Shown here: one piece after another, positions 1 to 64,000 of the stretch | How positions within the stretch are numbered: position 1 is the stretch's first letter | Layout: the number at the start of each line of letters is the position of its first letter | Origin: Thermococcus sp. MAR1 | Lineage (GTDB): Archaea > Methanobacteriota_B > Thermococci > Thermococcales > Thermococcaceae | Length of the DNA: 64,000 nucleotides | Assembly (NCBI RefSeq): GCF_012027305.1 | Contig: NZ_SNUF01000001.1 | Location: 992,001 to 1,056,000, forward strand | Direction: 5' to 3' | Made by a program: the position numbers and the translations under genes | Notes under the pieces: model-generated | What the model was told of the DNA's origin: nothing | Seen by the model: only the letters and a program-made list of their open reading frames with translations | Database searches by the model: none

Positions 1-1634
1 AGGAACAGGTTGCCGTTGTATATGTCCACGATGCCCTTGGCGACTTCGTAGTCCATGCCGAGCTCGGCGAGCTTCTTGGCAACCTCCTTCGGGTTCTTGG
101 GCCTGCCCTCGGGGATGAGGCCCTCGCGGATGGCCTGGTATATCTCATCCGGAAGCGGCTCGACGGTGATGTAGAACCTGTTGTGCTTGTTCGGGCTCTT
201 TCCTTCGACTATCGGGCTCATCTTGCTGACGCTCTCGCGGTAGACGACGATCGGCGGGGACACGTCGACGTCGAGCTTCCAGTCCTCCTTGAGCTTGACG
301 AGCTTGACCTCAAGGTGGAGCTCACCCATACCGCTGAGTAGGTGCTGGCCGGTCTCCTCGTCGATCTTGACGTGGAGGGTAGGATCTTCCTTGGCGAGCT
401 GGCGGAGGGCCTCGATGAGCTTCGGAAGGTCCTTGACGTTCTTGGCCTCTATGGCCACGGTAACGACCGGCTCGCTGGTGTAGTGGAGGGCCTCAAACGG
501 CTCGATCTGCTCCTGGGCGACGGTCTCACCTGCCATGGCGTCGCGGAGACCCGTTACAGCGACGATGTTTCCTGCAGGAACGGCCTCCATGTTGACCCTC
601 TCGGGGCCCATGTAGATACCGACCTGCTGGATTCTTGCTTTCCTCTTGGCGTTGATGAGGTAGACCTCCTGGCCGGTCTTCACGGTACCGCTCCATACAC
701 GGCCGGTTGAAACCTCACCGGCGTGCTTGTCGAGGATGATCTTGGTAACGACCATGACCATCTTGCCCTTCGGGTCACACTTGAGCATGGCCTGGCCGAC
801 CTCGCTCTCAACGTCACCCCTCCAGAGGTGCGGGATCCTGTACTTCTGGGCCTCGAGCGGGTTCGGAAGGTGCTTGACGACCATATCGAGAACGACGACG
901 TGGAGCGGAGCCTTCTTCCTTAGGGTCTTGAGGTCTCCGCTGTTGGTGAGCTCGACGATGTCCTTGAAGGAAACGCCGGTCTTCTTCATGTACGGAACGC
1001 TGAGGGCCCAGTTGTAGTAAGCTGAACCAAAGGCAACGCTACCGTCCTCAACCTTGACCATCCACTGGCTCTTGAACTCGTCCGGGGCGTACTTCTTGAT
1101 GAGCCTGTTGACGTCGGTGATTATCTTGGCGAACCTCTGGAGTATCTCGTTCGGGCCGAGCTTGAGCTCCTTGATGAGCCTGTCGACCTTGTTGATGAAG
1201 AGAACCGGCTTGACGTACTCGCGAAGAGCCTGCCTGAGAACGGTCTCGGTCTGGGGCATGACTCCCTCGACGGCATCAACGACGATGATGGCACCGTCGA
1301 TGGCTCTCATCGCCCTCGTAACGTCACCACCGAAGTCAACGTGACCGGGAGTGTCGATGAGGTTGATGAGGTAGTCCTGACCCTCGTAGTTGTGAACCAT
1401 CGAAACGTTGGCCGCGTTGATGGTGATACCCCTCGCCTGCTCCTGCTCGTCGAAGTCAAGGACGAGCTGCTTTCCGGCGAGTTCCTCGCTTATCATTCCG
1501 GCACCGGCGAGCAGGTTGTCGCTCAGCGTCGTCTTACCGTGGTCAATATGAGCGGCAATACCCATGTTCCTGATCCTCTCGGGCTGGGTCATGAGCTCCT
1601 TGATCTTCGCAACCATCTCTTCCCTTCTTCCCAT
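1..1634 (-). CDS. fusA: Elongation factor EF-2 (5' part, runs off the window)
   Basis: This is the N-terminal ~544 residues of archaeal translation elongation factor 2, the GTPase that drives ribosomal translocation in the cytoplasm. Reading from the ATG at 1634, the GTPase motifs are visible: [12 protein letters not shown] (P-loop), the switch region [21 protein letters not shown] and NKVDR. Domains II and III follow ([19 protein letters not shown], then [11 protein letters not shown]). The 3' end, including the diphthamide region, lies outside the window. GGTGGTG sits just before the ATG. A TATA box about 55 bases upstream points to its own promoter with a short leader. Identification is certain. 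Confidence 0.97.
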
Positions 1635-1687
1635 TTACACCACCTTCTAACCTGATGAGCTTGTTCACCACTCACTTAAAAGGTGCG

Positions 1688-1698
1688 GTTATAAAGCT
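1688..1698 (-). promoter_or_regulatory. TATA box for the EF-2 gene
   Basis: On the minus strand the sequence reads CTTTATAACC, a good archaeal TATA element, about 55 bases before the EF-2 start codon. That spacing would give a leader of roughly 30 bases containing the GGTGGTG ribosome binding site. The transcript start is inferred from the spacing only. Confidence 0.55.
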
Positions 1699-1769
1699 TT
1701 TCCCGGTGGAGAAGCGGCAGCACGGGAATGCGTTCAAACTACTTAAGGGTTTTGGATGAAAAATCACGT

Positions 1770-2846
1770 TCAATCAAGGAAGGTCTTCAGAAACCTTTCA
1801 ACCCGCTCCCTCACGTCGGCCCTCGCATAGATCCCCCAGCGCCAGTGAGCGTCCTTCAGTTCAACGAGGGAACGAACGAGAGGTGAAACCTCGCTGAGAC
1901 GCTTCAGCCCGTTCTCCGTCTCGACGAAGGCGTTTTTCTCCTCGAACTTGGGCTTTGGGGGGTAATCCACCAGGACTAAGTGGCCAAACTCGGCTTCAAG
2001 TTCTCCCCGCAGCTCTTCAACTGCCCCCTCACCGGGGTCTCTGTTCGTGTAGAGAACACGCTTGTAGAGCCTCCTGTCGTCCATGGCCTTGACGAGCTCG
2101 CGAACTTCGTCCTTCTCGCTCCTCCTGAGCCTCGCTACGAGGTCAACCTCGTCCATGGTGCGTATCTCCTCGAAGGAAATCCCCTCCAGTTCGACCGCCT
2201 TGACGAGCATTGCGCTGGCGATCCTCGAAACGTGGTGCCCGTAAACGGTGGAATACATCATACTCCTAGCCAGGAGGAGGCTCTGTGCGGCCATGATGCC
2301 CTTCTCCCCGATTATCAGCCTCTCACCATCGTAGTGCAGGTTCCTCACGAGCCTGTCCAGGTCGACCAGACCGTAGGCCACGCCGGTATAGTACGCATCG
2401 CGCACCAGATAGTCCATCCTGTCGGAATCAATGTCTCCGCTAACGAGGGGGTGTTTGAGGAACCTCAGGAACTCCGTGAGTGAGTACTGCTCCCTCACTA
2501 CGTCGCCGATTTCGCCGTGCCTTATGAACCACTTCGTGTTCTCCTCGTGTCTGGGATAGAGTGCCTCAAGGGTGTGGCTGAGGGGGTAGTGCCCGAGGTC
2601 GTGCAGTAAAGCCGCGTAAACTGCGCCTTCCTCGATTTCGGGGTTGTGTTCGGCGATTCGCTTTGCCAGATAGAAAGTTCCCAGCGAGTGCTCGAAGCGG
2701 GTGTGCCGGGCGGAGGGGTAGGCGAGAAAAGCCAAGCCGAGCTGGGTTATCCGTCTGAGCCTTTGAAACTCCTGTGTATCCACAAGCCTAACCGCAAACT
2801 CGTCAAGCTCGATGTGGCCATGTATTGGGTCGTGGACGAGCTTCAT
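1770..2846 (-). CDS. HD-domain phosphohydrolase (SAMHD1/dNTPase-like)
   Basis: The 358-residue protein carries the HD metal-binding pattern: His53 in RFEHSLG, His82-Asp83 in LLHDLGHYPLSH, and a downstream Asp in DIDSDRMDYLVRD. The N-terminal HDPIHGHIEL and the FQRLRRITQLG segment are typical of the dNTP triphosphohydrolase/SAMHD1 branch, which hydrolyses nucleotides with divalent metal. The exact substrate cannot be read from sequence. The gene stands alone between EF-2 (same strand, 135 bases away) and the ABC operon. Its length is usual for the family. Confidence 0.9.
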   Translation of the reverse strand: MKLVHDPIHGHIELDEFAVRLVDTQEFQRLRRITQLGLAFLAYPSARHTRFEHSLGTFYLAKRIAEHNPEIEEGAVYAALLHDLGHYPLSHTLEALYPRHEENTKWFIRHGEIGDVVREQYSLTEFLRFLKHPLVSGDIDSDRMDYLVRDAYYTGVAYGLVDLDRLVRNLHYDGERLIIGEKGIMAAQSLLLARSMMYSTVYGHHVSRIASAMLVKAVELEGISFEEIRTMDEVDLVARLRRSEKDEVRELVKAMDDRRLYKRVLYTNRDPGEGAVEELRGELEAEFGHLVLVDYPPKPKFEEKNAFVETENGLKRLSEVSPLVRSLVELKDAHWRWGIYARADVRERVERFLKTFLD

Positions 2847-2904
2847 AATGTCCCCCAGGAAAAGACGAAGGGGAAAAGTTTAATAAATCTAATCCCCAAA
2901 AATA

Positions 2905-3684
2905 TCAACGGGCAGAGGCTTCCACTTCAAGTGGTTCACCTCCGCTTGGAGTTTGCCGACCCTCCTGCCCTAGAGAGGGGGCATCTTCGCTCCCTCTCCT
3001 TTTCGAACGTCCAACCTTGGGTTTGAAGAGCTTCTCGACCTCTTCCTGAACCTCCTCCGCTTTTCCGCTCAGGACGAGCTTTCCGTTGCCTATGACAACC
3101 ACCCAGTCCACTATCGGAATCAGCGGCTCCCAGATGTGGCTTATGACAACGAAGTTGGTCTTTTTCATCCCCTCGATTATCTCAATAACCCTCTCCATGC
3201 TGTCGAAGTCTATGTTCGCCAGGGGCTCGTCGAGGAATATCAGCTCGGGCTTCCCTACGAAGGCCTGTGCAAGGGAGAGCCTCTTGAGCATTCCCGATGA
3301 GTAGCCGCTTATCCTCTTGTCAAGGAAGCTTTTGACCTCAAATAGCTCCGCAACCCTCTCGACTTCTTCCTCACCGAACCCTTTGCTCTCAGCGAAGAGA
3401 GTCAGCCATTCCCTGCCCGTAGTGAACTGCGGAAAAGCCGGCGGGTCGTAGGCAACGCCGAAGCGGGCCTTAAGTCGTCCATTGTTCCAGGGGACTTCAC
3501 CGAAGACCCTTATCTCTCCGGCGCTTGGACGATAAACGCCGGTAGCGAGCTTGAGGAAGGTGCTCTTTCCGCCGCCGTTGGGGCCGAGGATCAGGGTGAT
3601 TCCCTCAGGAATGTCCACGGTAACGCCGTCGAGCGCCTTGATGCTCCCGAAGTGTTTCTTCAGGTCTCTCGCCTCGATTATCAC
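2905..3684 (-). CDS. ABC transporter ATP-binding protein with unusual C-terminal tail
   Basis: This is the last gene of the accessory operon. A GTG start at 3684 overlaps the preceding stop (GTGA) and has GGAGGTGG upstream. The 259-residue product has Walker A (GPNGGGKST, about residues 34-42), a signature written SSGML in place of LSGGQ, Walker B LIFLDEP and a switch His (VVISH). It probably energises the ABC-2 permease encoded at 4139-4906. After about residue 225 the protein leaves the family pattern and ends in a basic, Gly/Ser/Pro-rich tail of some 35 residues. The underlying DNA holds a repeat shared with the operon leader and a 13-base palindrome, so the tail may be acquired sequence. 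Confidence 0.88.
   Translation of the reverse strand: MIIEARDLKKHFGSIKALDGVTVDIPEGITLILGPNGGGKSTFLKLATGVYRPSAGEIRVFGEVPWNNGRLKARFGVAYDPPAFPQFTTGREWLTLFAESKGFGEEEVERVAELFEVKSFLDKRISGYSSGMLKRLSLAQAFVGKPELIFLDEPLANIDFDSMERVIEIIEGMKKTNFVVISHIWEPLIPIVDWVVVIGNGKLVLSGKAEEVQEEVEKLFKPKVGRSKRRGSEDAPSLGQEGRQTPSGGEPLEVEASAR
2957..2979. repeat. Operon-tail copy of the ~23-bp direct repeat
   Basis: This copy lies in the coding sequence of the anomalous ATPase tail and matches the repeat at 7445-7468. Just beside it, at about 2922-2934, is the palindrome CCACTTCAAGTGG. Together they suggest the end of an inserted or recombined segment. Confidence 0.45.
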
Positions 3685-4142
3685 CTGTCCCACCTCCACA
3701 CAATGAGTGCCAGGAGGATTGCAAAAGCGGAGCCGCTGATGTAGAGGGCGTTTTGGACAGGTTTGGTTGGGTAGTTTTTGATGAAACGGAAGGAGCAGGT
3801 TAGCTTGTCCGTGCCGTTGTTAATTATAAGGTAGTCCCCCTCGTGCGGAAGAATAAACTGGTACCTGGCATGGCCGTAGACGGCGTGTTTGTCCACCTGT
3901 TCTCCGGTTATGACGTCGTACACTTCGACGATTCCATTGCCGTTGCAGGAAGCCTCAACGAGGGAGCTGGTGGGGATATGGGCTGTTACAGTACTGAGGC
4001 TGGTAACGTTCCCCTGACGTTCCACCGGCTGAAGAAACACCGGGCCGATTGAGCCGACCTGGTTTTCATAGGAACTGTAAACCCAGAGCGAGCCAATGGT
4101 GAGCAGGAGCATCGCAGACAGCAGGGCCGCCCAGAACCTCAC
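3681..4142 (-). CDS. Membrane protein of the ABC operon, unknown function
   Basis: I do not recognise the family. The GTG at 4142 overlaps the preceding stop codon (GTGA) and gives 153 residues, and I prefer it to the longer frame. A hydrophobic helix near residues 5-23 and a second near the C terminus (LYISGSAFAILLALIV) flank an extracellular-looking domain with two cysteines that could form a disulfide. This topology and its place between the permease and the ATPase suggest an accessory subunit of the same transporter. Confidence 0.7.
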   Translation of the reverse strand: MRFWAALLSAMLLLTIGSLWVYSSYENQVGSIGPVFLQPVERQGNVTSLSTVTAHIPTSSLVEASCNGNGIVEVYDVITGEQVDKHAVYGHARYQFILPHEGDYLIINNGTDKLTCSFRFIKNYPTKPVQNALYISGSAFAILLALIVWRWDR

Positions 4143-4906
4143 ACCACATCCCTCCTTCTGATGAGAACCCACGAGAGGGCAAAGAGCGCCAGCGGGACGA
4201 GAAGGCCCCAGCCGATGTAGTGTACGGTGAAAGGCGTGAAGTCACTACTTCCACTGCGATGGAGTGCGTTGATGAAGAGCACCGGCGGGACGTTGGAAAG
4301 GCCGGTAACCCTGGGCGCGTATATGACAGCAAATCCCACCATAAAGGCAAGAAACGCGTTTGGGGAGGCCAGTGAGACAAAGGTCGCAACCGCCACCAGG
4401 TAAAGCACGAGGAAGATTACCAGAACCAGTGCATCGCTTAGGAAGTTTGAGGTTATCTGGGGGAGGTACTTCAGTATGCTTGCGTAAGTGGTCACGCTAA
4501 CGTAGGCGAAGGGCAGCAGTATCATGGTGAATCCGTAGATTAAGAGCGAGAGAAGCTTGACCCCGAAGAGTTCACCGTTGGAGTAAGGAAGCGAGTAAAT
4601 CGAACGCGCAACGCCGCTGTCCCTGTCGTAGCGGAACGTTAAAGCGCCGAGGAGCAGAACGAGAAAGCCCATCAGTGTCCAGACGTCGTCGAGGGAAAGG
4701 AGGATTTGAATACTCGACGCCACCTCCTTTGCCCGGAGAGGCCCAAAGAGTTCAATTTCGGTTCCAGAGACAAACCCCATGCTTGAATTAACACCCATAA
4801 TGGACTGCTTCATGGCCATCCCTACCAGGAGTATTCCGAACAGTAAGAGAACGTTCTTCACAACGTCATTCATTTCCCAGCGGAAGATTACACACCGACG
4901 TTCCAT
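4139..4906 (-). CDS. ABC-2 type permease
   Basis: The 255-residue product has about six hydrophobic segments. Its layout matches ABC-2 permeases: an N-terminal helix, a periplasmic-side loop with a GFVSGTEIELFG stretch, then the pair GFLVLLLGALTF and the cytoplasmic RYDRDSGVARSIYSLP turn that typically contacts the ATPase. It starts at an ATG preceded by GGAGGTGACT. It overlaps the next gene by four bases and should pair with the ATPase at 2905-3684. The cargo is unknown; the secreted protein at 7118-7441 is the obvious candidate. Confidence 0.8.
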   Translation of the reverse strand: MERRCVIFRWEMNDVVKNVLLLFGILLVGMAMKQSIMGVNSSMGFVSGTEIELFGPLRAKEVASSIQILLSLDDVWTLMGFLVLLLGALTFRYDRDSGVARSIYSLPYSNGELFGVKLLSLLIYGFTMILLPFAYVSVTTYASILKYLPQITSNFLSDALVLVIFLVLYLVAVATFVSLASPNAFLAFMVGFAVIYAPRVTGLSNVPPVLFINALHRSGSSDFTPFTVHYIGWGLLVPLALFALSWVLIRRRDVV

Positions 4907-4910
4907 GGAG

Positions 4911-5996
4911 TCACCTCCTTTTTCTTAGTGAAGCCCATACCACGGCGATTCCCAGGAAAACCAGTGTGATGTAGAAAATGTAGCCCACCGCGGTCTGAGG
5001 TCTTGTGTATTTCACCTCATCAACAGCTCCAAAATCCGCGTTGGTGTCATGGAGGACAAGGCCGAATTTCCAGGAGCGGTTCTTTTTCGCAATCATCCGA
5101 TATCCCGATAGCTGGTCCTCAAACACTGCCCATTTCACACCAATTGCACGAAAATCGGCGTAGGGAGCAGTACCTGTGGTTGCGGGATATAGGGCAATGC
5201 CGCTGGAGGGATCGTAGATTATCCCTGCACTTGGCCCGCCGAACGACACGTCAATTAGTGTATACTCCCTTTTTTCGTCAATTCTCTGGGACAGCTTGAA
5301 GTCCCCCATGGTTAGTGCAATTGAAATCAGGGGCGGACCGAATTTTCCGTAGTACGTCATCGCCGATTCGTTGAGGGTACCTGCCCCCCATACCGTTACG
5401 TTCGTACTTCCCAGGAGGGAAAACGTTTCATTTGCTTCGGGGAGATTGTTGGGGTTTATCCAGAGGAACGTGTGCCCGTAATAGTTGCCGTCCATATCAA
5501 AAACCGCGCCATCACTCCGCCGTATCATATAGTCGCCGGAGAGCGTGAGGTTGTTCAACTTAACCTCAAGCCACGCGCAGTCGAGAAATCCTACATCATG
5601 GCTCGGGATGAGCTTCTCAGATATAACGTCCCTGCGGTTCCAGAAGACAGGGTATTTAGTGCCATTCAGAAAGATAGAGAGGATCGTCACGTTTTCCATC
5701 ATAATTGTCGCCCGTACTCGTAAATACCCATTGTTTTCATCCAAAATATCGAATCGGACTGTGGTATTGTTGTTTGCGAATACCCTGAATAAAGTGCCGT
5801 TGACCTCGATGAAGATTTCGGCAGTGTGTATTTGGTTTGGGAGTGCTCCCGTGACTAAATCAATGTATGGGTCGTACCTCTGGGCGATGTACTCAATGTA
5901 AACTCCCGGCTTGACCCAGTATGGGGTTCCTGCAATCATTGGAACATTCAAAAGCACCAGCATGACGAGAACCGTGCCATTTAATACCCGTTTCAC
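4911..5996 (-). CDS. Secreted, C-terminally anchored surface protein (paralogue of the next gene)
   Basis: The 361-residue protein has a signal-like N terminus (VLVMLVLLNVPMIAG), many NxT/NxS sites suited to N-glycosylation outside the cell, and a C-terminal helix (AVGYIFYITLVFLGIAVVW) followed by KRR. It is paralogous to the protein at 6001-7065: both begin the mature part with PYW and share the core FWN...DVIS...SH..GF.....LEVKL and YGHT.LW. I do not know the family or function. The GTG start follows AGGAGG closely, so the true start may lie a few codons downstream. Confidence 0.72.
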   Translation of the reverse strand: MKRVLNGTVLVMLVLLNVPMIAGTPYWVKPGVYIEYIAQRYDPYIDLVTGALPNQIHTAEIFIEVNGTLFRVFANNNTTVRFDILDENNGYLRVRATIMMENVTILSIFLNGTKYPVFWNRRDVISEKLIPSHDVGFLDCAWLEVKLNNLTLSGDYMIRRSDGAVFDMDGNYYGHTFLWINPNNLPEANETFSLLGSTNVTVWGAGTLNESAMTYYGKFGPPLISIALTMGDFKLSQRIDEKREYTLIDVSFGGPSAGIIYDPSSGIALYPATTGTAPYADFRAIGVKWAVFEDQLSGYRMIAKKNRSWKFGLVLHDTNADFGAVDEVKYTRPQTAVGYIFYITLVFLGIAVVWASLRKRR

Positions 5997-6000
5997 CCTC

Positions 6001-7065
6001 CTACACCCCCGACCATCTCAGTTTCAATATTAGAGCCCCCACCAGTACTGCAATGCTTGCATAGAACATCCATTCAAGCTCCGTTTTGGGGTGCGAGTAG
6101 TGGATATTTTCCTCCGAACTCTCAACTTTTGTTGTGAAGTTCGCCAATACGAGTCCCGTGAGGTAGAATTTATCACCCTTAACTTCAACCTGGTACAGAG
6201 AGTACTCATCGACAAAACTTGCACTTAGAATTCCCAGTGCCCAGAAATCAGGTGCCTCCTGAAACGTTGAAAGAAGAATTCCTCTGGAGGCATCGAACCT
6301 GAAAATCATCGCAGAGTACGGGTTGTTCTCAATCAGAAAGTCCTTCCTCAGGTATTGGGTTAGGTTGTATGAATAGGGTGTCGTGATCACGAGCTTGGTG
6401 GGAGGTTCGATTGTTATGTTCCGGGCCTTGAAAACATTATCATTATCAATTTGAACACCCTTTATTTTTGTGCGGTGAGGGTGGATTGAAAAAGGGGAAC
6501 CATTGATAATGGGGCTCATGGGATCGTCCCAGAGCATCGTATGGCCGTAAACGGTGCCGTCTTTTATCACCATACTGTCATTAACCCGTATCCTGTACTT
6601 TCCGGCTATTGTGAGCTCCCTGAGATGGAAAATATACCATTTCCAGTCTTCGAATCCAGGGTAATGGCTCTTCATGACCTTCATGGATATGACCTTTGAT
6701 TCGTTCCAGAATGAGGGGGGAGAAATGTCCGGGGGTAGAAAGGCGCTCACGTTAACATTTTTAAGGATTATTTCCGCCGTAACGTCTACGAACCGGCCAT
6801 CTCCTCTCAGGTGGAACTTCAGTGTTGTTGATCCGTAGGTTTTGGCTATGTAAAGCACACCCGAGTAGTTGTAGATTAGGATGGATGTTGTTATCCACTC
6901 CTGCCTGTCTCCCTGTGAAAGGCGATAATCAACATATGGGGCATAGTATGTTGCTTCATAGGTGAGGGAAGCGTTGCCCGCCCAGTATGGGATTGCTAGG
7001 GCATACTGGTCCACGCCCAAGATTAACAGCATAGACATTAGAATTGAAAGAGTTACCTTTGTCAT
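6001..7065 (-). CDS. Secreted, C-terminally anchored surface protein (paralogue of the preceding entry)
   Basis: The product is 354 residues from the ATG at 7065, which has AGGTGATC five bases before it; a GTG at 7074 is possible but overlaps that site. It has a signal peptide (LSILMSMLLILGV), a mature start at IPYWAG, many potential N-glycosylation sequons, and a C-terminal helix ending in KLRWSGV. With the gene at 4911 it forms a tandem duplication. Its position between a small secreted protein and an ABC transporter suggests a role at the cell surface with that protein. Function unknown. Confidence 0.72.
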   Translation of the reverse strand: MTKVTLSILMSMLLILGVDQYALAIPYWAGNASLTYEATYYAPYVDYRLSQGDRQEWITTSILIYNYSGVLYIAKTYGSTTLKFHLRGDGRFVDVTAEIILKNVNVSAFLPPDISPPSFWNESKVISMKVMKSHYPGFEDWKWYIFHLRELTIAGKYRIRVNDSMVIKDGTVYGHTMLWDDPMSPIINGSPFSIHPHRTKIKGVQIDNDNVFKARNITIEPPTKLVITTPYSYNLTQYLRKDFLIENNPYSAMIFRFDASRGILLSTFQEAPDFWALGILSASFVDEYSLYQVEVKGDKFYLTGLVLANFTTKVESSEENIHYSHPKTELEWMFYASIAVLVGALILKLRWSGV

Positions 7066-7117
7066 CGTGATCACCTAGAGTTAAACATTTAGGGGTGAAA
7101 TAGGGAAGAAAAAGAAA

Positions 7118-7441
7118 TCAAACATAAGGCCATCCAGCAGACGATGTAACCGTGTGTGAGCCATCGATGTACACTATAGTCTCAGCACCATTTGGCTCGG
7201 CTATGACCCTAACCTTTGTCAATATGTGTCCTGGATATGCTCCTCCTCCACCGCGTCTGTAGGTAACCTCATAGTTGGTGTACGGATGCTGAACGTCATA
7301 CTTGACTCCTATCTCCGTCCATGAGTAACCATATGAGTCGCTGTTGTACCCTCTAACTGAAGTAACAGCCCATGTAGTCGCTGCCGCGAACCCTGCCGCC
7401 ACTACCAGCAGACCGAACAGTATTGCCACAAGCTTCTTCAT
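7118..7441 (-). CDS. Small secreted protein, first gene of the ABC operon
   Basis: The 107-residue precursor has a clear signal peptide (KKLVAILFGLLVVAAGFAAA). The predicted mature part is about 85 residues, rich in Tyr, Gly and Ser, with no cysteines, a RRGGGGAYPG turn and an aromatic end, SSAGWPYV. It is the promoter-proximal gene, followed by two surface proteins and ABC components on the same strand. The arrangement recalls loci for secreted peptides with dedicated transport or immunity, but I cannot assign it to a known bacteriocin family from sequence alone. Confidence 0.68.
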   Translation of the reverse strand: MKKLVAILFGLLVVAAGFAAATTWAVTSVRGYNSDSYGYSWTEIGVKYDVQHPYTNYEVTYRRGGGGAYPGHILTKVRVIAEPNGAETIVYIDGSHTVTSSAGWPYV

Positions 7442-7444
7442 GGT

Positions 7445-7468
7445 ACCGACCCTCCTGCCCGGGAGAGG
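7445..7468. repeat. Operon-head copy of a ~23-bp direct repeat
   Basis: The plus-strand sequence CCGACCCTCCTGCCC, followed two bases later by GAGAGG, occurs here in the leader of the secreted-protein gene. It recurs in the same orientation at 2957-2979, inside the C-terminal tail of the ATPase gene. Identity is 21 of about 23 bases. The two copies bracket the whole operon. Confidence 0.5.
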
Positions 7469-7491
7469 TTAATACGCCCCATTGGGCAATT

Positions 7492-7521
7492 GGTTATACT
7501 CCCATCATCATATTTAACTTT
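7492..7521 (-). promoter_or_regulatory. Promoter region of the secreted-protein/ABC operon
   Basis: On the minus strand two TATA-like elements are seen, AAAAGTTAAATA (about 7510-7521) and GAGTATAACC (about 7492-7501), followed by a leader of at least 30 bases before the ATG at 7441. The leader holds the sequence repeated in the last gene of the operon. Which element is used cannot be decided by eye. Confidence 0.4.
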
Positions 7522-7720
7522 TACTTCGAAGTTTAATTATAAATTTCAAAAAAAATCGGGAACGTCCCTGCAGGCCATTACATTGTACAAACATATAGGC
7601 AGATACGTCAAAACTAACAACCCAGTTATGCAGGTATTAACGAAATAATTTAACAAAAGGTCACAGAATTGTGCAAAAACTTCGGGGAGAGTAAAGAGAA
7701 TAAAGGACATCGAGTCTCAA

Positions 7721-7757
7721 ACCTCAGCTCCACGTCTCGGCTATGACACTGTGTTCT
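7721..7757 (-). repeat. Decayed duplicate of the mptA 3' end
   Basis: Read on the minus strand this stretch translates as EHSVIAETWS and a stop, almost the same as the MptA C terminus [10 protein letters not shown] and stop at 8258-8290. At the DNA level 14 consecutive bases (CAGCTCCACGTCTC on the plus strand) are identical and the flanks are diverged. The two copies are direct repeats on either side of the RelE/antitoxin cassette. The rest of 7522-7720 is A/T-rich with no gene that I can see. Confidence 0.6.
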
Positions 7758-7763
7758 TAGATC

Positions 7764-8030
7764 TTATGAATAAACGTTCTCCCTCTTCCCAATCTTTAGA
7801 ACTCTGACGGTTCTCTCATCTTTTTGATATTCAAAGATAACTCTATATTCACCAACGCGAAGGCGGTAAACGTTTTCATATCCCCTGAGCTTCTGAACAT
7901 CGAGATGGGCGAGTGGAAAGAAGGCCAGCTTAGATATCCTGTCTTTAATAACCTCTCTTTCTTCTGCAGGTATGTCCATGAGTTCCTTCAGAGCCTTCCT
8001 ACTTATTAAGACCCTGTTCTCAAAGCCCAT
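7764..8030 (-). CDS. relE: RelE/ParE-family toxin
   Basis: The 88-residue protein shows the RelE fold signature: an N-terminal ISRKALKEL helix, DVQKLRGYENVYRLRVGEYRVIFEY in the beta sheet, and the basic C-terminal stretch VRVLKIGKRENVY. Archaeal RelE proteins are ribosome-dependent mRNA interferases, with Arg and Lys residues in these strands doing the work. The ATG overlaps the 3' end of the antitoxin gene by 11 bases, so the pair is cotranscribed. It sits in a small cassette flanked by repeats of the mptA end. Confidence 0.88.
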   Translation of the reverse strand: MGFENRVLISRKALKELMDIPAEEREVIKDRISKLAFFPLAHLDVQKLRGYENVYRLRVGEYRVIFEYQKDERTVRVLKIGKRENVYS

Positions 8031-8205
8031 TCTTTACCACGTCCCACTCAAGAAACTCATCGTCCTTGCGTTCCTCGATGGCCTTCTTCTCCCACTCCTC
8101 CGGTTCGGTCTCTTCAATAAGCTGAAGGTTAGCCTCAACGAGTTCTTTCAGGAACTTCTCTATCTCCTCTATACGGTGCAAAATCTCACTGAGAGTGGCT
8201 TCCAT
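8020..8205 (-). CDS. relB: Antitoxin of the RelE pair
   Basis: This 61-residue acidic protein has an N-terminal helical region (LSEILHRIEEIEKFLKELVE) and a C-terminal segment rich in Glu and Asp (EFLEWDVVKNGL) of the kind that wraps the toxin. It directly precedes and overlaps relE. A TATA-like AATTTTAATTAT lies about 35-45 bases upstream. The family call rests on gene order, size and charge, not on a sequence motif. Confidence 0.75.
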   Translation of the reverse strand: MEATLSEILHRIEEIEKFLKELVEANLQLIEETEPEEWEKKAIEERKDDEFLEWDVVKNGL

Positions 8206-8257
8206 TCTCTCACCCAGTATATTGCTTGAGGTTCAAATAATTAAAATTTTCGAACCT

Positions 8258-9061
8258 TCAGCTCCACGTCTCCGCTATCACGTCGTGCTTGTGGATGCTC
8301 TCGTTGCTGACAACCCTAACGTGGATCTTTCCTTTAAACCTCTCCTTTGCCTTGGCGAATATTTCCCTCGCCACATCTTCCACAAACTTAGGGTTAGCGA
8401 ACATTCCCTGCACGACAGCGTTTTCATCGACGGTCTTAAGGAGCGTGTAGGTCGGATGACTGAAGGAGCTCTCGACCACGTCAATCATATCCTCAAGGGC
8501 TATCTCCTCATCAAAGGCCGTTCTCACCTCAAGCTCGCCTATCGCGCGCTGTATGTGGGTCTTTCCGTTGTTGTTGGCCATCGCGTGGGGACAGGCGGTG
8601 TTGCCGACCACCTTGACGCGGAGAACCTTCTCAAAGGAGCCGTTCTCGTTTTTTATAATGGCCACCTCGACGTCGTAGGGCTCGTAGGTGATCTTTTTGC
8701 TCGCGGGAGTCTCGCGCGGTATTATGAGGTGGGTTCTTATCCAGACCTCCGCGCGTTTGTGCGGATGCTTGTTTTCGAGCCTTCCGATTATCGCCCTTCC
8801 AAGTTCTTCAAGTGAGGTGTGGGCCTCCATGACCTCTTCCTCAACGGCCTCGCTCATGGCTTCCGTTATGCTCTCGACCAGCCTGCTCATGTGTATCCCC
8901 TTCTTCTCCTCCGGGACGTCGATGGTTATCTCGAACACTGGAAGGAAAGTGTACACCCGTCCTTTCCAGTTTATTCTCGCCACGGTGCGCAGGTTGGTTA
9001 TCCCAACGCGGTGAAGGCGCTCCATTATCTCTGGCCTTTCCTCCTGGGTCTCGACGAGCAT
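8258..9061 (-). CDS. mptA: GTP cyclohydrolase MptA (type IV / FolE2 family)
   Basis: The 267-residue protein belongs to the MptA/FolE2 family, which opens the ring of GTP in the first step of archaeal pterin (methanopterin/tetrahydrofolate-type cofactor) synthesis. Visible family features are [12 protein letters not shown], the metal-site region [13 protein letters not shown] and [15 protein letters not shown] prefer the ATG at 9061, with GGTGAT four bases before it, over the GTG and ATG just upstream. A TATA-like TTTAAAAAGC lies at about 9100-9110. The last ten codons are duplicated about 0.5 kb downstream. Confidence 0.92.
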
Positions 9062-9112
9062 GAGCATCACCTTTAACTTTTTAGGGGCTTCTAATTCGAC
9101 TGCTTTTTAAAC

Positions 9113-9886
9113 CTACCTAAGCAGCTCCATGAGCCTGTCATAACTCCTCCTGGCGGCGGCGACATCGGCCTCGTCCAGCCTGCCGGCATATTTGGCCTTC
9201 TCAAATATCCTCGTGAGGATGTCGATGTCTTCGAGGTCAGGAAAGATTTCCCTCAGCTTTTCTTCGTGCTCCCAATGTGTCCAGCTCTTCTGATAGGGGT
9301 AGCCCCTCATGACGAGGCCGGCCACGACGTTCTTGTACATCTTTATTACCCTCTCCGCAGGGGTGCCCTCTATGGAGTCGTACGTCATCTGGGGCTCGAA
9401 CCTGACCTCAAAGGGAACCCTTCTCGGTTTCTTACGCCTCTTCACCGTGAGGAGGAACAGGATGAAGACGACGAAGGGGATGGAGTAGAATATCCCTGGA
9501 AGCTCTCTTAGAATAACGACGAAGTCGCCGGAGGTGACGTTGTACCAGACCCCGGAGAGGGTTTCCCCTACTTTGCCCCCGTTCACGAGCTCTTCCGGCT
9601 TCTTTTCGAGGATCAGCTTAATGACGACCAAGAGGGAGAGTAGCGTTATGATACCAGCCAGAACGTTGCCCCTCTTGGTTCCCCGCATTCCCCCTTCAAA
9701 GTTCCCCTCAAGGAGCATCTTCAGCACATAGCCAGCCGCCGCAAACAGGAAGAGGTTCGCGAAGAAAAATACCCACTCGAAGTTGAAGACAGTAGTCCCT
9801 CCATGAACGGCCGTCCTGCCAAGGAGCGTGGAAACTAGGATAAAAGACGCAAAAAGGGCCACGTAAATGCTCTTCATCCTCTCCAT
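9113..9886 (-). CDS. Membrane protein with C-terminal DUF4129-like domain
   Basis: The 257-residue product has about four helices in its first 160 residues (an N-terminal signal anchor, FFFANLFLFAAAGYVL, GIITLLSLLVVIKLI, IPFVVFILFLLTV). A soluble C-terminal helical domain follows (ERVIKMYKNVVAGLVMRGYPY through SYDRLMELL) that resembles DUF4129, the domain found with transglutaminase-like proteins. The function is not known. It is the last gene of the topoisomerase VI operon and overlaps the DUF1699-type gene by 13 bases. Confidence 0.75.
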   Translation of the reverse strand: MERMKSIYVALFASFILVSTLLGRTAVHGGTTVFNFEWVFFFANLFLFAAAGYVLKMLLEGNFEGGMRGTKRGNVLAGIITLLSLLVVIKLILEKKPEELVNGGKVGETLSGVWYNVTSGDFVVILRELPGIFYSIPFVVFILFLLTVKRRKKPRRVPFEVRFEPQMTYDSIEGTPAERVIKMYKNVVAGLVMRGYPYQKSWTHWEHEEKLREIFPDLEDIDILTRIFEKAKYAGRLDEADVAAARRSYDRLMELLR

Positions 9887-10284
9887 CGCCGGACACCCAG
9901 CTGCTCAATCATGTAGTAAACCGTCCGGAGAGGGATGCCCATCCTGGCGCTTATCTCCTTGGGGGGAACGCCGTTCATTATGAGGTTTTGGACCTCCCTA
10001 ACGGTTCCCTCATCGTACTTCCTGGGCCGTCCCCTGGGGTAGCCCTCCGGAACGAGCTCTATGCCCATCTGGGCGAGGGCTTTGATGGCCTTTTTCGAGA
10101 CCTTGGGGTAGAGGCTCGGCGGACAGCTTATCCGCCTTACGTTGGGGGCGCGTTCGAGTATCCTTACGAGTATCTCCTTTGTCGGGCGGAGGTTTACATA
10201 AACCTCGGTAACCTCGTCGCTCAGAACCTCGTTGAGCTTCCTTATGAGCTCGGAATTGTTCTTGGCCTTAACCTCCACCCGCAT
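9874..10284 (-). CDS. DUF1699-type protein with C-terminal helix-turn-helix
   Basis: From the ATG at 10284 (five bases after the previous stop, GGGTGAG upstream) the product is 136 residues. The first ~90 residues form an alpha/beta domain (VYVNLRPTKEILVRIL, VSKKAIKALAQMGIELVPEGYP). The rest is a DNA-binding-like segment, RGRPRKYDEGTVREVQ, then PKEISARMGIPLRTVYYMI, a textbook helix-turn-helix. It is probably a DNA-binding regulator. The target is unknown; its place in the topoisomerase VI operon may hint at autoregulation. Confidence 0.75.
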   Translation of the reverse strand: MRVEVKAKNNSELIRKLNEVLSDEVTEVYVNLRPTKEILVRILERAPNVRRISCPPSLYPKVSKKAIKALAQMGIELVPEGYPRGRPRKYDEGTVREVQNLIMNGVPPKEISARMGIPLRTVYYMIEQLGVRRWRG

Positions 10285-10288
10285 AAAC

Positions 10289-11536
10289 TCACCCCTGAAG
10301 GAGGGCCAAAAACTGCTTGGCCTTATCGCTCTTAGGCATAAACTTCTCAAACTTCTTCGTGTCGGCAAAGAGGGCCTTGTGAAGGCCGGAAATCACGAAC
10401 TTCCTTATGGCCTCTTCAAGCTCGCTCCTCGGAACGCCGAGAAGCTCGGCGACTTTATCCTCGCTGTACTCGCTCATTCCGTAGAGGAGAACCGCGCCGA
10501 GCAGGTAGTTGGGAACGGTTGTTATGTCCTTCCTCTTCCCGACGAGGGCGCTTTCCATCTCGCACTTCCTTATGATGAGCATGCTCCCATGACCCGTCCT
10601 AAAGTTCGGCTCGCTCCTGAAGGGAAGGTCGAATATCGAGTAATGGCAGTCTATGCAGAGCTTTATGTTTGGATAAAGGCCAAGGGTTTCCCTCTCGTTC
10701 TCAGAGGTGAGGAAGTAGTAGCGGAATAGGTCGAGGCCGAGTTTTTCTGCGCCCTTTTCAGGATCAAGGACAGAATAGGCCAGGGAGAGGTTATCAACGG
10801 TGTAGTGGTTGTTTATGAGCACCCCCTTGGTCTTGACGAAACTCAGCACGCGCCAGCGGAAGCGCCTCCCGTAGCGCTTTCTCAGCTCGCCCTCTATGTC
10901 CGCATCTGCGGGAAGGTCGAGGCGGGCCTTTTTGAGCCTGTTGTTCTCCCAGTACTCGACTTCTATCCTAAGCCCACGCGTCCTAACGGTTCCCTTCTCG
11001 CGGAGCTTGCCCTTTATGAACTTGAAGGACTCCCTGACCGCTATGCTCTCTCGGGCGAGGAGCCTCAGAACGTCACCAGAGTAGGCCAGGTGGGGCAGCA
11101 CCTCTATTCTGCCTATCTGAACGTCCCTCGGAACGGCCTCAACATCCTCAACGTTCTCCCTCGTGAGCTCCTTAAGGGTTATCGGCTTCCGTCCAAGGAA
11201 AAAAGTGTAGTTGGCGGAGATTAGGGCAAGGGCCATCTTGTGGGCGGTTATCGCCGCGCGGAGCCTCTCAAGGGCAAGGACCCTGTTGCGCTTCTTCTTG
11301 TAAATCCACTGGATGTGCGGGTCGCGGTCGCGCTTGCCCATGCCCCGCACCGCGGGGGTTGTCTCACCAACGCGCCTCGAAAGGTCCTCCTCAAGCTCCT
11401 GAAGGAGGGAAAGGTTCTCCCTCAAACGGTAAGAAATGGACGGGAGGTCGAAAGTCTCAAATAACCCGTCCATGTCTATCCCGATATCGTCCAGTATCTT
11501 GTTAACCTGTGCGACGAGCTCTTCAGTCGTCGTCAT
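10289..11536 (-). CDS. DUF530-like conserved protein in the topoisomerase VI operon
   Basis: The 415-residue protein matches my recollection of the archaeal DUF530 family. It has an N-terminal helical region ([16 protein letters not shown]), a central alpha/beta part, a possible zinc site starting with CIDCHY, and a C-terminal helix-turn-helix-like stretch ([24 protein letters not shown]). Function unknown. Its ATG overlaps the Top6A stop by four bases (ATGA), so its translation is coupled to the topoisomerase. Confidence 0.7.
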
Positions 11537-12690
11537 GGCAGGAGCTCACCGTTGTTTATCTTTTCGGGGAGGTACTTCTTCGCGACGAACTCGAGGCTCT
11601 TGTTTGCTAAAGCCTGTTGTTCTATCCTGACCCCCATCTTAATCGCCATCTTGAGCTGCCTCTGCCACTCCCTGTTCTGGAACCACGGGTACTCCATCTC
11701 CTCCAGGATTCTCTTGTAATCCGCCGTCGGGCCGCCCTTCTTGTTCGGCGGGATTCCCTTGAGCTTTTCAGTGACGTTCTTCAGCCCATAGCGCTCTATG
11801 TCGTCCATGGTCATTCCAACGAACTTCGCCTCCGGTGTTGCGAGCTTGTCGCTGAGGTAGGCGAGGTTGATGGAGCCCTGCTTTATGGTGGAGTAGATGT
11901 ACCAACCGTAGGGGTCGCCATCGGTGAAGACTATTATCGGAAGACCTTCCTCGTAGTGGAGCCTGTGAATGAGCCTCCTGACACCGCGCGAGGCCTGTCC
12001 CTGGGTGGCTATGATTAAAGCTTTCTCCTTCTTCGGGAACTTTTCCTCGATGAGACGGTCGGCCATAGCGGCGGTCTCGACGACCAGGGCGTAGTCAACG
12101 TTGACCTCCACAAAGTGCAGGTGCTCGACCGTTCCTGGAACCGCCCAGCCTCCCATGCCGAGCTTGCTCGTGTTGAACTCGTCCTCACCGTCGCGTATGA
12201 CTATGTCGCCGTAGATGTAGCCGCGCCTGTCGGCCGTGAGGTGCATCTCTTCCCTGAGAACGCCGAGCATCCTTTCGAGGTCTTCGATGATGGGGTCGCT
12301 CTCGCGCTGGTCTTCGAAGGTGTTCTCCTTGGTCCCGGGGATGGTGTGCTTGTTGGCGTAGTAGGCTTCACGAAGGCTCGCGTGCTTGCCCTCGCTTACG
12401 AGACGCTTCACGTAGGCCATTATGAGCAGGGTCTGCATGAACTTTCTTGCGTGAGCCACGTTGAGGAAGTATCTCCTTGAGAGCTTGTCGCCCATCCTGA
12501 TGACGCGCCTCTTCTCGTCGAAGTAGACGTTGTTCAGCCCACGCATCGGGATGTCAAAGTAGGGGTTCTTTCCGGCCTTTATGTCCTCAAGGATTCTCTT
12601 CCCGTACTCCTCAAGCCTGGTGAGAACTTTGGTTGGGTCGTAGGAAAAGCGCTCCCTGGGCTTCTCCCTCTTCACCTTGGATTTAGGCAT
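11533..12690 (-). CDS. top6A: DNA topoisomerase VI subunit A
   Basis: The 385-residue catalytic subunit of the type IIB topoisomerase cleaves DNA through a tyrosine in the winged-helix domain, seen here at Tyr110/Tyr111 in [10 protein letters not shown]. The Toprim domain follows, with [13 protein letters not shown] and the metal-binding FTDGDPYGW. It is homologous to Spo11. It forms an A2B2 enzyme with the product of the overlapping upstream gene top6B and relaxes supercoils and decatenates DNA. Length and motifs are typical. Confidence 0.97.
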
Positions 12691-14377
12691 TCTCGCTCAC
12701 CTCGCTAAGCTCACCCTCTTTGGCCTTGAAGTGGCTCTCTATGAAAGTCAGGAAGTAGCTCTTAACGGCGTCCTCCTCCTCTCCCGTCAGGACGCTTAGG
12801 GCCCTCGCTATCTCGGGCACGTACTTCTCAAAGGTTTTCTTCCTCTTGACCTGGTAGAGCTTCCTGTGCTTGCCGCTGAGGTAAGTCTGAAGCCTCCTGG
12901 CGGCGTCCATTATGGCCAGCCTTATCTCATTCTGGATTTCCTCGACGTTAGCTATGCTCTGCTTCCCCGTGCCGGTGTAGGGCACGTGAACGCTGATGAC
13001 GTTTATCATGAGCACTACCGGCGCGCGGTCGAGGTCGTCCACCTTATAGCGCTTCCAGTCTATCGAGCGTGCCGCGAGCGTCGTCACACATGAGCCTGCA
13101 TCGAAGAGGAGAGGAACGCGGTTGGCATAGCGGAGAAGCTCAAAGCCAGCCGGAATCTCACCGCCGTACGCCAATCCAACCTCAACCTGGAAAGGAATAC
13201 CCCCCGAGTAGACCTTCGGCGGTCTCGTCACTGCCGTCACGAACTCCGGCTTGAGGATTCCCCTCAGACCTTTCTCAATGTTCTCCTCGCCTATCGGCCT
13301 GAGGCCATGAGTCGGGGGAGCCAAGAACTTCATGTACTTGAAGGCCTCGACTATCTCCTCCGCCTCGTGCCAGGTGAGCTTTTCCGGCGGCTTCTCCATC
13401 ATCTTAGCGACCTGCTTGACGACCTTCGTGTAGCCCCTGAAGGAGCGGAGAACGGCCTTAACCTCGCCTTTCATGAGCCTCTCGTAGAGTTGCTCCTGGA
13501 CGTTCTTGTCCTCCTCCGTCTTTATGAGCCTCAGCGCGGCAATGTACTCTATCAGCTCGTCTATCTTCTTGTCGCTTATCCTCGAAAACTCACCGACGAG
13601 GAAGCGCTTCACGGTGTTCCTCCTCGTTTTCTTGGCCATCCTGTAAACGTCGTCGGTGAGGACGCCGCGCGGGTGGGGCTTCATCTCGACCGGGGGCTTT
13701 GGAACCTCTTCGCTCGACCTCGGAAAGACTATGAGCTTCCCATCGGGCTCTATGAGCTCTATGTGGGCGTGTGGATTAGCTATGGCGGTGAGCTTGAGGT
13801 ACCAGTAAACGCCCTGTTTGGAGCGGATGTACTTGACGTTCTTGACCTCTAGCTCTATCCTCGTCCCGCGCCAGCCCTTCGGGTTGGGGTGCTTCTCCTT
13901 TTTGACTATTTTACCCTCGTTCTTGTCAACGTCTATCTTCACCCAGGCCTCGATGGTTTTATCGCCGCCGGTGGAGGTGATGACGCGCGTTGCCTTTCCG
14001 CTCGTTATCTGGGCGAACATGACGGCACCGCTTATACCTATGCCCTGCTGGCCACGGCTCTGTATGTTCCTGTGCGCCTTGGTTCCGGCCAGCATCTTTC
14101 CAAAGACGTGGGTTATGTACTTCTCGGGTATTCCGGGGCCGTTGTCCTCAACGATAACCTTGTAGTGCTCCCTTCCAAGCTCCTCTATCTCAACGCGGAT
14201 GTAGGGGGGAATTCCCGCCTCCTCGCAGGCATCGAGGGAGTTTGTAACGGCCTCGTGGACGACCGTGGTAAGGGAGCGTATCTTGCCCGTGTAGCCAAGC
14301 ATGGCCGCGTTTCGCCTGAAGAACTCGCTGACGCTCTGAATCTTGAACTCCTTAAACAGTTGACTTGCTTCGGCCAT
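12683..14377 (-). CDS. top6B: DNA topoisomerase VI subunit B
   Basis: This is the ATPase subunit of topoisomerase VI (564 residues). The GHKL motifs are clear: [26 protein letters not shown] and [13 protein letters not shown]. The transducer domain with its switch Lys region follows ([16 protein letters not shown]). I chose the ATG at 14377 because GAGGAGGA ends only a base or so before the ATG at 14383. The stop of the KH-protein gene lies between the two, and the stop of top6B overlaps top6A by eight bases. Confidence 0.97.
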
Positions 14378-14379
14378 CT

Positions 14380-15078
14380 TCATTCCTCCTCGTTATTCTC
14401 CAGTTCGCCGCCAAGGGCCTCGTAATAGCTCATGCTCTCCAGTTCAAGGTCTTTCTTTCTCCTTTCAAGGTACTTGTAGACAACACCGTGCGGGGAGCCC
14501 TTGGCGAGCTTCTCTATTGCAGTCTTGGCAACCTCAACCTGAATCGGGTTGCCGATTATCGCGACAGTCTTACCGTAGACGCTCACATCAGCACCGCTCA
14601 TCTCCTCGATTATCTCGCGTGTTCTCCCTTTCCTACCGATTATCCTTCCCCTAACCCTTGGCAGGGCGTTCTTGTCATTACCGATGACGACATCGGTGAG
14701 GTTAACTACCTCAAGGACTTCGCCCTCGTTGAAGAGCCGGAAGGCCCTCTCGGGCGAGAAACCCCTCCCGATGGCCATAACGACATCGCGCGCCTTCCAG
14801 ACGGCGAGCGGGTCGTCGGTCTCCTTCGTGGCGGCGATGAACACCTCGCCGGTCTCGCTGTCTATCTCTATCTTGGTTTTAGTTCTCCTCTCGATTTCCC
14901 TCTTGGTCTGTCCCTTCTTTCCTATGACAACCGCCACACGCTCCTTCGGAATCCTCACGAACTCCTCCTGCTCACCCTCGGCCGCGTAGGTTATCTCCTC
15001 CTCATGCTCCTCTCTCAGAGGCCGACCGTCCTTGTCAAGGCGCTCGTACTTCTTAAGGAGCCTCTCAAACTCGTCCAT
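14380..15078 (-). CDS. KH-domain RNA-binding protein, archaeal Dim2/Pno1-like
   Basis: The 232-residue protein has two KH domains with GxxG loops, VVIGKKGQTKREIE near residue 50 and GRIIGRKGRTREIIEE near residue 145, and an acidic N terminus. Archaeal Dim2-like proteins bind the 3' end of 16S rRNA and take part in small-subunit maturation. Its place directly after the RIO1 kinase gene and near aIF1A fits that role. The call to the Dim2 branch is by domain layout and neighbours. Confidence 0.88.
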   Translation of the reverse strand: MDEFERLLKKYERLDKDGRPLREEHEEEITYAAEGEQEEFVRIPKERVAVVIGKKGQTKREIERRTKTKIEIDSETGEVFIAATKETDDPLAVWKARDVVMAIGRGFSPERAFRLFNEGEVLEVVNLTDVVIGNDKNALPRVRGRIIGRKGRTREIIEEMSGADVSVYGKTVAIIGNPIQVEVAKTAIEKLAKGSPHGVVYKYLERRKKDLELESMSYYEALGGELENNEEE

Positions 15079-15089
15079 AATCTCACCCT

Positions 15090-15866
15090 CTAAACCCCAA
15101 CCAACTCACGGAACTTCTCATCAAAATCATCAACATCAACACCTTTCCTACCGAAGTAATTGATGACGTTGCGCAGGTCACGCTTAAGTAGCTCCAGGCT
15201 CATACGGTTCCTCCTCACGGTTGCCTGGGACCAGTCTATAACCACAGGCCCGCCGTGGAGCAGTATGTTGTACTCGCTGAGGTCGCCGTGGACCATATCT
15301 CCCCTCTTCCAGAGCCTCTCAATGACCCTAATCGCGAAGTCGTAGAGCTCCTCGAAGTCGCTGAGCTCAAGTTCGCGCTCCACATCCTTGAGCCTCGGGG
15401 CGGGCATTTCATCGCCCACGAACTCCATCACCAAGACGTTGTTTCGGAAGATTATCGGCTCGGGGACCCGAACCGCATACTTAATAGCCCGCTGGAGGTT
15501 CTTGAACTCTCTTCTCGTCCACACGAAGACGAGCTTGCGCATATCCTTGGGCAGGTAGCCGATTCTAGGATCAGCGGCAAGGTACTCCCATATCCTACGG
15601 AATTCAGTGGTGTAAGTGCGGTATATCTTCACTGCCACCCTCTTTCCCTCGGCATCCGCGCCAGCGAAGACGTTAGCCTCTTTCCCCGTGCTTATTACTC
15701 CGTAGAGGACCTCTATTTTACCCCTCCTGTGCAGATAGGCAAGGGTTTCCTTTGTCGTCCTGTCAAAGACTTCGTTGGCTATCTTGTAGAGCTCGCTGTC
15801 CTTCTCGCGCCTCTCCCTGAGGCCGAGCATGTACTCGATCTCTCGTTCGATGAACTCCTCGCGCAT
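15090..15866 (-). CDS. rio1: RIO1-type serine protein kinase
   Basis: The 258-residue protein has the RIO kinase motifs: the nucleotide loop STGKEANVF, catalytic Lys in VAVKIYRT, MVHGDLSEYNIL as the catalytic loop, and VVIDWSQAT in place of DFG. RIO1 acts in late 40S/30S subunit maturation, mainly as an ATPase-driven assembly factor. The ATG at 15866 is preceded by GTGAT; a GTG at 15875 would add three residues. It lies between aIF1A and the KH protein in one operon. Confidence 0.94.
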   Translation of the reverse strand: MREEFIEREIEYMLGLRERREKDSELYKIANEVFDRTTKETLAYLHRRGKIEVLYGVISTGKEANVFAGADAEGKRVAVKIYRTYTTEFRRIWEYLAADPRIGYLPKDMRKLVFVWTRREFKNLQRAIKYAVRVPEPIIFRNNVLVMEFVGDEMPAPRLKDVERELELSDFEELYDFAIRVIERLWKRGDMVHGDLSEYNILLHGGPVVIDWSQATVRRNRMSLELLKRDLRNVINYFGRKGVDVDDFDEKFRELVGV

Positions 15867-15887
15867 CGCTATCACTCGGGATTACGC

Positions 15888-16253
15888 TCAGAAGAGCATA
15901 TCTCCACCGGTGAGGAAGTCCTGGCTTATCTTGCCCTTCCTTAGGAGCCAGTCGACCTGGGTTCTGGTGTAGCGGTAGACGATGTCGCCCCTCTCGTCTG
16001 TCTGAACCGGCCAGGGCTGAACGATGACCACATCACCAACGCGCATCCACATGCGCCTCTTCAGCTTACCGGGAATTCTACATCTCCTGAGCTTGCCGTC
16101 CTCGCAGCGGACGTCCATCCATCCCGAGCCGAGGGCCTGTTCTATCACTCCGAAGAGCTGTCCTTCCTTTGGCAGGGGAACACGGATAACCTCGTCACCT
16201 TGAACCTGACGGTTCTTTTTCTTTCCACTTCTTCCACCTTTGTGGTACACCAT
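15888..16253 (-). CDS. eif1A: Translation initiation factor aIF1A
   Basis: The 121-residue protein is the archaeal counterpart of bacterial IF1 and eukaryotic eIF1A. It starts with the basic tail [16 protein letters not shown] and continues into the OB fold ([39 protein letters not shown]). It binds the ribosomal A site during initiation. AGGTGATTG precedes the ATG at 16253. As first gene of the operon it brings RIO1, the KH protein and topoisomerase VI under the same promoter. Confidence 0.95.
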
Positions 16254-16283
16254 GACAATCACCTCCAGCGAGTAGGCTCCGGC

Positions 16284-16294
16284 CCTTATAAACC
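16284..16294 (-). promoter_or_regulatory. TATA box for the aIF1A/topoisomerase VI operon
   Basis: The minus-strand sequence GTTTATAAGG lies about 35-40 bases before the aIF1A start and would give a very short leader. A second A/T-rich stretch, AAAAATTTTAAAAGC, lies about 50 bases further upstream and could be an alternative. Confidence 0.5.
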
Positions 16295-16378
16295 TGAGCC
16301 TTGCAAAAATTTTCTAATGAGAGTACAGGTCTGTGCTTTTAAAATTTTTGCACTGCCTGCCATGTGGCTACCCATCTC

Positions 16379-16393
16379 TGTCCAGTATGGACA
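16379..16393. promoter_or_regulatory. Putative operator (perfect inverted repeat) of the metal ABC genes
   Basis: TGTCCA-GTA-TGGACA is a perfect inverted repeat with a three-base centre, placed seven bases upstream of the TATA box of the metal transporter operon. This position suits a repressor or activator such as a metal-sensing DtxR- or Fur-type protein. No regulator gene is adjacent, so the binding protein is unknown. Confidence 0.45.
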
Positions 16394-16400
16394 CATGAAA

Positions 16401-16410
16401 GTTTAAAAAC
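16401..16410 (+). promoter_or_regulatory. TATA box of the metal ABC transporter operon
   Basis: GTTTAAAAAC lies 32 bases before the ATG at 16442. The leader would be very short, which is common in this group. Confidence 0.55.
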
Positions 16411-16441
16411 GCACCGCTTAAATTGAAGTTCGGAGATGCCC

Positions 16442-17236
16442 ATGGCAGCGATAAAAGCAGAGAACCTCACCATAACCTACGATGGAGTACCCGCGGTGGA
16501 GGAAGTCACGTTCGAGATAGAGAGGGGTGAGACTCTACTCCTGCTCGGCCCCAACGGGGCAGGAAAAACAACCCTCATCAAGACGATAGCCTGTTTCCAC
16601 AGGGAATATTCAGGGGAACTCAGGGTCTTTGACAGACCGCCCTGCGAGGCGAGGGAGCTTATAGGCTACGTACCCCAGAGCCACAACCTGAACGAGAGAG
16701 TCCCGCTAACCGCCCTCGAAGTCGTCGCCATGGGCGGGGTCTACAGGAAGGGCTTCATTCACTTCAAGATACCCCGGGGAATACTTGAGAAGGCCGAGGA
16801 GGTCCTCAACTTCGTTGGTCTGGCAGGTTTGGCCGGCAGGCTCTTCCGTGAGCTCAGCGGCGGCCAAAAGCAGCGCGTTTTGCTCGCCCGGGCGCTCATT
16901 AGCGATCCGGAGATTCTCATTCTGGATGAACCGTTGTCCGCCCTCGATCCCAGTGCCAGAGCCGAAGTGGCCGGGGTTCTGGACAAGATAAAAAGGGAGA
17001 GGGGCATAACCATGGTGATAACCACCCACGACATAAACCCCCTGATCGAGCTCGGAGATAAGGTAATGCTCCTCAACAAACGACTGATTGCCTTTGGAAA
17101 ACCCGCCGAGGTTTTAAGAGATAGCGTAATCAAGTCTGTCTACGGCCCCCTGGCGAGGGTCGTGCCGGTTGAAGGCAAGCTGTTCTGCATAACCGGCGAC
17201 ACTCACCTCCACAGACATGGGGGTGGGGGCAGGTGA
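16442..17236 (+). CDS. Metal ABC transporter ATP-binding protein (Zn/Mn type)
   Basis: The 264-residue ATPase has Walker A (GPNGAGKTT, about residues 37-45), signature LSGGQKQR, Walker B ILILDEP and the switch His in ITTHD. The family is that of zinc and manganese importers (ZnuC/MntB/TroB). The assignment is supported by the permease that overlaps its stop codon and by the His-rich C terminus (GDTHLHRHGGGG), which could bind metal. The ATG at 16442 fits the GGAG site better than the one at 16436. No substrate-binding protein gene is next to it. Confidence 0.88.
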   Translation: MAAIKAENLTITYDGVPAVEEVTFEIERGETLLLLGPNGAGKTTLIKTIACFHREYSGELRVFDRPPCEARELIGYVPQSHNLNERVPLTALEVVAMGGVYRKGFIHFKIPRGILEKAEEVLNFVGLAGLAGRLFRELSGGQKQRVLLARALISDPEILILDEPLSALDPSARAEVAGVLDKIKRERGITMVITTHDINPLIELGDKVMLLNKRLIAFGKPAEVLRDSVIKSVYGPLARVVPVEGKLFCITGDTHLHRHGGGGR

Positions 17237-18054
17237 TTCCGGAGTATCTGATACGGGCTCTCCTGGCCAGCATCATGGTCAGCGTCCTCCTCGGAATGCT
17301 CAGTCCACTCATCAACACCAAGGGACTTGCCTTCCTGACTCACGCCATTTTCCACGCCCTTCTCCTTGGTGCTGTTCTGGGAATGATATTCGGCCTCCTG
17401 CTCGACAACCTATCCATGGTGATGCTCGTCGCCCTCGTCGTAACGGTGGCAGTTGTGCTAATCATAGCCCACCTCGAGAAGCTCGGCTTCTCCCCGGATT
17501 CCGCCGTTGGAATAGTGGCAAGCTTTGTGGCGGGACTCACCGTTCTGGGATTCGGCGTTCTGTACAAGGTCATGGCCGGAAAGCCCTATTTCCCGCTCAG
17601 CGAGAGTATAGTATCGTACCTCACCGGTGAGATATTTCTAATAACCCTCAATGACCTCACCATCCTCGTGTTCGGGGGAGCGCTTCTCTTCTTCGTCATG
17701 CTCTTTCTCTACCGCGACTTCCTCTATCTGAGCTTTGACCCCGATGGGCTGGAGAGCTATGGCGGCAACACCCGTGCGTACCTGATGATCCTCTACGTCC
17801 TCGTCGGTGCGATTGGAGCGCTAATAGTCCAGACCGTTGGCCTGATAACGCTCCAAGTTGTCGCCGTCCTTCCGGGAGCGATAGCTCTCATGGTGAGGAG
17901 CGACCTCCGGAAGGTCATAGGCGTCAGCCTCTTCCTGACCCTGGGAATACAGCTATCCTCCGTAGTCCTTGCATACTTCACGGATATACCACCGAGCGGC
18001 CTGGCAACGATAATGTTGGGCATCATCTACGGCGTCCTTCTCTTCAGGAGGTGA
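17233..18054 (+). CDS. Metal ABC transporter permease (ZnuB/TroC family)
   Basis: The 273-residue membrane protein has about eight hydrophobic helices and belongs to the ABC-3 permease family for Zn/Mn/Fe import. Typical elements are LSPLINTKGLAFLTHAI near the N terminus, the cytoplasmic-turn segment around SDLRKVIGVSLF and a conserved PPSG near the end. The GTG start overlaps the ATPase stop (GTGA). It pairs with that ATPase. The missing binding protein must be encoded elsewhere. Confidence 0.88.
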   Translation: MIPEYLIRALLASIMVSVLLGMLSPLINTKGLAFLTHAIFHALLLGAVLGMIFGLLLDNLSMVMLVALVVTVAVVLIIAHLEKLGFSPDSAVGIVASFVAGLTVLGFGVLYKVMAGKPYFPLSESIVSYLTGEIFLITLNDLTILVFGGALLFFVMLFLYRDFLYLSFDPDGLESYGGNTRAYLMILYVLVGAIGALIVQTVGLITLQVVAVLPGAIALMVRSDLRKVIGVSLFLTLGIQLSSVVLAYFTDIPPSGLATIMLGIIYGVLLFRR

Positions 18055-18055
18055 G

Positions 18056-18766
18056 ATGTTGGGAAAAAGGCTTGGTGGAATCGACGAGGCAGGAAGGGGG
18101 CCTGTCATAGGCCCCATGGTAATAGCGGCAGTGGTTGTTGACGAGAAAAACGTTCCCAAGCTCGAAGAGCTCGGCGTTAAGGACTCCAAAAAGCTGACAC
18201 CGAAGAAAAGGGAGAGACTGTTCGCTGAAATAATTACACTTTTAGACGATTATGTAATTCTGGAATTATGGCCGGAGGAGATAGACTCCCGCGCTGGAAC
18301 GCTCAACGAGTTCGAGGTGGAGAACTTCGTTAAGGCCCTCAACTCGCTCAAGGTTAAGCCCGACGTGATATACATCGACGCCGCCGACGTGAAGGAGAAG
18401 CGCTTCGGAGAGGAGATAAGAGCAAAGCTGAACTTCGAGGCGGAGATAATAGCAGAGCACAAGGCAGACGACAAGTTCGTGCCGGTCTCTGCGGCTTCGA
18501 TAATAGCAAAGGTGACCCGCGACAGGGCGATAGAAAAGCTGAAGGGGGAGTACGGTGAGATTGGAAGCGGCTATCCCAGCGACCCGAGGACGAGGACGTT
18601 CCTCGAAAACTACTACCGCGAGCACGGCGAGTTCCCGCCGATAGTCAGGCGGAGCTGGAAGACGCTGAGGAAGATAGAGGGGAGGTTGAGGACAGAGTTA
18701 GAGGTCAGAAAACCGAAGAAGAAAGGACAGGTCAGCCTGGAGGAGTTTCTGAAAGGGCAACCGTAG
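18056..18766 (+). CDS. rnhB: Ribonuclease HII
   Basis: The 236-residue enzyme cleaves the RNA strand of RNA/DNA hybrids, including single ribonucleotides in DNA. The signature GGIDEAGRGPVIGPM near the N terminus supplies two acidic active-site residues. Further ones are in VIYIDAADV and in the SIIAKVTRDRAIE region, followed by GSGYPSDPRT. It begins one base after the permease stop, with GGAG overlapping that gene's end, so it may be cotranscribed with the transporter. Confidence 0.95.
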   Translation: MLGKRLGGIDEAGRGPVIGPMVIAAVVVDEKNVPKLEELGVKDSKKLTPKKRERLFAEIITLLDDYVILELWPEEIDSRAGTLNEFEVENFVKALNSLKVKPDVIYIDAADVKEKRFGEEIRAKLNFEAEIIAEHKADDKFVPVSAASIIAKVTRDRAIEKLKGEYGEIGSGYPSDPRTRTFLENYYREHGEFPPIVRRSWKTLRKIEGRLRTELEVRKPKKKGQVSLEEFLKGQP

Positions 18767-18810
18767 ATGACAGCACAAAGGATAAATATCAGGAAGACGT
18801 TAAAGGAATC

Positions 18811-19116
18811 ATGCTTGAAGAAATCAGGGAAACGATTGCCCGGGAAGTTGAAAAGGCAGGCCTGGCCCTTGTGGAAGTTATACTGTTTGGTTCCCGTGCG
18901 AGGGGAGACTTTCGGGAGGATTCCGACTGGGACATCCTCGTGGTGATCAAAGAGCCACTTGACAGGAAGAAATACCGCGAGCTGTGGAGGGGGATATACG
19001 AGAGCCTTGACGTCCCTGCGGACATATTGATAGTATCGGAGGACGAATTTGAAAGGCTCAAAGACATGAAGGGCTACATCTACTACTACGCCACCAAGGA
19101 AGGGATCAAGGTATGA
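18811..19116 (+). CDS. MNT-domain nucleotidyltransferase (MntA-like)
   Basis: The 101-residue minimal nucleotidyltransferase shows the family signature GSRARGDFREDSDWDILV, that is GS followed by the DxD metal site. Paired with a HEPN protein, such proteins act as antitoxins that modify and silence the HEPN RNase. A TATA-like AGGATAAATATC lies about 25 bases upstream. It overlaps the HEPN gene by four bases. Confidence 0.9.
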   Translation: MLEEIRETIAREVEKAGLALVEVILFGSRARGDFREDSDWDILVVIKEPLDRKKYRELWRGIYESLDVPADILIVSEDEFERLKDMKGYIYYYATKEGIKV

Positions 19117-19499
19117 GGGAAGACTCCCGGGAATGGTTCCATAAGGGGGACGAGGACTTAAAAGCTGCCAAGATACTTTACAGGGAGGGTTTATACGCCC
19201 TATCCTGCTTTCACTCCCAGCAGGCCATTGAGAAATATTTGAAGGCCTTCCTTGTCGAGAAGGGGCAAGAGATATCCAAAACACACAACTTGAAGTTCCT
19301 GATCAACGAATGCAGGGAGATTGACCCGGCCTTTGCCGAGCTCCTAAAAAGAGGGGTGCACTACCTAACTGAATATGCTGTTGAAGTCAGATATCCTGGC
19401 ATTTATGTGCCAGAAAAAGAGGACGCGGAGGAAGCCCTGAAGCTTGCCGAGTTCTCAAGGGAGTTCATCGCAGGGAAGCTAAGAGTTCAGTCCCTTTAA
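19113..19499 (+). CDS. HEPN-domain protein (partner of the MNT protein)
   Basis: The 128-residue helical protein has the HEPN features WFHKGDEDLKAAKILYREG, the CFHSQQAIEKYLKAFL helix, KTHNLKFLI and a C-terminal YAVEVRYPG. The strict RNase motif RX4-6H is not present after RYPG, so catalytic activity is open. Similar MNT/HEPN pairs are very common in Thermococcales and are regarded as toxin-antitoxin systems. Its 3' end overlaps the convergent gene at 19479 by 21 bases. Confidence 0.88.
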   Translation: MREDSREWFHKGDEDLKAAKILYREGLYALSCFHSQQAIEKYLKAFLVEKGQEISKTHNLKFLINECREIDPAFAELLKRGVHYLTEYAVEVRYPGIYVPEKEDAEEALKLAEFSREFIAGKLRVQSL

Positions 19500-19970
19500 G
19501 AACTCCCGCGCCTCCTCAAACTCCCCCTTCCTCAACAGGAGGGCAACCGTGGAATACACCCCAAGGAGTTCGAGGTTTTTCTCCTCGATGAGTTTTTCTA
19601 TCTCGGCTTCAAGTTCTTTGAGTGCTTTCTCGACGGCCTTTTGGGAGTAGTCCGCATACTTGAGCCCGTTCAGAACGCCGAGGAGCTTCTGGACTTCGAG
19701 TTTAATATCATCATGGACACTCTCGACGGCTTTCTTCGTCTCCGGGAATTTCGGTTTTTCTGGTTCTATCTTCTTCCCGCTGATCTCGGCGAGGAACTGA
19801 CGGAACTCCTTAATGTTGAGTGCTGACCAGATCATCGGGTTCTCTTTGCCCAGATCGTGGGTGCTTACTCTGTCCCCATGGATCTCTTTCTTTATTTTCT
19901 TGGAGAGCTTCAGAACTTTCCACATGTATTGCTCTACTTCTTCCGGGGAACTGGCGTTCAACAAAGCCAA
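19479..19970 (-). CDS. Helical protein of unknown function, start uncertain
   Basis: I do not recognise this protein of up to 163 residues. It is rich in Lys and Glu, with a likely coiled coil at KAVEKALKELEAEIEKLIEEKN. The 163-residue form begins at a TTG inside the relic of an ATPase gene (19942-20163), which suggests that the upstream part was replaced by recombination. An internal ATG at 19925 (about 148 residues) is a more natural start. No clear ribosome binding site or promoter is seen, so it may be a truncated gene. Confidence 0.5.
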   Translation of the reverse strand: MALLNASSPEEVEQYMWKVLKLSKKIKKEIHGDRVSTHDLGKENPMIWSALNIKEFRQFLAEISGKKIEPEKPKFPETKKAVESVHDDIKLEVQKLLGVLNGLKYADYSQKAVEKALKELEAEIEKLIEEKNLELLGVYSTVALLLRKGEFEEAREFLKGLNS

Positions 19971-20163
19971 GGCGCATCAGCGTTTCAAGGTAGGGGCATA
20001 TCCTTCTCCCTTCGACACCTACATATGTGATATCTCACTCAGCCTCTCCCGGCCCTCGGCCATGGCGGCGAGTATTGAGAAGTAAACCTTCAGTTCCCTG
20101 GGTTTATGGGAGAGAACGATGTGGGGTTCATCATAGAAAAAGCCGTCAGGGATAAAAACTCGT
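19942..20163 (-). pseudogene. Relic of an archaeal ATPase gene (DUF234-type C-terminal part)
   Basis: Minus-strand translation gives FFYDEPHIVL, VYFSILAAMAEGRERLSEIS, then after a frameshift TYVGVEGRR and YLETLMRLGFVERQFP. This follows the same pattern as the ATPase at 59211-60605 in this window (FVLMEELDEPRNYFAIMESL, GTVGKYLSVLMDLGFVRREVP). Only the winged-helix section survives. It is cut by the PMT gene on one side and by the unknown gene on the other. Confidence 0.6.
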
Positions 20164-20165
20164 TC

Positions 20166-21551
20166 TCACCTCCCCAGTCTCAACCTTATTCTGTCCTTTA
20201 CCTCGAACAGCCACTCAATGTACAGCCATAGAGAGTCCGTGAATGCCTCCCAGCGTAGGAGCTCCTTCAGCGCAACTCCCATGACTATGGCTGCCGGCGG
20301 GACGAGGACGGTCGCGTAGAAGCTGAACTGGGTCGTCCCCCCGAGGAGGTACTGGAGGACAAAGAACCCAACCGTGCTCCAGAACACCCCGTAGGGAATC
20401 AACAGCTTACCCCGCCTCCGGTACAGCCAGGGAAGGGCGAGTATGAACAGAACCATGCTGAGGAGCAGGAACGGGTCCGTCTGGGCGAATATGTTGGGGT
20501 TGTAGTGGAATGGGAAGGCCTTCCTGTTTATGAACCACTCCCAGACCGGCGAAGCCGCAGGATGGCCGCCCTTGTTCGAGAGGTGCCAGCGGAAGCTGCC
20601 CAAAAAATCATCCAACCATTTTTCAAATCCAACAACCTTAACTGCTATCAAATTGGGGAGAAGAAATCCCAGGGCTGGGAAGACGGCTATGGTGAGCAGA
20701 AAGCCCGTCAGCTTCCGTTCGCCCTTGAAAGCCTTTACCAGGAGCACGGGATAACCGAACACCCCGCTGAGCTTGGCGGCAGCGGCAAGGCCGACAGCAA
20801 AGGCCGAAGATTTTTTCCGCTCATAGACCAGCAACGTTGTGAACAATGCCACGAAGAGGGCCACGTGGATGTCCAGCATGGCCGTTACGGCGGTAGCTTC
20901 GAGGGTCGGGTCCGCGACGGTGAAGATGAGGGCTATGAGCGCCGCGAGGTAGCTGCCGCTTATCCTGTACGTTGCGAGAACGACCAGAACGCCTATCAGG
21001 ACGAAGGCGATTATTCCCGGCAGGCGCCAGTTTATGGGCTTGTCCTCGACGAGCATGCCGAGCATTATGATGTCCTTCCCCAGGAAGGGGTGCTCGGTGT
21101 TGAGGTAGTTCTGGATGTTCTCCTTGTCTGGATACCTGTAGCCGGGGACTACGTAGTAGGCATCCGCAGGTATCTCTGCGGACAGGGCGTTGAGGAAGCC
21201 GTCCACTTTATCCACCGGTATCTCGAAGTAAACGCCCGGAAACTTGAGATACTCCATCTCGTAGGTTGCGTTGTACCGGAGGGCTATCTTCTCAACGTCG
21301 TACTGGTATTTTATCCGAACGCTTGTGTTTGAGAAGATGACGTTTATTCCAGCCGAGTTCGTCGTTTCGTTCACGTAGTGAAGATCAACCCCAAGCCTGT
21401 GGAGAACGTTTCTGCTGGCAGGGACGTACCAGACCTCGTCCCCGATGTAGTCCCTTAGGTCAGAACGGGATGCGAAGTCGTAGAGATACCAGAATGAACC
21501 GAGCAGTATGACGGCTGAAATCGCGATGAAGAGGACTCTCCTCCAGTCCAT
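20166..21551 (-). CDS. PMT-like membrane glycosyltransferase (GT39 type)
   Basis: The 461-residue protein has an N-terminal signal anchor, a first loop with DYIGDEVWYVPASR (the Asp-Glu pattern of lipid-sugar-dependent GT-C transferases), and about ten membrane helices. LDIHVALFVALF and AAAAKLSGVFGYPV are typical of dolichyl-phosphate-mannose protein mannosyltransferase relatives. It probably moves a sugar from a dolichol phosphate donor outside the membrane. GlmS and AglB about 2-3 kb away support a glycosylation setting. The acceptor is unknown. Confidence 0.8.
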   Translation of the reverse strand: MDWRRVLFIAISAVILLGSFWYLYDFASRSDLRDYIGDEVWYVPASRNVLHRLGVDLHYVNETTNSAGINVIFSNTSVRIKYQYDVEKIALRYNATYEMEYLKFPGVYFEIPVDKVDGFLNALSAEIPADAYYVVPGYRYPDKENIQNYLNTEHPFLGKDIIMLGMLVEDKPINWRLPGIIAFVLIGVLVVLATYRISGSYLAALIALIFTVADPTLEATAVTAMLDIHVALFVALFTTLLVYERKKSSAFAVGLAAAAKLSGVFGYPVLLVKAFKGERKLTGFLLTIAVFPALGFLLPNLIAVKVVGFEKWLDDFLGSFRWHLSNKGGHPAASPVWEWFINRKAFPFHYNPNIFAQTDPFLLLSMVLFILALPWLYRRRGKLLIPYGVFWSTVGFFVLQYLLGGTTQFSFYATVLVPPAAIVMGVALKELLRWEAFTDSLWLYIEWLFEVKDRIRLRLGR

Positions 21552-21610
21552 TTTACCACCGGGTAGATTAGCGCGGCAACGTTTTTAAGCCTCTCCCCTT
21601 AGGCGGAAAC

Positions 21611-22762
21611 ATGCTCGAAGGGATTACCGAGGAAAAAATTAGAGAAGCCGTGGACATGATAAAGCGAGGTTTAGACGAGAGGAAGCTCCGCGCCAAGCTC
21701 GGTGAGGACTGGGAGCTCATAGCCGAGATAGCCCGGGCCAGAATAAGGGCAAGGGACAAGTTCTCCAGAGAAGATCTCTGGATGGATCTGGAAGGCCTGC
21801 GCTACGCCACTCACGAGGTCGTGGCAAAATACCGCGCCGAACGTCTGAGGGAGTTTGGCGTCAAAAGCGTTGCCGATGTTTCCTGCGGGATAGGGATACA
21901 GCTCATATTCTACGCGATGAAGGTCGAGAAGGCATATGGAATCGACATCGACCCCCTAAAGGTGGAGTTCGCGCGGAGGAACGCCGAGCGCTATGGGGTT
22001 CACAACATCGAGTTCATAAACGCCGATTCACTCAGTGAAAATACCGTCGAGAAGGTTGATGCTGAGGTAATATTCTCGGATCCAGCTCGACCCCCCGAAA
22101 TGCCCGAGAGGAAACTGGAAGACCTCCTGCCGAGTCCCCTGGAGGTATACGAAGCCTACAAATCCAAAACTGACGCCTTCATCTTCGACCTACCTCCCCA
22201 GATGAGGCGCGAGAGGGTTCCCTGGGAGGGAGAGTTCGAGTACATAGACCTCTTCGGTGCACTCAACAGGCTGACCTTCTACACCGAACCTCTTGCAAGG
22301 GCAGAGAGGAGCGCCGTTATCCTGCCCGCTGGGGTGAGGCTTGAGAGCAATCCTGATCTGGAGAACATAGTTGAGTGGACAGAAAGGCCCGGCCAGTACC
22401 TCTACGAGATTCCCCAGAGCGTTGATTACGCCGACCTGATAAACGAGCTGTTCTACCTGCTCCCGGCCGGAACAAAGATGCTCCTCCGCGAGAAGAGGCG
22501 CGTTCTGGCGACGGGCAACGAGGAAGTCAGAAGCCCCTACCTCAAGAGAACCTACGCCGTTGTGGGCATCGTGCCTTTCCATCCGGTCAGGATAAACGAC
22601 TTTCTCAGGAAGGATGGCTTTGGAAGGGCAACGCTCAGGATAAGCGTGCCCGAAGGCGAGTACTGGAAGGTCAGGAAAAGGATAGAGGCAAACCTGAAGG
22701 GCGATAGAAGGGCTTTCGTCTTCCAGTTCGGAAAGATGGCGATAATAGCGGAGGGACTATAG
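21611..22762 (+). CDS. Class I SAM-dependent methyltransferase with THUMP-like C-terminal domain
   Basis: The 383-residue protein has a SAM-binding core near residues 85-165: [16 protein letters not shown] (motif I), [23 protein letters not shown] and [12 protein letters not shown]-terminal part ([31 protein letters not shown]) resembles the THUMP-like domain found in putative RNA methyltransferases. The N-terminal ~80 residues are helical. Substrate unknown, perhaps RNA. It overlaps the convergent small gene by six bases. Confidence 0.82.
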
Positions 22763-22960
22763 TTCCTCGATTCTGGCGTTCCGTATCTTTTTTGAACCGA
22801 TACGGAGCCTTTTGAAATAGTCCAGGTGCTCGTCGGGCAGAAAAGAGTCAAGGCTGGTTGATTTTAGCCGTTTCTTCTTTTTACGCGGCCCTGCCCGTTC
22901 ATCCCCCGCAGCAGCCCGCCGGGACGCGGGCCTCAGGAACTCGTCGAGCTTCCTGTCCAT
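22757..22960 (-). CDS. Small basic protein, unknown function
   Basis: From the ATG at 22960, preceded by GGTGGGG, this encodes 67 residues. It has a very basic middle ([10 protein letters not shown]) and a C-terminal [27 protein letters not shown]. The charge suggests nucleic-acid binding, perhaps an rRNA- or DNA-associated protein. I do not recognise the family. A TATA-like CCTTTATACC lies about 35 bases upstream. Confidence 0.65.
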
Positions 22961-23067
22961 TACCCCACCCACATTCCGTATACCCTCAGGTATAAAGGTT
23001 TTTCCACCAATCGAAGGCTGAACCAAAGGGTATATCAACGGGCACCGAGAGAGCGCAGTTGAGAAAC

Positions 23068-23080
23068 GCTTTTAACTTTT
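23068..23080 (+). promoter_or_regulatory. TATA box of the glmS-aglB operon
   Basis: GCTTTTAACTTTT lies about 45 bases upstream of the glmS GTG start and is the best TATA candidate in the divergent gap between the small basic protein and glmS. Confidence 0.45.
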
Positions 23081-23121
23081 AAGGTTTATCCGGGAAAAGA
23101 GTAAATAGGTGGGTGGTTGCC

Positions 23122-24930
23122 GTGTGTGGAATTATCGGGTACATAGGGGACAGGCCGGCATGTGAGGTCATCGTTAAGGGCCTTAAAAGACTCGAATACC
23201 GCGGGTATGATTCGGCTGGAATCGTGACGGCCGACGGAGGACGGCTTTACATAAAGAAGGGCGCCGGGAGAATAGACGAACTCGCTGAGAAACTCAGCTT
23301 TCTCGAAATGCCCGGCAAGAGAGGAATCGGGCACACCCGCTGGGCCACCCACGGGATTCCAAACGACATTAACGCCCATCCCCAGAGGGACTGCACCGGC
23401 AGGATTGCCCTCGTCCACAACGGTATAATCGAGAACTTTGCGGAGCTGAAGGAGGAGTTGATTAAAAAAGGCCACACCTTTGAGAGCGACACCGACACCG
23501 AGGTTATAGCTCACCTTATAGAAGACGAACTCAAATCAGGTGGGAGTTTTGAGGAAGCAATGAGGAGGGCACTCCTCAGGCTCAAAGGCTCATTCGCGCT
23601 CGGCATAATATACACCGAAGAGCCGGACAGGCTGTACTTCGTGAGGAACGAGAGCCCCCTAGTGCTTGGGATTGGGGAGGGAGAGAACTTCGCCGCGAGC
23701 GACGTTCCGGCGTTCCTTGAGTACACGAACCATGTCGTGTTTCTGGACGACAGGGAGTACGCAGTCATAACCCGGGATTCATGGGTGGTTAAGAACCTCG
23801 ATACAGGTGAGAGGATTGAAAAGCCCGTCCACGAGATAGAGTGGAACCTCGAGATGGCAGAAAAGGCTGGTTATCCCCACTTCATGCTCAAGGAGATATA
23901 CGAACAGCCCAGAGCTATAAGGGACGCCCTCCACGGAAACGCCGGGATAATCCGCTCGGTGGCAGAGGAGGTGGCCAGATACGAGAAGATATTCATAGTG
24001 GCCATGGGCACTTCGTATCACGCCAGCTTAGTTGCCAAGTACCTCTTCCAGAGGCTCGCCAAGAAGGTTCCAATCGTTGAGGATGCCAGCGAGTTCCGCT
24101 ACGAGTTCGAAGGCCTGGTGGATGAGAACACCCTAGTCATAGCCATAACCCAGAGCGGGGAAACGGCAGATACCCTCGCGGCCATGAAGCTGGCCAAAAG
24201 GAAGGGCGCAAAGGTTCTCGCGATAGTCAACGTTGTCGGGAGCATGGCGACCAGAATAGCCGACTTCACTCTCTACACCCACGCTGGGCCTGAGATAGGC
24301 GTCGCAGCAACAAAAACCTACACTACCCAGCTGACGGTCCTCACGATGCTCGCCATCGAGCTGGCGAGGGTTCTTGGAACCGCCGGGGAGAAAGAGCTCA
24401 AGAGACTGGAGGAAGAGCTCAGCACCGTCCCGGAACTTGTGGGGAAAGTTCTCAAGCACGATGAATCACTGAGGGAGCTTGCCGAGGAACTCAAGGAAAA
24501 GAAGGATTTCTTCTACATCGGCAGGGGCATAAGCGTTCCAACGGCCCTTGAAGGGGCACTCAAGCTCAAGGAGATAAGCTACATCCACGCGGAGGGATTA
24601 AGCGCAGGCGAGCTGAAGCACGGACCTCTCGCCCTGCTTGAGGACGGCGTCCCGGTCGTCGCGATAGCACCCGGCGGAAAGACCTTCGACAAGATGGTCT
24701 CAAACATCGAGGAATCCAAAGCCAGGGGAGCGTACATAATAAGCCTCGGCGATAAAGGTGAACTGAAAAGGGTCTCCGACGTTTTCATCGAGATGCCCCG
24801 GATGGACGAGCTCCTCACGCCGATAGTTTATGTTGTTCCCCTTCAGATACTCTCGTATCACCTGGCGGTCTTGAGGGGCAACGACCCCGATAAGCCGAGA
24901 AATCTGGCCAAGTCCGTAACTGTCGAATGA
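23122..24930 (+). CDS. glmS: Glucosamine-fructose-6-phosphate aminotransferase (isomerizing)
   Basis: The GTG at 23122 is fixed by biochemistry: it places the catalytic Cys directly after the initiator (MCGIIGYIG), as Ntn-type glutaminases need. The 602-residue enzyme has the glutaminase half ([28 protein letters not shown]) and two SIS sugar-isomerase domains ([32 protein letters not shown]). It makes glucosamine 6-phosphate from fructose 6-phosphate and glutamine, the entry to UDP-GlcNAc. aglB follows after ten bases. Confidence 0.97.
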
Positions 24931-24940
24931 GGTGGTTTAG

Positions 24941-27805
24941 ATGGTAAAAACGAAAGTTAAGGAAAAACGAAAGAAGAAAGGGGAGAAAACTTCCCTCCCC
25001 GAGTACTATCAGAAGTTCAAGACCTACGGAATCCCCCTGATAGTCCTCATACTGGCCTACGTTGGCTTCAAGATAAGAAACGTCACCTCAAACTACAAGA
25101 CCTTCCTTGACCCGGATACCTTCTTCCACTACGAGATGTACAGGATAGCCATCAACGAGTGGATTCCCAAATATTTTGCCTACGCTGATCCTCCAACCGG
25201 GATAAAGGCGAGTGGTTACCTCGGCCTCTACACCATTCAGGCAGTGTTCTACAAAATCGTCTCCCTCTTCGGCTACAATACGCTGGGAGCGTTCAAGCTC
25301 TGGCCGCCGTTCGTCGGGGCGATGACCATCATAGCAGCGTATCTCCTCGGAAGGAAGCTCCACTCCAACTGGGCCGGCCTCTGGACGGCAGCGTTCATGA
25401 TGTTCTCCTACGCCAACTTCAGCAAGACCTATTCAGGCAACAACCGTGGTGAAGGGCCCTTCATGATGTTCTTCCTCTTCGCGGTCTTTCTGCTCATGGT
25501 ATATCTCGATGAGAAGAGCTGGAACTGGAAAAAAGTCACCAGCGGGGCGCTGTTCCTCCTGATGAGTGTCCTCTACATGGCCGCATGGACTGGAAGCACT
25601 TTCGGTATTGGAATACTGCTGCTCTTTGCGGGCGTTACCTCGGTTGTGTTCTTCATTTTCGGGAAGATGGACGCTCTAAAAGGATTCGTCAGAGACTTTT
25701 TCCCGCTCTACGGCGTTTCCTTACTGGTTGGACTGGGCCTGTCTTATACAAGATTCATCGGCATAAAGTGGTTCCTGATCTTCGCCATTGAAGCATTCGT
25801 AGCCCTCAGCGTTCTCGTTGCAATAATGCTCTACGGCGAGCGGGCTGGATTGAACTACTCGGACAAGAAACACAGATTGGGTACCGTCACCGTTATCGCG
25901 GTCCTAGGAATACTGGCGGTCTACGGTTACTTCGGAAGGGATTTGATGAAGTTCTTGGGAAGTGCTACCCAGTCAAATCCCCTCTATCAAACGGTGGCAG
26001 AGCTTGCGAAGACAGACTGGAACACCATAAAGACATACTACAGCGTCAAAACCAAAGACGCCCTAATCTTCGTCCTTTCAGCGGTGGGCTTTATCATAGT
26101 CGCCGCGAGGTTCGTGAGGAAGCTCCTCAAGAACGACCTGACAGGCCACAAGGAGATATTCCTTGTCACATATTATATCGGCTCTCTGTATCTGCTACTC
26201 CTAGCGGTTCGTTTCGTGTTCCAAGCTTCGGGAGCCATACTCCTGCTGGCCGGCGTTGCCATAGGAGAGATCTTCCTCTTCGTTGAAGAGATGAAGGAGA
26301 GCATGACTACCAAGGCACTCTACGCCGTTCTTCTGATGCTCCTATTCCTGCCGTTGCCGGTCATCGGAGCCCAGTATATGAACAGCATAGCCACCAACAC
26401 CGCGAAGAGCCAGGGTTCAGTTCCCTCCGAGTGGGTCAACTCCCTAACCTGGCTCAAGGAGAACAGCAACCCCCTAGACAGCGCCACCAGCTGGTGGGAC
26501 TATGGCTACTGGATTGAGTCCAGTCTGCTCAGCCACAGACGCTCGGCAACGGACGGCGGTCACGCCTACGACAGGCGTTACATAGTTGCTGACTTCTTCT
26601 CCCACTACGGCAACGAGAGCGAGCAGGATTTCGAAGCCTGGGAGCTGAACTACCTCATCGTCTGGCAGCAGGACATCTACAAGTTCAACGCCATAAGCTA
26701 CCTCGGAGGCGCGATAACATACGGTGAATACCGGAGCAACCCGATGTTCCAGGTCATACCCATGCAGTACATACAGTACGTCAACGAGAGCGGAAAGACC
26801 GTGGTGTACATCAACACCGGAAAGTACTCCTATCAGCCGGCTTTCACCATAGACCTCACCAAGGGGAGGGTCATACAGGGAAGGGGGGACATACCCTACG
26901 TCCTCTACGTCTTCCAGGGCTACGGGCTTCTGGCGTACCAGAAGATAGCCTTCAGCAACTTCGTGAGGCTGGCGTTCCAGATACCGTTCTCCTTCGAACC
27001 GTGGGACGCCCAGATGCTCTTTGCCAACTTCAAGCCGGTCTACAATTCCGGTGGAGTGTCGACCTACGAGTTCAGGCCCTTCGCCGTTTACAGGATCGAC
27101 AAATTCGAGAACGGTACGTGGAAGGCCTTCTACAGCACGCTCGGTGGTGGAAAACTCCCGCTGGGAGAACAGAAGCTGAGGCTCTGGATATCTGCCTTCG
27201 GAAGGGACGTCAAAGACGCAACCCTCATCTTTGAGGCCTACAACGGCAGCGTGCTGGTGAAGAGGGAAATCCTAGCCGAGGGCATCAGCATGAACCACCT
27301 CAACGAGACTCCCATTGAGGTCAACGTTACCATACCCAACGCCACCAAGTACCGCTTCGTTCTGGTTCAGAACGGTCCGGTTGGAGTCATCGACGGACCG
27401 GTTTACGTCGATGGAAAGGATGTCAACCCGAGCTACGTTCTTGGCGAGGGCAAGAGCGGAGAGCTCAAGCTCACCGCCGCGTTCAGGGAGGAGCGTACTG
27501 TTGACCTCTACCTCCGGGCGAGCATTGTCTACTACGTCGCACCCAACGGCAAGGACATCTACCAGGAGAAGTTCTACCTCGAACCCCACCAGGACATCGT
27601 AACCTACGTGCCTGTCAAGGGCGGAATAAGCGTCAACGCGGGGGACAACGAGATAACCGCCCAGGCATCGATGCCCGACGGCGTCTTTGAGGGCTACATT
27701 CAGAAGCTCTACCAGAAGTACGGTGAGGACAGGGTCGTCGTGGTCAGGAAGAGGGTGGAGCCAATCTTCATTACAAAGAAGGAGTACGTGGTGTGGGAGG
27801 GCTAA
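24941..27805 (+). CDS. aglB: Oligosaccharyltransferase AglB (STT3 family)
   Basis: The 954-residue enzyme transfers a lipid-linked oligosaccharide to Asn in N-x-S/T sequons outside the membrane. After a basic N terminus it has about 13 helices, with the first-loop Asp motif LDPDTFFHYEMYR near residue 60 and the hallmark WWDYG at 518-522 in the soluble C-terminal half. The distal beta-rich part is typical of the long archaeal form. It follows glmS in the same operon, joining amino-sugar supply and glycan transfer. It overlaps the convergent ParB-like gene by four bases. Confidence 0.97.
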   Translation: MVKTKVKEKRKKKGEKTSLPEYYQKFKTYGIPLIVLILAYVGFKIRNVTSNYKTFLDPDTFFHYEMYRIAINEWIPKYFAYADPPTGIKASGYLGLYTIQAVFYKIVSLFGYNTLGAFKLWPPFVGAMTIIAAYLLGRKLHSNWAGLWTAAFMMFSYANFSKTYSGNNRGEGPFMMFFLFAVFLLMVYLDEKSWNWKKVTSGALFLLMSVLYMAAWTGSTFGIGILLLFAGVTSVVFFIFGKMDALKGFVRDFFPLYGVSLLVGLGLSYTRFIGIKWFLIFAIEAFVALSVLVAIMLYGERAGLNYSDKKHRLGTVTVIAVLGILAVYGYFGRDLMKFLGSATQSNPLYQTVAELAKTDWNTIKTYYSVKTKDALIFVLSAVGFIIVAARFVRKLLKNDLTGHKEIFLVTYYIGSLYLLLLAVRFVFQASGAILLLAGVAIGEIFLFVEEMKESMTTKALYAVLLMLLFLPLPVIGAQYMNSIATNTAKSQGSVPSEWVNSLTWLKENSNPLDSATSWWDYGYWIESSLLSHRRSATDGGHAYDRRYIVADFFSHYGNESEQDFEAWELNYLIVWQQDIYKFNAISYLGGAITYGEYRSNPMFQVIPMQYIQYVNESGKTVVYINTGKYSYQPAFTIDLTKGRVIQGRGDIPYVLYVFQGYGLLAYQKIAFSNFVRLAFQIPFSFEPWDAQMLFANFKPVYNSGGVSTYEFRPFAVYRIDKFENGTWKAFYSTLGGGKLPLGEQKLRLWISAFGRDVKDATLIFEAYNGSVLVKREILAEGISMNHLNETPIEVNVTIPNATKYRFVLVQNGPVGVIDGPVYVDGKDVNPSYVLGEGKSGELKLTAAFREERTVDLYLRASIVYYVAPNGKDIYQEKFYLEPHQDIVTYVPVKGGISVNAGDNEITAQASMPDGVFEGYIQKLYQKYGEDRVVVVRKRVEPIFITKKEYVVWEG

Positions 27806-28206
27806 TCCCTCACTATTTTAATATCTTCGAGCCTTTTTAGTCCCTCTTTTTCCGTTGTTTTGATAACGCCCGGCACAAAACTGCCCCTGGGCCGGATTAT
27901 GATCGCCTCAACGCTCTCAAATCCCAGCTTCTTCAGGGCGAAGGCCCTGTGGTGGCCATCTAGGAGGTAGTACTTGCCCGCGTAGGGTATGACTATAATC
28001 GGCGCATCATAGCCGTGCTTTATCTCCTGGAGAACGACCAGGAGCTTTACCTCGCTCAGCGCTGCTTGGGTGGGTACAACGTTGGCGAGGGGTATAAACG
28101 CGGCCTCAAGTTCAAATTTAATGCCGTAAATTGCTTCGTATTCCCGTTTTATCCGCTCGGCCCGTTTCCACGCTTCTTCGCGGGTTATCAGCCTTATCCG
28201 TTTCAA
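27802..28206 (-). CDS. ParB/Srx-fold protein
   Basis: The 134-residue protein carries the ParB-like nucleotide/DNA-binding core PIIVIPYAGKYYLLDGHHRAFALKKLG, with the DGHHR motif. Related Thermococcales proteins include an ADP-dependent free-serine kinase, so an enzymatic rather than partition role is possible. I place the start at a TTG (28206) that overlaps the stop of the upstream methyltransferase gene (TTGA). The longer frame would run deep into that gene. Confidence 0.72.
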   Translation of the reverse strand: MKRIRLITREEAWKRAERIKREYEAIYGIKFELEAAFIPLANVVPTQAALSEVKLLVVLQEIKHGYDAPIIVIPYAGKYYLLDGHHRAFALKKLGFESVEAIIIRPRGSFVPGVIKTTEKEGLKRLEDIKIVRD

Positions 28207-28874
28207 GGCTTCACGCCCCTGACCGCTATAAAAGCCGCAATGTCCTTGCAACGTCTATGAAACTTCCTGTCAACCCTCTCGGCCAGTGTGAAGAAGGGCC
28301 AGAACGACGGGAAGTATATCACTCCCGCGCTTTCTACATCAACGAACCCCTCATTCCTGAGCAGGCCTTCAAGCTCGGTGGGGGTGTAAAAGCGGGCGTA
28401 TCTGTAAGCGGTCTCCACGAACAGGCTCTTCAGCCGTTTGAAGAAGAACCACGCACTCCGTCCGTTCATCGTCGCTATAAGAACCTCTCCACCGGGCTTC
28501 AGAACGCGGTTTATCTCGGCCACTGCTTTCTCGGGCTCATGAAGGAACTCGAACATCGTGACGCTCAGCACGAGGTCAAAACTTTCGTCGGGAAAGGGGA
28601 GGGAGTAGGCGTCTCCTTTTATGCAGCTCAGCCCCTTGGAGCGTGCCACCCCAAGCATGCCCTCACTGGCATCCAGGCCGATCACGTCGAAGCCCCTCTT
28701 CTTCAGTTCGAGTGTGTAGTTGCCCGTCCCGCAGCCGAGGTCGAGGGCCTTTCCTGATTTCGACTGCAGCATGGAAAAGACGAGCCACTTCTCAATCCTG
28801 TCAACATACATTCCGGTTTTTGTTCTGTACCAGTCATCGTATCTGCCGGCTATTCTGTCGAAGTACTCCGCCAT
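28203..28874 (-). CDS. Class I SAM-dependent methyltransferase
   Basis: The 223-residue protein has the standard methyltransferase motifs: YDRIAGRYDDWY at the N terminus, LDLGCGTGNYTLEL (motif I), VIGLDASEGML, IKGDAYSLPFPDESFDLVLS and LKPGGEVLIAT. The layout is that of the UbiE/methyltransferase-11 group. The substrate is not predictable. It lies in a tight minus-strand run with a thiamine-binding protein and a MoaD-like carrier upstream and the ParB-fold gene downstream. Confidence 0.88.
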   Translation of the reverse strand: MAEYFDRIAGRYDDWYRTKTGMYVDRIEKWLVFSMLQSKSGKALDLGCGTGNYTLELKKRGFDVIGLDASEGMLGVARSKGLSCIKGDAYSLPFPDESFDLVLSVTMFEFLHEPEKAVAEINRVLKPGGEVLIATMNGRSAWFFFKRLKSLFVETAYRYARFYTPTELEGLLRNEGFVDVESAGVIYFPSFWPFFTLAERVDRKFHRRCKDIAAFIAVRGVKP

Positions 28875-28875
28875 C

Positions 28876-29157
28876 TCACACCCTCATCTTGCCCTCTATT
28901 GTCAGGGGCTTATCGGTTCTATCGTCTATTCTAAGGCTTATGACGACCCTCTCTGCCCCCGCTTTGAGGATAGCCTCGTGACAGGCTTTCACCAGCTCAA
29001 GGATTTCCTCCACCGAACCCTCAACGACCGTTCCCATCGGACAGAGCTTGTATTTAAGGCCGCTCCTCCTGATGACCTCCAGTACGGGCTCCAGGTACTC
29101 TCCCACGCTCGGAGTTTCCGTTCCCAGTGGGAACAGGCACAGTTCGGCAACCGCCAT
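28876..29157 (-). CDS. MTH1187-family thiamine-binding protein
   Basis: The 93-residue protein matches the YqgV/MTH1187 (DUF77) family: VAELCLFPLGTETPSVGEYL at the N terminus, then YKLCPMGTVVEGSVEEILELV and RVVISLRIDDR. Family members bind thiamine or related pyrimidines and form tetramers. The ATG at 29157 overlaps the stop codon of the upstream MoaD-like gene (TGATG), so translation is coupled. Confidence 0.88.
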   Translation of the reverse strand: MAVAELCLFPLGTETPSVGEYLEPVLEVIRRSGLKYKLCPMGTVVEGSVEEILELVKACHEAILKAGAERVVISLRIDDRTDKPLTIEGKMRV

Positions 29158-29438
29158 CACCCTCCCCCCGCTGGCGGGAATATGTGAACCTCATCATCTT
29201 CTTTAAGTTCAGTGTCGAGCCCATTTAGGTGAAGAACGTTGTGGCCATTGACGAGTATCATTCCGTCAACGGGCTTGTCCTCGTTAACGCGCTCCGTTTC
29301 AAGGAGCTGTTTTTTAATCTCTGGGCTGTAGTGTTTCGAGAGATACTCGATGAGCTCGCGCACGGTTTTTACCCCGTGAACCTCTACTTCCTTCCTTCCG
29401 ACCATCTCCCTAAACGTGGCGTAGAATTTAATCCGCAT
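29157..29438 (-). CDS. MoaD/ThiS-type ubiquitin-fold sulfur carrier (SAMP-like)
   Basis: The 93-residue beta-grasp protein ends in HIFPPAGGG, the Gly-Gly tail that is adenylated and thiocarboxylated in MoaD, ThiS and archaeal SAMP proteins. The N-terminal IKFYATFREMVGRKEVEV and the internal INGHNV-type loop fit MoaD. It may serve molybdopterin synthesis, tRNA thiolation or protein conjugation. The molybdopterin oxidoreductase at the window end shows the cell uses such a cofactor. Confidence 0.86.
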   Translation of the reverse strand: MRIKFYATFREMVGRKEVEVHGVKTVRELIEYLSKHYSPEIKKQLLETERVNEDKPVDGMILVNGHNVLHLNGLDTELKEDDEVHIFPPAGGG

Positions 29439-29501
29439 GGAACCACCAGGTATATCTGCATGGGAAACCCTTAAAGTGATTTCGTCGTATTTAGTAACGG
29501 A

Positions 29502-30260
29502 GTGTTGGAATTGCTGACGGTAAATCCACCGGACTACTACCCAATCATTGACAAACTGTTCGCGGGAAAGATTAGGGAGGCCGTTGAGGCCTTTGGAGCA
29601 TCGCTGGAGGAGCTCACGGTCTTCGTCCAGCCGGAGGATAGGATTCTAAACCTCATATTCTTCCTGAAGGTTCGAGGGCTTCAGAGGTTCCTCTCCATGG
29701 AGGTGGACCCCTTCGTCTACGGCCTCCTTGAGAAACTTGCCTCCGATGCCACGGAAACCTTCGGGAAGGTCTACGGGGTCAGGTTTGCGATATCGGGCTT
29801 CAAGGTGGTGGATGAACACCCCCTGGAGGAACACCCAGAGAGGGCCGCCAGGCTAGTAGTCAACGGCCCTGATGATATGAGGGAGGTTCTAGAACGCCTC
29901 GGAAAGGGCCTCATGATAACCCTGCGTGAGTGGAATGTGCAGTTCTCAGCCCTCGCGGTGACAGTGCCCATTGAGGAGCCCCATATCCTCACGATAGTCC
30001 TCAAGATGGAGTACCCCGTTCCCCCAGAGGAAAAGGAAGTGCTAGAGAAGAAGCTGAGAGACAAAACGAGAACATATATCAAAACCTTGACGAAGAGGCT
30101 CATTCCCGTTGAGGTCAAGATACTCGACCCAGAGGATAAAACCCTCGCATCGATCCTAAAGAGAAAGGTCGAGATCGAGAAGGAGGCTGAGGAGCTGGCA
30201 GAAAGCGCTGAGGTCAAGGAGCTGATGAACCTCCTTGGGAAGGGGACTCCCGGTTCCTGA
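29502..30260 (+). CDS. Conserved protein of unknown function
   Basis: I do not recognise this 252-residue soluble protein. It appears to have two alpha/beta halves, the second with FSALAVTVPIEEPHILTIVLKMEYPVPPEEKE, and a charged helical C terminus (KRKVEIEKEAEELAESAEVKEL). It starts at GTG or at the next codon TTG, with CGGAG directly before. Its last 47 bases overlap the convergent adenylate kinase gene. Confidence 0.7.
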   Translation: MLELLTVNPPDYYPIIDKLFAGKIREAVEAFGASLEELTVFVQPEDRILNLIFFLKVRGLQRFLSMEVDPFVYGLLEKLASDATETFGKVYGVRFAISGFKVVDEHPLEEHPERAARLVVNGPDDMREVLERLGKGLMITLREWNVQFSALAVTVPIEEPHILTIVLKMEYPVPPEEKEVLEKKLRDKTRTYIKTLTKRLIPVEVKILDPEDKTLASILKRKVEIEKEAEELAESAEVKELMNLLGKGTPGS

Positions 30261-30897
30261 TGTAGTCCAAGAGGGGCCTTATCCTCTCCCAGACCTCGTT
30301 TATCCCGCCGTGCCCGTCTATTCTAACGTACACTCCCTGCTTTTTGTAGAACTTGATGATCGGCTCCATATTCCGCACGTAGAGGTCGTAGCGCCTTCCA
30401 ATTATCTCCGGCCGGTCGTCCTCTCTCTGCACCAGTTTTCCACCGCAGATGTCGCATTTTCCGGGAACTTTTGGGGGCCTGTATCTCAGGTGGTACACGG
30501 CACCGCACCTCGAACATATCCTCCTGCCAGAGATTCTCTCGATGCTCTCCTCCTTGGATATGGATATTTCTATGGCGACGTCTATGCTCATACCGTGGTC
30601 GTAGAGGTAGTTTTCGAGAGCCAGAACCTGTTCCGCAGTTCTTGGATAACCGTCTATGATGAAGTTTCTCCTGTCGCGCCTCAGCCGGGAGATTATCAGA
30701 GTGTTTACGACGGTGTCCGGTATCAGCTCCCCGCGCGCAAGGTACTTCTGCAGCTCCTTGCCGAGAGAGCTTCCGCGCTCTATCTCGGCACGTATCATAT
30801 CCCCTGAGGAGACGTACGTCAGGCCGTAGCGCTCGGTTATGGTCCTTGAGTGGGTGGACTTGCCGCTTCCCGGAGGCCCGAATATGAGGATGTTCAT
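30214..30897 (-). CDS. adk: Adenylate kinase
   Basis: The 227-residue enzyme interconverts ATP+AMP and 2 ADP. Features are the P-loop FGPPGSGKSTHS, the AMP-binding SSGDMIR and DGYPRT, and a LID with a four-Cys zinc site (CSRCGAVYH and CDICGG). This is the bacterial-type enzyme (long form with zinc). The ATG at 30897 has GGTGAG upstream; the GTG at 30906 overlaps that site. It diverges from the DUF2258-like gene. Confidence 0.95.
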   Translation of the reverse strand: MNILIFGPPGSGKSTHSRTITERYGLTYVSSGDMIRAEIERGSSLGKELQKYLARGELIPDTVVNTLIISRLRRDRRNFIIDGYPRTAEQVLALENYLYDHGMSIDVAIEISISKEESIERISGRRICSRCGAVYHLRYRPPKVPGKCDICGGKLVQREDDRPEIIGRRYDLYVRNMEPIIKFYKKQGVYVRIDGHGGINEVWERIRPLLDYIRNRESPSQGGSSAP

Positions 30898-30953
30898 TTT
30901 TCTCACCGTTAGTTATTTATTTCCCAAAGGATAAAACACTTATGGTGGTGGCC

Positions 30954-31400
30954 ATGAGGCTGAGTACGGGATTCGTTCGTGCCTCTGGCTACGCCTATAA
31001 GGTGAGGCGCGTTCTCTTCGCACTGACGCGGAAGAAAGTCGACCCGAGAGAGGTCGTCAGGGCAGCGGGGGAGCTGAACCAGAAAATCTTCGAGAAGCTC
31101 CAGGAGCTCGGCGTTGAGAAGAGCGACGTCGTCAGGATAACGGTGCCGTTCAGTATTGAGGATGGGACTATCAAGTGGGACTACGAGGGGCTGAGCATTG
31201 AAGTCTACAGAAAGAGCGAGGAGGAAAAGCTCGCGATGGCCATGGAGGAAATCGAGGAGCGGGAGAAAGAGCTGGAGAGGCAGATAAAGGAGCTTGAGGA
31301 GCTGGCACTGCGGCTCAGGGAGACTAGCGAAAAGATAGTGGAGAAGCTGGAGGAGCTCAAGCAGGAGCACACCTCGCTGAAGCTCAGGGCGGAGGAGTGA
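30954..31400 (+). CDS. DUF2258-like protein with C-terminal coiled coil
   Basis: The 148-residue protein begins [23 protein letters not shown], the start I associate with DUF2258, an archaeal family of unknown function. It ends in a ~60-residue coiled coil ([22 protein letters not shown] through [11 protein letters not shown]). GGTGGTGG precedes the ATG at 30954. Its 3' end overlaps the convergent trmY gene by 17 bases. Confidence 0.72.
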
Positions 31401-31995
31401 GGGAGTCGAGGAATATGTTCACGTAGGCGACCACGTGGGATGCAAGGTAGCTCTTCCTTCCAACGCTTATTTTTTGTGCTATTCCTGCTAGAAATGCCTC
31501 GTCTTCTTCCATTAACCCTTCATGGTCGCCGAGAACGAAGGCGACGTTCTGGGGAAAGCTCACGTCGGTTATCGGCCTCCCCTCCTCGTGGAGGTAGTAG
31601 AGGGTGGAGCCCTTGAGGGTTCTTCTAATGATATCCTCAAAGGTCATGTTGCTCACGTAGATGCCCGGAAGAACTTCGGTCTCTTTGCTCGGCCCCTTCA
31701 AGCCTTCAGCGGCTTTAAGGGCACGGATTATCAGCTTGGCGGTGCTGAGTTCATCGGGGTTGAGAGTCTTGGGCCTCATCTCCCGACCCTCAAACCTTAT
31801 CGCCTTCGGCGGGTTTGGCGGGCCATAGAGACTCAGCCACACCCTGACGTTTTTTCTGAAACCGTGGGATAGAAGAAAAGCGGAGTTTAGGAACCTGCAC
31901 AAAAGGTCTATTCTGCCGCTTGTGCCCGGGAGATCCTTGAGTTTGAAATCCGGAACGGTATGGGCTTTGTTGGCCTTAATTATGAACGTTCTCAC
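31384..31995 (-). CDS. trmY: tRNA (pseudouridine54-N1)-methyltransferase TrmY
   Basis: The 203-residue SPOUT methyltransferase makes N1-methylpseudouridine at position 54 of archaeal tRNAs, a stabilising T-loop modification. The N terminus [20 protein letters not shown] and the SAM-knot stretch [15 protein letters not shown] are characteristic. The start at GTG 31995 has AGGTGATT five bases upstream; the GTG at 32004 lies within that site and is rejected. Confidence 0.93.
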
Positions 31996-32022
31996 TCCAA
32001 TCACCTAAAAAGATAAAGGGCA

Positions 32023-33459
32023 TCAAACCGTGAATATCCTTATGGTGTTCGTTCCAACGGTCTTTCCTATCGGCGTCCCCTTGGTCAGAAGAACGGGGTC
32101 GTTCTCTTTGACCAGCCCCAGCCCGCGTATGAGACGCAGTATCTCCTCCTCGCTGGTCTCAGTGACGATGAAGGGGTAGACACCGTACGAGAACATCAGA
32201 CTCCTTGCAACGTGTTCGTCGGTGGCGAATGCCAGAACCCACTGCTTCGGCTTGAAGCGCGATATGAGCCTTGCCGTCTCTCCGGTTCTAGTTGGGGTGA
32301 GTATGTACTTGATGTCCATCGAGTTAAGCGCCTCTATGATGCTCCTGGCTATCGTGTCCTTTATCGTGCCCTTCTTCGGGCCCTTCTCACTCCAGCGGGT
32401 CATCTTCCATTCGATAATACGCGCGGACCACTGGGAGTCCCTGTATGCCTCTATCGTCTTGGCTATTCTTGCCATCATCCTAACCGCATCGACGGGATAC
32501 TTTCCAACGGCAGTTTCCTCTGAAAGCATCACAGCGTCCGTTCCGTCGAGGATCGCGTTTGCCACATCGGTGACCTCAGCCCTCGTTGGCAGCTTCTCAT
32601 CAGTCATACTCTCCAGCATCTGGGTGGCGGTTATCACGGGTTTTCCGGCAACGTTGGCCTTGTGTATGAGCTTCTTCTGAAGGACGGGGAGCTTCTCGAT
32701 GGGCATTTCAACACCGAGGTCGCCCCTGGCTATCATTATCCCATCGGCGGCACAGAGTATGTCGTCAAAGTTCTTCACGGCGTCCGGCCTTTCTATCTTT
32801 GCGATTATGAAGAGACTCCCCTTCCGCTCCTCCACAAATCTCCTAACCTTGAGAACATCATAGGCCGAGCCGACGAAGCTTATACCGACGGCGTCAATGC
32901 CATGTTCAATCGCGAATTCGATGAACTCCAAATCCCTGTCGGTCACGGCGTCTATCGCCATCCTCGCCTTCGGCACGTTGATGCCCTTGTGGGAGAAGAG
33001 GGTTCCCCCCACGAGAACCTTGCAGATAACGTCCTGACCCCGAACGTCCTCCACCCTTAACGCTATGAATCCATCACTCAGGTATATGACGTCCCCTTTA
33101 GACACCATTTTTGGAAACTCTTTGAACTCCACTGGTATCTCACTCTCGGTCCCAACGACGTCCCTCGTCGTCAGAACCACCGTCTGCCACCGCCTCAGCG
33201 GTACGGAGCCGTTGAGTATCTCCCCAACTCGGATTTTGACCCCGGGAAGGTCTCCGAGGATCGCCACCGGACGGTTGAGCCTCTCAGAGACCTCCCTCAC
33301 CATCTCGACAGTCTTTGCGTGCTGTTCAAGGTCGCCGTGGGCGAAGTTTATCCTCGCGACGCTTAATCCAGCCCTTATCATAGCCTCGATGGTCTTTCTG
33401 TTCATCGAGGAGGGACCTATCGTGGCAACTATCTTAGTTTTGTGAGACGGAAGCTTCAT
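32023..33459 (-). CDS. pyk: Pyruvate kinase
   Basis: The 478-residue enzyme converts phosphoenolpyruvate and ADP to pyruvate and ATP. Motifs in order: TKIVATIGPSS, ARINFAHGD, the catalytic stretch FIIAKIERPDAVKNFDDIL, MIARGDLGVEMP, TATQMLESM and DAVMLSEETA. The C-terminal domain follows. No copy of the Thermococcales glycolytic motif TATCACN5GTGATA is seen upstream. A possible TATA (GATTATTTAGG, minus strand) lies about 35 bases before the ATG. Confidence 0.97.
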   Translation of the reverse strand: MKLPSHKTKIVATIGPSSMNRKTIEAMIRAGLSVARINFAHGDLEQHAKTVEMVREVSERLNRPVAILGDLPGVKIRVGEILNGSVPLRRWQTVVLTTRDVVGTESEIPVEFKEFPKMVSKGDVIYLSDGFIALRVEDVRGQDVICKVLVGGTLFSHKGINVPKARMAIDAVTDRDLEFIEFAIEHGIDAVGISFVGSAYDVLKVRRFVEERKGSLFIIAKIERPDAVKNFDDILCAADGIMIARGDLGVEMPIEKLPVLQKKLIHKANVAGKPVITATQMLESMTDEKLPTRAEVTDVANAILDGTDAVMLSEETAVGKYPVDAVRMMARIAKTIEAYRDSQWSARIIEWKMTRWSEKGPKKGTIKDTIARSIIEALNSMDIKYILTPTRTGETARLISRFKPKQWVLAFATDEHVARSLMFSYGVYPFIVTETSEEEILRLIRGLGLVKENDPVLLTKGTPIGKTVGTNTIRIFTV

Positions 33460-33513
33460 GTTCCCACCTAATGGAACAATTCAATCCATTCCTAAATAAT
33501 CTTATCCCACGCA

Positions 33514-33539
33514 AACGTTTATGAGTTAGGATGTCCTAA
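33514..33539 (+). promoter_or_regulatory. Promoter and inverted-repeat operator of the peroxiredoxin gene
   Basis: A TATA-like CGTTTATGAG (from about 33514) is followed by TTAGGA-TG-TCCTAA at 33526-33539, a perfect 6-base inverted repeat. By spacing the repeat lies at or just before the transcript start, where a bound repressor would block RNA polymerase. The regulator is unknown. Confidence 0.5.
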
Positions 33540-33556
33540 TTGGAAGGGGTGATACA

Positions 33557-34018
33557 ATGAATCTGATGGAAGTTAGGGTTCTCGATGAAGAGGGAAAGGA
33601 AGTTTCGCTCCAAGAGGTTCTGAGTGGTAAGTGGACTGTTCTCTACGTCTATCCCAAGGACAACACGCCGGGTTGCACCACTGAGGCAAAGGAGTTCACG
33701 GAACTCCTTCCTGAGTTCGAAAAGCTGGGCTTTCAGGTGATAGGTGTCTCGAAGGACTCCGTGAAGAGCCACATGAAATTCAAAGAGAAGCACGGGCTGA
33801 AAGTCATGTTACTTAGCGACCCTGAGGCGAAGCTGATAAGGGCCCTCGGGGCCTGGGGCAAGAAGAAGCGCTACGGGAAAGAGTACGAGGGGGTGATAAG
33901 GAGCACGTTCATATTCGACCCGAACGGCGAAATCGTCTGGAAAAAACTCAACGTCCGGGCAAAAGGGCACGCGGCAAAGGTTCTGGAGGAAGCGAAAAAG
34001 CTGGTCAGCGGTTCATAG
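33557..34018 (+). CDS. Peroxiredoxin (BCP/PrxQ type)
   Basis: The 153-residue thiol peroxidase has the peroxidatic Cys in NTPGCTTEAKEF near residue 40. Gly or Ala-free positions where a resolving Cys five residues on would sit hold no second Cys (CTTEAK), so it looks like a 1-Cys enzyme. Supporting stretches are VLYVYPKDNTPG, IGVSKDSVKSHMKFKEKHGL and the C-terminal STFIFDPNGEIVWK. It reduces H2O2 and organic peroxides. The inverted repeat in its promoter suggests redox control. Confidence 0.92.
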   Translation: MNLMEVRVLDEEGKEVSLQEVLSGKWTVLYVYPKDNTPGCTTEAKEFTELLPEFEKLGFQVIGVSKDSVKSHMKFKEKHGLKVMLLSDPEAKLIRALGAWGKKKRYGKEYEGVIRSTFIFDPNGEIVWKKLNVRAKGHAAKVLEEAKKLVSGS

Positions 34019-34063
34019 AAGGAACGCTTCAGACCAAAAACAAAAAAAGTGAAAGGCTCGGGC

Positions 34064-34522
34064 TCATTTCATAAGAACGAAGCCCACTATGTTCCCGTCA
34101 TAGGCTAGGAAAACCTTAACGCCGTTGGGGGTTTCGTAGGCGGCATAAATGCTCAGCTGAGTGAGGTCGTAATCGCCAACGACCTTTCCGATGTGATCAC
34201 CCTCGTAGACAAGTTTCTGGACGGTTATGCCGCGATTGTTTGTGAACTCCTCAACCGTGACCTGGGCAAGATAGTCAGCTACCTCGACAGGGTCAACGTC
34301 CACCCCGGTTAGGTTGGCCGACTTCACACCGAGGCCCATATAGGGAGTCCCATCTCCGGCCATCATTCCACCGTTTCCGTGCCCCATGCCCCGGGCATAG
34401 GTCATAGCCGCACTCCTCTCAACTTCCGGATTCGGTCCCGGAGTGCCCTGATAGGCCGCAACGGCCCCAAATATCAGGCCGAACACGGCCAGTGCCATAA
34501 ATCCAGCCAGCAACTTCTTCAT
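34064..34522 (-). CDS. Secreted protein of unknown function
   Basis: The 152-residue precursor has a signal peptide (KKLLAGFMALAVFGLIFGAVAA) and a mature part with a Gly/Met/His stretch (YARGMGHGNGGMMAGDG). That stretch could bind a metal such as copper. The C-terminal half (VQKLVYEGDHIGKVVGDYDLTQL) looks like a compact beta-rich domain. I do not recognise the family. A TATA-like GTTTATAAAG lies about 50-60 bases before the ATG. Confidence 0.68.
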   Translation of the reverse strand: MKKLLAGFMALAVFGLIFGAVAAYQGTPGPNPEVERSAAMTYARGMGHGNGGMMAGDGTPYMGLGVKSANLTGVDVDPVEVADYLAQVTVEEFTNNRGITVQKLVYEGDHIGKVVGDYDLTQLSIYAAYETPNGVKVFLAYDGNIVGFVLMK

Positions 34523-34669
34523 GTCATATCACCTCTACATACGTAACTGTAATATTGCATATGTGTGATTCTTTATAAACTTTGCGGTTCCGGAAACCAT
34601 AAAACCGGTCATGCCGCGTTTGAGGTGTGAGATTACAGATAACAACAGCTAATAACAGCAATCCCATCG

Positions 34670-34827
34670 GGGGAGCTGGAGGGGATGCTCAGGAAGATGG
34701 CGAGGGTTTTTATCAGCGTGGAGGAGACGGAGCCGCTTCACGGTATGCCCGGTACAGACTCACCATCGAGGGGGTAGGGAAAAGGTTCATTGAGACGCTC
34801 AGGCTCGCCAGGCCCGGTGATTACCCC
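34670..34827 (+). pseudogene. Possible relic of a winged-helix regulator gene
   Basis: One plus-strand frame reads ELEGMLRKMARVFISVEE and another, shifted at about 34740-34760, reads YARYRLTIEGVGKRFIETLRL. Joined, they look like the end of a PadR-type winged helix (the YRLTxEG wing and a C-terminal helix). No intact start or continuous frame exists. The rest of the gap 34523-34669 holds only the promoter of the minus-strand secreted-protein gene. Confidence 0.4.
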
Positions 34828-35870
34828 ACGAGGGCGTTTCTAAAGCCTAACTTCTCAACCATCTCGGAGGCTTTCTGCATTTCATCCTCCTTAAGCTCCC
34901 TGTTGATCTCAGGATGCCTATCCGCCCTGTATTCCGGCCGGTACTGAAACATAACGTTTACCCTGACGTCCTTTCCGAGATTTTCGGCTATCCATTTCAG
35001 TATTGGCCGCGTGCAGCATTCGAGGTGTCCCGGGATCACGAGGTGCCTTATTAGGAACTCCGCTCCAAGGTGCTTCCTAGCGAGGAGGAAATTCCTCGTC
35101 ACGACTTCCCAGTATCTTGAAACCCCTGAGTACTTCTTGGCGCAGACGTTGTTTCCCCATTTAAAATCGGCGAGATAAACGTCAACCACACCGTCGAGGA
35201 GCCTCATGGTCTCCTCGCTCATATACATGTTAGAGTTCCAGACGACGGGAATCGGAACGGTCACGTGCCTCAGGGTCTCAAGGATGAAGGGCAGATTCGG
35301 TGTCGGTTCGCCGCCGACGAAGTTAACGTTCCTGGCTCCCCTCCGAAAAGCCTCCTCGATTTTTAGAGCCATGAACTCAGGTGGATGTTCAATCCCAACG
35401 CGGTACTGACTTATGTCCCAGTTCTGGCAGAAAACGCACCGGAAGTTGCAACCGGAGAAGAAGACGGTGTAGGACGGCACCAGCTCAGGTTCCTCCCCAT
35501 AGTGGAGGAAGTCGCTCGCAACGAGGCTCTCTCGGACGCGACAGTAACCGATGCTCTTCCTCCTGTCAACGCGGCACTTTATCTCGCAGAGGGTACATGA
35601 TTCCAGAATCCTGTTGGCGATGAACGCCTTGAGGTCGAGAAGGCTCTTCTCAGGAACCTCGGTGAGGTCGTTGTCCTCCAGCCTGTCCATCCCCTCGGCG
35701 TGAGCGCTCCAGAGGTCGTCGAGCGGAGCATCCTCGCTAAAGCTCACCGCAACCTTTCTCGCGTTGAAAAATATCGGCTCGACTTCCCCAGCGAGGATCG
35801 AGAAATAGCGGGGTAGGGCCTTCCTCGCCCTTCCGGGTTCGTACCTATAAAATCTCCCGCGCCACATCAT
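34821..35870 (-). CDS. Radical SAM protein (PflA-like)
   Basis: The 349-residue protein has the radical SAM cluster motif CNFRCVFC (in SGCNFRCVFCQNW), the glycine-rich FVGGEPTPN, and a preceding Cys-rich stretch CTLCEIKCRVDRRKSIGYC that could hold another iron-sulfur centre. It belongs to the group annotated as pyruvate-formate-lyase activating enzyme homologues, whose targets in Thermococcales are unclear. Length fits the family. Confidence 0.87.
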   Translation of the reverse strand: MMWRGRFYRYEPGRARKALPRYFSILAGEVEPIFFNARKVAVSFSEDAPLDDLWSAHAEGMDRLEDNDLTEVPEKSLLDLKAFIANRILESCTLCEIKCRVDRRKSIGYCRVRESLVASDFLHYGEEPELVPSYTVFFSGCNFRCVFCQNWDISQYRVGIEHPPEFMALKIEEAFRRGARNVNFVGGEPTPNLPFILETLRHVTVPIPVVWNSNMYMSEETMRLLDGVVDVYLADFKWGNNVCAKKYSGVSRYWEVVTRNFLLARKHLGAEFLIRHLVIPGHLECCTRPILKWIAENLGKDVRVNVMFQYRPEYRADRHPEINRELKEDEMQKASEMVEKLGFRNALVG

Positions 35871-35912
35871 ATTGCCGTACGTCTAAAACCCCTAAAACGT
35901 TTGCCTCACCGC

Positions 35913-36602
35913 TTAATCCCTGAGGTTGAGGTCGGACCACTCAACGGCCCTCCTGAGGCTGATGAAGCAAGAATCGCAGTAGCCGAGCATCCTAGAGTCC
36001 CATTCCTCCATGCTAGAGGGCGAGTTCATGACGCAGTTGTTGGTGCAGTGACCGAGGCCAAAGCTGTGGCCGACCTCGTGGAGAACCCCCTTGAGGAGGC
36101 GGTTCTTGAAGAGCTGGAGCTTGGACCTCAGAAGCTCTCTATCTCCATTCTCTCCAGGCTTCTTCAGGAGCTCCGAGAGCTCGGGGGGTTCAAAAGGCCT
36201 CATCGAGAGCACCATGATCCTGAGGCCAATCCGCGTTTCGTGTATTCCAAGAAACTTTTCGAAGAAATCGAAGTAGGGATTGCGAGAGACTAGAGGGAAG
36301 GTCGTCAGGGCAAATATCTTGTTCATCTTGATGTCTGGCCGCTCCTCTATCTCGTTGAGAAGCTTGGCGTGGAGGACATCGACCAGAGCCTCAAGGGGAT
36401 AAACTCTGACCTTACCTTCCGGGGTGTTCAGGCTTATCAGGTACCCTGGCTCAAGCTTGAGCTTCCCAATGTACAGAAAACGCAGGGGGATATCGCTCTC
36501 CTCGAAGAAATGATTGGCCTCCTCAAATACGTTAAACACGACCTCCCTTATGACCTCCTCCTTCACGAAGTTCCCGACGTATGTGAAGGCTATGAACTCC
36601 AT
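35913..36602 (-). CDS. amzA: Archaemetzincin metalloprotease
   Basis: The 229-residue protein ends with the archaemetzincin signature: HEVGHSFGLGH for zinc, directly followed by a Cys, then CVM and, 17 residues on, CDSC, matching the family pattern HExxHxxGxxHCx4CxMx17CxxC. It is a predicted zinc aminopeptidase-like protease with an extra structural zinc. The N-terminal ~130 residues are an alpha/beta part typical of the family. Confidence 0.92.
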   Translation of the reverse strand: MEFIAFTYVGNFVKEEVIREVVFNVFEEANHFFEESDIPLRFLYIGKLKLEPGYLISLNTPEGKVRVYPLEALVDVLHAKLLNEIEERPDIKMNKIFALTTFPLVSRNPYFDFFEKFLGIHETRIGLRIMVLSMRPFEPPELSELLKKPGENGDRELLRSKLQLFKNRLLKGVLHEVGHSFGLGHCTNNCVMNSPSSMEEWDSRMLGYCDSCFISLRRAVEWSDLNLRD

Positions 36603-36674
36603 GATTTCATCACAAATGAAAGGCCGTTTTATGCTTATTAAATTTTTAGGTTATTAGGTAATTGCACCACAAAC

Positions 36675-36684
36675 GTTTTTAAAC
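36675..36684 (+). promoter_or_regulatory. TATA box of the fluoride-riboswitch operon
   Basis: GTTTTTAAAC lies so that a transcript would start about 20-25 bases on, that is at the first bases of the aptamer at 36704. The tight fit supports both calls. Confidence 0.65.
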
Positions 36685-36703
36685 GCCTTTCAGATGGTCT
36701 TTT

Positions 36704-36764
36704 GGGCGATGGCGTCCGCCCGGGCTTCGAGCCGAACCGCCCGCCGAGGGCTGATGACGCCTGT
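36704..36764 (+). ncRNA. Fluoride riboswitch (crcB motif)
   Basis: The sequence matches the crcB aptamer: GGGCGATGGCGTCCGCCC at the start and GGGCTGATGACGCC near the end. Stem P2 is GGGCG (36704-36708) with CGCCC (36717-36721). P1 is GGCGTC (36711-36716) with GACGCC (36756-36761). P3 is GCCC (36739-36742) with GGGC (36748-36751). The AACC before P3 and CTGATGA after it are conserved-type positions. An extra GC-rich hairpin (about 36722-36734) separates P2 and P3. After the aptamer, a TCTCC run (36765-36769) could pair with the GAGGAGG ribosome binding site of the next gene, which would allow translational control. Fluoride riboswitches are known in bacteria and in Thermococcus. Confidence 0.92.
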
Positions 36765-36794
36765 TCTCCGTCAAAACCTTGAGGAGGCGGTAGA

Positions 36795-37661
36795 ATGGGC
36801 TCGAAGCTTTATACAATTGGAAGGTTCGTTAACGCTGATTCGCTCATCAGGTACATAGAGGAGAGACGCCATGAGGACGGTGGCTACTGCTTTGTCAGTG
36901 TTCTCGATGACACCAACGTCAACGACACGTACTACGCGGTCAAGATTTACGATCTCCTTGGCATGAAGGTTCCGGAGCCAGAAAAGACGGTGGAGTTCCT
37001 CGAAAGGGCAATACAGCCCCAGACGGCGGTCGTTGCGATAGCAATGGCAATGGAGGGTCTGGCGATACTGGGTGCAGGGGACGTGGCCAGGGAGCACGTT
37101 GGGATAGTGTTCACCAAATACAACCCCCTTGAGGGCAGGTTCGCCGTTGGTCTCGGTGGAAGCGAGGAGTTTGGAACGGCGACGCCGCTGGAGGCAACTT
37201 ACTGGGTCGTCAAGGCGTTCAAGGCTATAGGCTATGATTTTAGCCCCGACGAGAAGGAAGCCATAAGGACCTTCGTCATGAAGTTCAGGAACGGAAACGG
37301 TTACGGCGTTAAGGGGCCAACTACGACGATGACGTATCAGGCACTGCACACGCTCCGCACTTTAGGCTACAGGCCGCCTAAGAGCCCCCACTTCAAGAAC
37401 TGCGAACTCTGCGGCGAGTGGGGCGGCTTTACGGAGGTTCCATACAGCCTTCCCCCCTACCTTGAGCCTACGTTCTACGCTTCCAGAGGACTTGAACTGC
37501 AGGGCGAGAGGCCGGACTGCCCAAGACGGCACATCTGGTTCATACGCCAGCTTCAGAACTCCAACGGCGGCTTCAGACGTTCGCTGGAACTGGGCATCTC
37601 GAACTTCCAGAACACATACCGGGCGCTGGCGGTGCTTGACTTCATGAACAGGTTCATCTGA
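36795..37661 (+). CDS. Prenyltransferase/squalene-oxidase-repeat protein under fluoride riboswitch
   Basis: The 288-residue protein is built of alpha-alpha hairpin repeats as in terpenoid cyclases and protein prenyltransferase beta subunits (DGGYCFVSVLDDTNVNDTYYAVKI, PLEATYWVVKAFKAIGYD, NSNGGFRRS...FQNTYRALAVLDFM). It also has a CELC pair and a late Cys. A cofactor or substrate cannot be named. GAGGAGG precedes the ATG. It is the first gene after the riboswitch, so its expression should respond to fluoride, but no fluoride role is known for this fold. Confidence 0.8.
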   Translation: MGSKLYTIGRFVNADSLIRYIEERRHEDGGYCFVSVLDDTNVNDTYYAVKIYDLLGMKVPEPEKTVEFLERAIQPQTAVVAIAMAMEGLAILGAGDVAREHVGIVFTKYNPLEGRFAVGLGGSEEFGTATPLEATYWVVKAFKAIGYDFSPDEKEAIRTFVMKFRNGNGYGVKGPTTTMTYQALHTLRTLGYRPPKSPHFKNCELCGEWGGFTEVPYSLPPYLEPTFYASRGLELQGERPDCPRRHIWFIRQLQNSNGGFRRSLELGISNFQNTYRALAVLDFMNRFI

Positions 37662-37670
37662 GTGGTGGGC

Positions 37671-38360
37671 ATGGATTTGATTGGCATTTACCTCCGGGAT
37701 GCAATGGGGGAGGGCTGTCCCGTCTGCAGAATCCTCCGCAAATACGAGGAATCCGAGATAGAGACGATACTCTATGAGCACGTGAACAACCCGGACGTGA
37801 GGGAGAAGTTCAAGGAAAGCCTCGGTCTCTGTACCTACCACGCATGGAAAACCCTCAGAAAAGCGTATTCGGAGCCCCTGTTGGGCCCCCTGGGCGTGGC
37901 CATAATCTACGAACACATGCTGAGGACGTACATAGCATACCTTGAGGAGGGCACGTTTCCGGAGGAGGGAGAGTGTTTCCTCTGCGGATTGATGGCGGAA
38001 AAGGAGAGAAGCACGGTAGACGCGTTTGCGGAAAGGATTGAAGAGCTCCTTCAGGAGTATGAGAACTCGGAATCGGTGCTCTGCAGGAGACACTACAGGA
38101 TGCTGGTGTCAATCCTTCGGCGGACGAATCCGGATGCTGCGGAGAGGCTTGGGACCGTCCAGCTGGAAAAGTTGCAGATCCTCAAGGAGCGACTCGGCTC
38201 GTTCATCGACAAGTTCGACTACCGTGCCGAGGAACCGCCCACAAAGAAGGAAACATCGGCACTGCCCCTGACTATAGAAGCCCTGAAGGGCCTCGAAACT
38301 GGGGCAACGGTGAGAAAAACCCAGGATAGAAAAGGTCGGAGGGGCTTTCCGTGGAGATAG
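37671..38360 (+). CDS. DUF6062-type Cys-rich protein
   Basis: From the ATG at 37671 (GGTGGG upstream) the product is 229 residues. It carries repeated Cys/His pairs: CPVCRIL, LCTYH, CFLCGL and LCRRHY. These look like two zinc-binding knuckle units spaced by helices, as in the DUF6062 family. Function unknown. It lies ten bases after the prenyltransferase-fold gene and overlaps the next gene by ten bases, so all are one transcription unit. Confidence 0.75.
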   Translation: MDLIGIYLRDAMGEGCPVCRILRKYEESEIETILYEHVNNPDVREKFKESLGLCTYHAWKTLRKAYSEPLLGPLGVAIIYEHMLRTYIAYLEEGTFPEEGECFLCGLMAEKERSTVDAFAERIEELLQEYENSESVLCRRHYRMLVSILRRTNPDAAERLGTVQLEKLQILKERLGSFIDKFDYRAEEPPTKKETSALPLTIEALKGLETGATVRKTQDRKGRRGFPWR

Positions 38361-38653
38361 AGGTCACAAGCGAGGAGCTGAAGGCCATACGAAAAAACAA
38401 GCGCGAGATAGAGAAGAGACTCCGGGACCTGGAGGGGCTGGAGAGGACGCTTAGGGTTCTAAAGCTTCGCCTCCTTCTCGAAAGAAAGGATGGGCTGGAA
38501 AAAAAGCTGGCCGAGATGAGGGTCAGCTATGCCGAGCTCGTCGAGTTCGAGGAAACCGCAAAGCGGGACAAGGAGTTCCTTATGGCATTCCGGAAAGAGC
38601 TCAGCGAGGAAAACAGGAGGCTTAGAGCGGAGCTGGAGGCCAGAAGAAGATGA
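38351..38653 (+). CDS. Small coiled-coil protein in the fluoride operon
   Basis: The 100-residue product, from a GTG at 38351, is almost wholly charged helix: EELKAIRKNKREIEKRLRDL and later SEENRRLRAELEARRR. It is probably a coiled-coil partner of a neighbour. I do not recognise it. It overlaps the preceding gene by ten bases and the following one by four (ATGA). Confidence 0.65.
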   Translation: MEIEVTSEELKAIRKNKREIEKRLRDLEGLERTLRVLKLRLLLERKDGLEKKLAEMRVSYAELVEFEETAKRDKEFLMAFRKELSEENRRLRAELEARRR

Positions 38654-39075
38654 AACTCACGGTAAGACCAAAGAAGGGCTGGCGTCGGGTGACGTTCAGG
38701 ATTCTGGACGAGACCTTTGAGGAAATCATGGAGCTCTGTGAACGCTACGATTTTCGCCCGGAAGAGGCGGTCAGGATAATCCTCCTCCACGGCTACCTCG
38801 ACGACGACCCGGAAGCCAACGAGACGGCGTTCAAAAGGCTCAAAGAAGAGATAGCCAGGCTCGATGCGGAGCTCTACGAGCTGGAGGGAAAATGGTCTCC
38901 CCTAAAGTTCCGCTCGTACTACATCGCCCTGGACAACCAGAACCTCGCGATACAGCTCTCCGCCATGATCGCCGAGAACAAGAGGCTTCGAGAGCGGCTG
39001 GGACTTCCAAAGAGGGACTACAGTGAGGTCGAAAAAAAGATACGCTACTACCTCAACTTCGGTGGGAAGGAATGA
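38650..39075 (+). CDS. Ribbon-helix-helix-like/coiled-coil protein in the fluoride operon
   Basis: The 141-residue protein starts KLTVRPKKGWRRVTFRILDE followed by two helices (ETFEEIMELCERYDF and PEEAVRIILLHGYL). That order, strand-helix-helix, resembles a ribbon-helix-helix DNA-binding unit. A coiled-coil stretch follows (FKRLKEEIARLDAELYELEG), then a C-terminal part with an NQNLAIQLSAMIAENKRLRERLG helix. It could be a regulator of the operon. This is inference from shape only. Confidence 0.65.
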   Translation: MKLTVRPKKGWRRVTFRILDETFEEIMELCERYDFRPEEAVRIILLHGYLDDDPEANETAFKRLKEEIARLDAELYELEGKWSPLKFRSYYIALDNQNLAIQLSAMIAENKRLRERLGLPKRDYSEVEKKIRYYLNFGGKE

Positions 39076-39128
39076 CCACCTCCACTGACCCCGCAGGACT
39101 AAAACGCGCTTTCCCGGACTCCTCAGGG

Positions 39129-39143
39129 TACAAAAATCTTAAG
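39129..39143 (+). promoter_or_regulatory. Possible internal promoter for crcB
   Basis: TACAAAAATCTTAAG in the 125-base gap before crcB resembles a TATA box and could give crcB a second, fluoride-independent start. No second aptamer is seen in the leader; only a small hairpin (CTGGAACCCAG) is present. Confidence 0.35.
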
Positions 39144-39200
39144 TAGGGATCGTCCGACGCACCCCTGGAACCCAGAAGGCCAAAACGCATGGTGAGAAAA

Positions 39201-39957
<757 letters not shown>

Positions 39958-39968
39958 GTTCCTCCTAA

Positions 39969-39980
39969 GTATTATATATG
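39969..39980 (+). promoter_or_regulatory. TATA box of coaBC
   Basis: TATTATATATGAG lies about 35 bases before the coaBC ATG, in the gap after the DUF190 gene. Confidence 0.5.
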
Positions 39981-40012
39981 AGTTAGTGCTACCCTCTTCT
40001 GGAGGTGTCCTC

Positions 40013-41224
40013 ATGCTTCACCACGTTAAGCTTATTCACGCCACCAAAAGCCGGAAGCTTCTCGGGAAGAAAATCGTTCTCGCGATTCCTGGCAGTATAG
40101 CCGCCGTCGAGTGCGTAAAACTTGCCAGGGAGCTTATTCGACACGGCGCGGAAGTCCACGCCGTCATGAGTGAGAACGCAACCAAAATAATTCACCCCTA
40201 CGCCATGGAATTCGCCACCGGAAATCCGGTCGTAACTGAAATCACCGGCTTCATAGAGCACGTTGAGTTGGCTGGAGAGCACGAGAACAAGGCCGACCTG
40301 ATCCTCGTCTGTCCTGCAACTGCAAACACGATAGGAAAAATCGCCTGCGGCATAGATGACACGCCAGTTACAACCGTTGTGACAACGGCCTTCGCACACA
40401 CGCCCATAATGATAGCCCCCGCGATGCACTCCACCATGTACGAGCATCCGATAGTCGTTGAGAACATCGAGAAGCTCAAGGGGCTCGGCGTCGAGTTCAT
40501 AGGCCCCCGCTTTGATGAGGGAAAAGCAAAGGTCGCCTCGATAGACGAGATAGTCTACCGCGTAATCAAAAAGCTCCATCCAAAGACCCTCGAAGGAAAG
40601 CGCGTTCTCGTCACTGCCGGTGCAACGCGGGAGTACATAGACCCGATTCGCTACATAACCAACGCGAGTTCTGGAAGAATGGGCGTGGCTATAGCGGAGG
40701 AGGCGGAATTCAGGGGGGCAGAGGTAACGCTCATTAGGACTAAGGGAAGCGTTCCCAGCTTCGTAGAGAACCAGGTCGAGGTGGAAACGGTAGAAGATAT
40801 GCTTGAGGCGATAGAGAATGAGTTAAAGGCCAAGAAATACGACATAGTTGTCTTAGCGGCCGCGGTCAGCGACTTCCGTGTCAGGGAGAAGGCCAGCGTA
40901 AAGATAAAGAGCGGAAAGGCATTAACGCTTGAGCTTGAACCTACGCCGAAGATAATAGACCGCGTTAAAGAACTCCAGCCCGGTGTCTTTCTCGTCGGTT
41001 TCAAGGCCGAAACCGATGAGGAGAAACTAATCGAAGAAGCCAAGCGTCAGATTGAGCGTGCCGGAAGCGATTTGGTTGTTGCAAACACGCTCAGAGCTTT
41101 CGGCAGTGAGGAGAACGAGGTGCTCTTGGTTGGCAGGGACTTCACAAAGAGGCTCCCGAAAATGAGCAAGCGCGAGCTGGCCGAGAGGCTCTTTGATGAA
41201 ATAATTTCAATCCTTAACCGGTAA
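40013..41224 (+). CDS. coaBC: Phosphopantothenoylcysteine decarboxylase / phosphopantothenate-cysteine ligase
   Basis: The bifunctional 403-residue enzyme makes 4'-phosphopantetheine for coenzyme A. The N-terminal flavodoxin-like decarboxylase has VLAIPGSIAAVECVKLARELI and CPATANTIGKIACGIDD. The C-terminal synthetase has VLVTAGATREYIDPIRYITNASSG and AAAVSDFR, and the late VGFKAET. The ATG at 40013 is preceded by GGAGGTG. Confidence 0.95.
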   Translation: MLHHVKLIHATKSRKLLGKKIVLAIPGSIAAVECVKLARELIRHGAEVHAVMSENATKIIHPYAMEFATGNPVVTEITGFIEHVELAGEHENKADLILVCPATANTIGKIACGIDDTPVTTVVTTAFAHTPIMIAPAMHSTMYEHPIVVENIEKLKGLGVEFIGPRFDEGKAKVASIDEIVYRVIKKLHPKTLEGKRVLVTAGATREYIDPIRYITNASSGRMGVAIAEEAEFRGAEVTLIRTKGSVPSFVENQVEVETVEDMLEAIENELKAKKYDIVVLAAAVSDFRVREKASVKIKSGKALTLELEPTPKIIDRVKELQPGVFLVGFKAETDEEKLIEEAKRQIERAGSDLVVANTLRAFGSEENEVLLVGRDFTKRLPKMSKRELAERLFDEIISILNR

Positions 41225-41282
41225 GGGAAAAGCTTTTCTACTATTTTCCCGATTCTTTTTGAAAACTATTCGGGGTGATAGT

Positions 41283-42095
41283 ATGGTGGCTTTCGATAAG
41301 CCCCTGCCGTACGTAGGGGCCACACCCTTTCAGCTGGCATCAGCATTAATAATACTGATCGTAGGCTACATTGTGGCGAGGGTGCTCGTTGGCGTCTTCA
41401 AGAAGAGCCTTAAGAAAACTAAGCTTCCACCGCTCGTTATCGAGTTCCTTGGACGGTTTCTGTCAATTCTCCTCTACGTAGTTGTCATAATAGTCGCCCT
41501 CGGCGCAGTGGGTATCTCAGTGTCTCCACTCATCCTCGGTCTATCGGCCGTCATAGGCTTGATCTTGGGCTTTGGCCTGCAGGACACCCTCACGAACCTG
41601 GCCGCTGGGGTGTGGATAGCGGCACTGAGACCGATTGACATCGGCGAAGTCGTGGAGGTAGCCGGACAGACCGGGAAGGTCGAGGCGGTTGGGATAATGA
41701 GCACAGAGCTTTTGACCCCGGACAACAAGTTCATTACCATACCCAACAAGCTCGTCTGGGGAAGCGTCATAACCAACTACACAAGGATGCCGACGAGGCG
41801 CGTTGATGTGGACATAGGAGTTGCCTACGGAACCGACCTTGACAAGGCAATAAAGCTCGCTATGGACCTGATTAAGAACCACCCACAGGTTCTCGACGAT
41901 CCTGAGCCGAGCGTGGTCATAACGGCACTCGCGGACTCCTCGATAAACCTCCAGCTCCGCGCCTGGGCCAAGACAGAGGACTACTGGGCCGTCAAGGGCG
42001 ACCTCACGAAGGGCGTCTACGAGCTCTACGCGAAGGAGGGCATAGAGATACCGTTCCCGCAGCTCGATGTCCACATCAGGGAGATGCCCAAGTGA
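41283..42095 (+). CDS. MscS-family mechanosensitive channel
   Basis: The 270-residue protein has three N-terminal helices. The pore-lining third helix is rich in Gly/Ala (GLSAVIGLILGFGLQDTLTNLAAGVWIAAL), with the family FGLQDTLTN turn. Next come the beta domain (IDIGEVVEVAGQTGKVEAVGI, TIPNKLVWGSVITNYTR) and the C-terminal alpha/beta domain ending PQLDVHIREM. It releases solutes on hypo-osmotic shock. The ATG at 41283 has GGGGTGAT upstream. Confidence 0.92.
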   Translation: MVAFDKPLPYVGATPFQLASALIILIVGYIVARVLVGVFKKSLKKTKLPPLVIEFLGRFLSILLYVVVIIVALGAVGISVSPLILGLSAVIGLILGFGLQDTLTNLAAGVWIAALRPIDIGEVVEVAGQTGKVEAVGIMSTELLTPDNKFITIPNKLVWGSVITNYTRMPTRRVDVDIGVAYGTDLDKAIKLAMDLIKNHPQVLDDPEPSVVITALADSSINLQLRAWAKTEDYWAVKGDLTKGVYELYAKEGIEIPFPQLDVHIREMPK

Positions 42096-42107
42096 TGCAT
42101 TTCCCTC

Positions 42108-42114
42108 TTTTTTT
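42108..42114 (+). terminator. T-tract terminator after the MscS gene
   Basis: A run of seven T shortly after the stop codon in an A/T-rich gap is a typical archaeal intrinsic terminator. Confidence 0.5.
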
Positions 42115-42188
42115 AACTTTCAAGAAAGATTTTTGAACTTTGCCGCCCAGTTTTATTATTGTCAGAAGCCGTTACAAAGTGAGCAGGG

Positions 42189-42911
42189 ATGGTGGTCATA
42201 GGAATAACAGGTTTTGAAGGCAGCGGTAAGACCGCCCTAACTGCGAACATAGGGGCCTGCCTAGCCATGAGAGGCATTAGAACCCTTCTCGTCGACGCCG
42301 ACCTGTACTTCCCCAACCTGGCGTTCCAGTTCGGGGTTGCTCCCAAATACACGATTCACGCCTACCTAGAGAACCCAAGGATGGACCTGGAGTGGTTAAC
42401 GTATCCGTACATGGAAATAAAGAACCTGCATCTTCTCCTGGGTGACCCCAACGCCCCAATACGGCACAAACTATCCTTCAAAAACCTCACGACCCTTATC
42501 GAGTATTTCAAACCTGCATACGGTGCCGTTCTCATAGACTTTCCCTCAGGCCTTCCAATAGACGCCCATCCACTCATCTTGGAGCTTGATTATCAGGTGC
42601 TCGTCATAGACCCCAGCACCGTGCCCCTGAGGAACCTCCACGACTGGGTGGACTCGGCGATCAGGAAGTTCCTCCACCTGGGAATCGAGGACTTCTGGGT
42701 GATTCTCAACAAGCCGCTCATACCAGAAAGGAATTTGGAGGCCCTTGAAAAGTTCGTCTCGGAGGAACTGGAGGTACCTCTTCTAGGTACGGTACCGTAC
42801 GACCCGCTGATACTGGAGGGAACCTATAACGGCACACCGCTTTGTGCGTGGGGTGACGAGCTGGGTGTGATAACCAGACTTTCCGGTACGTTTGAAGAAA
42901 TCTTCTTCTAA
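42189..42911 (+). CDS. MinD/ParA-like P-loop ATPase
   Basis: The 240-residue protein has a P-loop GFEGSGKTALTANIGA, then LLVDADLYFPNLAFQFG and AVLIDFPSGLP, as in the MinD/ParA branch. The deviant Lys of the usual KGGxGKT is absent (FEGSGKT), so dimer-dependent catalysis may differ. Late motifs are FWVILNKPLIPER and PLLGTVPYDPLI. No MinD partner lies beside it. The role is unknown. Confidence 0.83.
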   Translation: MVVIGITGFEGSGKTALTANIGACLAMRGIRTLLVDADLYFPNLAFQFGVAPKYTIHAYLENPRMDLEWLTYPYMEIKNLHLLLGDPNAPIRHKLSFKNLTTLIEYFKPAYGAVLIDFPSGLPIDAHPLILELDYQVLVIDPSTVPLRNLHDWVDSAIRKFLHLGIEDFWVILNKPLIPERNLEALEKFVSEELEVPLLGTVPYDPLILEGTYNGTPLCAWGDELGVITRLSGTFEEIFF

Positions 42912-42962
42912 CTCTCCAAAAGGCTCATAAACCCTGAAATGTCCCGTTTCTTGGTGGTTCTT

Positions 42963-43643
42963 ATGAAAAAGATAGGGATAATAGGCGGAACAAGCCCCGA
43001 GGCGACGTGTTATTACTACAAGAAATACCTGGAGATAAGCAGGGAAAAGTTCGAGCCCTACGTCTTCCCCGAGCTGATAATCTACTCCATAAACTTCAAG
43101 GAGTTCATCCACAACCCGAACGGCTGGGATGGGAGGAAGGAGATACTCATAAAGGCCGCCAAGGCCCTTGAGAACGCTGGAGCCGAGATAATATCGCTTT
43201 CAGCCAACACTCCCCACATAGTCTTTCCGGACGTCCAGAAAGCTGTAAACGTCCCGATGGTGAGCATAATAGACGCGCTCATCGAGGAGATGAAGAGGAG
43301 GGGCGTTAAGAGAGTTCTCCTCCTTGGGACGAAGACCACCATGACGGCCGACTTCTACAAGGACGCCCTCCGCGAGGCGGGTTTTGAAGTGGTCACACCA
43401 AACGAGGAGGAGATGGACGAGCTGAACAGGATAATCACTGAAGAACTCATGTTCGAGAACTTCAGGAGTAAAGACTGGGTGATTGGGCTGATAAACCGCT
43501 ACATCGAGGGTAAAGGGGTCGAAGGCGTCATCCTCGGCTGCACAGAGCTTCCACTCATAATCAAGTCCGGTGATGTGCCGGCGGAGGTCTTCGACACCGT
43601 TGAGATTCACATGAGGAAACTCATCGAAGTGGCAAGCGAGTGA
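42963..43643 (+). CDS. Aspartate/glutamate racemase-family protein, first catalytic Cys missing
   Basis: The 226-residue protein has the racemase fold: KKIGIIGGTSPEATCYYYKK at the start, SANTPHIVFPDVQ at the first active-site loop and VILGCTELPLII at the second. In most members the first loop reads CNTAH; here Ala stands where that Cys should be, while the second Cys is intact. The enzyme may therefore have one-base chemistry, another substrate, or no racemase activity. GGTGG lies upstream of the ATG at 42963. Confidence 0.85.
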   Translation: MKKIGIIGGTSPEATCYYYKKYLEISREKFEPYVFPELIIYSINFKEFIHNPNGWDGRKEILIKAAKALENAGAEIISLSANTPHIVFPDVQKAVNVPMVSIIDALIEEMKRRGVKRVLLLGTKTTMTADFYKDALREAGFEVVTPNEEEMDELNRIITEELMFENFRSKDWVIGLINRYIEGKGVEGVILGCTELPLIIKSGDVPAEVFDTVEIHMRKLIEVASE

Positions 43644-43683
43644 TTTTTAAGCCCTTTTCTTCCCCTTCCTCCAGGTGGGAGAA

Positions 43684-43977
43684 GTGGAGATACGGGAATT
43701 CCAGGAGATGATTAGGGAAATCTACTTCCACAAGGACTCGAAGAGGGGAGTGGATAAAACCTTCCTTTGGTTCGTGGAGGAAGTGGGAGAGCTGAGCGAG
43801 GCTATAAGGAAGAAGGACAGAGAAGCTATGGAAGAGGAGTTCGCCGACGTTTTAGCCTGGCTCGCAAGTTTGGCGAACCTCCTCGGGGTGGATTTGGAGG
43901 AGGCCGCGAAGAAGAAGTATCCGGGAGTGTGCCCCTACTGCGGAAAGAAGCCGTGTGAATGCGAGGAGAAGTTTTAA
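43684..43977 (+). CDS. MazG-type nucleotide pyrophosphohydrolase
   Basis: The 97-residue protein shows the MazG pattern FVEEVGELSEAIRKKDREAMEEEFADVLAWLASLAN with EExxE and ExxD metal ligands. It ends in an added zinc-knuckle-like tail, CPYCGKKPCECEEKF. It hydrolyses NTPs or damaged dNTPs. The GTG at 43684 follows GGTGGGA at a good distance; a GTG nine bases earlier overlaps that site. Confidence 0.88.
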   Translation: MEIREFQEMIREIYFHKDSKRGVDKTFLWFVEEVGELSEAIRKKDREAMEEEFADVLAWLASLANLLGVDLEEAAKKKYPGVCPYCGKKPCECEEKF

Positions 43978-44026
43978 TCTCTTAGTCCCAGCTCTTTCTT
44001 AGCCTCCTACCAGGGAACTCCGTTTT

Positions 44027-44241
44027 CTAGCGTCTCCTTGGAAAGTTTCTCAAGTTCCTAAGCTCTTCTTCACTAACCTCCCCTTCCTCAAGCTCCCGAA
44101 TCTTTAGCTTAAGAAGCTCTTCTTGTATCTCGTCCAGTTTTTCCTCATAAGCTGGATATCCCGAAGTATGAGGGCAACCTTTATGCTCTCGCTCACCACA
44201 CCGCCACAACTTAAACCCTCCATCTCTTTTTCGACCACCAT
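44027..44241 (-). pseudogene. Frameshifted small gene, unknown
   Basis: From an ATG at 44241 one minus-strand frame reads MVVEKEMEGLSCGGVV and SIKVALILRDIQLM. The adjacent frame continues with EEKLDEIQEELLKLKIREL and stops at 44027. A single frameshift near 44145-44160 would join the two into a helical protein of about 70 residues. The size and charge would suit an antitoxin, but this is a guess. Apart from this stretch the gap 43978-44305 holds only the tldD promoter. Confidence 0.35.
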
Positions 44242-44254
44242 CTTAACGAAAAGA

Positions 44255-44264
44255 TTTTTATACT
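44255..44264 (+). promoter_or_regulatory. TATA box of the tldD-tldE operon
   Basis: TTTTTATACT lies about 40-50 bases before the tldD ATG at 44306 and is a strong TATA candidate. Confidence 0.55.
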
Positions 44265-44305
44265 TTCGAACGCACTATTCTATGCAGTAACCCGAGGTGA
44301 TGTGC

Positions 44306-45724
44306 ATGCATGAACTCGTAGAGTTCGCCGTTGAGAAGGCCCTCGAACTGGGGGCGAGCTACGCCGAGGCGCGGTTCGAGGAGAAGGACGGCACTTCTCT
44401 GGCAATGAAGAACGGCAACCCTGAGGGACTGAGCACAATAGCCGAGAGGGGAATCGGCGTAAGGGTTCTGGTCGATGGAGGAATGGGCTTCGCGAGCACG
44501 AACGTCCTCACGAAGGAGAGCGTGAGCGAGGCCGTCAAGAAGGCCGTCAAGCTGGCCAAAGCGGCCTCCAAAGTGAGAAATGAGCCAATAGTTTTCAGCG
44601 AGGAGGACTTCCACCGCGTCTCCTACAAGGTCAAGATGAAGAAGGACTTCCGCGACGTTTCACCGGAGGAGAAGCTCGAACTCCTCAGGAAAATTGAGGA
44701 GGACGTCAAGGCAACGGGCGTGAACGTACCGATGCGCTACCTGGGCTACTCCGACCAGCTCTGGAAGAAGATCTTCATCAACAGCGAAGGCGCCTACGTC
44801 AAGAGCAAGATTCCGCGCGTTTCCATAACCTACAACCTCGTGGTTTTTGAAAACGGCCAGATGGAGCAGGCCCCCTTCGTCCAGAGGGCGTTCTCCGGTG
44901 GGCTGGAGCTCATCGAGAAGGACGAGCCGTGGAGCTGGGCGGTTAAGGACGTACTGGCATTGAAAAAGCTCATCTATGAGGGGCAGAAGCCACCGGAAGG
45001 AAAGGTTGACCTCGTCATAAGTCCAGAAGTGGCAGGAATAGCGGTCCACGAGAGCGTTGGACATCCATACGAGGCAGACAGGATATTCGGAAGGGAGGCA
45101 GCCCAAGCCGGGGAGAGCTTCGTAAAGCCGGACATGCTCGGCGAGAGGATTGGAAGCGAGGTCGTCACCGTCATAGAGGACCCGACGATACCGAACAGCT
45201 GGGGATTCTACCTATACGATGACGAGGGCGTCAAGGCGAGGCCGCGCTACCTTATCAAGGACGGAATCATCACCGAGTTCCTCACGAACAGGGAATACGC
45301 GGCAAAGCTGGGCCAGGGGTCGAACGCCTCAGCCAGAGCCATCAACTACAACCGCGAGCCGATAGTGAGGATGGCCAACACCTACCTCGCGCCCGGTGAC
45401 TACTCCTTTGAGGAGCTGATCGAGGATATCAAGCTAGGCGTCTACATGGTGTCCTTCAACGAGTGGAACATTGACGACAGGAGATACCAGCAGAGGTACA
45501 TTGGCAGAGAGGCTTACCTCATCGAGAACGGCGAGATAAAGCACCCCGTCAGGAGGCCGATTCTTGAGATAACGACGAGGGCACTGTGGAGCAGCGTCGA
45601 TGCCGTTGGCAAAGAGGTCGAGTTCTTCCCGGGAACCTGCGGCAAAGGCGAGCCCGGGCAGGGTGTCCCCGTCTGGATGGGTGGAGCGCATGCAAGGCTC
45701 AGGGACATACCGCTCAGGTACTGA
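44306..45724 (+). CDS. tldD: TldD-type metalloprotease subunit
   Basis: The 472-residue protein has the zinc-binding HESVGH (in GIAVHESVGHPYEADRI) of the TldD/peptidase U62 family. It forms a heterodimeric protease with TldE that degrades unfolded peptides, for example in modified-peptide maturation. Further family stretches are GIGVRVLVDGGMGFAS and the C-terminal EITTRALWSSVDAVG. GAGGTGAT is placed correctly for the ATG at 44306. The partner gene follows after ten bases. Confidence 0.94.
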   Translation: MHELVEFAVEKALELGASYAEARFEEKDGTSLAMKNGNPEGLSTIAERGIGVRVLVDGGMGFASTNVLTKESVSEAVKKAVKLAKAASKVRNEPIVFSEEDFHRVSYKVKMKKDFRDVSPEEKLELLRKIEEDVKATGVNVPMRYLGYSDQLWKKIFINSEGAYVKSKIPRVSITYNLVVFENGQMEQAPFVQRAFSGGLELIEKDEPWSWAVKDVLALKKLIYEGQKPPEGKVDLVISPEVAGIAVHESVGHPYEADRIFGREAAQAGESFVKPDMLGERIGSEVVTVIEDPTIPNSWGFYLYDDEGVKARPRYLIKDGIITEFLTNREYAAKLGQGSNASARAINYNREPIVRMANTYLAPGDYSFEELIEDIKLGVYMVSFNEWNIDDRRYQQRYIGREAYLIENGEIKHPVRRPILEITTRALWSSVDAVGKEVEFFPGTCGKGEPGQGVPVWMGGAHARLRDIPLRY

Positions 45725-45734
45725 GGTGGTAGAG

Positions 45735-47057
45735 ATGTTCGACGTTAATGATTTCATCCTTAAGAAGGCCAAAGAGCTCGGCTTCGGCGACGTCGTTGTT
45801 CTGGGCTACGAGATGAACAGGCGTCAGGTCCGCTTCGCCAACAACGAGATAACGGTAGCGAAAAACTGGCACGAGAGAAAGGTTGAGCTGTTCGTCGAGC
45901 TTGAGAAGCGCGTCGCGGGGACGAGCATCACCGAGCTGAGCGAGGAGAACATCGAGCGGACCTTGAAAACGCTCCTGAGCAACATGAAGGGCATGTCTCC
46001 AAAGGAGGACTACTACGGAATCGCCGAAGGGCCGTTCGAGTACCGAGACATTCCGGAGACCTTCGATAAGGCGATAGTCGAGCTCGATGAGCCAAACGAG
46101 TACGTCGAGAGGGCAATCAATGCGGCCCTTGAGGAGGGAGCCAAAAGAGTTGCTGGCGTTCTCTACACAGACCACAACAGGCTCTACCTCACCACGAGCA
46201 ACGGGGTTGAAGCTTTTGACGAAGGCACCGGGATAGAGATAAGCGTTAGAGCCTTCATCGGAGACCTTGAGAGCGGGCACGGGACGAACTCGGTTCGCGT
46301 TCTCAAGAAGTTCGACCCCGAATCAGCTGGAAGAAAGGCCGGTGAGATTGCAAAGCTCGCCCAGAAACCGGAGCAGGGGCCGGAAGGGAAGTTCGACGTC
46401 ATCTTTGACCCCTTAGCCTTCGCTAACCTGCTGAGCTACATGAGCTTCATGACTTCAGCGTATGCAGCAGAGGCCGGTTTTAGCTTCCTGGTGAACAAGC
46501 TCGGCCAGAAGGTCGCCAACGAAATCGTCACGATAAAGGACATTGGAAACCTGCCCAAAGGCTACGGAACGAGGAAGTTCGACGACGAAGGAGTTCCAAC
46601 GAGGGAAACGACGATAATCGAGAACGGAACCTTCAAGACCTTCCTGCTCAACACGAGCATGGCGAAGAAGTACGGGACTGAAACTACCGCCAACGCGGGC
46701 CTTATAATGCCCCACGCGTGGAACATCGTCCTTGAGCCGGGCGACTACTCCAGGGAAGAGCTCTTCAGTGAGGTGAAGAGAGGAATCTACATCACCAACG
46801 TCTGGTACACCCGCTTCCAGAACTACGTAGCCGGTGACTTCTCGACCATCCCGAGGGATGGAATATTCCTCGTGGAAAATGGAGAGCTGAGGCCGATAAG
46901 GAACATTCGCGTCAGCGACAACTTCGGGAGGATCCTTGAGGGAATCAAGGCCCTCGGAAAGGAGAGCCACCACATCCACTGGTGGGAGGTCAGGACGCCA
47001 GTTTCGACACCCTACGTTCTCGTGGAGGACGTTGGCATAACCAGGGCGACGAAGTGA
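45735..47057 (+). CDS. tldE: TldE/PmbA partner subunit
   Basis: The 440-residue protein is the inactive-fold partner of TldD: it shares the domain layout (VRFANNEITVAKNWHERKV, SVRAFIGDLESGHGTNS, then IPRDGIFLVENGELRP) but lacks HExxH. TldD/TldE act together as a protease. Start at the ATG 45735, with GAGGTGG upstream; the longer frame overlapping tldD is not credible. Confidence 0.93.
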   Translation: MFDVNDFILKKAKELGFGDVVVLGYEMNRRQVRFANNEITVAKNWHERKVELFVELEKRVAGTSITELSEENIERTLKTLLSNMKGMSPKEDYYGIAEGPFEYRDIPETFDKAIVELDEPNEYVERAINAALEEGAKRVAGVLYTDHNRLYLTTSNGVEAFDEGTGIEISVRAFIGDLESGHGTNSVRVLKKFDPESAGRKAGEIAKLAQKPEQGPEGKFDVIFDPLAFANLLSYMSFMTSAYAAEAGFSFLVNKLGQKVANEIVTIKDIGNLPKGYGTRKFDDEGVPTRETTIIENGTFKTFLLNTSMAKKYGTETTANAGLIMPHAWNIVLEPGDYSREELFSEVKRGIYITNVWYTRFQNYVAGDFSTIPRDGIFLVENGELRPIRNIRVSDNFGRILEGIKALGKESHHIHWWEVRTPVSTPYVLVEDVGITRATK

Positions 47058-47100
47058 TGCTTTCCTTTTCTTTATTGGCCCGCGATGTACATTTTAGTTC

Positions 47101-47119
47101 GTACCCTATTTTGGGGTAC
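47101..47119. terminator. Hairpin between convergent tldE and MFS genes
   Basis: GTACCC (47101-47106) and GGGTAC (47114-47119) form a perfect stem with a T-rich loop, midway between two converging genes and followed by a T-rich stretch on the plus strand. It may act as a two-way terminator. Confidence 0.4.
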
Positions 47120-47164
47120 CCACCCTAAATTTTGTTTTTCAGCGGTAGTAATAGGCTGGAAAGA

Positions 47165-48364
47165 CTACTCCGCCAGATGCCTCAGCTCCAGAGGCTTTTT
47201 CAGCGGGCCGAGGCTGGCCAGCTTGAAAGCTAAGCCGATGCCGAAAAGAACCACCGCGAACAGCAGTCTGGCCTCACTCAACCCGAAGGTGTCAACTACA
47301 AACCCGTAGAGGGCGTAGAAGACGGCCATCACCACCGCTGAGAACATCATGTCGAGGGATAGAACCGTTGCCCTCTTTTCGCTCGGTATCCTGTGCTGGA
47401 ACTCTACGGAGACGTTGAAGCCAAAGGCAGCGTTGATGACTCCGGCCGTAATCCCGAGAACGACAGCAAAAATCGGGTTCTGGAAGAGCACCGAGAGGGC
47501 TGTAAAAACCGGAATCGCGAGGGGTGCTATTTCATAGGCCCTCACGCTCCACTCATTCCCCAGCCTAATCCCGATGAGCCGTGGAAGGGTCTTAATCAAA
47601 ACCTCAGCGATGCCGAGCAGTCCGAGGGTGCCCATGAGAGTCGTTCCAAGGCTCCTCGCGAGCATCTCGCCGAGGTAGGGCTCAAAAAACTTGCGGAACT
47701 GGTTGATGGACATTGATACGGCAATTGATACGAGAATCAGCGGGAGAAGGTCGTCCCTGAGGAGCTCTCTGGCGGAATGAAGCACGTGGAGATGGTAAGA
47801 AATCTCTGGCTTCTTGAACTCGTACTCGGGAATTGAAATGGCCACGAGAAGGGTACCCAGCTCCATGATGAGCGTCAGGAGGAGGGGAAGGGTAAAACCG
47901 TAGAGCTGGGCGAGAAATGCCCCAATGGGTATCGAGAAGGCCGACGATACCAGCGTCAGGGTTTTAACGTCCCTCATCACCTCCCGGTATCTGCCTTCCA
48001 GGCCAAGATGCTTGAGGTTGTCGAAGAGCCACGCCTGAAGGCTGCCGCTCACAAACGTGGCTCCAAGGGAAGAAACGACGGCATAAGCTATAAGCATGGG
48101 GAAGTTCCGGAGAAGGATCAGGACAACCGTCCCGAGGGAGAAGAGCGCCATTCCAATAATCACGCTGGTCTTCCTGCTCATCTTGTCGGCCACCACACCG
48201 GTCGGAACCTCGAAGAGGAAGAATCCCAGAGCCGAGACTGCGCTCACGAGGCCGATCTGGCCGTAGGTGATGCCCTTCGAGAGATAGTAGATGACCGTGA
48301 GGTTCCCGATGAAACCTGTGTTCATGAGGACGAAGAGGAGCCTGTATTTCCTCAGTAGGTTCAT
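47165..48364 (-). CDS. MFS transporter
   Basis: The 399-residue protein has about 12 helices. The loop between helices 2 and 3 carries the MFS motif in the form GVVADKMSRKTSVI. The amphipathic and Gly-rich helix pattern supports a drug- or metabolite-efflux type. GGTGAG precedes the ATG at 48364; the longer reading frame has no site. A TATA-like CCTTAAATCC is seen about 40 bases upstream. It is divergent from the next MFS gene. Substrate unknown. Confidence 0.88.
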   Translation of the reverse strand: MNLLRKYRLLFVLMNTGFIGNLTVIYYLSKGITYGQIGLVSAVSALGFFLFEVPTGVVADKMSRKTSVIIGMALFSLGTVVLILLRNFPMLIAYAVVSSLGATFVSGSLQAWLFDNLKHLGLEGRYREVMRDVKTLTLVSSAFSIPIGAFLAQLYGFTLPLLLTLIMELGTLLVAISIPEYEFKKPEISYHLHVLHSARELLRDDLLPLILVSIAVSMSINQFRKFFEPYLGEMLARSLGTTLMGTLGLLGIAEVLIKTLPRLIGIRLGNEWSVRAYEIAPLAIPVFTALSVLFQNPIFAVVLGITAGVINAAFGFNVSVEFQHRIPSEKRATVLSLDMMFSAVVMAVFYALYGFVVDTFGLSEARLLFAVVLFGIGLAFKLASLGPLKKPLELRHLAE

Positions 48365-48399
48365 CTCACCACCCGGGATGGAAAGTTGAATCCCCGAAG

Positions 48400-48537
48400 G
48401 ATTTAAGGTTTTTGAGTGACGCGGGGGAGAGAATCGGGAGGTTAAGGAACCCAGAGTCACATTACTCCCTTGAAACTTCTTGGAAACTTACCAAACCTGT
48501 GTAACAGGACGGAACGACTGAGAAAACGCTTAAAAAC
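48400..48537. promoter_or_regulatory. Divergent promoters of the two MFS genes
   Basis: The 205-base gap has AAAAACCTTAAATCC on the minus strand (about 48400-48414) for the left gene and ACGCTTAAAAAC on the plus strand (about 48526-48537) for the right gene. No clear shared operator was found between them. Confidence 0.5.
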
Positions 48538-48569
48538 TTCTTCATGCAAATGAAACCGGGTGGTGGAAG

Positions 48570-49850
48570 ATGGAGGCCATCGAAAACTCCCGGTTGAATA
48601 AGTTCCACTACACGCTTTTAGCTATCCTCGGAACGGTGTGGGCGTTCATAGCAGTGAACACAATCTCGGCAGGATTCGTCATAGCCCTGCTCAAGAACGA
48701 CCCGGCTTTTCAGGGGAGTCCGGCAAAGCTCGGCTCCCTCGGTTCGGCGGCACTCTTCGGCATGCTCTTTGGGGCGTGGCTCTTCGGCTACCTCGCGGAC
48801 AGGATTGGAAGGAAGAAGACGCTCACCCTTGCAGTCGCTACCTTCTCCCTTGCCTCGATAGTCAGCTCCTTCGCGGGAAACCTCAACGCCCTTATAGCCC
48901 TGCGCTTCATCGTCGGCCTCGGCCTCGGCGGCTCCCTGCCGGTTGCAAGCTCCTACTTCGCCGAGTTCATGCCGAAATCTGTGAGAGGTGCGATGATTTC
49001 AGTCCTTGAGAGCTTCTGGGCGATAGGCACGATAATCATAGGTGTAGTTGCGATTCTCGTCAAGGCCGACTGGAGGAGCATACTGCTCTTCGGCGGCGCG
49101 ATAATACTCATCCTGCCGCTCCTCCTCACGCTCCCGGAGTCGCCCCGCTACCTGCTCATCAGGGGGCGCGTTAAGGAAGCCGAGGATACCATCAGGAAAG
49201 CCCTCGGGGTGAGCGTTAAGCTTGAAGCCCCGAAAGGGGAAAGGAAAGCCTCGATCGGCGACCTCTGGAGGCACTATGGTAGAACGACCCTCATGCTCAC
49301 GATAGCCTGGTTCAGCATAGCCTTCGCCTACTACGGCTTCTTCATATGGCTTCCTAGGTTTCTCTCGGCAACGCTGGGAATCACCGTCTTCAGGAGCTTT
49401 CAGTACTTCATAATCACCGCCATAGCCCAGCTGCCGGGCTACTGGAGCGCCGCTTGCCTACTTGAGAAGATTGGGAGGAAGAAGACCCTCTCCTACTATC
49501 TTCTGCTCTCGGGAATGGCTGGAGTGGGCTTCTACCTCGCGGCCAGCTCAGGAAACGAAACTGCAATAGTCGCGAGCGCGGTAGCCTTCAGCTTCTTCAA
49601 CCTCGGTGCCTGGGGGGCGATATACGCCTACACCCCGGAGCTCTACCCAACGGCTGTCAGGGGCACCGGCACCGGCTGGGCGGGAGCGATGGCGAGGATA
49701 GGAGGCGGAATAGCGCCGATCCTGGCGGGCAGGATAATGGAGCTGAGCGGGAGCGCTCTGGCGGTGCTCGTGATTGCGGTGGTGGCGATAATCGGTGCGC
49801 TGGACGTTCTGGCGCTGGGAGAGGAGACGATGGGGAAGAGCCTTACCTGA
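48570..49850 (+). CDS. MFS transporter, sugar-porter-like
   Basis: The 426-residue, 12-helix protein resembles sugar/organic-acid porters. The first half has GYLADRIGRKKTLTLAV and RFIVGLGLGGSLPVASSYFAEFMP, then PESPRYLLIRGR at the centre; the second half has LEKIGRKKTLSYYL and TPELYPTAVRGTGTG. These two repeats (D-RxGR-R/K-K and PES) are the porter signature. The substrate cannot be read. It starts at an ATG with GGTGG upstream. Confidence 0.9.
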   Translation: MEAIENSRLNKFHYTLLAILGTVWAFIAVNTISAGFVIALLKNDPAFQGSPAKLGSLGSAALFGMLFGAWLFGYLADRIGRKKTLTLAVATFSLASIVSSFAGNLNALIALRFIVGLGLGGSLPVASSYFAEFMPKSVRGAMISVLESFWAIGTIIIGVVAILVKADWRSILLFGGAIILILPLLLTLPESPRYLLIRGRVKEAEDTIRKALGVSVKLEAPKGERKASIGDLWRHYGRTTLMLTIAWFSIAFAYYGFFIWLPRFLSATLGITVFRSFQYFIITAIAQLPGYWSAACLLEKIGRKKTLSYYLLLSGMAGVGFYLAASSGNETAIVASAVAFSFFNLGAWGAIYAYTPELYPTAVRGTGTGWAGAMARIGGGIAPILAGRIMELSGSALAVLVIAVVAIIGALDVLALGEETMGKSLT

Positions 49851-49860
49851 GTTTTCCTTT

Positions 49861-50322
49861 TTATCCAAAAATCCCCAGTGCAGGGAACAGTGTTATCGCC
49901 ATGCTCAAGAGTCCACCGAGGATTAAAGCAGGAACCGTCTGCCTCTTTTCTATGGCAAGCAGGTAGGCCGCTAAAGCTCCAGTCCATACGCCCGTCCCGG
50001 GGAGAGGGATTGCAACAAAAATCGTCAGCCCGATGAAGCCCCACCTCTCGACGTAGGGGTGGGCCTTTTTTCTCACTCTTTCAACGTAGTAGAGGTAGGG
50101 GTGGGCCACCTTTCTCAGGAAGGTTCCCTCAAGCCAGAGCATCAGCCTGTCTATGTAGGGGAGCAGAGCTGGCAGGAGAAGCGAGAGGAGCAGAACTCCG
50201 AGGAAGGCACTCAGAAGGGTCTCCCAGAGGGGGTAACCCCTCCCAATGCCGTAGACTATCGCGTACCTGCCTTCGAAGGTTGGAACCAGCGAGAGGAGGA
50301 ACACCTCAAGGAAGCCGTTCAT
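49861..50322 (-). CDS. Small membrane protein, COG2426-like
   Basis: The 153-residue protein begins with EVFLLSLVPTFEGRYAIVYGIGRG and has about four helices, with IPLPGTGVWTGALAAYLLAI in the last third. This is the COG2426 family annotated as small multidrug export protein, a label with little experimental support. It overlaps the PAP2 gene by four bases, so the two are coupled. Confidence 0.82.
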   Translation of the reverse strand: MNGFLEVFLLSLVPTFEGRYAIVYGIGRGYPLWETLLSAFLGVLLLSLLLPALLPYIDRLMLWLEGTFLRKVAHPYLYYVERVRKKAHPYVERWGFIGLTIFVAIPLPGTGVWTGALAAYLLAIEKRQTVPALILGGLLSMAITLFPALGIFG

Positions 50323-50891
50323 TGGAACTTCCCTCCGAGGAGTGATTTAAGCAGGAGGTAGAGCCAGGGAGCGAAGAGAAGGCTGAAGAGAACATCGCCC
50401 AACCAATGGACGTGCAGGAAAAGCCTTGTGAGGGCTATTCCGACTGCATATATCCAGGCGAGCGGGGCGAGCTTCTTCCACCTGTCCGTGGCATAGCTCG
50501 CTATTATGGCAGCCCTGAAGGTGTGGCCCGAGGGAAAGGCGTAGGCACCTATCCCCGAACCATAGGGAATAGGCCTCGGTTCGGCGAAGAGGAACTTGAG
50601 CGCGCCGACGGCAGCGAGCCCCATGATGGCGGACAGTACGAATGCGAGCGTTTTAGGTGAGACCTTCCCGCTCCTCCAGTCAAAGTAGAAGGAAAGACCG
50701 ATGACCGGGATCAAAAAGAGGTCGCCGCCAAAGGCCGTCAGGAAGTTCATCAGAGGCGTATCCACGAGGGGAAGCTTCAAATTGACCCATTCGTTTATCC
50801 CATGGAGTAAACCGGTAGCCTGGAGAACCAGAACGATTAAAACTCCGGCCGTAAGCGCGGTAAACTTGGTGTCGAACTTAACTCTCTCCAT
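50319..50891 (-). CDS. PAP2-family membrane phosphatase
   Basis: The 190-residue protein has about six helices and the three acid-phosphatase motifs: KFLFAEPRP, PSGHTFRAA and RLFLHVHWLGDV with the catalytic His. Family members dephosphorylate lipid phosphates or isoprenyl diphosphates, a step needed for carrier recycling in glycosylation. The ATG at 50891 is chosen; an upstream frame adds eight residues. Confidence 0.9.
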   Translation of the reverse strand: MERVKFDTKFTALTAGVLIVLVLQATGLLHGINEWVNLKLPLVDTPLMNFLTAFGGDLFLIPVIGLSFYFDWRSGKVSPKTLAFVLSAIMGLAAVGALKFLFAEPRPIPYGSGIGAYAFPSGHTFRAAIIASYATDRWKKLAPLAWIYAVGIALTRLFLHVHWLGDVLFSLLFAPWLYLLLKSLLGGKFQ

Positions 50892-50939
50892 GGCGTTTAA
50901 AGAAAGATGGGGCAATAAAAAAGCTTTTCTCTTGAGGGC

Positions 50940-51488
50940 TCAGATTACCCCCTCCGCGTAGAGCGCATGATATGCCTTGAGCAGCGCCCCCTGGACTTTT
51001 TTCGGCCCGAAGGTTCTAACGGCCCTTCCAAGGCCCTCGTTGTATATCCTGCGCAGTATGAAATCAGTTTCGCGGTTGAGGTTGAGTTTTTCCTGATTTT
51101 CAAGGTAGAGTCTCGCTATCTCACCCGGCTCGCGGTAGTTCAGGCCCTTGAGCCATTTGAGGGGTATTCCGTCCTCGAAGCGCTTTATAACCTCAAACCC
51201 TATCACCGTAACCTCATCATCGCCGTAGAGCTCGCCGTATATCTTGCCCAGCTCACGGAGGAGCTCTTTAACATCGGAGAAGCCGTCGAGCCTTGCATCC
51301 TCGTTGGTAAGCTCTCTAACTTTCTTTTTCTCGACGCGGGTTATCCTGACCTTTGCTATGGCGGTATCACTCGGCGTTATCACCAGGTAAATCTCGCTTC
51401 CCGGTTTCGCTTTGTAGTCACCGTAGCGTATCGTGGTGACCTTGTCCCCGCGCAGGATTCTCGATTTGTACGAACCATCAATCAGCAT
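50940..51488 (-). CDS. ASCH-domain protein
   Basis: The 182-residue protein has the ASCH fold at the N terminus ([25 protein letters not shown], then [13 protein letters not shown]), a beta barrel related to PUA that may bind RNA. The C-terminal half ([21 protein letters not shown]) is helical. The ATG at 51488 overlaps the upstream HAD gene by 11 bases. A real role is not known; transcription coactivation or RNA modification are proposed for the domain. Confidence 0.78.
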
Positions 51489-52209
51489 GAACTTCCTTAT
51501 CTGAACGCTCTTCCCTCTCCTCAAGGTTCAGCCCCCTGACTATACCCAGAACGTCCTCAAGCTTCTCCACTGTAAAGTCCGCGTATTCAAGGTATTCCAA
51601 CTCCCTGTCAGCGTACTTGCCGTATTTGAACCAGGCGGTCTTCATGCCAACCTGCTTGGCACCGTAAATGTCAGAGTACAGCCTGTCGCCCACCATCATG
51701 GCTTCGCCGGGTTCAACGCCCATCTTCCTCAGGGCTTTCTGGAATATCTTTCTGTGAGGCTTCTTAACGCCGAGGTAGTCCGAGATGAAAACGCCGTCGA
51801 AGTAGTCGTCCATCTCTAGGCGGATTATCTTCTCCCACTGCTTTATCGGGTCGCCATCGGTTATTATGCCAAGCTTATAGCCGGACTTCTTCAGCTCAAG
51901 GAGAAGCCGTCTAGCACCGCGGACGCTCTTCAGGTAGGCGAACTTCGTGTTGTGGTACGCTATAACTCCAGCGGCTATCCATTTGGGGTTGTTTGGGAGG
52001 TCGAGACGCCTGAGGAGGTAGTCGAAGTGCCTGCCGAAGTTGCTTCCGTACTCGTTTATCAGCTCAAGGAGCTCGTGGTAGGCGGTATCAAAGTCAACGG
52101 GGAGACCGTGCCGTATCATGTTCTCTATCGCGTTCTTTCTCGCCATCTCGGCCAGCCTGCTCGTGTCCACGAGCGTGTCGTCCAGGTCAAAGAACACGAC
52201 CTTTATCAT
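51478..52209 (-). CDS. HAD-superfamily hydrolase
   Basis: The 243-residue protein has the four HAD motifs: [14 protein letters not shown] (nucleophile Asp), [20 protein letters not shown] (Lys) and [17 protein letters not shown]. It belongs to the phosphoglycolate-phosphatase-like group with an alpha-helical cap. Substrate unknown. GGTGAAGGG precedes the ATG at 52209. Confidence 0.9.
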
Positions 52210-52244
52210 CCCTTCACCCACCGCACTCTACTCGTTCAAGATAT

Positions 52245-52658
52245 TTAACCCTTCCCGATGTCAAGGAAGGGCCCCCTTCTCTTCCCGGCCTCCTCACGGG
52301 CCCAGCGCATGGCCCTGAAGTACTCGTCCTCTGCCATCAGCTCGTTGAGCAGATCCTCGAGCTTCCAGGTGAGCGAGGTTTCCGTCGTGGTCGCAAATAT
52401 AACCCTCCCGAGGTTGAGTGATTTAACGGCTCTTATGGTGCCCTTCAGCGTCTCGTTGTCGAGGCCGTGCATTATTACAAACTTTCTGAGGTGCCAGTAG
52501 CTTGAGCCGCTCAGATTCTCCGCCTTCTCAACGATTTCACTGACCACCCAGTCCCTGCAGTACTCGGGAACCTCAAAAACCGGAACCGAAAGTGCCCCCC
52601 GCAGTCTCTCGACTTCATCGGGCAGGAAACCCACCAGCAGAACCTTTCCACCCATCAT
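52245..52658 (-). CDS. DUF3783-like protein
   Basis: The 137-residue protein has an N-terminal alpha/beta stretch ([19 protein letters not shown]), a central [22 protein letters not shown] and [20 protein letters not shown]. The last part is typical of DUF3783, a small family of unknown function. The ATG overlaps the stop of the Sir2 gene (ATGA), so it is probably coexpressed with it. Confidence 0.75.
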
Positions 52659-53407
52659 ATCAGCCCCTTAATCCTTATCATCAGCTTCTCCATGGCCTCC
52701 CCTGCGGGACAGCGAAGGAAAACATCAGCAATCGGCGTTATCCCGCTCTCCTCTGGGTTGATTTCGATAACCTTTCCGCCCGTTTCCTTGACTATCTGCG
52801 GAACGTACGCGGCAGGGTAAACCACACCGCTCGTCCCTATGACTAGAACGAGGTCGGCCCTCTCCGCGAGCCGGAAGGCCTCGTCGAGGGCTTTTCTTGG
52901 CAGGGGTTCGCCGAACCAGACGACATCGGGACGGAGAAGCGAGCCGCATTCCGGGCACTTGGGAAGATCCCTGCCCCCAAGAAATTCCCCAAGTCGGCCA
53001 CTCTCCTTGAGGTTTTCCCTATAGCCGCAGGAGGTGCACCTAACGCGGAATATGTTGCCGTGGAGCTCGATGAGGTTTTTCGTCCCCGCTTCGCGGTGGA
53101 GGTCGTCAACGTTCTGGGTTATAACTGCCTTCAGAATACCCATGCGCTCAAGCTCCGCCAGGGCGTAGTGTGCCCTGTTTGGCTTGGCCTTCCGTATTAG
53201 GTCCATCCTCCATCGATAAAACTCCCAGACGAGGTATGGGTCCTTCCGAAAAGCCTCTGGAGTCGCGAGCTCCTCTGGCCTGTGCTTCTTCCACAGCCCG
53301 TTGAATCCTCTGAATGTAGGAACACCGCTCTCGGCGCTTATTCCAGCACCGGTGAACGCTATGGCGAACCTCGAACGGGCCAGGAGTTTGGCAGCCTCCT
53401 CTATCAT
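52655..53407 (-). CDS. NAD-dependent protein deacylase, Sir2 family
   Basis: The 250-residue sirtuin removes acyl groups from Lys with NAD. Motifs: [31 protein letters not shown] (catalytic) in [11 protein letters not shown], a four-Cys zinc site (CTSCGY, CPECGS) and VVWFGEPLP, ending with [10 protein letters not shown] and EINPEE. The zinc pattern and the RxxxE region match class III sirtuins that include desuccinylases, though the acyl specificity is uncertain. Start at 53407. Confidence 0.94.
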
Positions 53408-53559
53408 AGTCACACATACTCGGCCATCCTTAAAAATCCTGCCCGAGGTTGAGAGGTCCCGGGCTTCCCACCGAAGAATCTTTGAAATGAACTTCATATT
53501 TCCGTGGGAGGGTTTAAATTGTATCCATGAACACATCTGAGGAAACAGGGGGTGGGAAA

Positions 53560-54756
53560 ATGCCAGTGACCGATGGAATACCTAGAAGAAAGGTCACCAC
53601 TTCGCACGGGCGTTATTACGCCGAGAGAATGGCACTCGCGAGGAGAAAGAAGCTCAGAAGAAAGGTCGCACTGATACAGCTCATGAGGAAGAGGAAGGGG
53701 GTCGCGGCGATAAGGACGAGCACCATAAGGGTGGAGAAGACCCACATCTCGAAGAACGAGGCGCTGGCAATACTGGTTGGAACCCAGATAGGGGCGGGTG
53801 TTCTCGGCCTGCCCTACGCGGCGAGCAAGGTCGGCCTCATCCCCGCACTGGGGGTTCTCACGGGCGTTATGCTCCTCATGCTCGCGACGGCGTTCATAGT
53901 TCTCAAGTTCTCCGCAGAGATGGGCGGGGCACAGATGAGTACCATGGCCAACAGAGTACTCGGAAGGGCCGGCGGGTGGCTGATGTATCTAAGCATATTC
54001 ATAATGAGCTTTGGGGCGCTCTTGGCGTACATAGCCGGGATGGGGAGCGTTTTCGCTAGTCTCTTCGGGGTCAGCGATACACTGGGAGCAGCGATATTCT
54101 GGGTACTGGCTTCCTTCGTCGTCTACCGCGGGCTTGAGGCAAGCGGAAAGACCGAACTGATAATGAGCTACGTCATGCTGGCCCTCTTCATCGGCGTCAC
54201 CATGATGCTCCTTCCTCACGCAGAACTCAGCAACGGCCTCTACACCAACCTCGGTGGAGTGCTCAGCATAACCGGTGTGGCGATCTTTGCCCTCGGCTGT
54301 CACACCATAATCCCCGACGTCTACAAGGGGCTCGGAAGTTACAAGGAGACCAAGAAGATCATCGTGCTCGCTTTCCTCATTCCGACGGCCATCTACGCGG
54401 TCTTCATGGCGGCGTTCCTGATAGCCTTTGGAAAGGAGACACCTGAGATAGCCACGCAGGGGCTCGAACTACTCTACGGCCATCCCGGCAGAATCATCGG
54501 CAACCTCATCCCTCTCCTTGCGATAACCACGAGCTACATAGGCATCGCGCTTGCACAGCAGAGCAACAGCGAAGAGTTCGTGAGGCTTGGCAGGAAGGCT
54601 GCCTGGGCACTCACTGTGGTTCCACCGGCGGTTCTATACTTCGCGGGCGTCAGGAACTTCGCCGATGTGCTGGCCTTCGCAGGCGACACCGGTGATATGC
54701 TAGCATTCATAGTGCTCCCAATCCTGATGTGGCTCGCGGCGAAGCTCCGCCGCTAA
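53560..54756 (+). CDS. Amino acid permease, aromatic/AAAP type
   Basis: The 398-residue protein has a basic N-terminal tail of about 60 residues ([20 protein letters not shown]) and eleven helices. The first helix holds the substrate-site motif [18 protein letters not shown], which is typical of tyrosine/tryptophan and AAAP transporters. ATG at 53560 with GGTGGG upstream. The basic tail is longer than usual for the family. Confidence 0.85.
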
Positions 54757-54783
54757 CCCTCCGATTTTCCCCTCCTTCGGTAA

Positions 54784-54793
54784 GGTTTATATT
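54784..54793 (+). promoter_or_regulatory. TATA box of glyA
   Basis: GGTTTATATT lies about 35-40 bases before the glyA ATG and gives a short leader with GAGGTG. Confidence 0.55.
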
Positions 54794-54826
54794 CCCCGCG
54801 TTCAAATCCCCATCGAGGTGTTTCCC

Positions 54827-56116
<1,290 letters not shown>

Positions 56117-56125
56117 TCTCCGTCC

Positions 56126-56131
56126 TTTTTT
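56126..56131 (+). terminator. T-tract terminator after glyA
   Basis: CCTTTTTTCAATTTT directly follows the glyA stop, a T-rich archaeal terminator. Confidence 0.45.
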
Positions 56132-56254
56132 CAATTTTGGCACGTAGTAATTGCGATTTTTCCAGCGTTTATTGGGAATATCTCCGCAAACTGAGCCCCA
56201 ATTCAAGATATTTCCACATTTTGAGACTGTATCTCGGATTTTATTTTAAAAAGT

Positions 56255-56375
56255 TATAAAATGGCCCATCCATGCCCCTAGATGGTGTTTGGCCACCCCA
56301 GTTATGCATCATTGTGCTCTCCACGGCCGGACACCGCCGCGAAGACATCCCCTAAAATAAGGGAGGATTAAATAA
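56255..56375 (+). other. Gene-free stretch with possible structured RNA
   Basis: The gap 56117-56457 has no credible gene. Its first half is A/T-rich (terminator and TATTTTAAAAAG). Its middle is markedly richer in G/C and can fold: GGCC and CATC pair with GATG and GGCC at 56262-56295, and TCCCCT with AAGGGA near 56350. The right end is the promoter of the next gene. A non-coding RNA is possible but not shown. Confidence 0.25.
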
Positions 56376-56457
56376 GGGGCTAAAATCACTCCAACTCCTT
56401 TTGAAGCTTTGACAACCGTTAAAAGCTCCTCCGCGTACCTTTTCTAGGTGATGCCGT

Positions 56458-56922
56458 GTGAGGAAGGTTCTCCCGGTCCTGCTGATATTCCTTCTGATTT
56501 CGGTTGGATACCACCTTGCCTCATCGGGAAACGGGACCTCGGATCTTTCCCCAAAGGACGAACCTGCAGTTACAACGCTCCCTGAAAACCCCATGAAGCT
56601 CGACAAAACCGTCTACTCCCCCAACGACACGATGGTCATGACGATAACCAACAACGGAAACGCCAACTTCACGACGGGCTACGCCTTCAAGCTCTATAAA
56701 CTGGAGAACGGAACGTGGAAGGAGGTTCCGGTGAACCTAATGTTCATAGAGATTGCTATCATAATAGAACCCGGGAAGAGCTGGGAGCAGAGGGTGAAGC
56801 TCTCCAGCCTGAACCTCAAGCCGGGCCATTACAAGATAGAGAAAACCGTAGTGGTTACCGAGCCGGTGAACAAGATGAGCATGGGGATTAAAGCGTGGGC
56901 TGAGTTCGACGTGAGGGGCTGA
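56458..56922 (+). CDS. Secreted Ig-like-domain protein, first of three tandem paralogues
   Basis: The 154-residue precursor has a signal peptide (VLPVLLIFLLISVGYHLA). The mature part is all-beta: DKTVYSPNDTMVMTITNNG, AFKLYKLENGTWKEVPVN, IIEPGKSWEQRVKL and LKPGHYKIEKTVVVTEP. This is the pattern of small immunoglobulin-like sandwich domains found in bacterial and archaeal surface proteins. The GTG start follows AGGTGATG. The next gene overlaps its stop (TGATG) and is a paralogue. Confidence 0.75.
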   Translation: MRKVLPVLLIFLLISVGYHLASSGNGTSDLSPKDEPAVTTLPENPMKLDKTVYSPNDTMVMTITNNGNANFTTGYAFKLYKLENGTWKEVPVNLMFIEIAIIIEPGKSWEQRVKLSSLNLKPGHYKIEKTVVVTEPVNKMSMGIKAWAEFDVRG

Positions 56923-57238
56923 TGATGAAGTCTGTGAATCGGACCCTGGTCGTTTTCGCCGTCTTCATTCTCCTTCTTGGAATCCTCTATGCCGGAACAC
57001 GTGAGAGGGGCAAAAATACACCCCCCAACGCCGGAACCGCCCTCATAAGGCTCGATAAAGGCGTATATCGCGTAGGTGAGGAGCTCAGTCTCACGATAAT
57101 CAACACCGGGAGCGAGACCTTACATTTTTCTTTTGAAAATCCTTGCCCTTCAGGGTGGGGATGCAGGGTTTTTAAAACCGACCTTTGAGCGAGAAAGCAA
57201 CACTTTTTTAAATCCTAAAAATCATACCATACTTTAAG

Positions 57239-58549
57239 ATGAAGCGTTCAGTAACGGTTAAACTCCAGCCGAGCAAGGAGCAAGCAAAAATCCTTTCCGA
57301 ATTAGCCGACTTAGGAGCCAAAGTCTGGAACAGGGTAAATTATTTGAGAAGACAACAATTCTTCGAGGACAAAATCGTGGACTTCAATTCAACCGAGAAA
57401 ACCGCTTATGAAGAATTCAAGCGAGAAATTGGTTCTGCCACAGTTCAACAGATCTGTCGGAAGAACGCTGAAGCCTGGCGTTCATTCTTCTCCCTCCTTC
57501 AGAAGAAACGGAACGGAGAACTTCCCTCATGGCTAAAACCAAAACCACCCAACTACCTCAAGGAAGAGGGGAAGAGAAAACCCTTAATCGTTTTGAGAAA
57601 CGACCAGTACAGGATTGAGGGAAACAGGTTAATCCTCAAAGGCCTCGGCAAGTTCAAAAAACTCGAAATTCAATTCAAGGGAAGAATACACTTGAATGGC
57701 AAGCAAGGGCGCTTAGAAATCACTTACGACCCAGTTAAGAGGAAGTGGTACGCGCACATTAGCCTTACCGTTGATGAAAAATTTGAGGGCGGTGAATGGG
57801 TTAAGCTTCCAAAAACTCCAAAAGGAAACCTTTCAGCTGGAATTGACCTTGGAGTGAACAACTTAATGGCTGTCTATGTTGAAAATGGTGAAAGCTTCCT
57901 CGTGAATGGCAGGCCGTTGAAGAGTATCGATTTCTACTGGCGGAGGAGAATAGCGGAATACCAGTCCAAACTCAACAAGAGTGGGGCGAAAACGAGCAGG
58001 AAGCTCAAGAGAATGCACGAGAAGGCCAAACTTCGGGCAAAACACTACATCAACACTGCTGTGAAGCAAACGGTTAAAAAACTTTATGAACTCGGCGTTT
58101 CGAGGATTGTTGTCGGCTATCCTAAAGGCATAGCGAGGAACTCTGATAAGGATAAAAAGCAGAATTTCCTCCTCTCTTGCGTGTGGCGGTTCAATACGGT
58201 TATCAAACGTTTAAGAGAGGTTGCTGAAGAGTATGGTATTAGCGTTATGGTTGTCAATGAGGCGTTCACTTCGAAAACTTGTCCCGTTTGCGGGAAGCCT
58301 CACGAGGGGGCTCGTTTTGTTCGTGGTTTGTTTAAGTGTCCCGCAACGGGGCTTGTGTTTAACGCGGACTTGGTTGGAGCGTTTAACATTTTGGGGAAAG
58401 TAGTGAAAACGATAACCCCGAGCCTTGAAGGTTTGAAAGCCTTCAAGGTGAGGGGTAACTGGCCTAAGACCAGGCCAGAGGGGTTCGAAGAACCCGCTCT
58501 AAAGGGTTCTCTGATGAGAACCCCTCAAACCTCCTTGCCCTTGAGTTAG
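57239..58549 (+). CDS. tnpB: TnpB RNA-guided endonuclease
   Basis: The 436-residue protein has the IS605 OrfB N terminus (VKLQPSKEQAKILSELADLGAKVWN). The split RuvC site is complete by motif: Asp in SAGIDLGVNNLMAVY, Glu in VVNEAFTSKTCPVCG, and Asp in FNADLVGAFNIL. The zinc finger has CPVCG, but the second pair reads CPATG, with one Cys missing, as in some Thermococcales members. TnpB uses an omega-RNA from the element's 3' end to cut DNA next to a TTAC-like motif, which keeps the element in the population. A TATA-like TTTTTTAAATCC lies about 30 bases upstream. Confidence 0.93.
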   Translation: MKRSVTVKLQPSKEQAKILSELADLGAKVWNRVNYLRRQQFFEDKIVDFNSTEKTAYEEFKREIGSATVQQICRKNAEAWRSFFSLLQKKRNGELPSWLKPKPPNYLKEEGKRKPLIVLRNDQYRIEGNRLILKGLGKFKKLEIQFKGRIHLNGKQGRLEITYDPVKRKWYAHISLTVDEKFEGGEWVKLPKTPKGNLSAGIDLGVNNLMAVYVENGESFLVNGRPLKSIDFYWRRRIAEYQSKLNKSGAKTSRKLKRMHEKAKLRAKHYINTAVKQTVKKLYELGVSRIVVGYPKGIARNSDKDKKQNFLLSCVWRFNTVIKRLREVAEEYGISVMVVNEAFTSKTCPVCGKPHEGARFVRGLFKCPATGLVFNADLVGAFNILGKVVKTITPSLEGLKAFKVRGNWPKTRPEGFEEPALKGSLMRTPQTSLPLS

Positions 58550-58597
58550 GGGGTTCCTCGTTGGAACCCTCGCCCTTCAGGGCAGGGAGGAGGTCAG
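58412..58597 (+). ncRNA. Candidate omega-RNA scaffold of the TnpB element
   Basis: The 3' part of tnpB and the right end form a chain of stems: ACCCC with GGGGT around the hairpin CTTGAAGG/CCTTCAAG, GGGTTC/GAACCC twice, and the terminal GCCC/GGGC. The start ATAACCCCGAGCC and AGGGGTAAC are also kept in the deleted relative at 60717-60849, with a different but still paired inner hairpin. The guide would be the flank starting at 58598. Ends are inferred. Confidence 0.7.
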
Positions 58598-58874
58598 TCG
58601 TGGGTGCCTCGTACAGGCTCTACCGCCTGGAAAACGGGAGATGGGAAGAACTCAACCTCGGGTTCTCGTTCACTGGTATAGGCTACACGATACCTCCCGG
58701 CAGTAACTGGAGCCAAACCGTGCCCCTCGTTACACACGTTTCTGACGGTGCCGGGAAGCTTGAGCCGTTGCCGCCCGGTAGGTACAGGATTACAAAGACC
58801 GTCATCATCGACAGGGGACGCTGCGGGAGGGGGAGCAGTGAGATAACCCTCTCCGCTGAGTTCGAGGTGGTCGG

Positions 58875-59113
58875 ATGAGGTGGAAGACCGGCGCCGGAAT
58901 CGTCGTCCTGATGCTCCTCCTCTGGGAACTCACGGTTCCACTTCATGATGAGCCTCGATAAGTCCAGGTATTCAGCCGGGGAAGAGCCGGAACTGAGGGT
59001 AAGGAACGTCGGTCTGACGCCCGTCAGTCCCGGGGATACAGGCTCGTGAAGGAAATCTGCGGTGGCCCCTGGGATGCAGAAACGCGAGCGTGGAGTTTGA
59101 GGTTAGGGGTTGA
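58875..59113 (+). pseudogene. Third paralogue, degenerate
   Basis: The ATG overlaps the preceding stop (ATGA). A signal-peptide-like start is followed by a stop; another frame then reads LDKSRYSAGEEPELRVRNVG, the family's first strands. The last codons are VEFEVRG and a stop, as in the first paralogue. The middle is shortened and frames are broken. It is a dead copy of the tandem family. Confidence 0.65.
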
Positions 59114-59165
59114 GGAAAACACAGGGACTACACTAGTTGCTGACACAAATTTTCCCGCAAACGCA

Positions 59166-59192
59166 ACTTTTAAATAATTTACTCACAAGTAA
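59166..59192 (+). promoter_or_regulatory. Promoter and inverted repeat before the archaeal ATPase gene
   Basis: ACTTTTAAATAAT (59166-59178) is a TATA candidate. Directly after it TTACT-CACA-AGTAA (59179-59192) is a perfect inverted repeat, which could be an operator at the transcript start. Confidence 0.45.
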
Positions 59193-59210
59193 TTTACTGG
59201 TGGGTAGATT

Positions 59211-60605
59211 ATGTTCATCAACAGAAAGACAGAGCTTTCCATGCTCAGGGAAAGGCTCGGAAGAGGAAAGGCCGAGTTCATCGTTGTTTACGGCAGAAGG
59301 AGAGTTGGAAAAACGGCACTGCTTCTCGAATTCCTCAGACAAAACGGCGGGGTTTACCTCCTCGCAAGGGAGACAAGCGAGGCAGAAAACCTTAGGAGGT
59401 TCTCTCAGAGGATAGCCGAACACTTCAACGACGGTTTTCTCGCCAAAAACCCCTTTCAGAGCTGGGACGCCTTTTTTGAGTACCTCTCTCAAAAAAGCAA
59501 AGAAAGGCTGATAGTCATCATAGATGAATTTCCCTACCTTGTGAAGGCAAATCCTGCCCTACCCTCCATCATTCAGGAGTACTGGGACTTAAAGCTGAGC
59601 AAAAGCCTGATTTATCTCATCATCTGTGGCTCAAGTGTCTCGATGATGGAGAGGCTCCTCGGATACAAGAGCCCCCTCTATGGAAGGAGGACAGCACAGC
59701 TGAAGGTGAATCCGCTGGGCTTCTTCGAGGCGAGGGCTTTTCTGCCAGGGTACCCGATTGAGGACTTTGTAAGAGCTTATGGAATCCTCGGGGGAACACC
59801 GGCCTACCTGCTTGAGTTCGACGACTCAAAAAGCATCGAGGAGAATCTGAAAAGCTACTTCCGTCCAGACTCGTTCCTCTACGGCGACGCTCGCTTCGTC
59901 CTGATGGAGGAGCTCGACGAGCCAAGGAACTACTTTGCTATAATGGAATCTCTCGCGAGGGGAAAAACAACACTCGGCGAGATTATGAATGGGACTGGAC
60001 TAGAGAGAGGAACCGTTGGAAAATACCTCAGTGTTCTGATGGACCTCGGCTTTGTGAGAAGGGAGGTTCCCGTCACAGCGAGTAGAAAGAGCAGGAAGGG
60101 GCGCTATTACATAGCCGATCCCTACTTCGCCTTCTGGTTCCGCTACGTTCATACCAACGAAGATTTGGTGGAAACGGGGCAGGGGGACCTTCTCGCTGAG
60201 CTTGTGATGGATGACCTGAACGAATACCTAGGATGGGTTTTTGAGGAGGTTGCGAGGCAGTTTTTAATCGAGCTGAACAAAACCGGAAAGCTTCCCTTTC
60301 GCTTCACGAAAATCGGACGATGGTGGAGGAAAGGGGAGGAGATTGATTTGGTGGCGCTGAATGAAAGGGAAAAACAGGCTCTCTTCGTAGAGACCAAATG
60401 GAAAGATTTGAGCAAGCGGGAGGCGATGGGAGTTTTGAAGGATTTGAAGAGGAAGGCCGGGCTCGTTGAGCTGGAAGGATGGGAGCACTATTATGGTCTC
60501 GTTGCCAGGGGCGTTGAGGGTAAGGAGGGGCTGAGAGAAGATGGCTTTGTAATCTGGGATCTGAAGGATTTTGAAAGGTTTGTCCCCTCTAAAGGCGAAT
60601 TTTGA
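59211..60605 (+). CDS. Archaeal ATPase of the AAA/DUF234 type
   Basis: The 464-residue protein starts with FINRKTELSMLRERLG and the P-loop VYGRRRVGKTALLLEF, then LIVIIDEFPYL (Walker B) and a SGSSVS-type sensor (IICGSSVSMMERLL). After it come the winged-helix segment and DUF234-like region, ending with a PD-(D/E)xK-like stretch (EIDLVALNEREKQALFVETKWKD). Such ATPases are abundant in Thermococcales and may act in defence or mobile-element control. The role is unproven. It closely resembles the relic at 19942-20163. Confidence 0.88.
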   Translation: MFINRKTELSMLRERLGRGKAEFIVVYGRRRVGKTALLLEFLRQNGGVYLLARETSEAENLRRFSQRIAEHFNDGFLAKNPFQSWDAFFEYLSQKSKERLIVIIDEFPYLVKANPALPSIIQEYWDLKLSKSLIYLIICGSSVSMMERLLGYKSPLYGRRTAQLKVNPLGFFEARAFLPGYPIEDFVRAYGILGGTPAYLLEFDDSKSIEENLKSYFRPDSFLYGDARFVLMEELDEPRNYFAIMESLARGKTTLGEIMNGTGLERGTVGKYLSVLMDLGFVRREVPVTASRKSRKGRYYIADPYFAFWFRYVHTNEDLVETGQGDLLAELVMDDLNEYLGWVFEEVARQFLIELNKTGKLPFRFTKIGRWWRKGEEIDLVALNEREKQALFVETKWKDLSKREAMGVLKDLKRKAGLVELEGWEHYYGLVARGVEGKEGLREDGFVIWDLKDFERFVPSKGEF

Positions 60606-60716
60606 AGGGTTGTGGGAAAGCTGCGGGAGAGGACTACCACCAGAGTGCACCAGGAGGCTGTGAAGCGACTGATAAGCCTCGCGCTTGAAGACCCATCGGG
60701 AAAGAATGGGTGGGCC

Positions 60717-60849
60717 TGACCTCCTCCCCGCCGTGAAGGGGCGGTTCGGTTTGCGGGCCCATCACCTACTCCCCTCGCGAGTTTCGGCTCAGCCCGCAGG
60801 CCCGGTCTCGGGCTCGTTACCCCTACCGGCAAAGCCGGCTCGGGGTTAT
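60717..60849 (-). ncRNA. Candidate omega-RNA scaffold of the deleted element
   Basis: The minus strand begins ATAACCCCGAGCC (60849-60837), has the hairpin GCCGGC-TTT-GCCGGT where the intact element has CTTGAAGG/CCTTCAAG, then AGGGGTAAC, GCCCGAGACCGGGC and the same terminal hairpin. The bases differ but pairing is kept, which is evidence for a selected RNA fold. The guide, on the minus strand, would be the flank before 60717. Expression is not shown. Confidence 0.55.
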
Positions 60850-61094
60850 TGCTCAAAGGCCACCCTTCAGAGTTTTTGACTGCCCAACGAGCAGTCATTG
60901 AAAGGACGCTTAACAACGTCAACCCTCCAATGCTGGAAGGTAACGGGAAACCCCTTCTAGTGGGGTTGTTTTACGACGACCTCTTCGAGGCCTTATTACG
61001 CTGGTAAGACTTAAAAAGGTTTCGGGTGTTTAATTGCCCGTTGGGCTGATCATTGCATCCCCGCCGTGAACGGCAAGGCTTTCAAAAGAAAAAT
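60717..61094 (-). mobile_element. Internally deleted IS605-type element, tnpB lost
   Basis: Minus strand: next to TTAC (61095-61098) the left end reads ATTTTTCTTTTGAAAGCC and continues through GGCGGGGATGCA. The right end has CCCCTTCACGGCGGGGAGGA and then GGTCA, ending at 60717. These match the ends of the TnpB element at 57124-58597 with few changes. The element is 378 bp, and its middle (about 60850-61050) does not resemble tnpB. The end with omega-RNA features is kept. Confidence 0.82.
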
Positions 61095-61159
61095 GTAATC
61101 CCCATGCACGAGGCACTCCGGATAAAACTGAAAGGCCTCTTCTGAATCAACCCCTGGCA

Positions 61160-61171
61160 AAACTTTTTATT
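61160..61171 (+). promoter_or_regulatory. TATA box of the TFS-PCNA-Gins51 operon
   Basis: AAACTTTTTATT lies about 45-55 bases before the TFS ATG and is the likely promoter of the replication and transcription gene cluster. Confidence 0.5.
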
Positions 61172-61213
61172 CTCCTCCCACATACCGAACCCTCGGCTAA
61201 AGGGGGGAGAAAG

Positions 61214-61546
61214 ATGAAGTTCTGTCCAAAGTGCGGTAACCTCATGCTTCCAGACAGGAAACGGAAGGTTTGGGTCTGCCGCTCATGTGGCTATGAGGAG
61301 CCCTTTGACGAGCAGAAGGACAGGGAGAAGACCGTCATAAAGCAGAAGGTCGAACACAAGCCGGACGAGGGGATCATCGTCGTTGAGCAGGATTTAAAAA
61401 CGCTACCGACCACTAAGGTCACCTGCCCGAAGTGCGGCAACGATACAGCTTACTGGTGGGAGCTCCAGACGAGGGCCGGCGACGAGCCGAGCACGATATT
61501 CTACAAGTGCACCAAGTGCGGCCATGTCTGGAGGTCTTACGAGTGA
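61214..61546 (+). CDS. tfs: Transcription factor S
   Basis: The 110-residue protein is the archaeal TFIIS-like cleavage factor that rescues backtracked RNA polymerase. It has an N-terminal zinc ribbon (KFCPKCGNLMLP, WVCRSCGYEE) and a C-terminal ribbon (VTCPKCGNDTAYWWELQTRA, then DEPSTIFYKCTKCGHVW) with the catalytic acidic pair in RAGDEPST. GGGGGGAG-type site before the ATG. Confidence 0.96.
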   Translation: MKFCPKCGNLMLPDRKRKVWVCRSCGYEEPFDEQKDREKTVIKQKVEHKPDEGIIVVEQDLKTLPTTKVTCPKCGNDTAYWWELQTRAGDEPSTIFYKCTKCGHVWRSYE

Positions 61547-61707
61547 ACGAGCTGGAACGCGAAACCCTCAGAAAGCTCGCGGAGAAGGCTCTGAAGGAGC
61601 TTGAAGAAGCCTACAGGAGGATACCCGACACCGACAACGGAAAAGCTTATTTATTCCGCGGCAAAGAAAGGGTTAGGCTGATGCTCGATATATTAAAGGA
61701 GGGGTAA
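61543..61707 (+). CDS. Small helical protein between TFS and PCNA
   Basis: From a GTG that overlaps the TFS stop (GTGA) this encodes 54 residues: NELERETLRKLAEKALKELEE then YRRIPDTDNGKAYLF and MLDILKEG. It is conserved-looking and closely packed (two bases before pcn, whose ribosome site overlaps its end). It may bind a replication or transcription partner. I do not know its function. Confidence 0.65.
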   Translation: MNELERETLRKLAEKALKELEEAYRRIPDTDNGKAYLFRGKERVRLMLDILKEG

Positions 61708-61709
61708 AG

Positions 61710-62459
61710 ATGCCGTTCGAGATAGTTTTTGATGGTGCCAAGGATTTCGCCGATCTTATAGCCACCGCAAGCAACCTCATCGACGAGGCCGCCTTCAAGA
61801 TAACCGAGGAAGGGATATCGATGAGGGCCATGGACCCGAGCAGGGTCGTTCTCATCGACCTCAACCTGCCCGAGAGCATCTTCTCCAAGTACGAGGTGGA
61901 GGAAGAAGAAACGATAGGAATCAACATGGACCACTTCAAGAAGATACTCAAGCGCGGCAAGAACAAGGACACGCTCATTCTCAGGAAGGGCGACGAGAAC
62001 TTCCTCGAGGTCACCTTTGAAGGCACCGCCAAGAGAACCTTCAAGCTCCCGCTCATCGAGGTTGAGGAGCTCGAACTTGACCTTCCGGAGCTTCCGTTCA
62101 CGGCCAAGGTCGTCATCCTCGGCGAGGTCCTCAAGGAGGCAGTTAAAGATGCTTCCCTCGTCAGCGACGCCATGAAGTTCATGGCAACGGAAAACGAGTT
62201 TATAATGCGCGCCGAGGGCGAAACGAACGAGGTCGAGATAAAGCTCACCCTTGAGGATGAAGGCCTGCTTGACCTTGAGGTCGAGGAAGAAACGAAGAGT
62301 GCCTACGGAATCAGCTACCTCGCGGACATGATAAAGGGCATCGGCAAGGCCGACGAAGTTATAATCCGCTTCGGCAACGAGATGCCCCTCCAGATGGAGT
62401 ACCCGATAAGGGACGAGGGCAAGCTGATATTCCTCCTCGCTCCTCGCGTCGAGGACTGA
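61710..62459 (+). CDS. pcn: DNA polymerase sliding clamp (PCNA)
   Basis: The 249-residue clamp encircles DNA and binds the polymerase, ligase and nucleases. Typical stretches are PFEIVFDGAKDFADLIATAS, the interdomain loop region near LPELPFTAKVVILGEVL, and the C terminus LIFLLAPRVED. A strong GGAGGGG site precedes the ATG. It is followed by Gins51 in the same direction. Confidence 0.97.
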   Translation: MPFEIVFDGAKDFADLIATASNLIDEAAFKITEEGISMRAMDPSRVVLIDLNLPESIFSKYEVEEEETIGINMDHFKKILKRGKNKDTLILRKGDENFLEVTFEGTAKRTFKLPLIEVEELELDLPELPFTAKVVILGEVLKEAVKDASLVSDAMKFMATENEFIMRAEGETNEVEIKLTLEDEGLLDLEVEEETKSAYGISYLADMIKGIGKADEVIIRFGNEMPLQMEYPIRDEGKLIFLLAPRVED

Positions 62460-62491
62460 TTTTTCTTTTCATTTCCTAGGCTGGTGGGAGC

Positions 62492-63061
62492 GTGGACATC
62501 GTTAAGCTCAGGGAACTGCTTGAGGCGGAGCTTTCCTCCCAGGAACTGACGGAACTAGATGAAGAATTCTACGAGGAGTTCGACAGCCTCATCAAGGCCC
62601 TAAAACTCAGTGCAGAGAGCTCCCGTGAGAGGGGTGAGGACGTTGAGGAGCGCCTTTACCTCGCCCAGCTGGGCATAGCAGAGAAGCTCATGCGCGAGAT
62701 AATCAAAATCAGGCTTCATAAAATCGTTGACCTCGCCGTCGAGGGCGTCCCCTACGGTCTGACTTCGGAGGAAAGGCGAATTTTCACGATGCTCAGGGCG
62801 TTCATAGAACGCGAGGAGATTCCGGTCGAGATTCCCGAGGAGACCGTTGAGGTGAGTGGGGAGGTTCCAGAGAGGGAGGCCTCAAAAAAGAGGGTTCCAA
62901 GGGAAGCCTACATAATCAAGGTTGACCTGCCGAAGATACTCGACCCTGAGCTGAGGGAATACGGGCCGTTCAGGGCGGGCGACCTCGTTGTCATCCCCCG
63001 GGGCCTCGGGAAGGTTCTCGTCGAGAGGGACGCGGCCGAGAGAATAAAGATTACCCCGTGA
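62492..63061 (+). CDS. gins51: GINS complex subunit Gins51
   Basis: The 189-residue protein has an N-terminal helical A domain (LRELLEAELSSQELTELDEEFYEEF, LYLAQLGIAEKLMREIIKIRLHKI) and a small C-terminal B domain (YIIKVDLPKILDPELREYG, FRAGDLVVIP). That order is that of the archaeal Gins51 subunit of the replicative CMG helicase. The GTG start is at 62492. Linkage to pcn is typical in Thermococcales. Confidence 0.9.
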   Translation: MDIVKLRELLEAELSSQELTELDEEFYEEFDSLIKALKLSAESSRERGEDVEERLYLAQLGIAEKLMREIIKIRLHKIVDLAVEGVPYGLTSEERRIFTMLRAFIEREEIPVEIPEETVEVSGEVPEREASKKRVPREAYIIKVDLPKILDPELREYGPFRAGDLVVIPRGLGKVLVERDAAERIKITP

Positions 63062-64000
63062 TGCCCATGCCTTTCTCAGTCTGCACCCGCGACTGCTACG
63101 ACACATGCTCGATGGTGGCCGAAGTCAAAAACGGAAGGCTCACGGTTAGGGGAAACCCCAAACACCCAATAACAGCAGGCTTTCTCTGCCCGAAGGGCGC
63201 GCTCCTCCCAAAATGGTTCCACGCTGAGGACAGGCTCAAAGCTCCGCTCATTCGAACCGGCGAACGCGGAAGCGGTGAGTTCAGGGAAGCCACCTGGAAC
63301 GAGGCAGTAAATCTTGTGGCCGGGAGGTTGAGGGAGACGATTGAAGAGCACGGAAGCGAGAGCGTTTTAGTTTACCAGTACGCCGGGGATAGGGGAGTTG
63401 TGAACTACGCCTTCCCGCTGAGGCTCTTCCACTACCTGAACACATCGATGCTCGACTACGGAATCTGCGACAGGGCAGGTCAGGAGGCTTTGAGAGACGT
63501 CTACGGGACGGCAGTTGGAATGGATCCGGAGGAGCTCAAAAACCAGCGGTTGATAGTTTACTGGGGTGTTAATGCGTTCTGGACGAACCTGCACGGGTTC
63601 ATGCTGGCAAGGAGATGCGGTCTCGAAATCTGGACGGTCGATGTCGTCAGAACCGAAACCGCCAAGCGCTCCGAGGGGTTCTTCCAGATAAAGCCGGACA
63701 CTGACGTTCTCTTTGCCCTTGGAGTTGCAAAGGTTATAATCGAAGAAGGACTCCATGATAAAGCCTTCGTCCGCGAGAACGTTTACGGCTTCGAAGAATT
63801 CAAGAATTATGTAAAAACATTATCGCTTGATTATGTAAGCATGGAGACCGGGATAAAGGTTGGTGAAATAGAGACCTTCGCGAGGGAGTTCGCCGAGAAG
63901 AGGGGAGTAATCCACATAGGCTACGGCTTTCAGCGCTCCTTAGCTGGAGGAGAGGCCGTAAGGGCAATAGCTATCCTTCCAGCCTTAATAGGCCATTCCT
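63061..64000 (+). CDS. Molybdopterin-dependent oxidoreductase (5' part, runs off the window)
   Basis: The first ~310 residues show a Fe4S4 domain (VCTRDCYDTCSM through GFLCPKGA) and the start of the molybdopterin-binding fold (WNEAVNLVAGRLRETIEEHGSE, IVYWGVNAFWTNLHGFMLARR). It belongs to the formate dehydrogenase/DMSO-reductase family. The substrate cannot be decided, and the catalytic residue region lies mostly beyond the window. The ATG at 63061 overlaps the gins51 stop (TGATG); a second ATG at 63067 with GTGAT upstream is equally good. Confidence 0.9.
   Translation, partial: MPMPFSVCTRDCYDTCSMVAEVKNGRLTVRGNPKHPITAGFLCPKGALLPKWFHAEDRLKAPLIRTGERGSGEFREATWNEAVNLVAGRLRETIEEHGSESVLVYQYAGDRGVVNYAFPLRLFHYLNTSMLDYGICDRAGQEALRDVYGTAVGMDPEELKNQRLIVYWGVNAFWTNLHGFMLARRCGLEIWTVDVVRTETAKRSEGFFQIKPDTDVLFALGVAKVIIEEGLHDKAFVRENVYGFEEFKNYVKTLSLDYVSMETGIKVGEIETFAREFAEKRGVIHIGYGFQRSLAGGEAVRAIAILPALIGHS

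Follow-up and report, generated by a model that had tools for sequence, protein, structure and literature searches.

Organization of the locus

The window, i.e., the whole stretch of 64,000 nucleotides analyzed here, carries a fluoride riboswitch aptamer followed on the same strand by the gene TOR, named for its toroid fold, by three further genes forming the TOR cassette with it (DUF6062 and two small proteins), and by crcB and a DUF190 gene. The features are as follows:

36670–36685 (+): BRE/TATA-like element CAAACGTTTTTAAACG, read from the sequence, with a predicted transcript start near 36704
36696–36770 (+), core 36704–36761: fluoride riboswitch aptamer RF01734 (47.5 bits, with covariation in 71 relatives)
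36722–36733 (+): insert GGGCTTCGAGCC, a local hairpin complementary to TOR codons 2–4
36783–36807 (+): ribosome site GGAGG, GGCGGT, start codon, and codons 2–4 (GGC TCG AAG), the proposed target of the insert/P3 strand
36795–37661 (+): TOR, an alpha/alpha toroid of 288 aa (Pfam Prenyltrans), the putative conserved client of the riboswitch
37662–38360 (+): DUF6062 protein (PF19538, E = 8 × 10⁻²⁰), whose start may be ATG 37671
38351–38653 (+): 100-aa protein without a Pfam family, with relatives in 54 of 87 loci
38650–39075 (+): 141-aa protein without a Pfam family, with relatives in 64 of 87 loci
39131–39145 (+): predicted promoter-like element CAAAAATCTTAAGTA before crcB
39201–39572 (+): crcB fluoride channel (PF02537, E = 6 × 10⁻²⁸; TIGR00494 above cut-off)
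39577–39957 (+): DUF190 protein adjoining crcB (PF02641, E = 1 × 10⁻³⁷)

The divergent neighbor of this region is a gene of peptidase family M54 (35913–36602, −), which is found upstream of the aptamer in many relatives too. The DUF190 protein also had a weak match to the P-II signaling family (E = 3 × 10⁻⁴, under the cut-off). HgcC (RF00062), an RNA already known from archaea, was matched marginally at 58458–58610 (+), with 51.0 bits at a cut-off of 50.

Aptamer and leader structure

In a cmscan of the window with Rfam 15, RF01734 matched 36696–36770 (+) at E = 4.8 × 10⁻¹⁰. The score of 47.5 bits lies above the curated gathering threshold of the family (34), which confirms the fluoride riboswitch aptamer proposed at this site by the sequence-only reading. 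A scan of 34500–43700 with permissive filters (E up to 1) revealed no second RF01734 match, and the match was the sole one in the genome, which is 98.7% complete. A riboswitch of this type is already known and expected in Thermococcales.

The three stems named in the sequence-only reading all pair: GGGCG/CGCCC (36704–36708/36717–36721), GCCC/GGGC (36739–36742/36748–36751), and GGCGTC/GACGCC (36711–36716/36756–36761). The last of these had been assigned as P1, but it is the pseudoknot. We take it to be the loop-to-tail pseudoknot of the RF01734 class, and GGGCG/CGCCC to be the first hairpin of the class; in the Rfam structure line, the nested helices are a GGGC/GCCC-type hairpin 1 and P3. The insert GGGCTTCGAGCC, which that reading had overlooked, is located between hairpin 1 and the conserved AACCG and appears as an insertion in the Rfam alignment. 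It is followed by ACCGCC (36736–36741), which is complementary to GGCGGT (36786–36791).

For the analysis of covariation, 71 of 83 unique Thermococcales leaders were aligned, near-duplicates and leaders without the insert having been removed by hand. In these 71 distinct leaders, hairpin 1, P3, the pseudoknot, and the insert hairpin together had 98.7% paired cells. Changes on both sides were found at six pairs (18 cells), a level reached in none of 500 shuffles; pairs of the insert hairpin were among those that varied on both sides.

Upstream of the aptamer, the TATA-like sequence TTTTTAAA (36676–36683) fits a transcript start near 36704, as had been suggested, and a T-rich or TTTTAAA-like element occurs at about the same distance in the leaders of many relatives; the start position is therefore a prediction read from the sequence. 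The stretch from the aptamer core to the start codon measures 91 nt in the window, compared with 85 nt in genome G024, and the window leader has no U-run after the aptamer. As for the proposed masking of the ribosome site, in constrained folds TCTCC (36764–36768) can pair with GGAGG (36783–36787), but the position reads TTCTAC in many relatives, and the pairing is consequently not a conserved part of the leader. In Pyrococcus-type genomes, the 3′ side of P3 (GGGAGGC) repeats the ribosome-site sequence.

Genes following the aptamer in Thermococcales

Of the 94 Thermococcales genomes, 88 contained an aptamer match at E ≤ 0.001 and 86 contained one above the cut-off, with 103 matches in total. 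The TOR gene was directly 3′ of 88 of the 103 aptamers, one per genome in 88 genomes, and the remaining 15 aptamers were shorter, had no insert, and preceded a hydrogenase operon. In all, 100 of the 103 loci and the window were analyzed in detail (G062 C73 and G045 C82 were outside those 100). TOR was directly downstream in 87 of these loci, the window included, and likewise in G062, as judged by coordinates; DUF6062 was present in 55 of these 87 loci. The 14 short-aptamer loci examined all preceded one kind of operon, a complex I/membrane hydrogenase-like set according to Pfam in one genome, and the coordinates of the fifteenth (G045 C82; 33.9 bits, just under the cut-off) indicate the same first gene.

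A small relative of the 141-aa protein was encoded just upstream of the short aptamer in 9 of the 14 hydrogenase-type loci (L032, L034, L051, L117, L121, L122, L125, L126, and L127); thus, this family accompanies both fluoride-riboswitch operons.

TOR was present in 90 of the 94 genomes, and in two of them it occurred without an aptamer. In G012 (locus L146), the TOR start is intact, but the leader contains no more than a segment similar to the aptamer's 3′ end; this naturally occurring loss might be used as a control. In G080, TOR has lost its beginning. Of 77 aptamer loci covered in full, 67 have crcB at most 6 kb downstream. In seven genomes (G004–G009 and G020), crcB lay from 56.7 kb to about 1 Mb away from the aptamer, while the single aptamer of each genome remained with TOR; hence, the aptamer travels with TOR and not with crcB. 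No aptamer was found at E ≤ 0.5 at four of these unlinked crcB loci (L149–L152). This distribution suggests that the conserved direct client is the first gene, TOR, rather than crcB.

Promoter-like element preceding crcB

The channel gene was identified with both profiles (PF02537, 97.6 bits against 32.9; TIGR00494, 91.1 bits against 80.45). Its first ATG is at 39189, and ATG 39201 fits the conserved start in the comparison of upstream regions. The CAAAAATCTTAAGTA pattern stands between the end of the 141-aa gene (39075) and crcB and is the single plus-strand match in the 64 kb, with one minus-strand match at 1740. Of 71 linked loci, 17 have this pattern at a distance of 77–116 nt ahead of the same codons of crcB. 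It recurs regardless of whether the end of the cassette is about 0.1 or 3 kb upstream; eight of the 17 have crcB 1.4–3 kb beyond the cassette. Many other genomes have crcB close behind its neighbor with no visible promoter element, and co-transcription of crcB therefore probably varies between species. To judge from its sequence, the crcB–DUF190 pair probably has its own promoter in the window. The sequence-only reading had placed five to six genes, crcB included, before the next promoter. Its description of a riboswitch heading several co-directional archaeal genes stands, but a single unit extending through crcB is not supported, given the promoter-like element in front of that gene.

Structure of the TOR protein

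TOR matched Pfam PF00432 with 42.5 bits (cut-off 26.5), and its AlphaFold2 model had a mean pLDDT of 91.3. The model and the fold search agree on an alpha/alpha toroid. The model is superimposable on the beta subunits of protein farnesyl- and geranylgeranyltransferases (Z about 24, rmsd about 2.8 Å over about 260 residues, 16% identity), and the Foldseek matches included squalene-hopene cyclase (E = 2 × 10⁻⁶) and RabGGTase beta (E = 1.6 × 10⁻⁵). Neither TOR nor DUF6062 obtained a curated NCBIfam name at E ≤ 0.001. Like TOR as modeled, the prenyltransferase beta subunits and terpene cyclase toroids have the fold over nearly the whole chain; however, identity is as low as 16%, and TOR, in contrast to them, is linked to a fluoride aptamer. 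A common fold does not by itself establish what a protein does. As a guess, TOR might be a binding protein for an isoprenoid, a peptide, or a fluoride-sensitive enzyme needed as fluoride accumulates.

TOR genes outside Thermococcales

A scan of GTDB contigs with the TOR alignment yielded 29 loci, of which 25 were of the Thermococcales type and four belonged to Geoglobus, Archaeoglobaceae, a Methanobacteriaceae MAG, and a Bathyarchaeota MAG. Fluoride aptamers were present in the latter two MAGs. The two Archaeoglobi-type MAGs (L179 and L182; Geoglobus and Archaeoglobaceae) carried TOR relatives with no aptamer in the locus or the genome, which is evidence against a universal link between TOR and the aptamer. 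One aptamer (65.2 bits) of the Methanobacteriaceae MAG stands ahead of genes for an antiporter-like protein, TOR, enolase, and pyrophosphatase, as named from their proteins; antiporters, enolase, and pyrophosphatase are among the fluoride-riboswitch genes given in the excerpted text of PMC11139923.

In the class of the Bathyarchaeota MAG, TOR was detected in 30 of 256 genomes, and 30 of 34 TOR matches, one per genome, were scanned. In 25 of the 30, TOR has an aptamer above the cut-off no more than about 0.5 kb upstream of it in the same orientation; in one of these (L218), an apparent Nudix-type gene stands between the aptamer and TOR. The five misses comprised one plain case (L217), a contig edge (L224), and fragments or weak matches (L225–L227). 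Among the genomes of this class without TOR, 33 of 226 had an aptamer (Fisher p = 4 × 10⁻¹⁴ against the TOR genomes, a value that overstates independence because the genomes are related). DUF6062 followed TOR in 12 of the 30 loci; the profile used included four sequences from counted loci, and those four were confirmed by Pfam.

In the Methanobacteriales-type order of the other MAG, TOR was found in 13 of 150 genomes. According to the coordinates, 11 of these 13 had an aptamer at most 4.4 kb away on the same strand, versus 17 of 137 genomes without TOR (p = 9 × 10⁻⁸, overstated for the same reason). The aptamer is downstream of TOR except in G094, and in the seven downstream-aptamer loci that were inspected (L240–L245 and L247) it precedes an antiporter-like gene (Pfam on one). 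Here, TOR is a neighbor of the aptamer and not a proven client.

It should be noted that MFS transporters with similar N-terminal sequences adjoin TOR in this order as well as in the Bathyarchaeota class (L231, L233, L237, L238, and L240–L247); Pfam MFS_1 was found in the two tested, and a further fluoride-linked transporter is possible.

Complementarity between the insert and the TOR start

In the unconstrained fold of the window leader, 36724–36733 pairs with 36798–36807, which spans codons 2–4 plus the first base of codon 5; a second pairing joins ACCGCC and GGCGGT. The fold as a whole is only modestly more stable than shuffled sequences (z = −2.03; equal stability in 7 of 200 shuffles). 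Exact complementarity between the insert and the start of the window extends over at most 10 nt, a length attained in 4 of 5000 shuffles, and none of 2000 shuffles had a better duplex energy. When the insert was compared with the window's 83 starts preceded by a ribosome site, that of TOR was the best (−35.4 versus −33.9; 10 versus 7 nt), i.e., its lead is a small margin in energy and is clearer in length.

Among the relatives, the start-region set comprised 86 loci after removal of G076, in which TOR contains stops. An exact complement of at least 10 nt between insert and start was present in 60 of the 86. When 80 unique insert/start pairs were compared with shuffled start regions, 68 were equaled in no more than 6 of 300 shuffles and 12 in at least 19 of 300; several loci with these weak pairs (G041, G050, G055, G056, and G066) still have GGC TCG AAG. 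Pair counting gave 95.7% paired cells for the insert and the start, against at most 45% when the two were slid relative to each other. The proper insert–start pairs were slightly stronger than swapped ones (mean −36.2 versus −35.3, sd 0.24, 0 of 5000), a difference confounded by lineage. In the covariation analysis of this pairing, only one both-sided pair was found, and 218 of 500 shuffles scored as high.

The first codons of TOR are strongly constrained. In the set of 82 loci obtained by removing G022, G065 C40, G045 C25, and G059 (without the usual insert), codon 2 was GGC in 82 of 82, codon 3 was TCG in 79 of 81, and codon 4 was AAG in 76 of 76; TCG accounts for 13% of the Ser codons in the linked genes. 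Codons 2, 3, and 4 rank 2, 3, and 1 in codon conservation among 150 conserved TOR columns, and codon 5 ranks 79. No comparable start-codon effect was found in five neighboring genes. Three TOR genes without the insert (G022, G065, and G045) have different first codons as well.

Enforcing the aptamer alone in folding did not free the start. Openness was evaluated at 85 °C and 37 °C with the aptamer and the local insert hairpin both enforced, for the 68 of 86 loci with a standard insert. At 85 °C, codons 1–4 opened in 68 of 68 loci, and GGAGG opened in 56 and closed in none. At 37 °C, GGAGG opened in 42 loci and closed in 3, and the median openness of AUG fell somewhat. In the window itself, GGAGG openness went from 0.39 to 0.15 at 37 °C and from 0.39 to 0.38 at 85 °C. 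The open state costs 10–14 kcal/mol in the median by energies that include neither the pseudoknot nor the ligand. Since the closed fold is favored by such energies, the folding order or the ligand must decide between the two, and release of the TOR start does not follow from folding energies alone.

An anti-start strand common to every archaeal fluoride leader was also considered, but complementarity of aptamer and start is not established in the Bathyarchaeota class, where 4 of 25 loci reached p ≤ 0.05.

Discussion

The reading that we favor, with a probability of about 0.58, is that the RF01734 transcript starts at the aptamer, that the TOR cassette is the direct client of the riboswitch, that control is a translational ON switch acting through release of the start from the insert, and that the crcB–DUF190 promoter is probably separate. 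In fluoride-free cells, codons 2–4 would be covered by the insert, and GGCGGT beside the ribosome site by the 5′ side of P3, hiding the start. With fluoride, the aptamer, being transcribed first, would bind the ligand and fix the pseudoknot together with hairpin 1 and P3; the insert would then fold on itself and the TOR start would remain free. Translational control, which the sequence-only reading had also suggested, is likely, and an ON switch is its most likely form. The T. kodakarensis fluoride riboswitch is said to have been used as an inducible system by Speed et al. in 2018. The sign of control proposed here leans on that inducible use and on biology. Observed directly in the sequences are the aptamer, the complementarity of insert and start, the constrained codons, and the linkage of aptamer and TOR, whereas binding of fluoride, the folding order, the sign of control, the crcB promoter, and a role of TOR in fluoride tolerance are inferred.

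A single long operon, in which the riboswitch would serve mainly to induce crcB and the genes ahead of crcB would be passengers, is unlikely. It would agree with the position of crcB within 6 kb in most loci and with the often very short gap before it, in which no promoter is visible; however, TOR directly follows the long aptamer throughout, crcB is elsewhere in seven genomes, and TOR–aptamer pairs exist in other lineages. Moreover, a conserved promoter-like element precedes crcB in the window and in 16 other loci, and the excerpted text of PMC4247193 gives a separate primary start between TK0513 and crcB in T. kodakarensis. The same text maps an 86-nt crcB RNA ahead of TK0513, "surprisingly" not ahead of crcB. 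Such an RNA might point to transcriptional attenuation or a stand-alone small RNA, with the aptamer deciding read-through past the leader and the start pairing being secondary. We regard this as quite improbable: 86 nt is about the length from the aptamer core to the start, so the RNA may be just the leader, no U-run follows the aptamer, and the constraint on codons 2–4 would be left unexplained.

The constraint could also be independent of the switch, reflecting, for example, a signal for translation initiation or conservation of the first residues of the protein, with the complementarity a by-product of two GC-rich hairpins and control exerted by a TCTCC/GGAGG or TTCTAC/GTAGAA hairpin. This seems doubtful, although the insert–start pairing shows no covariation, some loci retain the codons without a matching insert, and TCTCC/GGAGG does form in constrained folds. 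On the other side stand the long exact complements in 60 of 86 loci, the free third position of codon 5, which lies outside the pairing, the neighboring genes, where nothing alike was seen, and the altered first codons of the insert-less TOR genes. The translational switch acting on the TOR start thus remains the preferred reading.

The switch of T. kodakarensis is experimentally determined and presumably translational, according to the excerpted text of PMC8241225. The window aptamer has hairpin 1, P3, and the pseudoknot of the RF01734 class; the T. kodakarensis switch comes from the same taxonomic order and, by the 2014 map (PMC4247193, in excerpt), occupies the same position before the TOR gene TK0513. 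Most TOR-type leaders differ from the RF01734 class in the extra insert hairpin that is complementary to the start codons of the client, and TOR is not among the fluoride-riboswitch genes named in the excerpted texts of PMC2864571 and PMC11139923. A fluoride riboswitch before formate hydrogen lyase genes has been described (Weinberg 2010, in excerpt); the second, shorter aptamers of 15 Thermococcus-type genomes, which precede the complex I/hydrogenase-like operon, resemble that case. These short leaders have no insert. In them, the 5′ strand of the aptamer itself finds its complement in the start region, GTGACGCC..CCCGG; for each of the 14 loci analyzed, 0–3 of 300 shuffles were equally good.

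In the literature searched, which did not include Speed 2018 and Baker 2012, neither a link between TOR and the fluoride riboswitch nor the anti-start strand was found. That literature contained no mention of DUF6062, and TK0513, as well as TK0514 together with fluoride, appeared in PMC4247193 alone. The link of TOR and DUF6062 to the riboswitch across archaeal classes and the anti-start strand with its codon constraint are less ordinary than the riboswitch itself; the novelty of the TOR link and of the anti-start platform is not proven.

With slightly better than even confidence, we propose that TOR, together with DUF6062, is a hitherto overlooked core part of the archaeal fluoride response. 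It would be maintained under riboswitches in Thermococcales and in the Bathyarchaeota class, in Methanobacteriales it would sit among fluoride genes, and the channel could stay outside; in Thermococcales, the anti-start strand would silence TOR and fix its codons.

To our knowledge, riboswitches of archaea have seldom been tested in cells. Should TOR prove to be the real client, the puzzle of 2014, namely, an aptamer before TK0513 and not before crcB (PMC4247193, in excerpt), would have an answer open to experiment, and a gene family with a recognizable fold would be added to fluoride biology. The proposed platform, if true, would be a case of a riboswitch constraining the synonymous codons of its own client.

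What the first reader, a model, noticed from the sequence alone, without database searches (positions are those of the whole stretch)
58412..58597. Omega-RNA fold supported by paired changes between two element copies
The intact element and the deleted one at 60717-61094 share ATAACCCCGAGCC, AGGGGTAAC and the terminal GGAGGAGGTCA. Between these the inner hairpin differs in sequence (CTTGAAGG/CCTTCAAG versus GCCGGC/GCCGGT) but stays paired, inside the same ACCCC/GGGGT stem. Such compensatory change indicates selection on RNA, even though in the intact copy the region also codes for the TnpB C terminus.
Basis: partly seen in the sequence, partly recalled or inferred. Interest (0 to 1): 0.65.

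Follow-up and report, generated by a model that had tools for sequence, protein, structure and literature searches.

The report
TnpB guide RNA in mobile elements
The end of this jumping-gene element encodes a folded guide RNA (an omega-RNA) whose shape evolution has preserved by paired mutations, and its 'deleted' neighbour belongs to a widespread archaeal family of tiny elements that have no protein gene but keep the same guide-RNA fold.

Summary
Confirmed and extended. Window 57124-58597 is an IS200/IS605-type TnpB element (target TTAC; boundaries confirmed by empty sites in other genomes). Its last 186 nt (58412-58597) fold into an omega-RNA scaffold. In 75 related copies, hairpin 58460-58465/58472-58477 covaries beyond a phylogeny-aware null. 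The outer ACCCC/GGGGT stem is nearly invariant, so uninformative. TnpB codons do not force the structure: about 0.1% of synonymous versions fold as well. Two Rfam families hit it: HgcC (RF00062, above cut-off) and, below cut-off, haloarchaeal sot0042 (RF02656). HgcC RNAs are reported transcribed from transposase genes in Thermococcus kodakarensis; I found no paper linking HgcC to TnpB. Correction: the 'deleted' copy (60716-61094, minus) is not a simple deletion of the TnpB element. It belongs to a ~375-415-nt non-coding family (69 full-length copies here; six genera of the order) with a promoter-like motif, a conserved 5' structured domain and the same omega-RNA fold. Most likely these TnpB-less elements supply a guide RNA in trans; that step is inferred, not shown. 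The omega-RNA is a known kind; the stand-alone carriers are the newer part.

The parts
57120..57123 (+). TTAC target tetranucleotide (predicted TAM) left of the intact element
   Evidence: TTAC or TTTAC precedes most left ends that could be located; uninterrupted TTAC|TCGTGGG found gap-free in L229, L230, L232
57124..58597 (+). IS200/IS605-type TnpB element, left end ATTTTTCTTTTGAAA, right end GGAGGAGGTCAG; interrupts a gene
   Evidence: uninterrupted matches across the site in other genomes, base-level boundaries in L229/L230/L232
57239..58549 (+). tnpB, 436 aa; Pfam OrfB_IS605 and Cas12f1-like_TNB; canonical RuvC-II Glu position is Gly (VVGYPKG), conserved Glu six residues before the zinc finger (EAFTSKTC)
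   Evidence: RegEx of PMC10711439
58412..58597 (+). omega-RNA scaffold region (3' end of tnpB plus right end)
   Evidence: fold z = -10.95; covariation; Rfam RF00062 at 58458-58610 and RF02656 at 58410-58588
58415..58456 (+). outer stem P1: 58415-58419 with 58452-58456 (ACCCC/GGGGT)
   Evidence: 99.2% paired but nearly invariant: structure plausible, not tested by covariation
   Evidence: 98.8% paired in 40 homologues, double changes at 3 of 8 pairs; p = 0.0019, 0.007, 0.021 per pair on tree null; halves re-dealt lose 4.3 kcal/mol, >10 sd
58460..58477 (+). hairpin 2: 58460-58465 with 58472-58477, loop AAGACC
   Evidence: strongest covariation: CG/GC/GU/UA exchanges, E = 0 and 0.005 on tree null, 23-33 double-changed sequences at 4 of 6 pairs
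58478..58526 (+). hairpin 3: 58478-58486 with 58518-58526
   Evidence: 5 of 7 counted pairs have double changes, 94.5% paired
58530..58590 (+). terminal stem and subterminal right-end hairpin; the hairpin is also the likely single-strand DNA signal for TnpA
   Evidence: MFE fold; shared with left end and with ~46-bp terminal-only elements
58592..58595 (+). GGTC just before the end of the element, complementary to the GACC/GGCC in the loop of hairpin 2 (candidate pseudoknot with the transposon-end motif)
   Evidence: 4 of 4 pairs in 62/66 TnpB copies and 57/66 TnpB-less copies
58598..58617 (+). predicted guide: host sequence 3' of the right end (TCGTGGGTGCCTCGTACAGG)
   Evidence: position by analogy with ISDra2 (PMC8612924); matches the empty site next to TTAC
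60716..61094 (-). TnpB-less element (379 nt) of a 375-415-nt non-coding family; TTAC target at 61095-61098
   Evidence: 69 full-length family members; no tnpB homology; empty site in G001, 97% identical
60990..61030 (-). promoter-like motif CGAAACCTTTTTAAG (archaeal BRE/TATA) of the TnpB-less element, approximate position
   Evidence: motif at the same place in 36/69 copies by a strict pattern, 0.5% in shuffles
60716..60849 (-). omega-RNA-like 3' domain of the TnpB-less element (ATAACCCCGAGCCGGCTTTGCCGGTAGGGGT...GGTCAG)
   Evidence: full-length nhmmer match to the omega-RNA profile; compensatory pairs across 69 copies
60850..60990 (-). 5' structured domain found only in the TnpB-less family (five conserved hairpins)
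   Evidence: fold of whole RNA z = -3.29

Best explanation
58412-58597 encodes the scaffold of the omega-RNA (reRNA) of a TnpB RNA-guided nuclease. The RNA is transcribed in the sense direction with, or from within, tnpB and ends in host sequence that serves as guide. TnpB plus this RNA would cleave the TTAC-flanked joint left when the element is excised, so that the element is copied back. The hairpins are what TnpB binds, so selection preserves pairing while sequence drifts. Shown here: element boundaries, the fold, covariation, independence from the protein code, Rfam membership. Inferred from characterised TnpB systems: binding, processing, guide use and cleavage. The second element is a TnpB-less relative that keeps the same RNA module behind its own promoter-like motif and most likely uses TnpB and TnpA encoded elsewhere in the genome.
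For:: fold and pair counts; covariation above a tree-based null at hairpin 2; only about 0.1% of synonymous recodings fold as well over the whole coding part (61 sequences, median z -4.95), about 2% for outer stem plus inner hairpin; within the ORF the strongest signal lies in the 3' end (58355-58546, z -3 to -4). RF00062 above cut-off; RF02656 over its full length at E = 3.8e-4, though below its cut-off. (PMC4247193): HgcC RNAs start inside transposase genes, same sense, in T. kodakarensis. TTAC boundaries; loop-to-end complementarity as described for haloarchaeal omega-RNAs. G-U pairs are common in hairpin 2 on the sense strand (about 63 cells) while unpaired cells are few (14 in 450), which points to sense-strand RNA rather than antisense RNA or DNA; a Y1 TnpA gene next to an 88% identical tnpB in the same genome. 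TnpB-less elements co-occur with close TnpB (22/25 against 16/36 genomes, Fisher p = 6e-4).
Against: No transcript, TnpB binding or cleavage was tested. The tree-null test also flags some column pairs that are not base pairs (e.g. 58486/58516, 58547/58555), so subfamily linkage is not fully removed; the claim rests on hairpin 2 being strongest and on the other controls. The inner hairpin alone does not reach alignment-wide significance pair by pair. In the TnpB-less family only one pair passes E < 0.05. Three genomes hold TnpB-less copies without a close TnpB. PMC4247193 reports the P. furiosus HgcC transcript as antisense to its transposase gene.
Confidence: 0.92

Rival explanations
1. The pairing is selected at the DNA level: hairpins recognised on single-stranded DNA by the Y1 transposase TnpA, not an RNA.
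For: The subterminal left and right hairpins are shared by both ends and by ~46-bp terminal-only elements, as expected of TnpA signals; TnpA is present in the genome.
Against: Outer stem, inner hairpin, hairpin 2 and hairpin 3 lie inside the element and are absent from the terminal-only elements, which are nevertheless numerous (whether they moved in that form is not known). G-U pairs are frequent on the sense strand. HgcC RNA is reported transcribed.
Confidence: 0.05
2. The apparent pairing is a by-product of the TnpB C-terminal protein sequence.
For: The region is translated in frame and reads ITP(N/S)L...RGN in most TnpB copies.
Against: Synonymous recoding destroys the structure; amino acids change along with the pairing; the TnpB-less family, with stops at many positions and no shared frame, keeps the fold.
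Confidence: 0.02
3. The TnpB-less elements encode an RNA with its own function, e.g. a regulator using the flanking sequence as guide or a TnpB decoy, rather than a helper for element maintenance.
For: They have a conserved 5' structured domain that TnpB elements lack and a promoter-like motif; three genomes hold them without a close TnpB.
Against: They are multicopy with left and right ends and TTAC sites like the TnpB elements, occur mostly with TnpB, and keep the loop-to-end complementarity expected of a TnpB guide.
Confidence: 0.2
4. The 60716-61094 element is a plain internal-deletion derivative of the TnpB element, and the shared fold is leftover sequence.
For: Both ends and the omega-RNA module are homologous to the TnpB element; terminal-only derivatives by repeat-mediated deletion are known in haloarchaea (PMC3119063).
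Against: The interior between the ends shows no tnpB homology and is conserved as structured RNA across 69 copies and several genera; leftover sequence would decay.
Confidence: 0.08

Closest known systems
TnpB reRNA/omega-RNA of ISDra2 (Karvelis et al. 2021, PMC8612924)
   Same: RNA from the 3' end of tnpB plus right end, ending in flanking host sequence; insertion 3' of a short motif; proposed donor-joint cleavage
   Different: TTAC here (the IS608 motif) rather than TTGAT; archaeal hyperthermophile; TnpB with alternative RuvC glutamate; no biochemistry yet
HgcC RNA (Rfam RF00062)
   Same: 51 bits, above the gathering score, at 58458-58610; reported transcribed from transposase genes in T. 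kodakarensis
   Different: The Rfam model starts after the outer stem and inner hairpin, covers the 3' part only and runs ~13 nt into host flank; I found no paper equating it with a TnpB guide
Haloarchaeal sense-overlapping transcripts sot0042 (RF02656), called omega-RNAs in PMC12558985
   Same: Full-length match 58410-58588 including outer stem, inner hairpin and hairpin 2, E = 3.8e-4; loop-to-end pseudoknot described there
   Different: 26 bits, far below its cut-off of 88: a distant relative, not a member
PATEs of Haloquadratum (PMC3119063)
   Same: Short IS605-related elements without genes; [quoted passage not shown] 52-bp terminal-only forms
   Different: Thermococcales, own promoter-like motif and a separate 5' structured domain; described in 2011 without the guide-RNA idea
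RAGATH-18 RNAs of IS607 TnpB (PMC11061315)
   Same: An orphan conserved RNA family later shown to be a TnpB guide
   Different: IS607 family, a different RNA motif, and shown by experiment

Membership tests
TnpB omega-RNA (reRNA) | Lies at the 3' end of tnpB and runs to the element's right end | tested here: met
   58412-58597 overlaps the tnpB 3' end; right boundary fixed by empty sites
TnpB omega-RNA (reRNA) | Conserved RNA secondary structure supported by covariation | tested here: met
   codon control
TnpB omega-RNA (reRNA) | Guide is the host sequence directly 3' of the right end, next to a TAM equal to the insertion target | tested here: inconclusive
   Sequence arrangement is right (TTAC plus flank equals the empty site); guide use not testable here
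TnpB omega-RNA (reRNA) | Pseudoknot between a hairpin loop and the end motif before the guide | tested here: inconclusive
   GACC/GGTC complementarity in 62/66 and 57/66 copies, but nearly invariant, so no covariation test
TnpB omega-RNA (reRNA) | Expressed RNA that binds TnpB and directs cleavage | not testable with these tools
   Only literature on homologous HgcC transcripts
HgcC RNA (RF00062) | Score above the curated cut-off | tested here: met
   51 bits against 50
sot0042 (RF02656) | Score above the curated cut-off | tested here: not met
   26.2 bits against 88, though full length and E = 3.8e-4
IS200/IS605 element | Inserts 3' of a short motif without target duplication; subterminal hairpins; Y1 TnpA available | tested here: met
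   TTAC, no duplication; shared end hairpins; TnpA next to an 88% identical tnpB elsewhere in the genome. The window copy itself has no tnpA
TnpB nuclease | OrfB/RuvC and zinc-finger domains with three acidic residues | tested here: met
   Pfam hits, closest solved chains are TnpB and Cas12f; D, alternative E and D present in the window protein and in relatives where scored. Activity not tested
PATE | Too short for a transposase gene, near-terminal palindromes, no target duplication | tested here: met
   60716-61094 and its relatives
PATE derived by core deletion | Interior is a remnant of the parent element | tested here: not met
   5' interior has no tnpB homology

The most novel reading that the evidence does not exclude
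The ~375-415-nt TnpB-less elements of Thermococcales are stand-alone guide-RNA transposons: each carries its own promoter and a two-domain RNA (a new 5' structured domain joined to the TnpB scaffold), and lives by lending its guide to TnpB and TnpA made by other elements. It follows that the HgcC RNAs of hyperthermophiles, long without a function, are TnpB guide RNAs.
Probability: 0.5. Interest if true: 0.65.

Novelty: new variant of a known kind. Interest (0 to 1): 0.5.

Why it matters
It gives a likely identity to HgcC, an orphan archaeal RNA family known for two decades, and shows by a double control (a coding and a non-coding lineage with one fold) that TnpB guide RNAs are selected as RNA. 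The TnpB-less carriers would make a sharp test of whether guide RNAs work in trans for elements that have no nuclease of their own, in genetically tractable hosts such as Thermococcus kodakarensis.

Tried and rejected
Plain motif scans for the right end were too noisy and were replaced by profile searches. RNAalifold on the whole TnpB-less element with unlimited span gave a poor fold dominated by end-to-end pairing; limiting the span gave the hairpins. The apparent covariation of alignment columns 17/35 was rejected: it is a register shift between two hairpin types, not a base pair; gap-free subsets were used instead. Protein-driven pairing rejected. The simple-deletion reading of the second element rejected. 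One structure string had the wrong length. No paper joins HgcC with TnpB in the searchable library; subscription papers are not covered, so priority cannot be settled.

Full report
OBSERVATION. The 186 nt at 58412-58597 fold at -112.1 kcal/mol, z = -10.95 against dinucleotide shuffles: outer stem 58415-58419/58452-58456, inner hairpin 58422-58433/58438-58449, hairpin 2 58460-58465/58472-58477, hairpin 3 58478-58486/58518-58526, and a long terminal stem.

ELEMENT. The ORF 57239-58549 is TnpB (Pfam OrfB_IS605 and Cas12f1-like_TNB; nearest solved chains are TnpB and Cas12f). Joined flanks match uninterrupted sites in other genomes base for base, giving TTAC^ATTTTTC...GGTCAG^TCGTGG, so the element is 57124-58597 and inserts after TTAC without duplication. 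For the minus-strand copy the same test gives 60716-61094 with an empty site in G001. The genome also has a Y1 TnpA gene beside an 88% identical tnpB, so transposase is available in trans.

COVARIATION. I collected 75 homologues of 58412-58596. RNAalifold on the MAFFT alignment recovers the outer stem, part of the inner hairpin, hairpin 2 and hairpin 3. On counted structure (22 pairs), 97.0% of cells pair against 86.2 +/- 0.5 shuffled, covariation is 0.301 against 0.116 +/- 0.007, and sliding the partner drops pairing to 32-65%. Because shuffles ignore relatedness, I wrote a tree-based null (substitutions kept per branch, positions re-dealt). In 43 gap-free TnpB copies hairpin 2 pairs reach E = 0 and 0.005; inner-hairpin pairs have p = 0.0019, 0.007 and 0.021. 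In 40 such copies the inner hairpin is 98.8% paired, with double changes at three pairs. The outer stem hardly varies, so it is neither supported nor contradicted. Some non-pair columns also score high in this test, so I do not lean on it alone.

CODING CONTROL. In 61 TnpB copies, synonymous recoding keeps the protein but loses the fold: whole coding part median z -4.95, about 0.1% of recodings as stable; outer stem plus inner hairpin about 2% as stable. A scan along the window ORF shows the strongest signal at 58355-58546. Amino acids follow the RNA: WPKTGP/WPKTRP versus GGKTLP.

WHAT IT IS. Rfam HgcC (RF00062) matches at 58458-58610, above cut-off. Haloarchaeal sot0042 (RF02656) matches full length at 58410-58588, E = 3.8e-4 but below its cut-off; these sot RNAs are treated as omega-RNAs in PMC12558985. 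PMC4247193 reports HgcC RNAs of T. kodakarensis starting inside transposase genes TK0298, TK0495 and TK0850 in the same direction, and two (HgcC4, HgcC5) without a transposase gene. Genome G011, whose contig length (2,088,737 bp) I recognise from memory as T. kodakarensis, has three TnpB copies and, at the places expected for HgcC4 and HgcC5, one truncated TnpB-less element (L088) and one terminal-only element (L062); this identification is inference. Direction: G-U pairs are common on the sense strand in hairpin 2, favouring sense RNA. The GACC or GGCC in the loop of hairpin 2 is complementary to GGTC before the guide in 62/66 TnpB copies and 57/66 TnpB-less copies, matching the pseudoknot described for haloarchaeal omega-RNAs.

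THE SECOND ELEMENT. The 60716-61094 element belongs to a family of 69 full-length copies, most ~375-415 nt, in the genomes sampled; matches to it occur in six genera of the order. It shares ends and the omega-RNA module with TnpB elements, but its interior has no tnpB homology and no conserved reading frame. It has an archaeal promoter-like motif at a fixed place in at least 36/69 copies, 0.5% in shuffles, five extra hairpins in the 5' part and the same 3' fold, with compensatory exchanges such as CG34/UA14/UG12/GC5. Its tree-null support is weaker: one pair under E = 0.05. The family occurs mostly with close TnpB (22/25 genomes against 16/36 without the family, p = 6e-4, not corrected for relatedness). 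A third class, ~46-bp left end-right end fusions, is also abundant. Comparable classes were described as PATEs in Haloquadratum in 2011, before guide RNAs were known.

MECHANISM. Following ISDra2 (PMC8612924), the RNA ends in flanking host sequence, TnpB binds the scaffold and cleaves the TTAC-flanked donor joint, which promotes re-copying of the element. For the TnpB-less elements I infer use of TnpB and TnpA in trans. TnpB here lacks the canonical RuvC-II glutamate and keeps one six residues before the zinc finger in the members scored, the alternative arrangement of PMC10711439, so it is likely active rather than dead, but that was not tested.

VERDICT. The omega-RNA is a known kind; its identity with HgcC and the stand-alone carriers are the newer parts.

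Noticed in passing
L046, L044, L098, L067, L058 and others; pattern matches in 44 of 61 genomes: About 46-bp terminal-only elements (TTAC + ATTTTTCTTTTGAAAGCCTCGCCCTTYAGGGCGGGGAGGAGGTCAG), left end fused to right end at the shared hairpin; the pattern (which also matches some full-length right ends) occurs up to 30 times per genome, reversed-pattern control zero.
   Followed up: partly
57239-58549: TnpB family with Gly at the canonical RuvC-II glutamate and a conserved alternative Glu six residues before the zinc finger.
   Followed up: partly
L226 (G000:C1:634566-634922, minus): Y1 TnpA gene directly upstream of an 88% identical tnpB in the same genome: a complete two-gene element.
   Followed up: partly
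56922-57123 and 58598-58878: Gene interrupted by the intact element; the uninterrupted gene is present in several other Thermococcus genomes, and a similar gene lies just upstream at 56458-56922.
   Followed up: yes
36696-36770: Fluoride riboswitch (RF01734), above cut-off.
   Followed up: no
L010 (G035:C1:1593386-1596487): HgcC hit with the same right-end motif but unrelated upstream sequence; another variant or a different TnpB subfamily.
   Followed up: no
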